Notes under the pieces: model-generated | Told to the model about the DNA's origin: nothing | The model's input: the letters and a program-made list of their open reading frames with translations, nothing else | The model's database searches: none | Translations under genes and position numbers: made by a program | Shown here: piece after piece, positions 1 through 44,112 of the stretch | Position numbering within the stretch: position 1 is the stretch's first letter | Layout: every line of letters begins with the position of its first letter | Source: Verrucomicrobiota bacterium | Lineage (GTDB): Bacteria; Verrucomicrobiota; Verrucomicrobiia; Limisphaerales; J093 | DNA length: 44,112 nt | Direction: 5' to 3' | NCBI GenBank assembly: GCA_022710935.1 | Contig: JAKLFY010000053.1 | Span: 1-44,112 of the forward strand

Positions 1-157
1 TTTCCGTGTCGGCTGACTCATGGTTTTGTCCATTCTCGCCACGGTAACAGTTGGTTCTGGCGCAACGAATCATTTCCCCCGTCTTTACCCCCCCTCCCGG
101 GTAACAAAACTTCTGGCGCAATTCGCAGGCGACACCATAAAGGTCATTTTTCTTGAA

Positions 158-173
158 CGCGCCTCTGGGCGCG
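158..173. other. perfect 6-bp hairpin upstream of cysD
   Basis: CGCGCC, a TCTG loop and GGCGCG form a perfect stem 58 bases before the cysD start. There is no T-run after it, so it is not a classic intrinsic terminator. It lies where a leader of the cysD operon would be. The rest of 1-230 shows no gene or recognisable riboswitch. Confidence 0.3.
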
Positions 174-230
174 GGCATTGTCGGGCGGCAGGCGTCGAGC
201 AACTCCCAGCAGGTCGGTTGAACGTTCCGA

Positions 231-1136
231 GTGAAGAGCACACCCGAGATTCTCGAAGCTCTCGAAAGCGAATCGATTGAGATTCTGCGAGAGACCGCGG
301 CGGCCTTCAAGAACCCTGTTCTCCTCTATTCCATCGGCAAGGATTCGTCGGTGCTTCTTCATCTGGCGCGCAAGGCCTTTCACCCGGCCCAGCTTCCATT
401 CCCGATGCTGCACATCGACACGACCTGGAAATTCCGCGAGATGATCGCGTTTCGGGATCAGATGGCGGACCTCTACGGCGTCCGGTTGCTGGTGCACACC
501 AATGCGGAGGGGCTCAGGGAAGGGGTGACCCCCTTCAACACGGGCGCCTCCGAGTACACGCGCGTCATGAAGACGGTCGCGCTGCGCCAGGCCCTCGACC
601 GGCACGGCTTCGACGCCGCGATCGGCGGCTCGCGTCGGGATGAGGAGCGGAGCCGGGCGAAGGAGAGGGTTTTCAGTGTGCGCGAAGCCGGCCATCGGTG
701 GGATCCGCGCCAGCAGCGCCCCGAGCTCTGGCGCACCTACAATCCGCGCCTGCGGCCCGACCAGACGATGCGTGTGTTTCCCCTCTCGGATTGGACCGAG
801 CTCGACGTCTGGCAGTACATCCATCTGCACAGGATCCCGGTGAATCCGCTCTACTTTGCCAGGGAGCGCCCGATTGTCTGGCGGGGGCACCAGTTGATCA
901 TGGTCGATGACGACCGCTACCCGCTGGGTCCGGGGGAAAAGCCGGAACTGCGCCGCATCCGTTTCCGCACGCTCGGGTGTTACCCGCTCACCGCGGGCGT
1001 CGAGTCCGATGCGGCGACTCTCGAGGAGGTGGTCGACGAGGTCATGCGGGTCACGCTGAGCGAGCGCGCCACCCGCCTCATTGACGGGGACCGTGAGGAC
1101 TCGATGGAGAAGAAGAAGATCGAGGGTTATTTCTGA
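231..1136 (+). CDS. cysD: sulfate adenylyltransferase subunit 2 (CysD)
   Basis: Small catalytic subunit of ATP sulfurylase. With the CysN GTPase it makes adenosine 5'-phosphosulfate (APS) from sulfate and ATP in the cytoplasm. The 301-aa length is normal for the family. The PP-loop pyrophosphatase signature is visible as SIGKDSS at residues 34-40, followed by the family motifs HIDTTWKF and [15 protein letters not shown], and the C-terminal [10 protein letters not shown] ending is typical of CysD. The start is a GTG at 231, since this is where family similarity begins ([21 protein letters not shown]); no strong ribosome binding site precedes it. The stop is two bases before the cysNC start, so the two are surely co-transcribed. 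Assignment is firm; whether the sulfate is used for cysteine synthesis or only for sulfation (PAPS) cannot be decided here. Confidence 0.96.
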
Positions 1137-1138
1137 CG

Positions 1139-2965
1139 ATGCACTCGCGTCCTGTGATCCGATTGGTTGCGTGCGGCAGTGTCGATGACGGCAAGAGCAC
1201 ACTGATCGGACGCCTCTTGGTCGAGACGGACAGCGTGCCGCACGACACCGTGGCCGCCGCCCGCAGCGTTCGGCGCGCGGGCTCCCTCATTCCACCCGGT
1301 GAAATCGACTACAGCCTTCTCACCGACGGTCTCGAAGCCGAGCGCGAGCAGGGGATCACCATCGATGTTGCCTATCGCTCGATGTCGCTGCTCGACGGAC
1401 GGCGTCTGTTGATTGCCGACGCGCCCGGACACGAGCAGTACACGCGGAACATGGCCGTGGCGGCGTCCCGGGCCGACATCGCGGTCATGCTGGTGGACGC
1501 CACCCACCCGCTCCGACCCCAGACCTTTCGCCATCTGACGATCCTCAAACTCATGGGCGTCGATCAGATCATCGTGGCGCTCAACAAGCTCGATGCGCTC
1601 AACTTCGATCAGGCCGCCTTCGAGTCCGTGTGCCGCGACACCCGCCCCGCGGTCGAGCGGCTGGGAATCGACAGGATCTCGTACATCCCGATCAGCGCCC
1701 TCGTTGGCGACAATGTGACCGCCAAATCGGACCGGACGCCGTGGCACACCGGACCGACCCTGCTCGAAGCCATTCAAGGCTGGCATCCCCTGCAATCCGG
1801 TTCGAGCCGGGCTCGGATGGGCGTTCAAATCATCCTGCGCGCGGAGAACTTCCGCGGCCTGGCCGGCACAGTCAGCGACGGCTCGTTCGCCGTGGGCGAT
1901 GAGGTGGTCATTCTCCCGGGCCTGAACCGGGCGCGCATCGCGCGGCTGACCGCGTTCGACGGGGAGATTGCCCATGCGCATGCCGGCAAGGCGGTCGCGA
2001 TGGTGCTCGAACCGGATGTCGATGCGACACGCGGCGACGTTGTCGAGCGGGTGGACGGCTGCACGACCCCCGCCGACCGTTTCGCCGCGCATGTCGTCTG
2101 GCTCAGCGAAAGCGAACTGATCCACAGCCGCTCGTATTACCTGCTGAATGGCTCGACCATGGTGCCGGCCACGGTGACGGCCATTCGCCACCGGTTGAAC
2201 ATCCGGAACGGCGATCACGAATCCGCGCGGACGCTGAAGATCAACGAGATCGGCGTGATCGAGGTGGCCACCGACGCCCGCGTCGCCCTGGCCCCCTACG
2301 GCGAGAACCGCAACTCCGGCAACTTCATCCTCGTCGACCGCGTCTCTCTCAATACCGTCGGCGCGGGCATGGTCATCCACGCCCTGCGCCGCGCCACCAA
2401 CATCACCGAGCACCACTACGCCGTCACAAAGGCCGTGCGCGCCGCCCAGAAACACCAACGCGCCAGGCTGGTCTGGCTCACGGGGTTGTCCGGATCGGGC
2501 AAATCGACCCTGGCCGACGCCCTCGAGAGGCGGTTGTACGGCCTGGGGCTGCACAGTTACGTCCTGGACGGCGACAACTTGCGTCTGGGCCTCAACAAGG
2601 ATCTCGGGTTCACGAAGGAAGATCGCGCTGAGAATGTGCGGCGGGTGGCGGAGGTGGGGCGGCTCATGGTGGACGCCGGCCTGGTTGTGATTGTGGCCCT
2701 GGTGAGCCCCTTTGCGATCGATCGGAACCACGCGCGCGAGCTCTTTGAAGAGGGCGAGTTCATCGAGGTCTGGGTCAAGACGCCGACCGAGATCTGCGCC
2801 CAACGCGATCCCAAAGGCCTGTACCGCAAGGCCAAGGCCGGGCTCCTGCCCAATCTCACCGGCGTCGGCCAGGAATATGAACCGCCGGCGAATCCGGAGT
2901 TGGTCCTGGACGGGACCGAGGAGATCGCCGTCAACGTCGAGAAGCTGGTGCGCGCCCTTGTATGA
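1139..2965 (+). CDS. cysNC: CysN-CysC fusion: sulfate adenylyltransferase GTPase subunit / APS kinase
   Basis: Bifunctional 608-aa protein. Residues about 5-430 are the translation-factor-like GTPase CysN, with G1 loop GSVDDGKST (13-21), G3 region DAPGHEQYTRNM and G4 NKLD, followed by beta-barrel domains. Residues about 435-608 are APS kinase (CysC) with its own P-loop GLSGSGKST at 449-457, LDGDNLRLGLNKDLGF and the DPKGLYRKAKAG motif. Together with CysD it converts sulfate to APS and then to 3'-phospho-APS (PAPS). The fusion is a known arrangement. The ATG at 1139 follows the cysD stop by two bases, and its own stop overlaps the next start as ATGA, indicating translational coupling. No PAPS reductase or sulfite reductase gene follows in the window. 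Confidence 0.96.
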   Translation: MHSRPVIRLVACGSVDDGKSTLIGRLLVETDSVPHDTVAAARSVRRAGSLIPPGEIDYSLLTDGLEAEREQGITIDVAYRSMSLLDGRRLLIADAPGHEQYTRNMAVAASRADIAVMLVDATHPLRPQTFRHLTILKLMGVDQIIVALNKLDALNFDQAAFESVCRDTRPAVERLGIDRISYIPISALVGDNVTAKSDRTPWHTGPTLLEAIQGWHPLQSGSSRARMGVQIILRAENFRGLAGTVSDGSFAVGDEVVILPGLNRARIARLTAFDGEIAHAHAGKAVAMVLEPDVDATRGDVVERVDGCTTPADRFAAHVVWLSESELIHSRSYYLLNGSTMVPATVTAIRHRLNIRNGDHESARTLKINEIGVIEVATDARVALAPYGENRNSGNFILVDRVSLNTVGAGMVIHALRRATNITEHHYAVTKAVRAAQKHQRARLVWLTGLSGSGKSTLADALERRLYGLGLHSYVLDGDNLRLGLNKDLGFTKEDRAENVRRVAEVGRLMVDAGLVVIVALVSPFAIDRNHARELFEEGEFIEVWVKTPTEICAQRDPKGLYRKAKAGLLPNLTGVGQEYEPPANPELVLDGTEEIAVNVEKLVRALV

Positions 2966-3717
2966 CCTGGCTCTTCTTCGTGCTGGCCGGTTGCGTGGCC
3001 CAACTCATCGATGGGTCTCTGGGCATGGGCTTCGGGCTCACCAGCTCGACGCTCCTCCTCACTTTGGGAACCTCGGCCGCGGTGGCTTCCGCAGCCGTGC
3101 ACGCCGCCGAAATCGGCACCACGCTCGCTTCGGGCATCTCGCACTGGCATCGGGAGAATGTCGACCGCGAGATTCTCATCCGGCTGGCTGTGCCGGGCGG
3201 ACTCGGGGCGGTGCTCGGGGCGACCTTTCTGTCGTCGATCGATCTGGGCGGGAGCAGGATCTACATCTCCACGATTCTGCTGCTCCTGGGCTTCGTCCTG
3301 TTCTATCGCAATGTGTTCCAACCTGCCGTCCAGCCCAACGTCGCGGATGTCGCGCACCCTCTCTACCTGAGCTTCCTCGGGGCCACGGGCGGCTTCGTCG
3401 ATGCCTCGGGCGGCGGCGGATGGGGACCGGTCGTGACCCCGACGCTTCTGGCCACCACCCGCCACGAACCCAGAAAGGTCATCGGCACCGTCAGTGCCGC
3501 CGAGTTCATCGTCGCCCTGTGTGCAAGCCTCGGTTTTCTCCTGAACATCAGGCGGCTGGATATCGATTGGACCGCCGTGGGCGGGCTTGCGCTGGGCGGC
3601 GTTCTCATGGCGCCCATCGCCGCCAAACTGGTGTCGTCGCTGCCGCGCAGGCCCCTCGGCATCGCTGTGGCCGTGGGAATCATCGCGGTCAATGCCGTTC
3701 GGCTGCTGGGCGCCTGA
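2962..3717 (+). CDS. TSUP-family (TauE/SafE) membrane transporter
   Basis: A 251-aa polytopic inner-membrane protein of the sulfite exporter TauE/SafE (TSUP) family. It has the two-repeat layout of that family: an N-terminal half starting with a helix and the glycine-rich QLIDGSLGMGFGLTSS, and a second half opening with GFVDASGGGGWGPVVTP. About seven to eight hydrophobic segments are visible. Members move sulfite, sulfate, sulfoacetate or other anions, and the substrate cannot be read from sequence. The ATGA overlap with cysNC argues for coupled expression and so for a sulfur anion, probably sulfate uptake or sulfite export; that is inference. A 54-base gap separates it from the PduS-like gene. 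Confidence 0.88.
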   Translation: MTWLFFVLAGCVAQLIDGSLGMGFGLTSSTLLLTLGTSAAVASAAVHAAEIGTTLASGISHWHRENVDREILIRLAVPGGLGAVLGATFLSSIDLGGSRIYISTILLLLGFVLFYRNVFQPAVQPNVADVAHPLYLSFLGATGGFVDASGGGGWGPVVTPTLLATTRHEPRKVIGTVSAAEFIVALCASLGFLLNIRRLDIDWTAVGGLALGGVLMAPIAAKLVSSLPRRPLGIAVAVGIIAVNAVRLLGA

Positions 3718-3771
3718 CGAGGCAAGAATTCGGCTCGCCAACTCGGGGCAGGCTCCTATCATCCCGCACTC

Positions 3772-5088
3772 ATGACCTTTGCGGAGAAAGTCAGATTGGC
3801 CGGTGTGGTGGGCGCCGGGGGCGGCGGTTTCCCGACACACATCAAGATGTCGGGCAAGGCCGATACGGTCATCGCCAACGGCGCCGAGTGTGAGCCGCTG
3901 CTGCACAAGGACGCCGCGATCATGGCACACCATGCCGCGGACGTGGTCCGCGGCGTCGAACTGGCGATGGAGGCGGTTGGGGCCAAGGACGGCGTCGTGG
4001 CCGTCAAGGGCAAGAAGCGGCAGGCGGTCGAGGCCGTGCAGCAGGCCTGCAAGGGCAGCCGGGTCCGCCTCCAGCTCCTCGGCGACTATTACCCCGCAGG
4101 CGATGAGTACGACTTGGTCCACACGGTGACCGGGCGCCTCATCCCGCCGACCGGCATTCCGCTCCAGGTCGGTGTCGTGGTGTGCAATGTCGAGACGCTG
4201 GTCAACCTGGTGCGAGCCGACGCCGGGCAGCCTGTGACGCACAAGACCCTCACTCTGGCCGGGGCGCTGCGCGAGCCCGTGACGATCACCGTCCCCCTGG
4301 GCACGACCTATCGTGAGGCTTTCGCCGCCGCCGGCGGGCTCACCACCGACGAACCGGTGCTCTGTCTGGGCGGACTCATGATGGGCGAGACCACCCTCGA
4401 CCTGGATACCCCGATCACCAAGACCGCCACCGGCGTGGTCGTCCTCCCCCGCAGCCATCACATCATCCGGCGAAAGCTCACACCCCCCAAAGCCCAAAAC
4501 CAGATCGGCAAATCCGCTTGCGACCAATGCCGCTACTGCACCGAGTATTGCCCCCGCTTCCTCCTCGGTTACGCCGTCGAGCCGCACCAGGTCATGCGCA
4601 CCCTCGCCTTCACCGCCACCGGCGCCGAGTACTGGAACCAATGGGCTGCTCTCTGCTGCTCGTGCGGACTCTGCACTCTCTACGCGTGCCCGGAAGAGCT
4701 GTTCCCGAAAGAGGCCTGCGACAACGCCAAGGCCGAAATGCGCAAGGCCGCCCTCAAGTGGACCGGCAAGGCCGACGTCAAGCCCCACCCGATGCATGAG
4801 GGGCGCCGCGTGCCGATCAAGACCCTGATGAAGAAGCTGCACGTCATCGAATACGATCATCCGGCCGAGTGGCGCGAGGCCGCCCTGAAGCCGCAGCGGG
4901 TCGTCCTGCCCCTCAAACAGGGCGCCGGCGTGGCCAACGTTCCCCTGGTCAAGGCGGGCGACCGCGTCGCCGCCGGCCAGCCGCTGGGAGAGATCCCCGC
5001 CAAGTCCCTCGGGGCCGTCTTGCACGCGCCCTTTGCCGGGCGCGTTGTCTCCGTCACCGACCGCATCGTTTTGGAGAGAGCATCATGA
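3772..5088 (+). CDS. PduS-like RnfC-family flavo-iron-sulfur oxidoreductase
   Basis: A 438-aa protein resembling PduS, the cobalamin reductase-type protein of microcompartments, and the RnfC/NuoF fold. It begins with the glycine-rich nucleotide/flavin site GVVGAGGGGFPTHIK (about residues 12-26) and NGAECEPLL. An SLBB-like segment (TITVPLGTTYREAFAAAGG) follows, then two 4Fe-4S cluster motifs: CDQCRYCTEYC (C250, C253, C256, C260) and CSCGLCTLYAC with C306 last (C298, C301, C306 and a Cys at 295/296). The C-terminal 60 residues form a barrel-sandwich hybrid-like domain. In microcompartments PduS passes electrons from NADH, probably through the iron-sulfur shell protein PduT. Here the next gene is PduT-like and overlaps the stop codon, which strongly supports this identity over a bare RnfC. 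The start ATG at 3772 has no clear ribosome binding site; a TATCAT at 3757 could be a -10 box. Confidence 0.88.
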   Translation: MTFAEKVRLAGVVGAGGGGFPTHIKMSGKADTVIANGAECEPLLHKDAAIMAHHAADVVRGVELAMEAVGAKDGVVAVKGKKRQAVEAVQQACKGSRVRLQLLGDYYPAGDEYDLVHTVTGRLIPPTGIPLQVGVVVCNVETLVNLVRADAGQPVTHKTLTLAGALREPVTITVPLGTTYREAFAAAGGLTTDEPVLCLGGLMMGETTLDLDTPITKTATGVVVLPRSHHIIRRKLTPPKAQNQIGKSACDQCRYCTEYCPRFLLGYAVEPHQVMRTLAFTATGAEYWNQWAALCCSCGLCTLYACPEELFPKEACDNAKAEMRKAALKWTGKADVKPHPMHEGRRVPIKTLMKKLHVIEYDHPAEWREAALKPQRVVLPLKQGAGVANVPLVKAGDRVAAGQPLGEIPAKSLGAVLHAPFAGRVVSVTDRIVLERAS

Positions 5089-5636
5089 ACGAGAAATCCA
5101 TTGGTTTGATCGAGTTATCGAGTGTCGCCGCCGGATTCGAGGTGGCGGACACGATGTTGAAGGCCGGCAACGTCCGGCTCCTGTTGTCCCGCTCGATCTG
5201 CTCGGGCAAGTACATGGTGCTGATCGGCGGCGACGCCGCCGCCGTCGAAGCCGCCGTCGAGGCGGGCGCCGTGGCCGCCAACGGGTGTCTGATCGACTCG
5301 TTCACCATCGCCAACGTCCATCCCGAGGTGATTACCGCCCTGGGCCGAACAACTCCGGCCGAACCCGACGGCGCCCTGGGCATTCTCGAATCGTTCAACG
5401 TCGCCACCCTGCTCCAGGCGGCCGATGCCGCCGCGAAAGCCGCCGCCGTCACGCTCCTCGAGATCCGGCTCGCCATGGCGCTCGGCGGAAAGGCCTTCTG
5501 CACCATGACCGGCGATGTCGGGTCCGTCCAATCGGCCATAGCCGTCGGGCGGCGTCTGATTGCGGACGCCGGAGTGCTGGTCAACGCCGTGGTCATCTCG
5601 CGTCCCCACCCCGACGTCTACCGGGAAGTGATCTGA
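5085..5636 (+). CDS. PduT-like tandem-BMC-domain shell protein
   Basis: A 183-aa protein with two bacterial microcompartment (BMC) domains: residues about 4-90 (SIGLIELSSVAAGFEVADTM) and about 95-180 (GALGILESFNVATLLQAADA). It ends RPHPDVYREVI, as PduT-type trimers do. Residue C39 in the motif SICSGKY sits where PduT proteins carry the Cys that holds a 4Fe-4S cluster at the pore of the trimer, so this copy is likely redox-active. The ATG at 5085 overlaps the stop of the PduS-like gene (ATGA), giving a coupled pair. No BMC-H hexamer, BMC-P pentamer, signature enzyme, aldehyde dehydrogenase or PduL-type gene is present in the window. It may join a compartment encoded elsewhere in the genome or act outside one. 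Confidence 0.9.
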   Translation: MNEKSIGLIELSSVAAGFEVADTMLKAGNVRLLLSRSICSGKYMVLIGGDAAAVEAAVEAGAVAANGCLIDSFTIANVHPEVITALGRTTPAEPDGALGILESFNVATLLQAADAAAKAAAVTLLEIRLAMALGGKAFCTMTGDVGSVQSAIAVGRRLIADAGVLVNAVVISRPHPDVYREVI

Positions 5637-5694
5637 TTTTGGCCGCAGCCCTGAAAGGGAACGCCGAAGCGCGGGCAAACCGAGTGCCCGAGCG

Positions 5695-6444
5695 CTATTT
5701 CAAGTCCTCGCCGGCGAGGCCGCCGACAGTCCAATCGAGGTTGTAAACGGGGGTTGTGCCGTCCATGAATGGCGCGTTGAGGCGTTCGTAAAGGGCGAAC
5801 TCGGCATGGCCCTCGACGAACAGAAGCGCCATACCCTTGGCGCCGTGACCCGCGGTGGTGGTGTTCTTGCGGATGTCGTTCCACTGGCGCGCGACGCTGG
5901 CGAAACAGGGAGAGATCGCCTTCTTGGCGGGGGACCGGACGTCGGGGACTTTGCGAAGCTTGAGGGCGCTGTTGTCGTCGGTACGATAGAACGTGACGTA
6001 GTAATAGTAGGAACAGGGGAAGAGGAGTTCGTTGGTGCGGATCGGATACGCATTCGCGAGAGTCCACTCGATGTTGAACCCGCGTCCGCGGTCGGCCGGG
6101 CACACGTAGAAGGCGCGCGCGTTGGTCGTGATGTAGGGGTCGAAGAGCTTCAGGACATCGACAAAGCCCATCTGGGGCCAGTCGCGGCCCGAGTATGGAA
6201 AGGCGTCGGTGTTGTCGGAGTTGTACATGGCCATCGTGATGCCCACCTGGCGGAGATTGGAAAGGCACCGGGCGAGTTGTCCCTTGGCCTTCGCCTTGCT
6301 CAAAGCAGGCAGGAGCATCCCCGCCAGGATCGCGATGATGGCGATCACCACCAGCAGTTCGATCAGCGTGAATGCGGCCATCCGCCGCCGCTGTCCTGAT
6401 TCGGCGGCGCCGCGTGTTCGAGGAGGTTTCTTCATGATAGCCAT
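5695..6444 (-). CDS. prepilin-like (type II secretion pseudopilin-type) protein
   Basis: A 249-aa protein with a class III (prepilin) N-terminus: basic leader with RRR at 19-21, then [20 protein letters not shown] (residues 23-42) and the helix continuation [12 protein letters not shown]. Glu29 occupies the conserved +5 position after the expected cleavage site, but the -1 residue is Ala24 rather than Gly. The C-terminal part has the globular domain usual for the large Verrucomicrobia/Planctomycetes families of such proteins, including CPADRGRG and a variant of the H-x9-DG motif ([17 protein letters not shown]). These proteins are membrane-anchored with a periplasmic or extracellular domain of unknown function. 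The start at 6444 is used; a second ATG three codons later (MKKPPRT) is equally possible. It converges on the pduT-like gene. Confidence 0.88.
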
Positions 6445-6813
6445 GCCTCATCGAGGCTTCGCTTCAGACCGACAACGCCCCACACCGGCTCAATCACGCC
6501 GGGCTTCGACAAAGCCTCGGGGCTGTCGGTGCCTTGCGCGCTCAGCGGGTGTGTCGTGCCGAAAGATACTTCCGGCAATCGGGGGCGTCAAACCCTGCAA
6601 TGAGACCACCTTGCCCTCGAGGGAGCACGTCCATCCCGATCGAGTGTCGCCCTCCGCAGGATCTCCTGGCCAGGCGCGGTTTTGCTTTCCAGCCCGCAGT
6701 GGTCCGCATTTTGGAGGTTTCGGCTTCGCCGTGGTCACCACTCCATACACCCTGCGGGCTAGCACGAAACGCTTTCCTGCGCCGCCGCCTTGTGCAATGT
6801 ATGGGGCCAGTCG
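6445..6813. other. divergent intergenic region without a gene
   Basis: This 369-base spacer separates the prepilin-like gene (-) and the LolA-like gene (+). It holds a short hairpin (GCCTC-ATC-GAGGC, 6445-6457) directly before the prepilin start and the 71-bp dispersed repeat copy at 6692-6762. Open frames here have no protein-like character. Confidence 0.6.
6692..6762 (-). repeat. 71-bp dispersed repeat, copy A
   Basis: Read on the minus strand this runs from CTAGCCCGCA to TGCGGGC. It aligns without gaps to 25549-25619 (+): over the 68-bp core 53 positions are identical (78 percent), plus the shared CTA. The core ends are a 7-bp inverted repeat (GCCCGCA/TGCGGGC). Inside, TGGAG/CTCCA and CGGC-GAA-GCCG can pair, so the element can fold as a long imperfect hairpin. 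The most conserved stretch is CCACGGCGAA. Four bases beyond the end lies the 15-mer AAGCAAAACCGCGCC (6673-6687), which also recurs 107 bases beyond copy B. Confidence 0.8.
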
Positions 6814-7623
6814 ATGAACGACTGGAATCTTAGAGGCTGGGGCTGCGCCCTCGCCTTGGCCGTGGGCAGCGCGCTCGCCGCCGAGGCGCCCACAAATGCC
6901 TTGCCGCCCCTCGACATCGTGCTGGATGGCATCGTGCAAAAGGCAGAGGCGGATGCCAGGATCGAGCAGGAGTTCCTCGCCCACTATGCCTTCATCCACA
7001 CCCTGACGCGCCACGAGTACAATCCCAAAGGCAAACTCAAGAAGCGGAAGACCGAAACCGTGTCCCACGACCCCACGGCGCAGAACTCGACTCCGCCGCC
7101 CTCGCTCTCCCGGAGGAGCAGTCAGAGTCAGGCCCATCGCACCCATGCGCAGCCCGAGGCCGCCGCCGACGAGGAGCCGCTGGACCGCCCCTACGAGCGA
7201 GAGGATGTGGTCGTGACCGACGGTTTGATGCGGCGGTTCGAGTTCACGCTCCTCGGACGCGAACGATGGGAAACCTTGCCGCTGTTGAAACTCGATTTCC
7301 GACCTGCGGTTCCAAGTCTCCACGCCAAGGGAGTCCTCGATCGGTTGATCAACAGCATGGCCGGAACCCTCTGGGTGGATGAGAGGGATTACACCGTCGC
7401 GCGCATCAGCCTCCGCCTGATCGACAAGGTCAATGTCGGCGTGGGCGGGCTGCTCGGCTCGGTCTCGGCCTTCCAGTGCGAGTTCGAGCGGTTGAGGACG
7501 CCCGACGGGCTCTGGTACACGCGCCGGGTCGATTGGCGCGCCGAGTACCGCGAGTTCCTGGTCAACAAGATCGTCGCGCAGCAGGAAACCCGAACCGAGG
7601 TCCGCCGGGTCACCGGAAAGTAG
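6814..7623 (+). CDS. exported LolA-like protein of unknown function
   Basis: A 269-aa protein from the ATG at 6814, chosen because it gives a clean signal peptide (MNDWNLRGWGCALALAVGSALAAEA); a TTG eight codons upstream would only add a poor leader. The mature part has a low-complexity Ser/Pro/Arg/Gln stretch around residues 85-125, then a beta-rich domain with FEFTLLGRERW, LKLDFRP, MAGTLWVDERDYTVARISLRL and WYTRRVDWRAEYREFLVNK. That alternation of strands resembles outer-membrane-lipoprotein-sorting (LolA/LolB-like) folds found in many uncharacterised exported proteins. No catalytic residues are apparent. The 3' end abuts the truncated minus-strand gene at 7624, suggesting a rearrangement junction at or near its stop codon. 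Confidence 0.75.
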   Translation: MNDWNLRGWGCALALAVGSALAAEAPTNALPPLDIVLDGIVQKAEADARIEQEFLAHYAFIHTLTRHEYNPKGKLKKRKTETVSHDPTAQNSTPPPSLSRRSSQSQAHRTHAQPEAAADEEPLDRPYEREDVVVTDGLMRRFEFTLLGRERWETLPLLKLDFRPAVPSLHAKGVLDRLINSMAGTLWVDERDYTVARISLRLIDKVNVGVGGLLGSVSAFQCEFERLRTPDGLWYTRRVDWRAEYREFLVNKIVAQQETRTEVRRVTGK

Positions 7624-8006
7624 CCAACCTCAAGGCGCAACCGCCCGCCTTCCAGCGTCGGGTCGATGCCGAATGAGGACGGCAAGACCTTCGCCGATTG
7701 GATGGCTTCCGGACAGGCCACCGTCACCGTCACCGCGCCCGACACGTCGAAGGAGGCGAAGGAGGCCAGCTCGAAGTAATCAGCAGAGTTCGCTTTGTCG
7801 TCCATCGCCTTCCAGCGCCGTGCCGGATCGGCGGGGGCGACCTTGGCCAGATAGACCGGCACCGGCTGGTCTTGGACGGTCACGCGGAAGTCCTTGGACA
7901 GGGTTTCGCCCTCGGGCGCAGGGTGGACGCGCACATTGGCGGTCCAGGCAGACGGAGCGGTGGCGAGGGCGGTGGCGAGGGGAAACAGGGCAAAGAGAGC
8001 CTTCAT
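7624..8006 (-). pseudogene. 5' fragment of a secreted beta-rich protein, 3' end lost
   Basis: The 127 codons from the ATG at 8006 encode a signal peptide (MKALFALFPLATALATAPSAWTA) and a beta-sandwich-like start: VRVHPAPEGETLSKDFRVTV, VPVYLAKVAPADPARRW, FELASFASFDVSGAVTVTV, then AKVLPSSFGIDPTLEGGRLR. This is the pattern of the N-terminal domain of secreted glycoside-hydrolase-type proteins. The frame continues to 7389 only as antisense of the neighbouring plus-strand gene, and the residue composition there turns Arg/Ser-rich and unprotein-like. The enzymatic part is therefore missing. I read it as a gene truncated by deletion at about 7620. Family assignment is tentative. Confidence 0.6.
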
Positions 8007-8329
8007 GATGGGGGGAACATGGCAGGCCGCGGCGCGGATTCAAGTCGTGCCATCATCGTGGTGATTTGTGACCGCGCAAGCCTTGGAGTTGCCCTAGCCG
8101 CATTTCTCACCAACTCTTGCGCAGCAGCGCCGGCGCAGCGCGGCGACCGGCGCGTGCGTCGCCGCCGGACGTGCGTAAGGTTCCCGTTGCGTTGGTTGCG
8201 GCTTTGCCGCGCCGCGGCCTCCCTCGACTTTGGGTCAGCCTCCGACCATCTGCAGGTCCGCTGCCGGCGGTCGGCGCCAGGGCACATGTGTTGATCATTG
8301 AGCCTCCGGCATGCATAGTCGCTTCCGCC
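8007..8329. other. intergenic region carrying repeat R100 copy 1
   Basis: These 323 bases lie between the truncated minus-strand gene and the esterase-GH16 gene, divergent promoters being expected here. The only structure seen is the 100-bp repeat at 8118-8217. A long frame continuous with the downstream gene begins at 8117, but its first 71 codons are repeat-derived and Arg/Ala/Pro-rich, so they are not taken as coding. Confidence 0.5.
8118..8217 (+). repeat. 100-bp dispersed repeat R100, copy 1
   Basis: This segment aligns without gaps to the reverse complement of 11472-11571 with five mismatches in 100 bases. It contains a perfect 8-bp stem GCGGCGAC/GTCGCCGC (8140-8147 with 8158-8165, 10-base loop) that is fully conserved in the other copy, where the loop carries a change. 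A second small stem, GCGGC-TTT-GCCGC, is also conserved. In both copies the repeat is just upstream of an exported-protein gene and oriented the same way relative to it. Confidence 0.85.
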
Positions 8330-9904
8330 ATGTCGTGCACAGCACTCCACTGGTTGGCCGTGTCAACGCTTCTGGCCCTGCCCAGCGTGGCTGGGTCTGC
8401 CCAACCCGACATGCCTCCAGTCCCTCGGGCCGAAATGCTGATCACCACCAATTTCGCGTCCGCGCCCTTTCCGCATCCGCAGCGTGCCAACGGCCACACA
8501 TACCGGGGCGAGGTCTTTCCGGCGTCTCCGCACTATTCGGACAATCGCGTGGCGCTGTTTGTTCCGGGTGGATTCCGAGCCGGAAAGCAGGTCGATTTCG
8601 TGGTGCACATCCACGGCTGGCGGGCCGCCCTGGAGGAGGTGTTGGAGAAGTTCAAGCTCGTCGATCAGTTTCGCGCGAGTGGAAGGAATGCGGTGTTGGT
8701 CGTGCCGCAAGGACCGCTACGCGCGCCGGATTCATTCGGCGGCAAGCTGGAGGACCGTGACGGTTTGCGGCGGCTGCTGACCGAGGCGTTGGCCGTGCTG
8801 CGCGAGCACGGCGTTACCGGCCTGGCGGACATTGGCCGCGTCATCCTCTCAGGCCACAGCGGCGGGTACCACGCCATCGCCGCCATGCTCGATCGCGGCG
8901 GCTTGCCCGACTCGATCGGGGAAGTCTATCTGTTCGACGGTCTCTATGGGGAGACCGACAGATACCTCGCGTGGCTCAAGGGCGGAGGAGGAAAGCTGAT
9001 CAACATTTACACGGACAGCGGGGGCACGAAGGCGGAGTCCGAGCGAATGATCGACGCGTTGGGGCAGGCCAATGTGCCGTTTGGCCGTTGCGGGGAGAAG
9101 GACTTGGACCTGACCGAGCTCAGAAGTCAACGTGCGCTCTTCGTCCACAGCGACCTCGGCCACGACGGTGTGTTGTTCGAGCGACAGCAGTTCCGCAACT
9201 TCCTCCGGGCCAGCCGCCTGGAGCCATTGGGCCGTGGGCGGGAAGTCGTGTTCGGTGGCTGCACGTGGACGGTCAGGTCAGGCCGTGGCGGACCCGGGCC
9301 CAATGTTTGGGAGCCAGACAACGTCTGGCTGGATGCGTCCACGAACTTGCACTTGAGGATCGCGCACCGTGAGGGCGAATGGTCGTGCGCCGAGGTCACC
9401 ATGCAGAAGCGGTTGGGCTTCGGCCGGTACCAATTCCAGACGATCGGCCGAATCGACCGCCTGGATGACAACGTCGTGTTGGGCCTTTTCAACTACCCCA
9501 CTCGCGATGTCGGACCGGATGCCACTCACGAGATTGACATCGAGTTTGCGCGCTGGGGTGAGGCGAGGAATCCGCTGGGCAACTTCACCGTATGGCCGGT
9601 CGAACGGGAATTGAAGCAGGTGTCCAAGGCGTTTCCGGTCGTGCTGACGGGTGACGAAGCCACACACCGCTTCACCTGGAGCCGCAGTCAAATCGTCTTT
9701 CACTCCGTGAACGGACGCCGGGAGGGTGACCAGGAGGTGATCAGCACGTGGACTTACGGCCCATCTGAGCCGGCGCGATTCATCTCGCAGCAGCCGATGC
9801 CCGTGCACATCAATCTGTGGCTGTTTCAGGGACGACCGCCGAAGGACGGCCAGGAGGTGGAAGTCATCATCCGGGATTTCAAATACACCCCGAACGAGTC
9901 GTAA
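8330..9904 (+). CDS. exported alpha/beta-hydrolase (esterase) fused to a GH16-like domain
   Basis: A 524-aa protein from the ATG at 8330, chosen for its signal peptide (MSCTALHWLAVSTLLALPSVAGSA). Residues about 60-300 are an alpha/beta-hydrolase: DFVVHIHGWRAALEE, an oxyanion-type strand, then nucleophile elbow GHSGG with Ser177. YLFDGLYG and SDLGHDGVLF (a candidate catalytic His) follow. Residues about 305-520 are a concanavalin-like jelly roll with EIDIEF, where E401, D403 and E405 fit the GH16 catalytic signature E-x-D-x-E. The protein thus couples an esterase with a probable beta-glucanase/galactanase-type or sugar-binding module, suggesting removal of ester groups and cleavage of a polysaccharide. 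Upstream frame sequence comes from repeat R100 and is excluded. The last 79 bases overlap the end of the opposing gene. Confidence 0.8.
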   Translation: MSCTALHWLAVSTLLALPSVAGSAQPDMPPVPRAEMLITTNFASAPFPHPQRANGHTYRGEVFPASPHYSDNRVALFVPGGFRAGKQVDFVVHIHGWRAALEEVLEKFKLVDQFRASGRNAVLVVPQGPLRAPDSFGGKLEDRDGLRRLLTEALAVLREHGVTGLADIGRVILSGHSGGYHAIAAMLDRGGLPDSIGEVYLFDGLYGETDRYLAWLKGGGGKLINIYTDSGGTKAESERMIDALGQANVPFGRCGEKDLDLTELRSQRALFVHSDLGHDGVLFERQQFRNFLRASRLEPLGRGREVVFGGCTWTVRSGRGGPGPNVWEPDNVWLDASTNLHLRIAHREGEWSCAEVTMQKRLGFGRYQFQTIGRIDRLDDNVVLGLFNYPTRDVGPDATHEIDIEFARWGEARNPLGNFTVWPVERELKQVSKAFPVVLTGDEATHRFTWSRSQIVFHSVNGRREGDQEVISTWTYGPSEPARFISQQPMPVHINLWLFQGRPPKDGQEVEVIIRDFKYTPNES

Positions 9905-11514
9905 TGCGGAGGTTTCTGTTTGCCGGCAGGGTCTGACTCGCGAAGGCCGCGCAAATGGCCAAAGACTACTCCTCGCTCTGGGCGGCCCGAGGGCATAATC
10001 AGCGTCATGGCATCGACATCCTGTTTGGTTTGCCAGCGCACGACCAGCGTCGGGTTCGATGCGCCGCGCGACAGGCCGTCGGCCTCTACGGCGTAGGTGT
10101 CGCCCGCCTTCACATCATGCGACTGGATGAAGCATCCCCATTTCACGCCAGTCGCCCGACCGGCACCGCTCCCCACGCTGGGGTCCCAGGTGAACTTTCC
10201 CGACGATGTTGTCTCGTCCTGCCAGGCCCCGAACTCCGCGGGCAAGGCCCTCGTTTCCTCGGCGGACGGATGTGCGAAGTCCGGATTGCGGGCGAGGTTG
10301 GTGAGCGCGCCGGCGGCCCGAAGTCTGGCGATCTCGTCTTGGGCGGCGCGGATCGGGTCGCGCACGCAGGCGATGGCGCGCGTGATGCCGGGCATCGCTT
10401 CCTCCCAAAGACGCCCCTTGCCGACGCTGTTGGGCACGTTCAGCGGCTTGCCCCACCAACGGCATTGCTCGCCATAGACCCACACGTATTCGTCGGCGGC
10501 ATCACGCGCGAAGCCCAGGTTCCGTTCCAGCCGGTCCAGCCGCGAGCCATCCAACGGGCCGCGATAATACCGATTTGTCGCGTCGTTCAGGAACATATCG
10601 AGGTAGAAGCCGAATCCGGCCTGCACCTGCTGGCGATACTTCGGACGGTTGGCCTGCGAGACCAAACGAATGGCGTCGCCGTTCCACGAGCGCATCGCGT
10701 GGGCCGCGCGCAGGTACTCCTCGGCGCTGTCCATGTAATAGCCGTTCTCGCAGCCGTCCACCAGCACCATCGCGGGCGGCGCGGCGTCGAGCATCCCGTC
10801 GATGAACGCGGGCAGCAGACCGTAGCCGGACGAGGCGAGGATCGTGTCCGGTTCAGCACTGGCGCCGGCTTTGAGATTGATGCTGTTCAGCCAGAGCGCG
10901 AGCAGGACGGCGTCGGGGAATTCCCGCGCGATCCCTCGGACGAACTGGCCGCCGCGTCTTCGTGCCAGGGCCGCCGTCTCGGCGAACGCGCGCCCTTTGG
11001 CGGCGTCCAACTTGAACTGGTGGGCGCCATAGGACTCGAAATCGATGGCCAGACCCTTGCTCCCGCTCTGCTTCATCAGCCAGGCACAGTGGCCGGCCTT
11101 GTCTGCCAGCGCCGCCCAGCCGGCGTCATCCGCCCAGTCGAGAGTGCCGGGAGTGGCATTGAAGCGGACAAAGTTGTCGGTGAACCGGGCGAAAGCACAG
11201 GACTTCAGATCGGCAAGCGCTGGCTCGAGCCACTCGCGTTTCCAGGGGCGGCCGTCCCAGAGCGACTCGCTGCTGAGCGCGCCGCCCTGATCGTCCTTGG
11301 CCTCGACCTTGAACATGACGCCGTCGAACGGGGTGGTCTGTTCCATCTCCCGCCAACTCTCGCGCAGTAAGGCAGTCGCCGGGATGTCCCATCCCAGCTC
11401 GATGAACTTTCTTCGAGGCGTTGTGGTGTCGCCATCTGCGAAGACCTGGGTGCCGGTGCAAAGCACAAGCACCGCAGCGCGGCAAAGCCGCAACCAACGC
11501 AACAGGACCCTCAC
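9826..11514 (-). CDS. exported glycosidase-like TIM-barrel protein, probably 3'-truncated
   Basis: From the GTG at 11514 this gives 562 aa with a good signal peptide (MRVLLRWLRLCRAAVLVLCT, cleavage after FA at residue 25). An ATG at 11688 would add 58 residues, mostly translated repeat. The main domain (about 35-420) reads like a TIM-barrel glycosidase of unassigned family: KFIELGWDIPATALLRE, TTPFDGVMFKVEA, GLAIDFESYG and MVLVDGCENGYYMDSAEEYL. Acidic residues in FESYG and DGCENGYY are candidate active-site groups. From about residue 420 a jelly-roll domain of the carbohydrate-binding type begins (NLARNPDFAHPSAEE, GVKWGCFIQ, PTLVVRWQTK). It loses protein-like character after about nt 10010, and the last residues are antisense of the esterase-GH16 gene. 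I infer a truncation of the binding domain; the catalytic part looks intact. Confidence 0.6.
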   Translation of the reverse strand: MRVLLRWLRLCRAAVLVLCTGTQVFADGDTTTPRRKFIELGWDIPATALLRESWREMEQTTPFDGVMFKVEAKDDQGGALSSESLWDGRPWKREWLEPALADLKSCAFARFTDNFVRFNATPGTLDWADDAGWAALADKAGHCAWLMKQSGSKGLAIDFESYGAHQFKLDAAKGRAFAETAALARRRGGQFVRGIAREFPDAVLLALWLNSINLKAGASAEPDTILASSGYGLLPAFIDGMLDAAPPAMVLVDGCENGYYMDSAEEYLRAAHAMRSWNGDAIRLVSQANRPKYRQQVQAGFGFYLDMFLNDATNRYYRGPLDGSRLDRLERNLGFARDAADEYVWVYGEQCRWWGKPLNVPNSVGKGRLWEEAMPGITRAIACVRDPIRAAQDEIARLRAAGALTNLARNPDFAHPSAEETRALPAEFGAWQDETTSSGKFTWDPSVGSGAGRATGVKWGCFIQSHDVKAGDTYAVEADGLSRGASNPTLVVRWQTKQDVDAMTLIMPSGRPERGVVFGHLRGLRESDPAGKQKPPHYDSFGVYLKSRMMTSTSWPSFGGRP

Positions 11515-11571
11515 GCACGTCCGGCGGCGACGCACGCGGCGGTCGCCGCGCTGCGCCGGCGCTGCTGCGCA
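11472..11571 (-). repeat. 100-bp dispersed repeat R100, copy 2
   Basis: Inverted partner of 8118-8217, 95 percent identical over 100 ungapped bases. It spans the proposed GTG start of the TIM-barrel gene: the repeat's 3' part is read as the N-terminal region of that signal peptide (MRVLLRWLRLCRAA). The 8-bp internal stem is conserved. Confidence 0.85.
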
Positions 11572-11985
11572 GCGCTGGAGCATAGAGGTGCGGAAATCTT
11601 GCCAGAAACGCAAGACTGTCACCGATTGCAGTGCCAAGAGAACGCGGCACGAGGGAGAAATCCGATTCAGAGTCTTCATAGCATTCATTGAACCGTGAGC
11701 GAAACCAATGGTAGGGGCTGTGCAGGATCAATCGGTCACTGGAGCAGTGCCGACAAAGCCACTCGGCGTGGAGTGGCCAACGTGGATGCCCTCATTCCGC
11801 GCCAGTTCAAGGGCTGGTCCCAACTGGCCTTGGCGGGCGGCGACGTCCGTGTCGAACAGCACCCAAACGTGATCGTAACGTGCGACCTCGGTGTTCCCGG
11901 CTTCCCATCTGCTCCTCCTGCATGCCACGTAACTCCAGATAAGGGGGGGCGTGATCCGACGGCCAGAAGGGAAAACCTCAGTACC
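11515..11985. other. divergent spacer with repeat, RloB-like remnant and no intact gene
   Basis: This 471-base gap separates the TIM-barrel gene (-) and the Calx-beta/esterase gene (+). It includes most of repeat R100 copy 2 and a minus-strand remnant at 11728-11928. The plus-strand frame that runs into the downstream gene from 11695 encodes no recognisable protein before the signal peptide at 11986, and is not annotated. Confidence 0.5.
11728..11928 (-). pseudogene. remnant of an RloB-like gene
   Basis: The 66-codon frame contains about 45 residues with the core pattern I associate with RloB-family proteins: YDHVWVLFDTDVAARQG, LGPALELARNEGIHV and GHSTPS. These are the acidic strand, the LARxxGI helix-strand and the sequence just before the usual FE(F/Y)W motif. 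That motif is missing: after STPS the frame reads GFVGTAPVTD and stops. RloB partners an AAA ATPase (RloA) in defence-type loci, and no such ATPase is present. I read this as a decayed fragment; the short length makes the family call tentative. Confidence 0.45.
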
Positions 11986-14355
11986 ATGACCGTGCTGTCG
12001 GTGTTACTGCTGACGTCGGCAGTGACATCGCTGCAAGCAGCGAGCACGATCCAGCTTTCTGGGGCGATCTTCAACGTCACCGAGGGCATGCCCGAGGCCT
12101 CCGTCATCGTCCAACGGACCAACGACCTCGACAAGGTCGTGAGCGTGGACTTCGCCACGACGCCCGGGTCGGCGACGGCTGGCTTGGATTACGTCGATGT
12201 GGCCACCACCCTCACCTTTGAGGCCGGGGTGACCGATCGGTCCGTCGCGATTCCGATCCTGAACGACGGCTTGAGCGAAGGTGTCGAGACGGTGCGGGTG
12301 TCGCTCAGCAATCCGGGGGGCGACGCTGTCCTGGGCGTTCGCACCAACGCCACAGTCCGGATCGCCGACAACGACAAGGGGCTCCAACTGGAGGTGGCCA
12401 ACTGCTCGGTGAACGAGGACGCCGGGGCGGTCACGGTCCGGGTCCTGCGGGGCGACGATGGCGACTTGCCCGCATCGGTGGATTACGCGACAGCCAACGT
12501 GACGGCGCTGGCTGCCGCGGACTACGTCGCCGCCACAGGGACTCTCACCTTCGCGCCGGGTGAGACGCTAAAGCAGATCACGGTCGGCCTGGTCAACGAC
12601 TCGGTTCGTGAGCTGACCGAGGCGTTTCGGATCGCGTTGAGCAACCCGTGCAGCGGAGCGTCGCTGGGCACGCCGACGGAGGCGACCGTGACGATCACTG
12701 ACACCGACGAGCTTGTGCAGTTCCAAGCGGCTTCCTGCACGAGCTGGGAAGACGCGGCGATCGTTCGCCTGGCGGTGGTACGCGGCGAGAGCGCCGTGGC
12801 AGGCACGGTGGATGTTACGACCACCGATCAGCAGGCGATCTCCGGCCAGGACTACCTTGGCATGACCACCACCCTGGCTTTTGCCGCCGGGGAACGGATC
12901 AAGCTCATCGAGATCTCCCTGATCAACGATGGCCAGGCGGAACCGACGGAGAGGTTTGGTGTTTCGCTCAGCAATCCGACCGGTGGACTGATGATGGGCT
13001 CGAGGCGAGCCGCAACGGTCCGGATCCTCGATAACGATCCAGGCTTTGGCTTTGGTTTCGAAAGGGACTTCGTGTCGGTCTGGCAGAAGCTGCCCGCGGT
13101 GACGCTGAACGTCATTCGCGGAAACGATACGTGGTTGGAGCCGCTCACCGTCGATTATCAGACCGTCGACGGCGCTGCCCGGGCCGGTGTGAATTACCAG
13201 GCCGCGTCCGGCACGCTGAGCTTTGCGGCGAACGAGCGGGTGAAGAGCCTTTCGATCGACATCATCCAGAGTGCGGAGGCACAGGGCAGTAAGTCCTTCA
13301 TGGTGGCACTGACCAATCTGACCGGTCAGATCCCTATGGGCCGGAGCACGATGCGCGTCACGATCGTGCCTGCTTCGCTGGGAATCGTGGATACGGTGGA
13401 GCCGACGGTGCGCGGCGCGATCGAAGGGGATGGCGGTCTGGTCGAGGTTTCCTGGCAGGAACCGGCGGCGCTGTCACGGGCGGACTCGGTCACGGGGCCC
13501 TGGGAGGAACTCGGAGCCATCGACAGCCCGTTGGTGGCCAGGCCTGATTCGCCCGGCAAGTTCTACCAATTCCGGAGTGCCAGGCCTGCCCAGGTCTATG
13601 TGCCGTCGGTCTATGACAGCCAAACGCCTTTGCCGCTGGTCGTCCTGCTTCACGGCTGGGGGGGCGACGGTGCGATGATCGAGGGCGCCTACCGACTTCG
13701 GCCTTTTGCAGAGTCACGGGGTTTCCTGTTATGCTATCCTGACGGCACCCTGGACAGCCATGGCTACCGGTTTTGGAATGCCACCGACGGGTGCTGCAAC
13801 TTCGACGGCGCTGCGGTGGATGATTCAGCCTATCTGCGGAGCTTGATCGAAGCGATCGCACAGCGGTTTGCTGTGGACCGGAAGCGCATTTACTGCACCG
13901 GATTCTCCAATGGGGGATTCATGTCGCACCGGCTCGCCTGCGATCACGCCGACCTTATCGCGGGCATCGCTCCCTGCGCGGGAGTGACTTTCCTGGATCC
14001 CAGCGGCCACCGCCCGAGTGAGCCGGTGAACGTGCTGCATATGCACGGAACGGTGGATGATGTCGTGCCCTATGGCGGAGGGTCTCTGGGCGGCGCACTG
14101 TTTCCGGGCGCGGTGCAGACCGTGCAGATGTGGGCCGACTTCAATGGCTGCCAAGGCCCGGTCTGGGATGACCACTGTTCCATGGACCTGGTTGTCGACG
14201 TGCCGGGGCTGGACACCACGGTCATGCGTTACACGAACGCTCCCCCGGGAGGCGCCGTCGAATTGTGGACAATCCATGGGGTCGGCCACTCTTTTCAGGC
14301 CTCGGAGTTCCAAGAGAAGTTCATCGATTGGCTCCTGGCGCATCCCAAGCCGTGA
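11986..14355 (+). CDS. exported protein with four Calx-beta domains and a C-terminal PHB-depolymerase-type esterase
   Basis: A 789-aa protein from the ATG at 11986, chosen for the signal peptide MTVLSVLLLTSAVTSLQAA. Four Calx-beta repeats follow at about residues 20-130, 131-240, 241-352 and 353-463. Each has the SVDYAT-type strand, an A..DY segment, GTLTFAxGE and E..E.F.V.LSNP, and the first three end in a DND or DTDE turn. A short module ending GKFYQFRSA, of the kind found at the C-terminus of Verrucomicrobia exported proteins, comes next. Residues about 540-789 are an esterase of the polyhydroxybutyrate depolymerase/feruloyl esterase (LpqC) type: VVLLHGWGGDG, CTGFSNGG with Ser641, GTVDDVVPYG with Asp691/692, and GHSFQ with His768 completing the triad. 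Calx-beta domains bind calcium and probably act as an extracellular stalk. Substrate is unknown. Confidence 0.88.
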   Translation: MTVLSVLLLTSAVTSLQAASTIQLSGAIFNVTEGMPEASVIVQRTNDLDKVVSVDFATTPGSATAGLDYVDVATTLTFEAGVTDRSVAIPILNDGLSEGVETVRVSLSNPGGDAVLGVRTNATVRIADNDKGLQLEVANCSVNEDAGAVTVRVLRGDDGDLPASVDYATANVTALAAADYVAATGTLTFAPGETLKQITVGLVNDSVRELTEAFRIALSNPCSGASLGTPTEATVTITDTDELVQFQAASCTSWEDAAIVRLAVVRGESAVAGTVDVTTTDQQAISGQDYLGMTTTLAFAAGERIKLIEISLINDGQAEPTERFGVSLSNPTGGLMMGSRRAATVRILDNDPGFGFGFERDFVSVWQKLPAVTLNVIRGNDTWLEPLTVDYQTVDGAARAGVNYQAASGTLSFAANERVKSLSIDIIQSAEAQGSKSFMVALTNLTGQIPMGRSTMRVTIVPASLGIVDTVEPTVRGAIEGDGGLVEVSWQEPAALSRADSVTGPWEELGAIDSPLVARPDSPGKFYQFRSARPAQVYVPSVYDSQTPLPLVVLLHGWGGDGAMIEGAYRLRPFAESRGFLLCYPDGTLDSHGYRFWNATDGCCNFDGAAVDDSAYLRSLIEAIAQRFAVDRKRIYCTGFSNGGFMSHRLACDHADLIAGIAPCAGVTFLDPSGHRPSEPVNVLHMHGTVDDVVPYGGGSLGGALFPGAVQTVQMWADFNGCQGPVWDDHCSMDLVVDVPGLDTTVMRYTNAPPGGAVELWTIHGVGHSFQASEFQEKFIDWLLAHPKP

Positions 14356-14777
14356 GAGGCACTCCTTTCTCTGGAGTGCAATCGCCCGAAATCTGCCCAG
14401 CCGCCGACGATTTTCGGAGGGCCGATCCCGCGGCGGGGAGGTCGGCGCAGGCAATGGAGCGGGGACGTCCTCGTCCCCGACCAATAGGATCGCAGACTGT
14501 TTGTATTGGGGTCCCGGAATTCAGGAAGATTGAACTCGGGTTTTCCGCCGCCACTCCAGGATTCGCCGTTGGTTCGCTTGCACAGGCGCGGCTTTGACTC
14601 ACAGGGCCTTTCTGGTAGCGTTTGGCGGCAATGGGCGAAGCAGGATCTGCAACACGGGGCAAGACGCCAGCGGCGAAGAGCGTTCAATACTCAGGTTCAA
14701 ATCCTGCTGTCCCCGGTTGTTCTGTTAACCCGCATATTCACGCCCCATCAGCGCACATTCCGGTCAGACCTCGCAAG
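14356..14777. other. intergenic region with hairpin, no gene
   Basis: These 422 bases lie between two co-oriented exported-protein genes. They contain the hairpin at 14460-14479 and a 7-bp complementary pair (GCAGGAT at 14640-14646, ATCCTGC at 14701-14707). The stretch GGTTCAAATCC at 14694-14704 resembles a tRNA T-arm, but no tRNA can be built around it. Frames through the region do not look like protein. Confidence 0.5.
14460..14479. terminator. perfect 8-bp hairpin, possible terminator or repeat
   Basis: CGGGGACG, a TCCT loop and CGTCCCCG make a perfect GC-rich stem 105 bases after the Calx-beta/esterase stop. No U-tract follows, so intrinsic termination is uncertain; it could instead be a transcript 3'-end stabiliser or a member of a dispersed hairpin family. 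Confidence 0.35.
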
Positions 14778-17700
14778 ATGACTGCTGTGCGGGTTCGAGG
14801 AATGTCTTCCTTTTTTTGCACATCGATCCGACTGAGCGCGGGGCTGGTCTTCGCCGCGCTCGTTCTGGGTCCTGTGGCGGGGTCGTCTGCCACCCCGTCG
14901 AGCGAACCCGTGTTGATCGGGACACGCGTGGGCGAGGAGCACGAGCGCGGTCCGCATCACCAGGTGATCGACAGCCTTGCCACCTGGCGCACTCGAGGCG
15001 GCGCGCTGATTACGACGACCAACCGCGTGACCGTGCTCGCCACCGGGCTGTTCTATCGCGACGGCGAACGGTGGCTTCCGTCCAGAGAAGAGATCGTGTT
15101 CACCCCGCATGCCGCGGCGGCGGAGACCGGACCGCACCGCATCGAGTGCCCGCTGGATCTCGGGCTGGATCCTGTTCACGCGCTCGAGACCTGCGACGGG
15201 CAGACGTTCCGCTGGCAGGTGTTGGGATTGCAGTATCGCGACCCCGACAGCGGGCGGAGGGTCTGGATCGCCAGGACCCGGTCCGCCCATGCCGAGCTGG
15301 CCGCGCCGAACAAGCTTGTGTATCGGGACGCCTTCGACGGGGTGAAAGTCGATTTGCTCTTCGAGTACACAAAGGCCTCGTTTGCCCAGGACGTTGTGCT
15401 CCGCACCCGGTTGCCGGATCCAGCACAGTGGGGCCTCGAGTCCGACCGCCTGCGGCTCGAGATCGTCACCGAGTTCCTCACGGCGCCCGAACCGCGGATC
15501 GATCGGGTGCAGGTCTGGCGGGAATCGGATCCAATCCGGGCTGCGCGCATGCGCGAGCCGGCTCTGACGCACGATCGACTCGAGTTTGGCGCCTACCGGA
15601 TGGTGGCCGGACAGGTCTTCTGGGTACACGGGACGGAGCCCGAGAGCGATCTCGGACTCGATCTGCCCGTGCTGCATCGGTGGGCCATGATGGACGGGCG
15701 GACCTTCCTGTTCGAGAGCGTCGAGTTCGATGCGCTCCGCAGCCTGCTCGAGGCATTGCCTCCGCATGAGCCGTCGCTCGACGGCTTCGATCAGGCCGAT
15801 CCGGCGGTTGCATCCGATGCGTCTCGATTGCCCGTGGCGCGGGGTCTGGTGCTCGATTGGACCATGGCCAATGGGAGCCAGAAGGACCTCACATTCCGCG
15901 GCGGCTCGACGTACCTGGTGGCGGGCGTGGTCAACCTGAGCGGGACGACGACCATCGAGGGGGGCGCGGTAGTCAAGTACACCAACAACGGCCTCGCGCG
16001 GCTGAATGTTCAAGGCGAGCTGGTCTGCGATACGGCGCCGTATCGCCCGGCTGTTTTCACCGGCAACGCCGATGACAGCGTCGGCGACATCACCCCGCGG
16101 GGCGCGGCGACGGATTACTACGCGGCGGTCGCGCTTCAGATGCCGGCGGATGGGGCGTCCATTTCCAACGTGCGGATTCTCCGAGCTCGAACCGCGCTGT
16201 ATTTCCCGCCGACCATCAACAGCCTGCCTTCGGACCGGGTCGAGCATGTGCAGGTGGTGAACTGCCAGAATGGGGTCGTTGCGTCGGGCATCCGGTATTA
16301 CAACATGGTTTTGAGGCGGACGCTCCACCTGGGCAACGGGCTGTTCGCGCGCGAGGCCGGCCTGGGCGGGACCAGCAAAGCGATTGTCGGGGCCTATCTC
16401 CGAGGCACAGCCGAGCATCTGACCCTGGACGGTTGGACCTACATGGCCCAAGCCACCGGCGAATCCTCGAGTTCGCTGGTCGTCAGGAACTCCGTGCTCG
16501 CCAACGTGGTCAACACGAGCCCGACGCCGCGTCTGCGTCTGCAGGGCAGCGGGTGGAATGGGTTCTATGCGACGCCGAACTTCGGCGACCAGTGCATCGA
16601 GATCCACGGCAATCCGTTCACAACGGCCGGCGCCGGCCGCTACTACCTGGGGGCTGGCAGCCCGTTCCTCGATCGGGGGACCGACGAGATCGACCCCGAG
16701 CTGATGAAGGAACTCGAACAGCGTACGGTCTGGCCCCCGCTGGCGCGGACAGCCGCGAAGCCGGTCGCGCTCGACACGACGCTCGGCCCGACGGCGCCGC
16801 GGGACAACGACGGGCGTCCGGACCTGGGGTGGCACTATGCCCCGCTCGACTGGTGCTGGACGGGGCTGACGGTGGCGGGCACGAACGGGCCGGCGACGTT
16901 GCTGCTCACCAACGGTGTCGCCGTGGGCATCCGCGACAGCATTGGCACCATCCTGCTCGATGGAGCCCGTTTTTTGAGCGCGGGCTCGCCATCACGCCTC
17001 AACCGCCTGGTGCGGTGCGAGACGGTCCAGGAACAGCCCGCGCCCCGTAACGAGACGGGACGCACTGCCGCCCTGTTCTCGGCCGCGGGCACCCGGTCCA
17101 TCGCGAAGGAGGTTCAGCTCCGGTTCACGGAGGTTGCGGTTCTTCCCGGGAAGCGGGCGCTGTTTGACAACACGACTTTCCTCCCGCTGGGGTTGTTGTC
17201 TCTGTGCGACTCTCGGTTCGACGGGGTGAGCCTGCACTTGTCGCTGTATCCGCCAGGCGCGGCAGGGCCTGCGACCCTTGGACTGACCAACAACCTGTTC
17301 CATCGGTCGAGTTTGAGTCTGGATCAGGACACCGAGTTGCACCGTCCGTTGCTGGTTGTCCATTTGCGCAACAACCTGTTCGAGGGCGGCAGGCTGAGGC
17401 TGGCGGATTACTCGGGATCGGATTCGTGGGGGGCATACGACAACACGTTTGACACGCTGGAGAGCGTCGCATCCGAAGGGGTGCCCAACGCGCACAACGG
17501 CTACAGCGGGGAGGTTGCCCTCTCGGGATCCGCCGGAGGGGACGTCACACATCTTGCGGTCAGCGCCCGGACCGCCAGGCCGGCCCGTGGCGCGTCTCTC
17601 GCGGGGCTCGTCAATCCGGCCGCTCTGGTCGATGCGGGCAGCCGGGGCGCCGCCGACGCCGGGCTCTATCATCACGCCACGGTGAACGGGGCCTCGAAGG

Positions 17701-19388
17701 AAGCCGACTCCCAGGTTGACATCGGGTACCACGATGTCGCCGCGATTTACGGGCGTCCGTTTGACTCGGATTCGGACGGTTTGCCCGATTACGTGGAGGA
17801 CGCCAATGGCAACGGGGTGGCTGATGATCGGACAGACTGGACGGAGGCGGCCACCGAACCGGACGCGGCGGGCTACACCGACTTGCAGCGTCTCGAGCTG
17901 GCGTCGAACATTCTTGTGAACGATCCGGCCCAGGATTACGCCAACGAACAGAACACCCAATACCAGCCTGGCGTCGTGGTCCTCGGAAACACGGTGGTCG
18001 TCGGCTATTGGGACAGCAACCGGGGGATTTACGGGCTGGCCAGCCTCGACGATCCGCCCGAACTGTGCCGCATGGTCTCGTATTCCGTCTCTCACGATGG
18101 CGGTCGGACCTTTGTGGATCGGGACGTGCTGCCGTTGCCCGAGGGCGCCACGAGCGGAGACGCCGGCGATCCCGTGCTGGCCGTGGACCGGGTGTCGGGG
18201 GTGATCTACTACGCAGCCACTTCGGAGAGGAAGGAAGGCACGTTCAAGGGGATCCCTCTCTGGAAGTCGGTCGATCGCGGCGCGCGTTTTGTTCGCTGCC
18301 CGCCTCTGGCCGAGGAGATCGAGGGATCGGACTACCCGTGGATTGCGGTCGATGACTGGCCGGGCACGGGCCAGCACGACGTGTACGCGGTCATTCAGGG
18401 CAGCGTCGACGGGTCGCGGCGGCGCCAGTGGCTGACAGTATCCAGGGACGGCAATGTCAATGCGTGGTCCCAACCAATCGCCATCGGCACCGTGCTCTCG
18501 ATGATGCCGCAGATGGCGGTGGGGGCCAACCATGTGGCCTACGTGGCGTGGAACGAACGGGGCACGCCGCAGTCACTCGAGATCTGCGCCGTGGAGGAAC
18601 GCGGCGCCAAGATCGGCCCCACGCACACCATCTGCAGGCTCAGGACGCCGGTCTCGCCCATCCCGCTTCGCAGGAGCAATGCGATTTCGGATCCGGGCGA
18701 CTGGTTCAAGGCCTTTTGCCTGGCGACGCTGGCGGTGAATCCTGATCCGACCCGGTCGAACCACCTCTACGTCACCTACGCCGACCAGGGCGCCACCCAC
18801 GGCGATCGCGCGGACATCTTTTTCGTGCAGTCGACCGATGGCGGCGAACATTGGACCACGAACCCCATTCGTGTGAGCCTCGACGCCGGCCTGAATGATC
18901 AGTGGATGCCGGCCCTCGCCGTTCGGCCCGACGGCGAGATGCTGTTCGTCGGGTGGCACGATCGCCGGAGCGATCCGGACAACTCGCTCATCGAGGTGTA
19001 CGGGCGCTGGGCCGCGATTGCAGCGGATGGCGTGGTTTCATTCTTCACGAACGACTTCCGAATCACATCCGAGCCATTTCCGCCGGCCTTTTCCGGCTCC
19101 CTGCCCGAGCAGGCTCAGCCGGGCCATTACGACCCGGTGTGGGCGCCGGGCGGGGTGAACCTGCACTGGTGGTACCCGTGGTATCCTGAATTCGACGATT
19201 GGGGCCAGGAGGTTTTGACTTCGGACATCTACTCGCACGAGAGTGGCGAGCACAATCAGGCTGACGCCGACGCGCACTATGCCTACATGGTGTGGCCCGA
19301 CAACCGCAGCCGCTCCCAGGCCACGCGTTATCCAGCGAGGAAACAAGCCGATATCCGTCTGGCGCGGCTGCCCTGGCCGCAGCCCTGA
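14778..19388 (+). CDS. large exported beta-helix / calcium-repeat / sialidase-like (BNR) protein
   Basis: A 1536-aa protein with a signal peptide from the ATG at 14778 (hydrophobic core SAGLVFAALVLGPVAG); an ATG at 14802 gives a shorter leader and is equally plausible. After a beta-rich N-terminal part (to about residue 340) come parallel beta-helix-like stretches, about 360-700 (GGSTYLVAGVVNLSGTTTIE, GGAVVKYTNNG) and again after 780 (LRNNLFEGGRLRL). A calcium-binding thrombospondin-3-like segment DSDSDGLPDYVEDANGNG lies near residue 996. The last 450 residues form a six-bladed-propeller-type region with BNR/Asp-box signatures SHDGGRTF and STDGGEHW, as in exo-sialidases and related glycan binders. 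A catalytic Arg triad of sialidases could not be confirmed by eye, so enzyme activity is open. It converges on icd with four bases between stops. Confidence 0.8.
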   Translation: MTAVRVRGMSSFFCTSIRLSAGLVFAALVLGPVAGSSATPSSEPVLIGTRVGEEHERGPHHQVIDSLATWRTRGGALITTTNRVTVLATGLFYRDGERWLPSREEIVFTPHAAAAETGPHRIECPLDLGLDPVHALETCDGQTFRWQVLGLQYRDPDSGRRVWIARTRSAHAELAAPNKLVYRDAFDGVKVDLLFEYTKASFAQDVVLRTRLPDPAQWGLESDRLRLEIVTEFLTAPEPRIDRVQVWRESDPIRAARMREPALTHDRLEFGAYRMVAGQVFWVHGTEPESDLGLDLPVLHRWAMMDGRTFLFESVEFDALRSLLEALPPHEPSLDGFDQADPAVASDASRLPVARGLVLDWTMANGSQKDLTFRGGSTYLVAGVVNLSGTTTIEGGAVVKYTNNGLARLNVQGELVCDTAPYRPAVFTGNADDSVGDITPRGAATDYYAAVALQMPADGASISNVRILRARTALYFPPTINSLPSDRVEHVQVVNCQNGVVASGIRYYNMVLRRTLHLGNGLFAREAGLGGTSKAIVGAYLRGTAEHLTLDGWTYMAQATGESSSSLVVRNSVLANVVNTSPTPRLRLQGSGWNGFYATPNFGDQCIEIHGNPFTTAGAGRYYLGAGSPFLDRGTDEIDPELMKELEQRTVWPPLARTAAKPVALDTTLGPTAPRDNDGRPDLGWHYAPLDWCWTGLTVAGTNGPATLLLTNGVAVGIRDSIGTILLDGARFLSAGSPSRLNRLVRCETVQEQPAPRNETGRTAALFSAAGTRSIAKEVQLRFTEVAVLPGKRALFDNTTFLPLGLLSLCDSRFDGVSLHLSLYPPGAAGPATLGLTNNLFHRSSLSLDQDTELHRPLLVVHLRNNLFEGGRLRLADYSGSDSWGAYDNTFDTLESVASEGVPNAHNGYSGEVALSGSAGGDVTHLAVSARTARPARGASLAGLVNPAALVDAGSRGAADAGLYHHATVNGASKEADSQVDIGYHDVAAIYGRPFDSDSDGLPDYVEDANGNGVADDRTDWTEAATEPDAAGYTDLQRLELASNILVNDPAQDYANEQNTQYQPGVVVLGNTVVVGYWDSNRGIYGLASLDDPPELCRMVSYSVSHDGGRTFVDRDVLPLPEGATSGDAGDPVLAVDRVSGVIYYAATSERKEGTFKGIPLWKSVDRGARFVRCPPLAEEIEGSDYPWIAVDDWPGTGQHDVYAVIQGSVDGSRRRQWLTVSRDGNVNAWSQPIAIGTVLSMMPQMAVGANHVAYVAWNERGTPQSLEICAVEERGAKIGPTHTICRLRTPVSPIPLRRSNAISDPGDWFKAFCLATLAVNPDPTRSNHLYVTYADQGATHGDRADIFFVQSTDGGEHWTTNPIRVSLDAGLNDQWMPALAVRPDGEMLFVGWHDRRSDPDNSLIEVYGRWAAIAADGVVSFFTNDFRITSEPFPPAFSGSLPEQAQPGHYDPVWAPGGVNLHWWYPWYPEFDDWGQEVLTSDIYSHESGEHNQADADAHYAYMVWPDNRSRSQATRYPARKQADIRLARLPWPQP

Positions 19389-19392
19389 GGGT

Positions 19393-20691
<1,299 letters not shown>

Positions 20692-20705
20692 AATCGAAGA
20701 GAGGG

Positions 20706-22691
20706 TCAGGCCAGGGCGGCCACCGCGGTCGTAGGCAGGCGCTGCTGCAACTTGGATCTCACCTCGGCGATGGCGCGCTCGGCGGTCAGCCCGTACTGCT
20801 CGCGGAGTTCGTCCGCGGTGGAAGCATGCTCGATGAACTGGTCCGGCCAGCCCATCCGGACGACTGGAGTCGTGACGCCGTGATTGCAGTACAACTCGAT
20901 GACGCTGCTGCCATAACCGCCGGCGAGGACATGATCCTCGAATGTGACCACAGCATCGGCCGCCCGGCCGAAGAACAGCGTGGTCGCCTCATCGAGTGGC
21001 TTGATGAAGCGCGGATTGACGATGGCGACGTCGCACCCGTCGGCCTTGAGACCCGCAGCCGTGTCGCGTGCCAGGCGCTGCAGATTCCCAAGCGCGAAGA
21101 GGGCCACCTTCCGCCCGCCGGACTGGCTGAAGTGCTGGGTGATCTCGGCCTGGCCGATCGGGAGCAACCGCGGCTGGTCTTTGAGGGCCACGCCTTCTCC
21201 GGCGCCGCGCGGGTAGCGGATGAAGACCGGATGGTTCTGGTGGGTGGCAGTGAAGAGCATGTCGACCAGTTCGTCTTCGTCCTTGGGCGCCATGGCGATG
21301 ATGTTGGGCACGCAGCGCAGGAAGGCGATGTCGAAGAGGCCATGGTGGGTCGGGCCGTCATTGGCAGCGAGGCCGGAACGGTCCATGGCGAAAATCACGG
21401 GCAGATCCTGGAGGGCGATATCGTGGATGATGCCATCGTAGGACCGCTGGAGGAAAGTCGAGTAGATGGCGACGACGGGGTGAAAGCCGAGCGTGGCCAT
21501 GCCGGCGGCGAACAACACGGCGTGGCCCTCGGCAATCCCGACGTCGTAGTAGCGCTGGGGCATGGCCTGTTCGAGGAACTTCAAGCCGGTCCCGGCGGGC
21601 ATCGCCGCGGTGATGCCGACCAGGGTGCTATCGCGCTGGCAGAACCGGACGAGCGCCTGGCCGAACACATCCTGGTAATTCTTGGGGGTGCCCGGCTGGG
21701 CGGCGATCGGATCGCCAGTGACCAGGTCGTAGGGGCCGACCCCGTGAAACTTCTCCGGCGACTTGAGCGCGGCCTCGTACCCCTGTCCCTTGCGCGTGAC
21801 CACGTGGAGGACGACCGGGCGATCACACTGCTTGGCGTATGTAAGGGAATCGATCAGGAGCGGCAGGTTGTGTCCGTCGATGGGCCCCAGGTAGTGGAGG
21901 CCCATTTCCTCGAAGATCAGGCTGCTGCCGTAGCCTCCACGCCCTTCCGTGCCGGGCTGGCGGGTGCCCGGTTCGAGGGCGACGCCCGAGACCGCTCCCT
22001 TGAGCGCTTCCTCGGCTTTGTGGCCGAGCTTGATGGCCAGCTCGCCTTTGGGCATGCGCCGCAAGAGACGCTCGAAATCCCTCTGCAGCCGCCCGTAACG
22101 CGGATGCCGGATCAACTGGTTGAGGTAACTGGCGATGGCGCCGACGTTCTTGGCGATGCTCCATTCGTTGTCGTTGAGGATGCCGATGAACCGGCGCGTT
22201 GTGTGGCTGATATTGTTCAGCGCCTCGAAGGACATCCCGTTGGTGAGGGCCGCATCGCCAAAGATGCAGACCACATGCTCGTCACTGCCCCGCTGATCCC
22301 GCGCCGCGCAGATGCCCAGGGCGGCGGACAGCGCGGTCCCGGCGTGGCCGGCGCCGTAGGCGTCATGCTCGCTCTCGGCCCGCATGGCGAATCCGCTCAA
22401 TCCGCCGGTCGTGCGGATGGTATGGAACCGATCCTTCCGCCCGGTGATCAGTTTGTGGGCATAGCATTGGTGGCTGACGTCCCAGACGAATTTGTCCTTG
22501 GGTGTCGAGAAGACCCGGTGCAGGGCGATGGTCAGTTCCACCACGCCAAGGTTGGGGCCCAAGTGTCCGCCGTTCTTCGAGAGCACGGTGATCATCTCGT
22601 GGCGGATTTCCTCGGCCAGCAGGGTGAGCTGCTCGAGCGTCAGTTTCTTCACGTGGTCCGGACTGTCGACCATGTCGAGGTAGCGACTCAT
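20706..22691 (-). CDS. dxs: 1-deoxy-D-xylulose-5-phosphate synthase
   Basis: A 661-aa thiamine-diphosphate enzyme joining pyruvate and glyceraldehyde 3-phosphate, the entry to the MEP isoprenoid pathway. Visible features are [19 protein letters not shown] with His43, [12 protein letters not shown] with His74, and the cofactor motif [16 protein letters not shown] (145-160) ending with the NDNEWS asparagines. The transketolase-type pyrimidine domain has [17 protein letters not shown] and [15 protein letters not shown]. The motif begins GDA where most DXS have GDG; I associate this variant with Verrucomicrobia and Chlamydiae. The start [20 protein letters not shown] fits the family. It is 28 bases after xseB, an old and widespread pairing, though the usual ispA between them is absent. 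Confidence 0.97.
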
Positions 22692-22719
22692 GGTGTCTGC
22701 GTGTGTGTGTCTCTGCCCG

Positions 22720-23004
22720 TCACTCGATGTCCTTGCCGCCCTCCGGAGTCATTGGGGTCAGCGTCGCCGGGCCGGACGCGTTTTGTTCGAGCTGGCTGAT
22801 TTTGACCTCGGCAGCGGCAAGCTTGACCTGACAGGCCTCGAGCAGTCTGACGCCCTCTTCATAGCGCGCGAGGAGGGTCTCGAGAGGAAGGTCGTCCGAC
22901 TCCATCGCTTCCACGACGGATTCGAGGTGCTGCAGGGCTTGCTCGAAGGGCATCTCGCCCAGGGCATCGCCCGACGCCTCCGGTTTCTTGGCCGCTTTCG
23001 ACAT
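22720..23004 (-). CDS. xseB: exodeoxyribonuclease VII small subunit
   Basis: A 94-aa protein from the ATG at 23004. The core FEQALQHLESVVEAMESDDL, LETLLARYEEGVRLLEAC and LAAAEVKISQLE is the three-helix signature of XseB, which binds the XseA large subunit to form the single-strand-specific nuclease. The frame extends upstream to 23166 but the extra 54 residues are unlike the family and are rejected. The C-terminal tail is short and disordered. No xseA in the window. Confidence 0.93.
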   Translation of the reverse strand: MSKAAKKPEASGDALGEMPFEQALQHLESVVEAMESDDLPLETLLARYEEGVRLLEACQVKLAAAEVKISQLEQNASGPATLTPMTPEGGKDIE

Positions 23005-23136
23005 CAGGCGGGCAGGATAGGACAAGTCGGGCGGGCCGTCCAGCGCGTTGCTTGGCCGGGCATATCCGTCCGACGATTTGACTGGCGGGGGGCGGACGAT
23101 TTCACTTGCGTCGGAAAGGATGATGGTGAATAGGTA

Positions 23137-23152
23137 ACAGCGTTCTCGCTGT
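23137..23152. other. 6-bp hairpin with UUCU loop in the xseB/infC divergent spacer
   Basis: ACAGCG-TTCT-CGCTGT is a perfect stem located 64 bases before the infC start and 133 bases before xseB. It could be part of an infC leader. No covariation or second copy is available to support a function. Confidence 0.3.
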
Positions 23153-23202
23153 CCAATTGACGGCATGCAAGTTGAGCCGACAACGCATGAATGAGCTTCA
23201 AC

Positions 23203-23218
23203 CGGGGAGGGCTTCTTG
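23203..23218 (+). promoter_or_regulatory. strong ribosome binding site for the TTG start of infC
   Basis: GGGGAGGG is followed at about 6-base spacing by TTG at 23216, directly before the codons for SRPFSSHRY. The close match to the anti-Shine-Dalgarno sequence fixes the non-AUG start of infC; no in-frame ATG lies near. Confidence 0.7.
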
Positions 23219-23980
23219 AGCCGTCCCTTCTCCTCGCATCGTTACCCCCCCTCCGCAGGTTCCTTCGTCCGGATCAATGGAAAGATCCGTGCCCGCGAGG
23301 TTCGTGTCATCGGTCCTGACGGCCAGCAGGTGGGTGTCGTTTCCCTGCACGAAGCGATCAATCTGGCCCGCCGCAGCGCGATGGATCTTGTCGAGGTCGC
23401 CCCCAACGCGACGCCGCCAGTCTGCCGGGTGGTCGACTACGGCAAGTACCGATACGAGCAAGCCAAGAAAGAGAAGGAATCCAAGAAGCACCAGCACGCC
23501 AATCGGGTGAAGGAGATCCAGCTCACCGCCACGATCGACGACAACGATTTCGGCGTGAAGCTGGGGCATGCGACGGGGTTTTTGTGCGAGGACATGCGGG
23601 TGAAGGTCAGCTTGCGGTTCCGGGGCCGCGAGATGGCCCACCAGGAATTTGGCATGCAGGTCATGGAACGTTTCGTCAAGGAGTTGGCCGCTTACGGGCA
23701 GGCGGTCGAGGTGCCTAAACTGGTCGGGCGCAACCTCCACGTCATGCTCACTCCTCTGCCCAGGAGCAAACGCGCCAAGAATCCATTCGAGGCCGAGCCT
23801 GCCGCAGCCCCGAAGACGGAAGCCCGCGGCACGGAAAGGCCGACCCCGCCCGACACAGAGGACCGTGTCGTCGATTTCCCCGCTCCGGATGGCGGGGCGG
23901 ACGAGAGCGGGTCCTCGGGTTTCACCAACAATCCGTTCTCCCAATTGAGCGCCCAGAGCGAGGAGAAGTCCGGCTCCTGA
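23216..23980 (+). CDS. infC: translation initiation factor IF-3
   Basis: A 254-aa IF-3, which binds the 30S subunit, blocks premature 50S joining and proofreads start codons. The N-terminal domain starts RINGKIRAREVRVIGPDGQQ and contains LVEVAPNATPPVCRVVDYGK; the linker is rich in Lys/Glu (YEQAKKEKESKKHQH); the C-terminal domain has KEIQLTATIDDNDFGVKLGH, VKVSLRFRGREMAHQEFG and the late HVMLTPLPRSK. About 70 extra residues, acidic and proline-rich, follow the usual end and look disordered. The start codon is TTG. In E. coli infC starts with AUU and is autoregulated because IF-3 disfavours such starts; a similar loop is plausible. rpmI and rplT, its usual followers, are absent; a ClpX-like gene comes six bases later. 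Confidence 0.96.
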   Translation: MSRPFSSHRYPPSAGSFVRINGKIRAREVRVIGPDGQQVGVVSLHEAINLARRSAMDLVEVAPNATPPVCRVVDYGKYRYEQAKKEKESKKHQHANRVKEIQLTATIDDNDFGVKLGHATGFLCEDMRVKVSLRFRGREMAHQEFGMQVMERFVKELAAYGQAVEVPKLVGRNLHVMLTPLPRSKRAKNPFEAEPAAAPKTEARGTERPTPPDTEDRVVDFPAPDGGADESGSSGFTNNPFSQLSAQSEEKSGS

Positions 23981-23986
23981 CAGCCC

Positions 23987-25552
23987 ATGACAAATTCAGT
24001 GCCAGGCGGCCCGCCGTCGCCTGAGGAGTTTCAGCGTCAACTGGCGGAGTTGATGCGGCAGACTTTTCCGGCGGGGACGAGCGGTTTCACACAGCCCAAT
24101 GCGGGTCGCGGCGGGAGCGGTGAGGATGAATCCGCGGGGGAGGTCGAGTTCGCATTCAACCAGAAGCCGCGCGAGGTCAAGGCCTACCTGGACCGGTTTG
24201 TCATTCGGCAGGAGGAGGCGAAGAAGGTCCTGAGTGTGGCCCTGTGCGATCACTATCACCATGTGCGCCTGGCCCTCGAAGGACAGGACCAGCCCAACTA
24301 CGCCAAACAGAACGTCATACTCGTCGGGCCCACGGGGGTCGGTAAGACCTACCTTGTCCGGAGCATTGCCGATCTCATTGGGGTGCCCTTTGTCAAAGGC
24401 GACGCCACCAAGTTCTCCGAGACCGGGTATGTGGGGGCCGACGTCGAGGATCTGGTGCGCGAGCTGTTCCGGCGCGCCAACGGCGACGTGAAGCGGGCCC
24501 AATACGGCATCATCTATATCGACGAGATCGACAAGATCGCGGCGTCCGTGAACCATACCGGGCGCGACGTGAGCGGGCGAGGCGTTCAGACCAACCTGCT
24601 CAAGCTCATGGAGGAGACGGACGTTCCGGCGCGATCGCCCAACGACATTGCCGGCCAATTGCAGGCGATGATGGAGATGACGCAGCGGGGCAGGAAACCC
24701 GTGGACGTCATCAACACCAAGCATATCCTCTTCATCGTCAGCGGCGCTTTCCCCGGCTTCGACAAAGTGGTCCGCAAACGCCTGCGCGAGGCGACGATCG
24801 GTTTCGCGGCCCGCACCGCATCGGTCGAGGAAGGCAACGAGGTGATGGCGTGCGCCCAAACGCGCGATTTCATCGAGTTCGGATTCGAACCCGAGTTTAT
24901 CGGGCGCCTGCCGGTGCGCGTCTACTGCCATCCGCTCTCGGTCGACGACCTCTTCACCATCCTGAAAACCTCTGAGGGCAGCATCATCCGGCAGTACGAA
25001 CAGACCTTCGCCGCCTACGGCATCGAGGTGTTGTTCCGCGATGACGGCCTGCGCCGGATTGCGGAGCTGGCGAACGACGAGCAGACCGGCGCGCGCGGCC
25101 TGATGACGGTGTGCGAGCGCGTGTTCCGCGAGTTCAAGTACGAGCTACCCTCCACCCCCGTCAAACGGTTCGTCGTCACCCGGGATCTGGTCGACCAACC
25201 GATGCCGGCCCTGGCGAAACTGCTGGCCGAGCATGCCCAGGAAGAACGCGTCGTGCTGCGGCAGTTGGTGAATGACTTCGCCGAACGATTCACCAAGGAT
25301 CATGGGATTCAGATCGCCTTCACGCCAGCCGCCGCCGACCGCCTCGTCGCGCTCGCCTCGGAAACAGGCCGTCCGGTGCGCGATCTCTGCACCGACCGCT
25401 TCCGCGATTACCAGTTCGGGCTCAAGTTGATCACTCAGAATACCGGCCAGCGCGAATTCCAGCTCGACCTCGATGCGGTGGAGAGCCCGGACGAGACCCT
25501 CAGCAAGTGGGTCGTCGCCAGCTACCGCCCCGCGGCATCCCAACCCGCCTAG
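23987..25552 (+). CDS. ClpX-like AAA+ ATPase without zinc-binding domain and with a C-terminal extension
   Basis: A 521-aa unfoldase related to ClpX. Walker A is GPTGVGKT (114-121) and Walker B IIYIDEIDK (D179, E180). The pore loop GYVG is present with Tyr148, then EFIGRLPV with the Arg-finger region and GARGLMTVCERVFREF as sensor 2. An IGF tripeptide lies in the loop where ClpX docks on ClpP (EATIGFAART). Differences from standard ClpX: residues 1-60 lack the four-cysteine zinc-binding domain; the RKH-type substrate loop reads RGRKPVD; and about 115 residues follow the AAA+ small domain. It could be a second ClpX with a different adaptor or substrate range. The start follows infC by six bases, so both share a transcript. 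The TAG stop lies in dispersed repeat copy B. Confidence 0.85.
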   Translation: MTNSVPGGPPSPEEFQRQLAELMRQTFPAGTSGFTQPNAGRGGSGEDESAGEVEFAFNQKPREVKAYLDRFVIRQEEAKKVLSVALCDHYHHVRLALEGQDQPNYAKQNVILVGPTGVGKTYLVRSIADLIGVPFVKGDATKFSETGYVGADVEDLVRELFRRANGDVKRAQYGIIYIDEIDKIAASVNHTGRDVSGRGVQTNLLKLMEETDVPARSPNDIAGQLQAMMEMTQRGRKPVDVINTKHILFIVSGAFPGFDKVVRKRLREATIGFAARTASVEEGNEVMACAQTRDFIEFGFEPEFIGRLPVRVYCHPLSVDDLFTILKTSEGSIIRQYEQTFAAYGIEVLFRDDGLRRIAELANDEQTGARGLMTVCERVFREFKYELPSTPVKRFVVTRDLVDQPMPALAKLLAEHAQEERVVLRQLVNDFAERFTKDHGIQIAFTPAAADRLVALASETGRPVRDLCTDRFRDYQFGLKLITQNTGQREFQLDLDAVESPDETLSKWVVASYRPAASQPA

Positions 25553-25619
25553 CCCGCATGTTTCATGGATTTGTGGCCACGGCGAAACCGGAGACTCCAA
25601 CATGCAGACTGCTGCGGGC
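25549..25619 (+). repeat. 71-bp dispersed repeat, copy B
   Basis: Direct partner of the minus-strand copy at 6692-6762 (78 percent identity over the 68-bp core, no gaps). It begins with CTAGCCCGCA, which contains the TAG stop of the ClpX-like gene, and ends TGCGGGC. Its outer 7-bp stem and inner TGGA/TCCA and CGG/CCG pairs are kept although intervening bases differ. At the 3' end of a gene it could serve as a transcript terminator or stabiliser. Confidence 0.8.
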
Positions 25620-25685
25620 AAGACAGAGCGACATCAATGATGCAGCGCCGGGTCAGGGGACCGGGCCTGCGAACCTGTAGGCCGC

Positions 25686-26963
25686 GTGCCCTCACGCGGC
25701 GGAACCTCTGAGGCTGTGTCTAGAACAAGCAAAACCGCGCCGCGCACGAATCCGACCCGCCCGCATCCTCCCCAGACAATCGAGTCACGGTCGGCAGACC
25801 GCATCACCCGGATCGCGGCCGCCGTCATTGCCCGGGCGGATCGGGATCATCCGGCCGACGCAGTGCTCAGAGCGACTCTCCGTGAGGCGTGCGGACTGCC
25901 CCGCGCCGAGGGGCGGATGGTGAGCCGGGCAGTCTTCGCCTACTACAGGTGGTTGGGGTGGCACGATCCGGCCCAGGGCGCGATGCCCGGCATCGAGTCC
26001 GCCTCGATGCTGGCGGAGCGATACCGGCATGAACCGGAGCGTTTCCCGATCGAGGAGTTGCGCGCCCGCGCCGTCCCCGCCTGGACGCACGAGGAGGCGG
26101 ATGCGACAGGCGCCTGGTTGCAGTCGCTCCAGGCAGAACCGGCCTTGTGGATTCGGGCGCGCCCCGGCCAGGGCCAACTGCTGGCCAAGCAAATCGGGAA
26201 TTGCCGTCCTGCCGGCGATGGGCCGGCGGGCGACGCGTTGCGCTATGTCGGACGAATCGACCTGCATCGGACGCGTGAATTCAACGAGGGGCGTTTCGAG
26301 ATCCAGGATCTTCATTCCCAGGCGGTCGGCTGGCTGTGCGCGCCGCGCCCGGGGGAGACCTGGTGGGATGCGTGCGCCGGCGAAGGCGGGAAGACGCTTC
26401 ACCTGGCCGACCTGATGGAGAATCGCGGGCTTGTCTGGGCATCGGACAGGGCGGCGTGGCGTCTGGCGCAGCTCAAGCGGCGGGCGGCGCGGGCGGGCCT
26501 GTTCAACTACCGCGCTCGTCTCTGGGAGGGCGGGGCGGCACTGCCGACCAAGACGCGTTTTGACGGAGTGCTGGTCGATGCGCCGTGCAGCAATCTGGGG
26601 ACATGGCATCGCAATCCGCACGCCCGCTGGACGATGCGTCCGGAGGATGTGGCGGAGCTTGCGCAGATCCAACTCCGTCTGCTGCGTCACGCCGTTTCGG
26701 CTCTGAAACCCGGGGGCCGCCTGGTCTACGCGGTCTGCACGTTGACACGAGCCGAGACCACGGCGGTCGCGGATGGGCTCACGCACGAGTGTCCGGAACT
26801 CGAACGTCTGCCTCTGCCGGCCGTCCTGCCGTCAGCTCGAAGCACGCCGTCCGGCCTTTGGCTTGAGGGGGCGCCGGGGGGGGGCAACGGCATGTTTGTC
26901 GCGGCATGGCGGCGGCGCGCTTCGATCAGCGCGCTTGCCAACGAGGGGTGTCCGCCTCTTTAA
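25686..26963 (+). CDS. RsmB/NOP2-type RNA (cytosine-5) methyltransferase
   Basis: A 425-aa SAM-dependent methyltransferase of the RsmB/NSUN family, which methylates cytosine C5 in rRNA or tRNA. After an N-terminal helical part (SADRITRIAAAVIARADRDH) resembling the NusB-like region of RsmB, the catalytic domain shows WWDACAGEGGKTLHLADLM for SAM binding, VDAPCSNLGTWHRNP (motif IV with its PC dipeptide) and YAVCTLTRAET (motif VI with the nucleophile Cys). GNGMFVAAW is close to the end. The start is uncertain: GTG at 25686 gives the longest form, GTG at 25716 is an alternative, and the first 35 residues are Pro/Arg/Thr-rich and include a 15-mer shared with the repeat region at 6673, so they may be untranslated. 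Exact RNA target unknown. Confidence 0.85.
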   Translation: MPSRGGTSEAVSRTSKTAPRTNPTRPHPPQTIESRSADRITRIAAAVIARADRDHPADAVLRATLREACGLPRAEGRMVSRAVFAYYRWLGWHDPAQGAMPGIESASMLAERYRHEPERFPIEELRARAVPAWTHEEADATGAWLQSLQAEPALWIRARPGQGQLLAKQIGNCRPAGDGPAGDALRYVGRIDLHRTREFNEGRFEIQDLHSQAVGWLCAPRPGETWWDACAGEGGKTLHLADLMENRGLVWASDRAAWRLAQLKRRAARAGLFNYRARLWEGGAALPTKTRFDGVLVDAPCSNLGTWHRNPHARWTMRPEDVAELAQIQLRLLRHAVSALKPGGRLVYAVCTLTRAETTAVADGLTHECPELERLPLPAVLPSARSTPSGLWLEGAPGGGNGMFVAAWRRRASISALANEGCPPL

Positions 26964-26970
26964 TGGCCGC

Positions 26971-28326
26971 GTGGTCCAACAACAAACTCTGCGCGAACCG
27001 GTGCGGCTGAGCGGCATCGGTTTGCATAGCGGCAACCGGGTCACCATGGGGCTGCTGCCCGCCCCGCCCCACTCCGGGATCCGCTTTCGCCGCATCGACC
27101 TGGAAGGCCAGCCCGAGATCGAGGCCCACATCGACAACGTGGTCGAGACCACTCGCTCGACCACTCTGGGCAAGGGCAATGTCCGGGTCCACACCGTCGA
27201 GCACATCCTGGCGGCCCTGGCCGGATGCGGGGTCGACAATGCGCTGGTCGAACTCGATGCGGGCGAACCGCCGGTGACCGACGGGAGCGCGCGGGAGTAC
27301 TCGCGCGTGATCGAGGCGGCCGGAATTGTCCCCCAGGGCGAGGCGCGTGAGATCTACTCGGTCAACGAGCCCCTCGAAATGTCCAGCGGGGACACGTTCA
27401 TGGCCGTGTTTCCCCATGACCGTCTCAAGGTGACATGCACCAGTTCGGATCGGCAAGGCCGCCACACCCAGTGCCGTTCGATCGAGCTCTCGGCGGAGAC
27501 GTGGGCCCGCGAGATCGCGCCGGCGCGGACTTTCTGCTTCTTCGAGGAGATCGAATACCTGATCAAGAACGGCCTGATCAAGGGCGGCGGCCTGGAGAAC
27601 GCCGTGGTGATCCGCGATGACGCCGTCCTGACAACCGAACCCCTTCGGTTTGCCGATGAATTCGTGCGGCACAAGATCCTGGACATCGTGGGCGACCTCA
27701 GCCTGGTGGGCCGGCCGGTGGCAGGTCACGTGGTCGCAGTCCGCCCGAGCCACGCGGCCAATTGTGAACTGGCCCGCCTTATCAGCACCCAGATGCGCAA
27801 GGTCCAGGCGGCCACACAGGCCTTCGCCCCGCCGCCCCATCCGCGGGATGCGGCCCCGGCGACGGGCGGCAAACCTCTGGCGCCGCTCACCGACGGCTCC
27901 ACGCTCGATGCCGACGAGTTGCTCAAGATCCTCCCCCACCGCTATCCCTTCCTCATGGTGGATCGGGTGACGCGGATCGAGGGCAACACGATCACCGGCG
28001 TGAAGAACGTCACGGTCAACGAACCGTTCTTCGCCGGTCATTTCCCCGGACACCCGATCATGCCGGGCGTGCTCCAACTCGAAGCGATCGCCCAGGTGGC
28101 AGGGATCCTGATGCTGCGCCAGGCCGAGTACTCCCGCAAACTCGCCTACTTCATGTCGGCCGAGGTGGTCAAGTGGCGCCGCCCGGTCCGCCCCGGCGAC
28201 ACCTTGATCATCCAGGTTGAACTCACCAAGTGGCGCGGGAAAATCGGGCGGGCAAAAGGGGTGTGTTTGGTGGGAGAGGACGTCGTGAGCGAGGCCGAGG
28301 TGACGTTCATGCTCGTCGATGCCTGA
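26971..28326 (+). CDS. lpxC/fabZ: LpxC-FabZ fusion: UDP-3-O-acyl-GlcNAc deacetylase / 3-hydroxyacyl-ACP dehydratase
   Basis: A 451-aa bifunctional protein from the GTG at 26971. Residues 1-285 are LpxC, the zinc deacetylase that commits UDP-sugar to lipid A: LSGIGLHSGNRVTMGL, HTVEHILAALAG with His78, and HKILDIVGD with His234 and Asp238 as zinc ligands and Asp242. A proline-rich linker follows. Residues about 308-451 are FabZ, dehydrating 3-hydroxyacyl-ACP: LPHRYPFLMVDRV, FFAGHFPGHPIMPGVLQLEA with His357 and Glu371. The fusion places the two users of hydroxymyristoyl-ACP together and is known from Bacteroidetes and related phyla. It starts seven bases after the methyltransferase stop. The upstream 66 codons of the frame overlap that gene and are rejected. 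Confidence 0.95.
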   Translation: MVQQQTLREPVRLSGIGLHSGNRVTMGLLPAPPHSGIRFRRIDLEGQPEIEAHIDNVVETTRSTTLGKGNVRVHTVEHILAALAGCGVDNALVELDAGEPPVTDGSAREYSRVIEAAGIVPQGEAREIYSVNEPLEMSSGDTFMAVFPHDRLKVTCTSSDRQGRHTQCRSIELSAETWAREIAPARTFCFFEEIEYLIKNGLIKGGGLENAVVIRDDAVLTTEPLRFADEFVRHKILDIVGDLSLVGRPVAGHVVAVRPSHAANCELARLISTQMRKVQAATQAFAPPPHPRDAAPATGGKPLAPLTDGSTLDADELLKILPHRYPFLMVDRVTRIEGNTITGVKNVTVNEPFFAGHFPGHPIMPGVLQLEAIAQVAGILMLRQAEYSRKLAYFMSAEVVKWRRPVRPGDTLIIQVELTKWRGKIGRAKGVCLVGEDVVSEAEVTFMLVDA

Positions 28327-28346
28327 CATGCCGGAAACAACACTTC

Positions 28347-29378
28347 ATGCAGACTGACAACCCACCCCATATCCCGAAGAAGCCGCGCCCCCGCATCAAG
28401 CGCCCGCCGGTGCTCTTCAATCGCACCCAGAAGATCGTCGAGCGGATCGAGCGGCAGGTCGGACGCTGCTTCCTGACCTACTGGAACTCGAACAACGGGT
28501 CGGTCTGCCAGAACGACGTCATCGCGATCTACGGCCTGCTCCGGCGACTGGGGCCCCAGCCCCAAATCACCCTCTTCGTCAAGTCCGACGGCGGATCCGG
28601 CCAAGCGTCCCTGATGATGGTGAATCTGCTTCGCCAATTCACCAGGCGCCTGGTCGTGCTTGTGCCGCTCGAATGCCAGTCGGCCGCAACCATGCTCGCC
28701 CTCGGCGCCGACGCCATCGAGATGGGGCCTCTGGCCCACCTCTCCGCCGTGGACACCTCGCTCGCGCACGCCCTCTCCCCGCTCGACCGGGACAACGAAC
28801 GCGTCAGTGTGAGCCAGGACGAACTCATGCGCGTCATCCGCCTCTGGCAAAAGGAGGTCAAGGCCGACGCCGTGAATCCGTACCAGGCGGTCTTCCCCTA
28901 CATCCACCCCCTGGTCATCGGGGCAGTCCACCGGATCAGCTCGCTCTCGGTCAAACTCTGCATGGAGATCCTCTCCTATCACATGAAGGATCGGAAGAAG
29001 GCCGCGGCGATCAGCCAATGCCTCAACTCGAGCTACCCCTCCCACAGCTACCCCATCACCCTGCGCGAGGCCCAGCGGATCGGACTGGCCGCCCGCCCCC
29101 TCGACAGCGCGCTCAACGACCTCCTGCTCGAACTCAACGAGCTCTACTCCGAGATGGGCCAGCGGGCCGTCACCGACTACGACGCCTTGAACAATCACGA
29201 CAGCCAGATCTGCAACATCATCGAAGGGCGCGGACTCCAGGCCTTCTACCAGTCCGACCGCGACTGGCATTACCGCAAGGAAGAACGCCGCTGGGTCACC
29301 CTGAACGACCACAGCGCCTGGCGCAAAGTGGAAAAAATCCGGGGACGCACCGTGTCGTCCGTCTTCCACATCAGTTGA
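28347..29378 (+). CDS. Clp-fold serine protease of the SDH/SppA-like type
   Basis: A 343-aa protein from the ATG at 28347. It has the crotonase/ClpP-type layout: a strand with LFVKSDGGSGQASLMM (oxyanion-type glycines), then VPLECQSAATMLALGADAIE, where Ser112 is the expected nucleophile, and MGPLAHLSAVDTSL. This matches the serine dehydrogenase proteinase-like (SDH_sah) group rather than ClpP, since no ClpP-type HQP motif is seen. There is no signal peptide, only a basic Pro/Arg-rich N-terminus (HIPKKPRPRIKRPP), so it is probably cytoplasmic or membrane-associated. It sits 20 bases after lpxC/fabZ and is likely co-transcribed. Substrates are unknown; a role in envelope or lipid A control is only guilt by association. 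Confidence 0.75.
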   Translation: MQTDNPPHIPKKPRPRIKRPPVLFNRTQKIVERIERQVGRCFLTYWNSNNGSVCQNDVIAIYGLLRRLGPQPQITLFVKSDGGSGQASLMMVNLLRQFTRRLVVLVPLECQSAATMLALGADAIEMGPLAHLSAVDTSLAHALSPLDRDNERVSVSQDELMRVIRLWQKEVKADAVNPYQAVFPYIHPLVIGAVHRISSLSVKLCMEILSYHMKDRKKAAAISQCLNSSYPSHSYPITLREAQRIGLAARPLDSALNDLLLELNELYSEMGQRAVTDYDALNNHDSQICNIIEGRGLQAFYQSDRDWHYRKEERRWVTLNDHSAWRKVEKIRGRTVSSVFHIS

Positions 29379-29453
29379 CGGGGGTGTTCCATGACTGTCT
29401 GATATTCCCCTTGGCATCAGAGCAAAAAAGAAAGTAATTCCGCCCTTCTCGGC

Positions 29454-29483
29454 TTGACGACTGAGGGGCGCCCTCTGTAGAAA
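29454..29483 (+). promoter_or_regulatory. candidate sigma-70-type promoter for the FadL-like gene
   Basis: TTGACG at 29454-29459 and TAGAAA at 29478-29483 are separated by 18 bases, matching 5/6 and 4/6 of the consensus. The start codon at 29498 would leave an untranslated leader of only a few bases, and no Shine-Dalgarno sequence is seen, so the mRNA may be nearly leaderless. Sequence match only. Confidence 0.4.
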
Positions 29484-29497
29484 CCAGCCCACAGCCC

Positions 29498-30775
29498 ATG
29501 CAGCCATCCATTCCGACCTCGCTCAGGATCTATGTGGCAACCGCTCTGGGTTCAACCTCGACGGTGCTCCACTCCAATGGCTTCGACTTGCCCGACCAGG
29601 ATGCCTTTGCCGTGGGTCGGGGCATGGCCTTCGTTGCCACGGCGGACAACCCGTCGGCCATCTACTACAATCCCGCGGGAATCAGCCAGTTGGAGGGCCA
29701 TCATCTGCGCGGAGGAGTGTATGGCCTGCACCTGGGCGTCGAGTACGATTCGCCTACGGGCCGATCGTTCGACAACGAGAACCCCTGGCACGCCGTCCCG
29801 CAGATCTTCTACACCTACGGCCCCGAGAAGCTGCCGTTGACGTTCGGGCTGGGCGTCTTTTCGCCTTTTGGCCTCAGCATGGAATGGCCCCAGGACACCG
29901 GCTTCCGCACCGTGGCCACCGAAGGCAGCCTGACCTACATGACGGTCAACCCGGTTGTCGCCTGGGCGATCCGTCCGAATCTCTCGATTGCCGGCGGTCT
30001 AACCGTCAATTACGCCGAAATCGATCTGCGCCAGGGATTGCTCTGGCCGAACCAATCCTATGATGCGTTTCGGGTCAAGGGTGACGGATGGGATCTGGGC
30101 TATAACCTGGGCGTGCTCTGGAAACCGTGTGAGAAACTCTCTTTCGGCGCCTCCTTTCGCAGCATCACAACCCCCAACCTCGAAGGCCGCACGTCGTTCC
30201 GAAATGGCGTCGCCCTCCCCCTGCCCGGCGGCGGAGCCGTCCCTTCGTTCCCCGAACAAAAGGTCGATGCCCAGGCCGACTTCCCGTTTCCCCTCAAGAC
30301 CATCGTCGGTGTTTCCTACCGCCCCAATCCGCGCTGGAACTTCGAGTTCAACGCGGACTACACGGACTGGAATCGCCTGAACACCGTGACCATCAAGCAA
30401 GCCGCGGCCTTCCCGCCGCTGCTCCCCCAGGACATCCCCCTGACATTCGACTGGGAATCGAGCTGGTATTTCGAATGGGGCGCCACTCGCTACTTCGACA
30501 ATGGCTGGCATGTGAGCGGCGGCTATATCTTTAACCAGAATTCGGTCCCGGACGAACACTACACACCGCTGGTCGCTGATTTGGACCGGCATGTCTTCAG
30601 CTTGGGTGTCGGCCGCAAGGGGAAACAGTTCAGCTTCGATCTGGCCTATCAATTCGGGTACGGACCCACCCGCACCGTCAAGGGCAGCGCGCCGTCCGCG
30701 ACCGGCCAGACCGTCGACGGCGATTACGAAGTCTTCAATCACGGCTTGATGCTGACGCTGGGGTATCACTTCTGA
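29498..30775 (+). CDS. outer-membrane transport protein, OmpP1/FadL/TodX family
   Basis: A 425-aa beta-barrel protein. After a short hydrophobic leader the mature N-terminus reads NGFDLPDQDAFAVGRGMAFV and ATADNPSAIYYNPAGISQLE, the hallmark of FadL proteins, which pass long-chain fatty acids or other hydrophobic molecules through the outer membrane via an N-terminal hatch. GVFSPFGLSMEWP, SFGASFRSITTPNLEGR and many alternating amphipathic strands follow, ending GLMLTLGYHF with the C-terminal Phe needed for barrel assembly. Substrate cannot be deduced. A promoter-like sequence lies just upstream, so it is probably transcribed alone. Confidence 0.9.
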   Translation: MQPSIPTSLRIYVATALGSTSTVLHSNGFDLPDQDAFAVGRGMAFVATADNPSAIYYNPAGISQLEGHHLRGGVYGLHLGVEYDSPTGRSFDNENPWHAVPQIFYTYGPEKLPLTFGLGVFSPFGLSMEWPQDTGFRTVATEGSLTYMTVNPVVAWAIRPNLSIAGGLTVNYAEIDLRQGLLWPNQSYDAFRVKGDGWDLGYNLGVLWKPCEKLSFGASFRSITTPNLEGRTSFRNGVALPLPGGGAVPSFPEQKVDAQADFPFPLKTIVGVSYRPNPRWNFEFNADYTDWNRLNTVTIKQAAAFPPLLPQDIPLTFDWESSWYFEWGATRYFDNGWHVSGGYIFNQNSVPDEHYTPLVADLDRHVFSLGVGRKGKQFSFDLAYQFGYGPTRTVKGSAPSATGQTVDGDYEVFNHGLMLTLGYHF

Positions 30776-30902
30776 CGAGGCGCGCCTCGGGCCAGGATGA
30801 CACTTGCCGGGCCTGCTGCCTGTTTTGACATTCGAGGGTTCTTCACCGGTGAAACCTGTAGTGGACACGCACTGAGCTCGCCGAACTCCTGTTGGTTGGA
30901 AA

Positions 30903-30958
30903 TTGAGCGTTGAACGTCGAGCGTTGAGCGTTGAACGTTGAACGTTGAACGTTTAAAG
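30903..30958. repeat. eight 7-bp tandem repeat units (TTGAACG-like)
   Basis: TTGAGCG TTGAACG and six further variants follow one another without gaps: TCGAGCG, TTGAGCG, three exact TTGAACG and a degenerate TTTAAAG. It lies 45 bases before the start of the 2513-aa protein. Similar 7-bp arrays recur between genes in Verrucomicrobia drafts, as far as I recall. It may be an inert repeat or bind a protein repeatedly on the same face every third unit (21 bp). Confidence 0.9.
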
Positions 30959-31003
30959 TTGTTTATTAACAACGATTTGCGAAGACGGCGGTTAGGTAAT
31001 CCC

Positions 31004-34000
31004 ATGAAAACACCTTCTTTCCGTTCTCTCTCCTTCTGGTCTCTCCTGTGGTCTCTGCTCGCCGGCGGGGCGATTGCGCCCGAAGGTCGGGCTCAGATCC
31101 TGTTGAATGTCGATTTCGGCGCCGGATCGGCGAGCGGCAAGGTCGGCTTCGCCGCGGCCGGCCAGCAGACAAATGACTTTTGGAATGCCTATGGCCATTA
31201 CCAGCCGAAGTACCAGCCCGGCACCGCCCCCGTCCCGGACGGGCGTTTGGAAGGCCTGCGATACGCCGACGGCTCGACATCGCCCGTCGCCGTGGCTGTC
31301 AGCAATGCGCCGGGTGTCTGGGGCAACGCGACGGGCGATCCGATGCTCGACTCGTATATGTTCGCCCCGAACGGGTCGAACATGGTCGTCACGCTCACCG
31401 GCCTCGACGCCGGTCGGTATCACTTCTACCTCTATGGTTGGGCCGCGCCCGATGTGGCGGGCGAACAAGCCTCGAGTTTCATCTTGCGCTCAGGGACGAA
31501 TACGTTCGGGCCTTTGAGGGCCTCGCCGCAGGAGGAGGCGCCCGTGCTGCTCGCGGGCCGCGGGCGGATGCCGGTGATTGTCCAACGCGACTTGCCAGTC
31601 GAAACAAGCCAGCCCGTGGTGATTGAGGTCGTTCCGGCGCCGGGGGGCGTGGCGGTGCTTAACGGGCTGCAGGTGCTTTCCCGCGGCACGGGCCCTCCCA
31701 GGCTGGCCATGCCTGACGCGGGTCCGTCCCCGGCCGGTCTCACCAATCTGCTGGTCCACTCGATCGCCTACACCGGCGAAGTCGCGGCCGCCAGCGCGCG
31801 GTTCCTGGTTTCGATCCATGCGACATCCCCAACGACGAATCGTGTCATGGCGCCGCTGTTCGAGGGCGAGCTGGCTCTGCTGGATCCTCAATTGCCTGAC
31901 GGCTGGCAGATCGTCAGGCAGGGCCGCCAATTCACCCTGCACGCGGACGCTCCCGGCAGCAATCGGATTGACCTGACGCTGGCGGCCCGGGTTACCCGGG
32001 AAGAACCGTGGAGTATCGTCCGCTTCACCGGGCCTCCGGCGGCGGCGGCGACACTCTCCGTCAGGTCCGCCGACCCGCACGTGGACCTCCAGCTTGCGAG
32101 CGGTGTCCCCCTCGAAGGGAGCGACCCAACTCAGCCGGAAGTTCGCGGCGTGGTGGGAGCAGACCGCCAGGTTGCCGTGCGCTGGCAAGCGAAGGCGACC
32201 GAAACGACGCGCGAGGCTCTGGTCACGGTGGACACGCGATGCGCTGTGGACGCCACGCCGGCGGCCATCCGTCTGTCAACCACCTTTGCGTGCGAAGTCC
32301 TGCAAGGTCGATGCTCGCAGATCCGGTTCGCGTTGCCGTCGGGCCAGACGCTCACCAAACTGAGCGGCGATCTGATCAAGGATTGGCAGGCAACGTCCGA
32401 AGCGGGCGCTTCGATCATCATGGTCGACCTCATCCGCCCGCTCGAAGGCGTGACCGCTTTCGACGTGGTGTCGGAACAACCGCTGCCCGCTTTGCCGGGC
32501 GCCGCTGAACTGCGTCCACCGCAACCCCTGGGAATCCAGCGCGAGACCGGTCGCCTCGGCGTGCGGACTGAGGACCTGGTGGCGCGGGTGGACCGGAGCG
32601 AGGCGCTGTGGCAGGTCAATGCCGCTCCCGGCGAGTTCGCGGCGTTTCAGTTCAATCTGCGTCCCGCGGTGCTCCACCTGCATCTCTCACCCGTCGAGCC
32701 GCTGGTGACGGGGAGCACGCGGGTGCGGGCCGCGGTGGAGGAAACGCGCCTGCTGGTCGATCATCGGGTCGATCTCAATGTCTCGCGAGCCGGCATCTAC
32801 GGTCTCGAATGGGGTCTGCCGCCCGACTTGACGGTTGCGCACGTCGAAGGCGAAGGGATCGAGGACTGGCAATCGAGCGCGGGCAAATTGCGGTTGCGAT
32901 TCGCCCAACGCCTGCTGGGCCAGCGCGTCCTCACGATCCGCCTCGAACAGGCGCTCAACCGCCTGCCATCGGAGATCATCCTGACCCCCTTGCGCCTGAC
33001 CCACACCGCGCGGGAAACCGCGCTGATCGGCGCGGGTGCCAGCGCGGGCATTCAACTGAAAACCGGCCCCCTGAGCGGCGCCCGGGAAATCCCGGTCAGT
33101 GGCTTGCCCGAGCGGCGGGATGAGTTGCTCGCCTTCCGTGCGGACGCCGCGGATTGGCGTGTCATCCTGGCGGTCGAACGTCTGAGTGCGCGCATTGTGG
33201 CTGAGGTCTTCAACCTGATCACGATCGGGGACGGTCTGGTCGGCGGCGGCGCCACGATCCGGTTTGGCATCGTCAACCAGGGAGTTCAGCAATTCCGCGT
33301 CCGGCTCCCGGCCCACTGGCGGAATGTCGAGTTCACCGGCGCCAACATACGCCGCAAAGATCGCGAGGGCGACGTCTGGACGATCACCCTGCAGGACAAG
33401 GTCTGGGGCGGCTACACCCTGGTTGTGACCTATGACCATGGCTTCGACCCGCAAAAAGCGACGCTGGACGCCGGGGGCGCCCACCCGCTCGACGTCGAGC
33501 GGGAGACCGGCGCGGTCGCCATCACGAGCGCGGCCAACCTGGCCCTCGAACCGGCGCCGATCGCCGAGCCTTTGAGGCGCATCGATCCCTCCGAACTGGC
33601 CGCAACCGATCGCGCGCTGGTGGCCCGGCCGGTGCTCCTGGCCTACCGCTACGAAGGTCCCGCCTATGCGCTCGAACTCCACCTCATGCGTCACGAGGAG
33701 GTCCCGGTGCTCGATGCGGTCGCCGACCGCGCCCAATTCACGAGCGTGCTGACCGACACAGGCGAGATGCTGACGCAGGCGAGCTTCCTGGTGAAGAACA
33801 ACGAGCGCGCGCACCAGCGCTTCGAACTCGCCCCCGGCGCGACTCTCTGGGGCGTGGCCGTCAATGGCGAACCGGTGCGCGCCGACAGGGACGGCGATTG
33901 GGTGGTGGTGGCGCTGCCGCGCGGCGAGAACCGCGATCAGATCTACGCCATCGATCTCAAGTACGCTCAACAGGTCGGCACCCTCGGCGGCCTGTGGCCC

Positions 34001-37000
34001 AGGCGCCTCGAACTCGATGCCCCCAAGACCGACGTGCCCGGCACCTATGCCGAGTGGGTGCTGCACGTGCCTCCCACCCGCCACGTTTACGGCTTCGGAG
34101 GCACCCTCGAAGTCACCGGCGGCACCACCTACGGCTGGCGCGACGGCTGGGACCAGTTCATCGCGACCTATCGCGGACTCTGGCACGAGTATGGCGCCGT
34201 GCTGATCTTCGGCACGGGCCTCCTGGCGTTCGTGATCGCCCTGGTCTGGTACGGCAACAGAAAAGGCTTTGGCGGCGTTGTCACCGTCCTGATCGTCTTT
34301 TGTTTCCTCGCCATCCTCGCCGGGATGCTGCTGCCAGCCCTCTCGAAGGCCAAGAGCAAAGCCCAGCGGATCAATTCGCTCAATAACCTCAAACAAATCG
34401 GCTTGGCCGCCCGCCTTTACGCGGGCGACAACCAGGAACGGATGCCCGACAGCTTCGAGGCGATGAGGAACGAGCTGGGCACCGACAAGGTGCTCATCGA
34501 TCCTGAGACCGGCCAGCGATACACCTACGTCGGCGCCGGCAAGTCCGAGGCCGATCCCAATGCCATCATCGCGTACTCGCCCGAACGGCCCGGAGGACGC
34601 CGCGAGGTCGTGTTCGCCGACGGCAGCGTGCAGATCATGTCCGCCGACAAGTTCTTCGAAGCCACGGCCCGCGACCAAACCGCGCCGATGGATCAGCGGA
34701 TGCTCGAGCGTTACGGCCTTGCCGGACGTCCGCAGGTCGTCCCAGCCCCTCCCGCGGCCCCTCCCGCAGTCCAGACCGGCCCGGCGGCTACGCAGCCGGC
34801 ACAGCCCCAGCAGGTCCAAGTGGTCGCTCCGATTCAAGCGCCGACTGAAGCCCTCGCGGATGCTCCCGAGGCGATGCCGGTCTTCGACGCCGCCGGGCCC
34901 ACGGCGGCTGGCATCAAGTCGATCCGCTTCGACCTTCCCAAGGCGGGACGGGCCTACACGTTTACGCGAGTCCTGAGCGTCGAGGAGAAGGCCCCCCGGA
35001 TCAGCGTCGGCCTGGTGTCGAACCGACTCTTCACTTTTGCCCGTGCCGCCGTCCAGGTGCTGGCTTTCCTGGCGGGCCTGATGCTTGTGCTGGTCCAGTG
35101 GCGCTCGGCCCATCCCAAAGCCCTCTGGCTGACGGTCGGGCTGATGCTCGCGGGTCTGGCGACCGCCGATCTCTTGATCGCCTGGCGTGTCTTGCACCTG
35201 GCCCTCACCCTGGCCGTTCCTGCCCTCTTGGCCTCGCTGCCCGCCTGGTGGCTTCTGCGCTGGCGTCAACGCGCCAGGAGTAACCGCCCGCCTCCAGCGT
35301 CCCCTCCCGATGCTTCACCGGGAACCGAGATCGCCGGGACACCCTCGGCCGCCGGGACGACTGTGCTGGCAATGTTGTTGCTGACGGGCGGTGAGGAGGC
35401 CCTCGCTGCCTCGTCGCCGCAGCCGCTTTCGAGCCGCGTGACGATCACACGCCTGGATCTGACCGGCAGCGCCGGCCCGCGGGCCGCCCAATTCGACGCC
35501 ACGCTCCTGCTCGTGGCCAACGGCACCAATGCGTCTGCTCAGTTGTTCGGCGCGGACGTTGCGGTCCAGGAATCGACCGTCATGACCGGCGATGCGCAGT
35601 TCTGGCGGAACGGCGACGAATGGAGCGTGTTCATGCCGCACCCCGGCTCCGCCACGCTGCGATTGAAACTGCTGGCGCCCTTGGGCGGCGATCTGGCCAA
35701 ACCGGAACTCAATCTGGCGCTGCCGCCCGCCTTGGGCGGGCAGTTGACGCTTGTGCTTTCCGAGCCGGACGCCGATGTCGAGTATCCCGACGCACTTGGT
35801 TTCGTGCGGCGGCTCGAGGGAGAGACGACCGTGGTCGAGGCCGTTCTGGGCGGCAGCGATCGACTGAACCTGCGCTGGACACCCAAGCGCAAGCGGGCCG
35901 ACGAGGTCGAGGCGACGGTCTTCGCCAATCAGACCGCGCTCGTCACGCTGGGCAACGGCGCCATTCGCACACGCGCCGTCATGGATTGGCAGGTCAGCCA
36001 GGGCGAATTGCGCCGGGTGTGCGTCCGGCTCCCGTCTGGCAGCCGGCTCCTCAAGGTGCAGGGCCCGCACGTTCGTTCCTGGCAGTTGACGCCGACGAAC
36101 GCCGACACGCTCGAGGTCGACCTTCTCAAACCCGTCACCCCCGGCTTGCGACTCACCCTCGAACTGGAACAGACTCTCGACGCCCTCCCGGTCAGCGCGC
36201 GGATTGCGGTGCCTGAGGCGCTCGATGTGAAGCGCCAGACCGGCAGCATCGGCGTCCGGGCCGCGGCGGAACTGGGCCTGAGCGTCGAGCGCGCGAGTGG
36301 CCTCGACCGGGTGGACAACGCCGAGTTCGCCAAGGCGGCCGAAGACGCCCAATTGGCTGTGTTCAGTGCCTGGCGGTTTCTCCGGCCCGACTTCGATCTC
36401 GACGTGAGGGCCGAGGTGCTGCAACCGCGCACCGAGGTGCTGCAGCGCCAGCATTTCACCGTCGGCCTCGAACAGACGGATCTCCTCAGCCAGATCGATT
36501 ACACCATTACCCGCCTGGGGGTGTTCGCCCTGCGCCTGCGCCTGCCCGCCGAAGGGCGCCTCGAAGCAGTCGCCAGCGAAGCCATCCAGAGCTGGACGGA
36601 ACACACCGAGGGAACGGAGCGTTTCCTCGACCTCACGCTCAAGGAACGTACGATTGGCCGCGTCCAGGTCGAGGTCCGCTGGCATCGACCCCTGACGAAC
36701 CTGCCGCCCGTGTTGGCCCTGGCCGGCGTGCATCCGCTCGAGGTGGCCAAGCTCGACGGCTACATGACCGTGTCCGCCGGCCCTGGCGTTGGACTCAAGA
36801 CGACCAACCTGGTCGGCGTGGTCGAAATCCCGGCGGCGACAGTGCCCGGGTTCACGCCGGCGAGCGCCGGTGCGCTGGCGTTCAAGCACCTGACTGGCGA
36901 GCCTTCCGCCGAGTCGACGTGGTCAATCGCGCTCGCGACCGAGCAGCTCGAATCCTGGATCCGCGCCGAGATCGTCACGTTGGCGAACGTCGGCGAGACG

Positions 37001-38545
37001 CGTGTCAGCGGCCAGACCCTGATCCGGTACGAAATCCAGAACGCCCCAACACGCGAGTTCCGACTCAAAACACCCCCCGCCTGGCGCAATGTGGAACTGC
37101 TGGGAGCCGGCATCCGCCGCCGCGACCACACCGATGGCGAGTGGCGAATCGAGTTGCAAAACAAGGTCATGGGCCTCTACCGGCTGACCGTGCCGTGGGA
37201 AATGCCGCGCGGCGACTCGAACACGCTGGTGCTCGCCGGTCTCCAGGCGGTCGGTGTCGAGCGCGAAGCCGGCGCCGTGGGGTTGCTCACGCAGGGCCAG
37301 TTGCAGTTGGCGCCGGGTGACACCCCCAATCAGTTGCTGCGCATCGACGCCCGCGAGTTGCCAGGCTGGGCAACCTCGTCCCACCCGGGACTTCCAGTGC
37401 TCTGCTACCGCTACCTGCGCCCCGGTTGGACAATGCGCCTGGACGTGCGCCGGTTTCAAGACGCCGCCGTCCTGCAAGGCCTCGTGGACAGCGCGCGACT
37501 CCGTACGGTCCTGGCCGACGACGGCCAACAAATGACCCAGATGGAACTGAGCATCCGCAACAACGGGCGCCAGAACCTCGCAGTCGCCCTCCCGAATGAA
37601 GCCCGGCTCTGGTCCGCCTTTGTGGACGGCCAACCCGTCCGCCCCGCCCGGCGCGACGACCGGCTCCTGCTGCCGCTCGAACGTCCCACCACCGACGACG
37701 CCCCCATCGCCGTCGAAGTCGTCTACGTCGGACGCGTGGATTTCCCGCGTGTGGCGGGCCCGGTCCGGCTCGATTCGCCCTGGCTCGACCTGCCTCTCAA
37801 AGACGCGCGTTGGGAATTGTTCGTCCCGCCCGACTATTCGTACCGGAGATTCGCGGGCACGATGAGTTACGAAAGCGCCGAGATGGTCGCCGTCAGCCAG
37901 GATTTCACCTTCGCCGAATACCAGCGCCAGGAACTCTCGAAGCAGGCCAGCTTCGAGGCGCGCGCCGTGGATTTCCTCCAACGCGCCCGGACGGAATTCG
38001 CCACCGGCAACCTCGACAAGGCCACGCAGCTCAAGGGATTCAAGGGCGCCCAGATCCGCGATCAACAGGCCGCCGCGGAGTTCAAACGCCTCGAAGCCGA
38101 CGTCAACCGGGCTCAAAGCATCCAGCTTATCGAGGCGCAGCGCAACTATGTGTTCCTCAACAATGCGCGCCTCGGTCTGGAAGGGAGCGACCTCGCCGCC
38201 GAACAGGCCCCCGATGCGCCGAAGGACTACGACACCCGCGTGGCCGAGCAGCAAGTGGCCCAGTTGCAGAAAGTCCAGGCCCTGGCCGAAACGCAGGTCG
38301 CTCCACTGCGCGTCAACCTCCCCACACGCGGGCTGCGCTTCTCGTTCGTGCAGGCGCTCCAGACCGAACCGAACAAACCCCTCACCATCCGCCTGCACGC
38401 TCGCAACGGACGCGACCGCGGCTGGTTTCAGACCGCCGCGCTGTGGCTTGGCGGTCTTGTCCTCGTGTGGGGCTGCGCCGCCGTGGCCCTCGCCTTGCGA
38501 ACCTCGGCCCGGCATGCGAGGGCCACGCGCATGGAAGCACCGTGA
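31004..38545 (+). CDS. giant membrane-anchored two-module protein with an embedded pseudopilin-like segment
   Basis: A 2513-aa protein of unknown function from the ATG at 31004 (signal peptide, cleavage near APEGRA/Q). Order: malectin/CBM-like domain about 31-228 (ILLNVDFGAG, YHFYLYGWA); beta-rich module 1, about 246-1062; transmembrane helix 1065-1084; degenerate prepilin-type helix from K1087-G-F with [15 protein letters not shown] at 1103-1117 and a pilin-like domain to about 1225 (NSLNNLKQIGLAARLYAGDN, VVFADGSVQIMSADKF); Pro/Gln-rich linker; two or three more membrane helices 1341-1426; module 2, about 1476-2296, homologous to module 1; helical/coiled-coil region 2300-2440; final membrane helix about 2481-2501. 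Modules match, e.g. WRNVEFTGANIRRKDREGDV with WRNVELLGAGIRRRDHTDGE. No catalytic motif was recognised. Composition is uniform and the frame uninterrupted, so a sequencing fusion is unlikely. Confidence 0.85.
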   Translation: MKTPSFRSLSFWSLLWSLLAGGAIAPEGRAQILLNVDFGAGSASGKVGFAAAGQQTNDFWNAYGHYQPKYQPGTAPVPDGRLEGLRYADGSTSPVAVAVSNAPGVWGNATGDPMLDSYMFAPNGSNMVVTLTGLDAGRYHFYLYGWAAPDVAGEQASSFILRSGTNTFGPLRASPQEEAPVLLAGRGRMPVIVQRDLPVETSQPVVIEVVPAPGGVAVLNGLQVLSRGTGPPRLAMPDAGPSPAGLTNLLVHSIAYTGEVAAASARFLVSIHATSPTTNRVMAPLFEGELALLDPQLPDGWQIVRQGRQFTLHADAPGSNRIDLTLAARVTREEPWSIVRFTGPPAAAATLSVRSADPHVDLQLASGVPLEGSDPTQPEVRGVVGADRQVAVRWQAKATETTREALVTVDTRCAVDATPAAIRLSTTFACEVLQGRCSQIRFALPSGQTLTKLSGDLIKDWQATSEAGASIIMVDLIRPLEGVTAFDVVSEQPLPALPGAAELRPPQPLGIQRETGRLGVRTEDLVARVDRSEALWQVNAAPGEFAAFQFNLRPAVLHLHLSPVEPLVTGSTRVRAAVEETRLLVDHRVDLNVSRAGIYGLEWGLPPDLTVAHVEGEGIEDWQSSAGKLRLRFAQRLLGQRVLTIRLEQALNRLPSEIILTPLRLTHTARETALIGAGASAGIQLKTGPLSGAREIPVSGLPERRDELLAFRADAADWRVILAVERLSARIVAEVFNLITIGDGLVGGGATIRFGIVNQGVQQFRVRLPAHWRNVEFTGANIRRKDREGDVWTITLQDKVWGGYTLVVTYDHGFDPQKATLDAGGAHPLDVERETGAVAITSAANLALEPAPIAEPLRRIDPSELAATDRALVARPVLLAYRYEGPAYALELHLMRHEEVPVLDAVADRAQFTSVLTDTGEMLTQASFLVKNNERAHQRFELAPGATLWGVAVNGEPVRADRDGDWVVVALPRGENRDQIYAIDLKYAQQVGTLGGLWPRRLELDAPKTDVPGTYAEWVLHVPPTRHVYGFGGTLEVTGGTTYGWRDGWDQFIATYRGLWHEYGAVLIFGTGLLAFVIALVWYGNRKGFGGVVTVLIVFCFLAILAGMLLPALSKAKSKAQRINSLNNLKQIGLAARLYAGDNQERMPDSFEAMRNELGTDKVLIDPETGQRYTYVGAGKSEADPNAIIAYSPERPGGRREVVFADGSVQIMSADKFFEATARDQTAPMDQRMLERYGLAGRPQVVPAPPAAPPAVQTGPAATQPAQPQQVQVVAPIQAPTEALADAPEAMPVFDAAGPTAAGIKSIRFDLPKAGRAYTFTRVLSVEEKAPRISVGLVSNRLFTFARAAVQVLAFLAGLMLVLVQWRSAHPKALWLTVGLMLAGLATADLLIAWRVLHLALTLAVPALLASLPAWWLLRWRQRARSNRPPPASPPDASPGTEIAGTPSAAGTTVLAMLLLTGGEEALAASSPQPLSSRVTITRLDLTGSAGPRAAQFDATLLLVANGTNASAQLFGADVAVQESTVMTGDAQFWRNGDEWSVFMPHPGSATLRLKLLAPLGGDLAKPELNLALPPALGGQLTLVLSEPDADVEYPDALGFVRRLEGETTVVEAVLGGSDRLNLRWTPKRKRADEVEATVFANQTALVTLGNGAIRTRAVMDWQVSQGELRRVCVRLPSGSRLLKVQGPHVRSWQLTPTNADTLEVDLLKPVTPGLRLTLELEQTLDALPVSARIAVPEALDVKRQTGSIGVRAAAELGLSVERASGLDRVDNAEFAKAAEDAQLAVFSAWRFLRPDFDLDVRAEVLQPRTEVLQRQHFTVGLEQTDLLSQIDYTITRLGVFALRLRLPAEGRLEAVASEAIQSWTEHTEGTERFLDLTLKERTIGRVQVEVRWHRPLTNLPPVLALAGVHPLEVAKLDGYMTVSAGPGVGLKTTNLVGVVEIPAATVPGFTPASAGALAFKHLTGEPSAESTWSIALATEQLESWIRAEIVTLANVGETRVSGQTLIRYEIQNAPTREFRLKTPPAWRNVELLGAGIRRRDHTDGEWRIELQNKVMGLYRLTVPWEMPRGDSNTLVLAGLQAVGVEREAGAVGLLTQGQLQLAPGDTPNQLLRIDARELPGWATSSHPGLPVLCYRYLRPGWTMRLDVRRFQDAAVLQGLVDSARLRTVLADDGQQMTQMELSIRNNGRQNLAVALPNEARLWSAFVDGQPVRPARRDDRLLLPLERPTTDDAPIAVEVVYVGRVDFPRVAGPVRLDSPWLDLPLKDARWELFVPPDYSYRRFAGTMSYESAEMVAVSQDFTFAEYQRQELSKQASFEARAVDFLQRARTEFATGNLDKATQLKGFKGAQIRDQQAAAEFKRLEADVNRAQSIQLIEAQRNYVFLNNARLGLEGSDLAAEQAPDAPKDYDTRVAEQQVAQLQKVQALAETQVAPLRVNLPTRGLRFSFVQALQTEPNKPLTIRLHARNGRDRGWFQTAALWLGGLVLVWGCAAVALALRTSARHARATRMEAP

Positions 38546-38557
38546 CCCCCAACCGGG

Positions 38558-39589
38558 TTAAGGCTTGCGAAGCCTGTAGAAAACCGCGGCACTCGAGGCC
38601 GCGTTCGTGACGACGAATTGGTCGTGGCTGACGGTGGGCGGCGGGGCAGCCTGGCGCCACTGCATCGGCGGCAGCTCAGTCGCGTATTCGAGCGCGAAGC
38701 CCGTCGCCTGGCTGGACCACGCGAGCACGATTTCGCCGTCCTGCCTCCTCACACTCAGAGTGGGCGGCGTCGGCGCAGGCACAGTGGCATAGGCGACAAC
38801 CAGGCCGGCCGCGGAACCCCGGACAACCGTGCCATCCAGATCGATGGCCAGATCGGGGAGGTTGATGGCGTACGTCAACTTGCGGTTCAGGCCGTCCAGC
38901 GCCGTGATCATCCCGCCGGCGGCATTGGTCACAATCGTCGGAGCCAATTCCGCGTGCAGAAGATCCGGGAGGGGTTGACCGAGCCCCAGAGGCAGGGCAA
39001 GACCGTCCAGGTCCGCCCAAGCCCTGGCGATGCCGATGCAGGTCGTGTCGGGTCCGAATGCGCCGTCGGCAATGCCGATGGCGCCGGGCACGGCGTTCGT
39101 GATGTCGAGTTGGACGTTCCGAAACGCGAGGAAAGCCGTGTCGAAGGTGAGGAGGAGCGTCGCCCGCACCCGGCCGCCCAAGGCCGCCAGTGCGGTTCTC
39201 GTGCTGGTGTAATTCGTCGTCGACGCATCCCAGTCGGCCGGGTTGGGGCGCAGGCGTGCAACCTCGACGGCATAGAGGTTGTGGGCGCCGCCCCGAAACG
39301 AAATCGAGGTGGCATCCACGTAATCCGTGACGATCTCCCCGTCGAGCGCGGCGCGCCGGCCGCCGGCGTCAGTCCACTGGCTGTCACTCGATGCGTCGCG
39401 AATCCGAAACGTGACGTTCCCCAGATCGGGCACGGGGACGGCCTGATCGGCGATCGTCAGCCGAATGGAACTCTCGGCGGGATCAACGTCCCAGGTGACC
39501 ACGCCCGCTTCCACTCGAGGCCAACTCAGCAGCGCGGTCGCGAGGACCACTGTCAGAAACCCGAACCTGCACGGCGAACACGGAGTCAT
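38558..39589 (-). CDS. exported protein of unknown function with C-terminal FYRL-type module
   Basis: A 343-aa protein from the ATG at 39589, giving a signal peptide (MTPCSPCRFGFLTVVLATAL, then LSWPRVEA); a GTG five codons upstream is possible. The mature N-terminal 230 residues are beta-rich with WDVDPAESSIRLTIADQAVP, a pattern like bacterial proteins of the YceI or choice-of-anchor kind; no catalytic motif is seen. The last 70 residues (PTLSVRRQDGEIVLAWSSQ, LPPMQWRQAA, SSAAVFYRLRKP) form the small beta module that many Verrucomicrobia exported proteins carry at the C-terminus. It converges on the giant gene with 12 bases between stops and is divergent from fabD. Confidence 0.75.
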   Translation of the reverse strand: MTPCSPCRFGFLTVVLATALLSWPRVEAGVVTWDVDPAESSIRLTIADQAVPVPDLGNVTFRIRDASSDSQWTDAGGRRAALDGEIVTDYVDATSISFRGGAHNLYAVEVARLRPNPADWDASTTNYTSTRTALAALGGRVRATLLLTFDTAFLAFRNVQLDITNAVPGAIGIADGAFGPDTTCIGIARAWADLDGLALPLGLGQPLPDLLHAELAPTIVTNAAGGMITALDGLNRKLTYAINLPDLAIDLDGTVVRGSAAGLVVAYATVPAPTPPTLSVRRQDGEIVLAWSSQATGFALEYATELPPMQWRQAAPPPTVSHDQFVVTNAASSAAVFYRLRKP

Positions 39590-39654
39590 AACTCTGCATC
39601 CCACATTCTCTCATGAACTGCTCTGATCGGGAACATCCGGTTCAACAGGACCCG

Positions 39655-39780
39655 TTGCTTTCGCTGCAACTCTGCCGCGCTGCGTAATACCCGGACGAGC
39701 GAGGGGCGCGCAATGCATTTTCCCATTCGCGCATCTTCCCATTCGGTCCATTCGCGCCTTCCCTTGCGGCGATTTTTCGT
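39655..39780. repeat. intergenic repeat-like segment (GAATGGGAA words; R100-like patch)
   Basis: In the 209-base spacer between the secreted-protein gene and fabD, the words CCCATTCGCGC and TCCCATTCGG recur as imperfect repeats (about 39719-39762). A patch at about 39657-39688, read on the minus strand as CGCAGCGCGGCA followed by GCAAC, resembles the end of repeat R100 and may be a strongly diverged third relative. No promoter was recognised. Confidence 0.4.
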
Positions 39781-39798
39781 GTAGGTCCTTTGGGCCTG

Positions 39799-40728
39799 AT
39801 GACGAAGACGGCGCTGTTGTTTGCCGGCCAGGGTGCCCAATGCGTCGGCATGGGAGAAGACCTGGCCGAACGATTTGGCCAGGCGCGCATGCTGGTCGAT
39901 CGGGCGGACGCAGACCTGGGATATCCTCTGAGCCGGCTCTGCTTTGAAGGCCCCGAGGCGGAACTCACCAGGAGCGAGTTCGCCCAGCCGGCCATTTTTC
40001 TGGTGAGTTGGATCGCGTTTCGATTGCTGCGGGAGGCTGTCCCCGGATTCGAGTTCCAGGCCGCGGCAGGTCTTTCGCTGGGCGAATTCACCGCCTTGGC
40101 GGCCGCCGGTGCCCTGGGTTTCGATGACGGTCTGCGGATCGTCCGTGAGCGTGGCCGATTCATGCAGGAAGCGTGCGATGCCACCCGCGGAAGCATGGCG
40201 GCCGTCCTTGGGTTGGACGAACCCTCCACCCGGGCCGTCTGCGCCGAAGCCGGCGTCCAACTGGCCAATCTGAACTGTCCCGGACAACTCGTCATCTCAG
40301 GCGAAGCCGACGCTGTGGCTCGGGCCTGCGACCTGGCCAAGGCACGCGGAGCGCGCCGGGCCGTGCGGTTGCCGGTGGCGGGCGCATTCCACTCGCGGTT
40401 GATGGCCAGCGCGCAGCCGAAGCTCGCCGCTGTGTTGGCGGCGGCCGCTGTGGCCCCGACCACCGTGCCGGTCATCGCGAATGTCACGGCGCAACCGCAC
40501 GGCGATCCGGACGCGATTCGCTCCCGCCTGATCGAGCAGGTCACAGGATCCGTCCTCTGGGAGAAAACGATCCGACACCTGCTTGGCGCGGGGTTCACAC
40601 GGTTTATCGAGCTTGGTCCCGGCACCGCGTTGAGCGGGTTTTTGCGCCGCATCGATACCCAGGCCCAGATCCTGAACATCGCCGACGCCCCCAGCCTGGA
40701 AACGACCGTGAAAGCGTTGACCTCCTGA
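39799..40728 (+). CDS. fabD: malonyl-CoA:ACP transacylase
   Basis: A 309-aa enzyme moving malonyl groups from CoA to acyl carrier protein for fatty acid synthesis. It begins TKTALLFAGQGAQCVGMGED with the GQGAQ motif, has the nucleophile elbow GLSLGEFTAL with Ser93, the Arg-containing RGRFMQEAC, and GAFHSRLM with catalytic His198. The C-terminal part ELGPGTALSGFLRRI is also typical. The ATG at 39799 is preferred over a TTG three codons upstream because family similarity starts at MTKTALLF. It lies 28 bases before fabG. The usual neighbours fabH, acpP and fabF are not in the window. Confidence 0.96.
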   Translation: MTKTALLFAGQGAQCVGMGEDLAERFGQARMLVDRADADLGYPLSRLCFEGPEAELTRSEFAQPAIFLVSWIAFRLLREAVPGFEFQAAAGLSLGEFTALAAAGALGFDDGLRIVRERGRFMQEACDATRGSMAAVLGLDEPSTRAVCAEAGVQLANLNCPGQLVISGEADAVARACDLAKARGARRAVRLPVAGAFHSRLMASAQPKLAAVLAAAAVAPTTVPVIANVTAQPHGDPDAIRSRLIEQVTGSVLWEKTIRHLLGAGFTRFIELGPGTALSGFLRRIDTQAQILNIADAPSLETTVKALTS

Positions 40729-40756
40729 CAATCCAAAAACAAATCCATCCCATCGC

Positions 40757-41500
40757 ATGAGCCTTCTTGCCAACCAACTCGCCGTCGTCACCGGTGCCGG
40801 ACGCGGCATCGGACGCGCCATCGCCCTCGCCCTGGCGCACGCCGGCGCCGATGTCGTCTGCATCTCCCGCACCGCCGAGAACGCCGAGAGGGCGGCGGGC
40901 GACGTGCGCGCCCTGGGACGCCGCGGTTGGGCGTGCGGACTCGATGTCAGCGACGGGGCGGCCGTGGCGGCGACTGCCGAGCGCCTTCTGGCCGAGACGT
41001 CTCGCATCGACATCCTCGTCAACAACGCTGGGGTGACCCGCGACGGATTGCTGATGCGCATGAGCGACGAGGACTGGGACACCGTGCTCGATACGAACCT
41101 CAAGGGCGCGTTCAACGTGACCAGGGCCTTCGTGCGCGCCTTCATCCGGCAGCGGGCCGGACGGATCATCAATATCGCCTCGGTGATCGGTCTGATGGGC
41201 AACGCCGGCCAGTGCAATTACGCTGCGAGCAAGGCGGGCTTGATTGGCTTCACCAAGTCGCTGGCGCGCGAATTGGCCTCGCGCAGCATCACCGCCAATG
41301 TCATCGCGCCCGGCTTCATCGACACCGACATGACCTCAAAGCTCACCGACGAGCAGCGGGCGCACGTGCTCCGACAGATCCCGATGGGATGCATCGGCAA
41401 TGCGGACGATATCGCGGGGGCGGCCGTGTTCCTCGCCAGCCCGGCCGCGCGCTACATCACCGGACAGGTGCTCACCGTCGACGGCGGGATGGTCATGTGA
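40757..41500 (+). CDS. fabG: 3-oxoacyl-ACP reductase
   Basis: A 247-aa short-chain dehydrogenase that reduces 3-oxoacyl-ACP with NADPH. The cofactor motif TGAGRGIG is at 12-19, NNAG at 89-92, and the catalytic set is Ser142, Tyr155 and Lys159 (CNYAASKAG). The C-terminal SPAARYITGQVLTVDGGMVM is characteristic of FabG, and pairing with fabD supports the assignment over other short-chain dehydrogenases. Downstream there is no acpP; a convergent small gene ends five bases away. Confidence 0.95.
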   Translation: MSLLANQLAVVTGAGRGIGRAIALALAHAGADVVCISRTAENAERAAGDVRALGRRGWACGLDVSDGAAVAATAERLLAETSRIDILVNNAGVTRDGLLMRMSDEDWDTVLDTNLKGAFNVTRAFVRAFIRQRAGRIINIASVIGLMGNAGQCNYAASKAGLIGFTKSLARELASRSITANVIAPGFIDTDMTSKLTDEQRAHVLRQIPMGCIGNADDIAGAAVFLASPAARYITGQVLTVDGGMVM

Positions 41501-41505
41501 GCCGG

Positions 41506-41844
41506 TCAGGCCTTGATATCTGAGTTCGTCGGCATGGCCGGTGCGGCGGGCGCGGCGGGGGCAGACGCGGCCGACGGCTGGGCCTGCTGGATCACCGACA
41601 GCGCCTGGTTGACGATGAACTTGCTCATCTCCGTCCCGGTCTGGTTGAGGTTGGCCAGGAATTGCAGCGTCGCCAGCGCCGGACCGCCGAATTCCCATCG
41701 ACAATCCTCGAACCGGCAGGCATCGATGGTCACCGAGGAGTACCCGCAGAAGATCAGCCGGCACTTGCGGAAGGTGCAGTGACGATACTCGTGAAAGTCC
41801 ATGAGGACCGGCTCAGCCTCGAAGGTGTATTTCTTGATGACCAT
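41506..41844 (-). CDS. small cysteine-rich pentapeptide/beta-helix-like protein
   Basis: A 112-aa protein from the ATG at 41844; the frame runs further upstream but without protein-like sequence. Residues about 20-52 alternate in a short parallel-helix pattern with regularly spaced C, F and R: YRHCTFRKCRLIFCG, VTIDACRFEDCRWEFGG. This resembles pentapeptide repeats. A helical part follows (LATLQFLANLNQTGTEMSKF) and then an Ala/Pro/Gln-rich tail. Similar short proteins of unknown function occur in diverse bacteria. No signal peptide. Transcribed toward fabG. Confidence 0.65.
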   Translation of the reverse strand: MVIKKYTFEAEPVLMDFHEYRHCTFRKCRLIFCGYSSVTIDACRFEDCRWEFGGPALATLQFLANLNQTGTEMSKFIVNQALSVIQQAQPSAASAPAAPAAPAMPTNSDIKA

Positions 41845-41993
41845 AACGTGGGCGCAGCCTACCGAGTCGTCCCGGCAAGGGCAAGGAAAGCCGGGCGCGT
41901 GCCAGCGGTTCTGAACGTCGTCAAACTGAGAATTGCCGGGCGCGTCCGCTGCCCGATTCGCCATCCCGGTTGTCCGCCGGACCGCCGATGCGG

Positions 41994-42758
41994 TCAGCGT
42001 GGGGCCTCGGACCCCCGCTGCAGTTCGTACGACAGGAACGACAGACAGTAGAACGCGGCGGTCTCGCTTCGGAGCACCAGCGGCCCCAGCGTGATCGGCA
42101 GCGCACCGGCGGACTGGATCAATTGCAGTTCGGCGGGCGTGAAGTCCCCTTCCGGCCCGACCCAAACAGCCACATCATCGGGAGGCGCCGGCCCGTCCTG
42201 TCGCGCCGCGCGCAGATGCTCGCGAGGATGGCGGGCGCCCGGCTGCAAAGAGGCGAGCAGCATGAGCGAGAAACGAGGCTGCGTGGCCAGGAACGCGGAC
42301 GGCGTTGCTGGGGCCTCGATTTCCGGCAGCCAGGGAGCGCCGCATTGCTTGAGGGCCTCGATGGCCACCGCCCGCCACTTGTCCACCACGCGCGCCGATT
42401 CCTCCGCCTCGGGCCGGGCGACACTGCGCTCGGAGAGAATAGGCACGATCCGGGCGGCCCCAAGTTCCGTGGCTTTCTGGATGATGAGGTCCATGCTCCT
42501 CGCCTTGGCAATGGCCTGGATCAGGGTGAGCCGGTAGGGAAGGCGCGGCAAGTCGCTGCTCTGACGCAGGGCAAGATCCACGTGATGGCGCCCGGTGCCC
42601 GTCACGTCGCACAACAGCTCATGGCCCGCGCCGTCCATGACAATCACGCGCTCGCCAATCCGCACGCGCACGACGTGCAGCGCATGGTGCGCCTCGGCGT
42701 CGCACAGCCGCAGGCGGCCTTCCCGAATCGCTTGGGGCGGAAGATAGAATCGGTGCAT
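41994..42758 (-). CDS. rsmE: 16S rRNA (uracil-1498-N3)-methyltransferase
   Basis: A 254-aa SPOUT-class methyltransferase that makes m3U1498 in 16S rRNA. It opens [18 protein letters not shown] with HHALHVVRVRIGERVIVMDG (the PUA-like domain), then YRLTLIQAIAKARSMDLIIQ KATELGA, where the family has its K...K.TELG segment. The knotted SAM site is at VWVGPEGDFTPAEL and LGPLVLRSETAAFYCLSFLS. The ATG at 42758 overlaps the dnaJ stop (TAATG), so translation is coupled to dnaJ, a common gene pair. Confidence 0.95.
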   Translation of the reverse strand: MHRFYLPPQAIREGRLRLCDAEAHHALHVVRVRIGERVIVMDGAGHELLCDVTGTGRHHVDLALRQSSDLPRLPYRLTLIQAIAKARSMDLIIQKATELGAARIVPILSERSVARPEAEESARVVDKWRAVAIEALKQCGAPWLPEIEAPATPSAFLATQPRFSLMLLASLQPGARHPREHLRAARQDGPAPPDDVAVWVGPEGDFTPAELQLIQSAGALPITLGPLVLRSETAAFYCLSFLSYELQRGSEAPR

Positions 42759-43906
42759 TATCGGAAGAAATCCTTGGCCCGTTCGAAGAAGCTGCGGCTC
42801 CGCGGGTTGACATTCGCGTCGCACAGCGAGGCAAACTCCTCGATCTTGGCGCGCTGCGCGGCGTTGAGCTTCGTTGGCACCTCGATCTGGACGCGGACAT
42901 GCAGGTCTCCGCTGCCATAGCCTTGCAGGTTGCGCACCCCGCGCCCCCGGAGCCGGAAGACAGTGCCGTTCTGAGTGCCGGGCGGCATTTTGATGTGCGC
43001 CGCGCCTTCGAGCGTGGGCACCTCAAGTTCGGCCCCGAGGGCCGCCTGCACGAAACTGATCGGGACCTCGCACAGCAAATCGTCGCCGTCGCGCTGAAAG
43101 ATGTCGTGCGGCTGCACGTGCAGAACAACATACAGATCCCCCGCTGGCCCGCCGCGCCCGCCCGCCTCCCCGTTGCCGGCCGAACGAAGACGCGTTCCCG
43201 TGTCGACCCCGGCCGGAATCCGGAGTTTGACCGGCACGGTCGCTTTGCGTTGACCGCTCCCGCGGCAAGCGCGACAGGGCTTCTCGACCACGCGCCCGGC
43301 GCCCTGACAGCGGGGGCAGATCTGGCGCACGCGCATGAAGCCGCCCAGAACCTGCTCGACCTGGCCGCGTCCGCCGCATGTCGTGCAGTTCTTGTGGCCC
43401 GAGCCGCTTTCCGCCCCGCTGCCGTGGCAGTGATCGCACCGGTCCGGCTTGGTGATCGTGATCTCCTTCTCGCAGCCCAGCGCAGCCTCCTCGAATGTGA
43501 TCTCGAGGTCATACCGCAGGTCCGCCCCGCGCTGGGGAGCCGTGGGATCGCGCCGCTCGCCGCCGCCAAAGAGTTCCTCGAAGATCCCGCCGCCGCCGCC
43601 GCCGAACACCTCGCGGAAGATCTCGAAGGGATCGTGGAACCCGCCGCCCGCCCAGCGTCCCCCCGCCTCCGCACGCTGACGAGGGTCAAAGGCGGCGTGG
43701 CCATACTGGTCGTACGCCGCGCGCTTCTGCGAGTCGCTCAGAACGTCATAGGCCTCGCCCAGTTCCTTGAACCGCTCCTCCGCGGTCTTGTCGCCCGGAT
43801 TCCGGTCCGGGTGGTATTTGAGGGCCAGCTTGCGGTAGGCCTTCTTGATCGCCTCGGCATCGGCCGTCTTTTCCAACCCCAGGGTCTGGTAGTAATCCTC
43901 CGCCAT
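42758..43906 (-). CDS. dnaJ: chaperone DnaJ
   Basis: A 382-aa type I Hsp40 that delivers clients to DnaK and stimulates its ATPase. The J domain (1-70) has the HPD motif at 32-34 ([12 protein letters not shown]). A Gly/Phe-rich stretch follows (about 75-130). The zinc-binding domain has four CxxCxGxG-type repeats: [24 protein letters not shown] and CRACRGSG. The C-terminal substrate-binding part includes [20 protein letters not shown]. Start [20 protein letters not shown] is canonical. It precedes rsmE and follows the partial oxidoreductase gene by 45 bases. dnaK and grpE are not in the window. Confidence 0.97.
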
Positions 43907-43951
43907 GGAAGCGGCACCCCCTTTCTTCAGGTCCGGAAAAGAAGGCCGAGG

Positions 43952-44112
43952 TCAGGCCTTCCGTCCCAGCTCAAAGGCCTTGCGGTTCATCTCCAGGAGC
44001 TTGGCCGGAAAGGACTCGGCCAAGGCCCTCTCCCAGGCCTCACCGGTCGCCGGCAGATGGCTCGACAGAACCCCCAGCAGGACCGTGTTGATCGTTCGGA
44101 GGCTCCCGGCCT
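43952..44112 (-). CDS. 3' end of a probable 2-oxoacid:acceptor oxidoreductase gamma-type subunit (IorB-like), partial
   Basis: Only the last 53 residues are present; the gene runs off the window. They read AGSLRTINTVLLGVLSSHLP, then a helix with AWERALAESFPAKLLEMNRK and AFELGRKA before TGA. The pattern N-TVLLGxLS, P..AWE.A, then a K/E..N..AF..G ending is what I know from the gamma domain of pyruvate/indolepyruvate ferredoxin oxidoreductases (e.g. IorB), enzymes that decarboxylate 2-oxoacids to acyl-CoA and reduced ferredoxin. With so few residues the subunit and substrate remain uncertain. It lies upstream of dnaJ on the same strand. Confidence 0.5.
   Translation of the reverse strand, partial: AGSLRTINTVLLGVLSSHLPATGEAWERALAESFPAKLLEMNRKAFELGRKA

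Follow-up and report, generated by a model that had tools for sequence, protein, structure and literature searches.

The window analyzed here, a stretch of 44,112 bp, is the entire contig C209 of a Verrucomicrobiota genome. Near one end it carries two forward-strand genes: a pduS-like gene (positions 3772–5088; 438 aa), and a pduT-like gene (5085–5636; 183 aa) for a BMC-T shell protein with two tandem BMC domains. Both open reading frames are present and joined as an earlier note on this DNA described them, through an ATGA stop-start overlap of pduS and pduT (5085–5088, forward strand) that is read directly from the sequence. The same −4 overlap recurs in many relatives. Since the window is the entire contig, the 3.7 kb upstream of the pair runs to the contig end. 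A homologue search of all 44,112 bp found no other BMC-H, BMC-P, aldolase, PduL, AldDH, or LDH homologue; PduT, with its two PF00936 domains, is the only shell component of the window, which lacks PF03319 domains; this is insufficient for a BMC, as in a satellite locus.

Domain searches divide the PduS-like protein into four parts: Complex1_51K (residues 7–147); SLBB (161–205); a Fer4_17 dicluster domain (249–310); and an RnfC_N barrel-sandwich at the C-terminus (371–433). Two tetracysteine motifs (4519–4689, forward strand), formed by C250, C253, C256, and C260 and by C295/C296, C298, C301, and C306, are predicted to hold two [4Fe-4S] clusters, and 36/36 aligned homologues retain all eight cluster cysteines. 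The 51K-SLBB-dicluster core is homologous to that of RnfC (RsxC). In the solved RnfC, however, RnfC_N is N-terminal, so its C-terminal position here identifies the first gene product as PduS-like rather than as RnfC. Thus the protein combines the features by which PduS is recognized: the 51K, SLBB, and Fer4_17 domains with a C-terminal RnfC_N, the two tetracysteine motifs, and an adjacent pduT. One studied PduS homologue contains FMN as well as two [4Fe-4S] clusters; this flavoprotein is reduced by NADH and co-purifies with PduT (PMC2982820). The window protein is likewise predicted to be a PduS-like NADH:acceptor flavo/Fe-S protein.

The second protein contains PF00936 twice, and its best solved relatives by phmmer are 3nwg (E 3e-50) and 3n79, named PduT (E 5e-42). 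Residue C39 (TGC codon at 5199–5201, forward strand), within the motif RSICSGKY, is the predicted pore ligand of a [4Fe-4S] cluster. The segment R-S-I-C-S-G-K around C39 does not vary in 36/36 relatives; a Cys of 3nwg occupies the position aligned with C39; and C39-S-G-K-Y matches, in a tandem-BMC protein, the published PduT pore pattern C-P/S/A-G-K/R/S-Y/F (PMC6325248). The claim of a tandem-BMC shell protein with a predicted cluster cysteine is therefore borne out. Against the NCBIfam PduT equivalog TIGR02526 the protein scores 125 bits, below the cut-off of 250, in contrast to PduT of the PDU and GRM metabolosomes. This score argues for a separate subfamily, hence the name PduT-like.

A genome of the same genus (G071) carries the pair at 95% amino acid identity over concatenated PduS and PduT, and dN/dS against that genome (0.15 for PduS, 0.08 for PduT) indicates purifying selection. 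The two genomes have in common a block of 93% nucleotide identity (window positions 3708–5689, forward strand), made up of the pair with about 60 bp upstream and about 50 bp downstream. Outside this block the flanks, within the region fetched around the G071 pair, are unrelated save for one weak 98-bp match. In the window, the pair is preceded by cysD, cysNC, and a TauE-like transporter gene. Because only the pair block is common to both genomes, adjacency to cysDNC is incidental; conservation of this arrangement, which the earlier note had suggested as a line of inquiry, is lost already within the genus, and the neighborhood is most simply a matter of chance. A link between the pair and sulfate assimilation was dropped, as cysDNC is not beside the pair in the same-genus genome.

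The same note described the pair as having no microcompartment locus, which is true of the window and wrong for the genome. Contig C45 encodes DeoR, PduL, three BMC-H proteins, and AckA; contig C227 encodes three BMC-P proteins, AldDH, a class II aldolase, and a 425-aa protein. By nucleotide comparison, the ends of C45 and C227 abut on the same-genus locus with 8 bp missing. The joint order is DeoR / PduL, BMC-H, BMC-H, AckA, BMC-H on C45, continuing with BMC-P, AldDH, BMC-P, BMC-P, class II aldolase, and 425-aa protein on C227. This is a complete PVM (Planctomycetes-Verrucomicrobia) locus, whose signature is the class II aldolase (PMC4207490), divided by an apparent 8-bp assembly gap. Its PVM components are the PF00596 class II aldolase, the BMC-P triplet, BMC-H, AldDH, PduL, AckA, and DeoR. 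A genome-wide search for BMC-H, BMC-P, PduL, and aldehyde dehydrogenase genes thus found them all, in a second, complete BMC locus (three BMC-H and three BMC-P) of the kind that a satellite locus accompanies. The remaining PF00936 genes of the genome all lie on C45, and its only PF03319 genes at the C227 end. The same-genus genome also has a PVM locus, for the most part 93–94% identical in nucleotide sequence.

Gene content and order are common to this locus, those of its relatives, and the PVM (PV-BMC) fucose/rhamnose metabolosome of Planctomyces limnophilus and Verrucomicrobia. The window's genome differs in encoding a PduS/PduT accessory at a separate locus. The 425-aa protein (L011, 9264–10541; G000:C227:118263–119540), which follows the aldolase or LDH in most PVM loci, matched no Pfam or NCBIfam family. 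The window also contains a 100-bp inverted repeat (8118–8217 and 11472–11571; 95% identity), which brackets a stretch of about 3.3 kb and is absent from C45 and from the C227 end.

Two classes of enzyme were sought in the same genome, a draft MAG (95.7% complete, 4.3% contamination). EutB was not found there, and the only glycyl radical enzyme (GRE) of the genome is a trans-4-hydroxyproline dehydratase, accompanied by its activase; a B12- or GRE-activating role of the pair is therefore unlikely. A diol dehydratase search of the genome gave zero matches, as its control likewise did everywhere. The pair resembles PduS-PduT of the PDU and GRM metabolosomes (Citrobacter/Salmonella Pdu; GRM1b, GRM3, and GRM5) in PduS domain order, in gene adjacency, and in a tandem-BMC PduT with a C-x-G-K-Y pore cysteine (PMC6325248, PMC2982820). 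Unlike those pairs, it lies far from the shell operon, and searches revealed neither a B12 enzyme nor a GRE associated with a compartment for it to serve.

The order was sampled with 196 genomes; with carriers counted by the window's type of PduT, 38 of them have the pair, and it is present in 10/10 sampled genomes of the window's own family. BMC-P is found in 37/38 carriers versus 94/158 non-carriers (Fisher p 1.4e-6, kinship ignored). In another family of the class, a BMC-P triplet is present in each of six further carriers (6/6). BMC-P went undetected in a single carrier, G028, a MAG of 80% completeness spread over 460 contigs. NrdD (PF13597), considered as an anaerobic marker, occurs in only 3–4 of the 196 genomes and was uninformative.

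Within the order, five genomes have the pair in or adjoining the PVM locus, whereas most have it by itself. In other Verrucomicrobiota the pair is placed within or next to a PVM locus in no fewer than four ways: behind the aldolase (L055, L155, L157, L158, L188, and L189); after DeoR, beyond the divergent promoter (L071, L072, L125, L131, L138–L140, L142, L151, L154, L159, L181, and L187); divergent from PduL (L170 and L174); and upstream of PduL (L196, L204, and L205). Remote placement is not an assembly artefact, since two single-contig genomes, each with the pair and one BMC-P triplet, have them at least 1 Mb apart (G098: pair at 2.14 Mb, BMC-P at 0.13 Mb; G294: pair at 2.64 Mb, BMC-P at 1.60 Mb). 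A tree of concatenated PduS and PduT (92 rows: 27 linked, 38 remote, and 27 undecided; a short search, with some long branches) implies about nine changes of position, at least six of them by well-supported branches. Remote pairs have no neighbors in common beyond one Opitutae clade.

Main locus and pair also differ in their upstream regions. All 43 of 43 PVM operons carry upstream of PduL a 23-bp direct repeat stretch with a 10-bp repeat unit, AGATTTTGnAAGATTTTGCAAGA, just ahead of TTGACA. The DeoR-PduL intergenic region of the window's genome (L006; G000:C45) carries it, as do 42 other PVM loci; judged by sequence and position, it is plausibly a candidate operator of the divergent DeoR. The repeat is absent upstream of the window's pduS. 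Across pduS upstream regions, 1/36 exceeded the 99% shuffle threshold, and that one is AT-rich. A DeoR-type operator common to the pair and the main operon was accordingly dropped (1/36 versus 43/43). The absence of the repeat ahead of pduS argues that the pair is probably under separate control, and its expression probably starts at a promoter of its own rather than depending on the main-operon operator.

Together, the full PVM locus in the genome, the co-occurrence with BMC-P in 37/38 carriers, and the linkage to PVM loci in relatives make it very probable that pduS and pduT form a satellite locus belonging to a PVM-type BMC (class II aldolase; fucose/rhamnose-type) encoded on other contigs. 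Of the two possibilities offered by the earlier note, this evidence strongly supports a satellite of a compartment elsewhere, and disfavors a compartment-independent conduit, for which the only carrier without detected pentamers is G028. Known BMC satellite loci (Axen 2014; Sutter 2021) likewise place a shell gene at a distance from a main locus having BMC-H and BMC-P. The present pair differs from them in joining a redox enzyme to its shell partner, and in belonging to a module that, in relatives, shifts between remote and main-locus sites.

Electron export across the shell has been proposed for PduS-PduT (PMC2982820), and the PduT cluster midpoint of +99 mV suits an acceptor of NADH-derived electrons (PMC6325248). 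In the PVM organelle, the PduT trimer would sit among the shell hexamers with its [4Fe-4S] cluster in the pore, and PduS would dock at the inner face of the shell. There PduS, by way of FMN and its two [4Fe-4S] clusters, may oxidize the NADH that the encapsulated CoA-acylating (lact)aldehyde dehydrogenase produces; the electrons would pass to the PduT pore cluster and then to an acceptor in the cytosol, so that NAD+ is restored within the organelle. By analogy with characterized homologues, such an export step with NAD+ recycling is the most likely function, and we favor it with reasonable though far from full confidence. The pair would then probably carry electrons over the PVM shell, and so keep the organelle working.

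The same satellite may have another job: electrons could flow into the lumen, an encapsulated partner could be reduced (for example, lactaldehyde to propanediol), or the shell could be protected from oxidation. The direction of electron flow is not set by sequence, and Axen et al. considered that PduS may help convert aldehyde to alcohol in some loci (PMC4207490). Against this, the same midpoint makes PduT an acceptor relative to NADH (PMC6325248), and alongside the pair there is no gene for an encapsulated reductase partner. Such a role is unlikely, though it deserves more weight than any scheme that detaches the pair from the PVM shell. One such scheme has PduS and the PduT trimer acting in the cytosol as a redox conduit with no shell. 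The 2-kb locus is indeed isolated, with no fixed neighbors and no operator in common with the main locus, and G028 has the pair with BMC-P undetected; yet BMC-P accompanies the pair in every other carrier, physical linkage to PVM loci is frequent, and G028 is the fragmentary assembly noted above, which makes a cytosolic conduit quite improbable. Slightly less probable again is service to a second compartment of Pdu, Eut, or GRM type, whose locus the draft assembly would lack. PduS and PduT classically reside in PDU and GRM loci (PMC6325248), and this genome is a draft of 95.7% completeness; but its other BMC-H and BMC-P genes all belong to the PVM locus, EutB and a compartment-type GRE are wanting, relatives have the pair within PVM loci, and single-contig G098 and G294 hold it with one BMC-P triplet. 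That the pair is a functionless decayed remnant or part of a contaminating contig, as its isolated position and the MAG contamination might suggest, is scarcely credible given the pair and PVM locus of the same-genus genome, the low dN/dS values, and the intact cluster ligands.

The satellite reading bears on how PVM organelles recycle NAD+, a task predicted for a lactate/malate dehydrogenase encoded in PVM loci (PMC4207490). In the window's genome no PVM LDH gene lies between the aldolase and 425-aa genes, and none was found genome-wide at E 1e-20, a further difference from the described PVM metabolosome. PduS/PduT is therefore its only recognized BMC-associated candidate for NAD+ regeneration. 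PVM LDH went undetected in more than half of the sampled PVM genomes, and so is not strictly defining for PVM. LDH is rarer with the pair (5/37 versus 43/94 PVM genomes; naive p 5e-4), but this anticorrelation is not seen at the family level (p 0.23), nor in shuffles within families (p 0.35). LDH and pair coexist in five genomes of the order and in several Opitutae loci (L151, L154, and L187), and both are missing from 51 PVM genomes; the pair is thus not the sole answer to NAD+ recycling. Strict replacement of PVM LDH by the pair was rejected on these grounds; replacement in a looser sense is only suggestive. PduS/PduT occurs in 57/57 GRM5 loci, which also process fucose/rhamnose (PMC6325248).

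Individual loci vary around the aldolase. In L078 (11408–12409) a different LDH/MDH-family gene, 33% identical to PVM LDH, lies between aldolase and pduS. DUF3368 (PIN-like) genes take the LDH position, from aldolase to 425-aa gene, in L102 (10002–10565) and L103 (10609–11115). In L050 (6153–8221), the interval from the PVM aldolase to pduS contains LutB- and LutC-like genes (lactate oxidation), which suggests that lactate is oxidized further beside the organelle.

These findings bear on the balance of NADH and NAD+ within a closed metabolosome shell, for which the PduS/PduT export idea has so far been hard to disentangle from the chemistry of B12 and GREs. The compartment served here is aldolase-based and has neither chemistry, and the pair is present in some relatives and absent from others. 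Comparing matched genomes that have or lack the pair would allow the PduS/PduT role to be tested directly. A broader proposal is tentative, and we consider it possible but doubtful: that the PVM organelle of Verrucomicrobiota comes in two redox versions, one recycling NAD+ by internal LDH, the other by a separately encoded, separately regulated PduS-PduT trans-shell wire, exporting electrons, the pair being a portable module that repeatedly entered and left the main locus. Taken singly, the parts are already known, as is the satellite concept. A description of PduS/PduT as a recurring, mobile redox accessory of PVM compartments was not found in the searchable literature, which was covered at the level of paper text.

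Close relatives of the pair (PduT identity 66–71%) occur in Syntrophobacterales, Latescibacterota, and Vicinamibacteria (L194, L195, and L197), a possible sign of transfer to other compartment types. In L194, the pair relative lies near a distant AldDH and a BMC-P.
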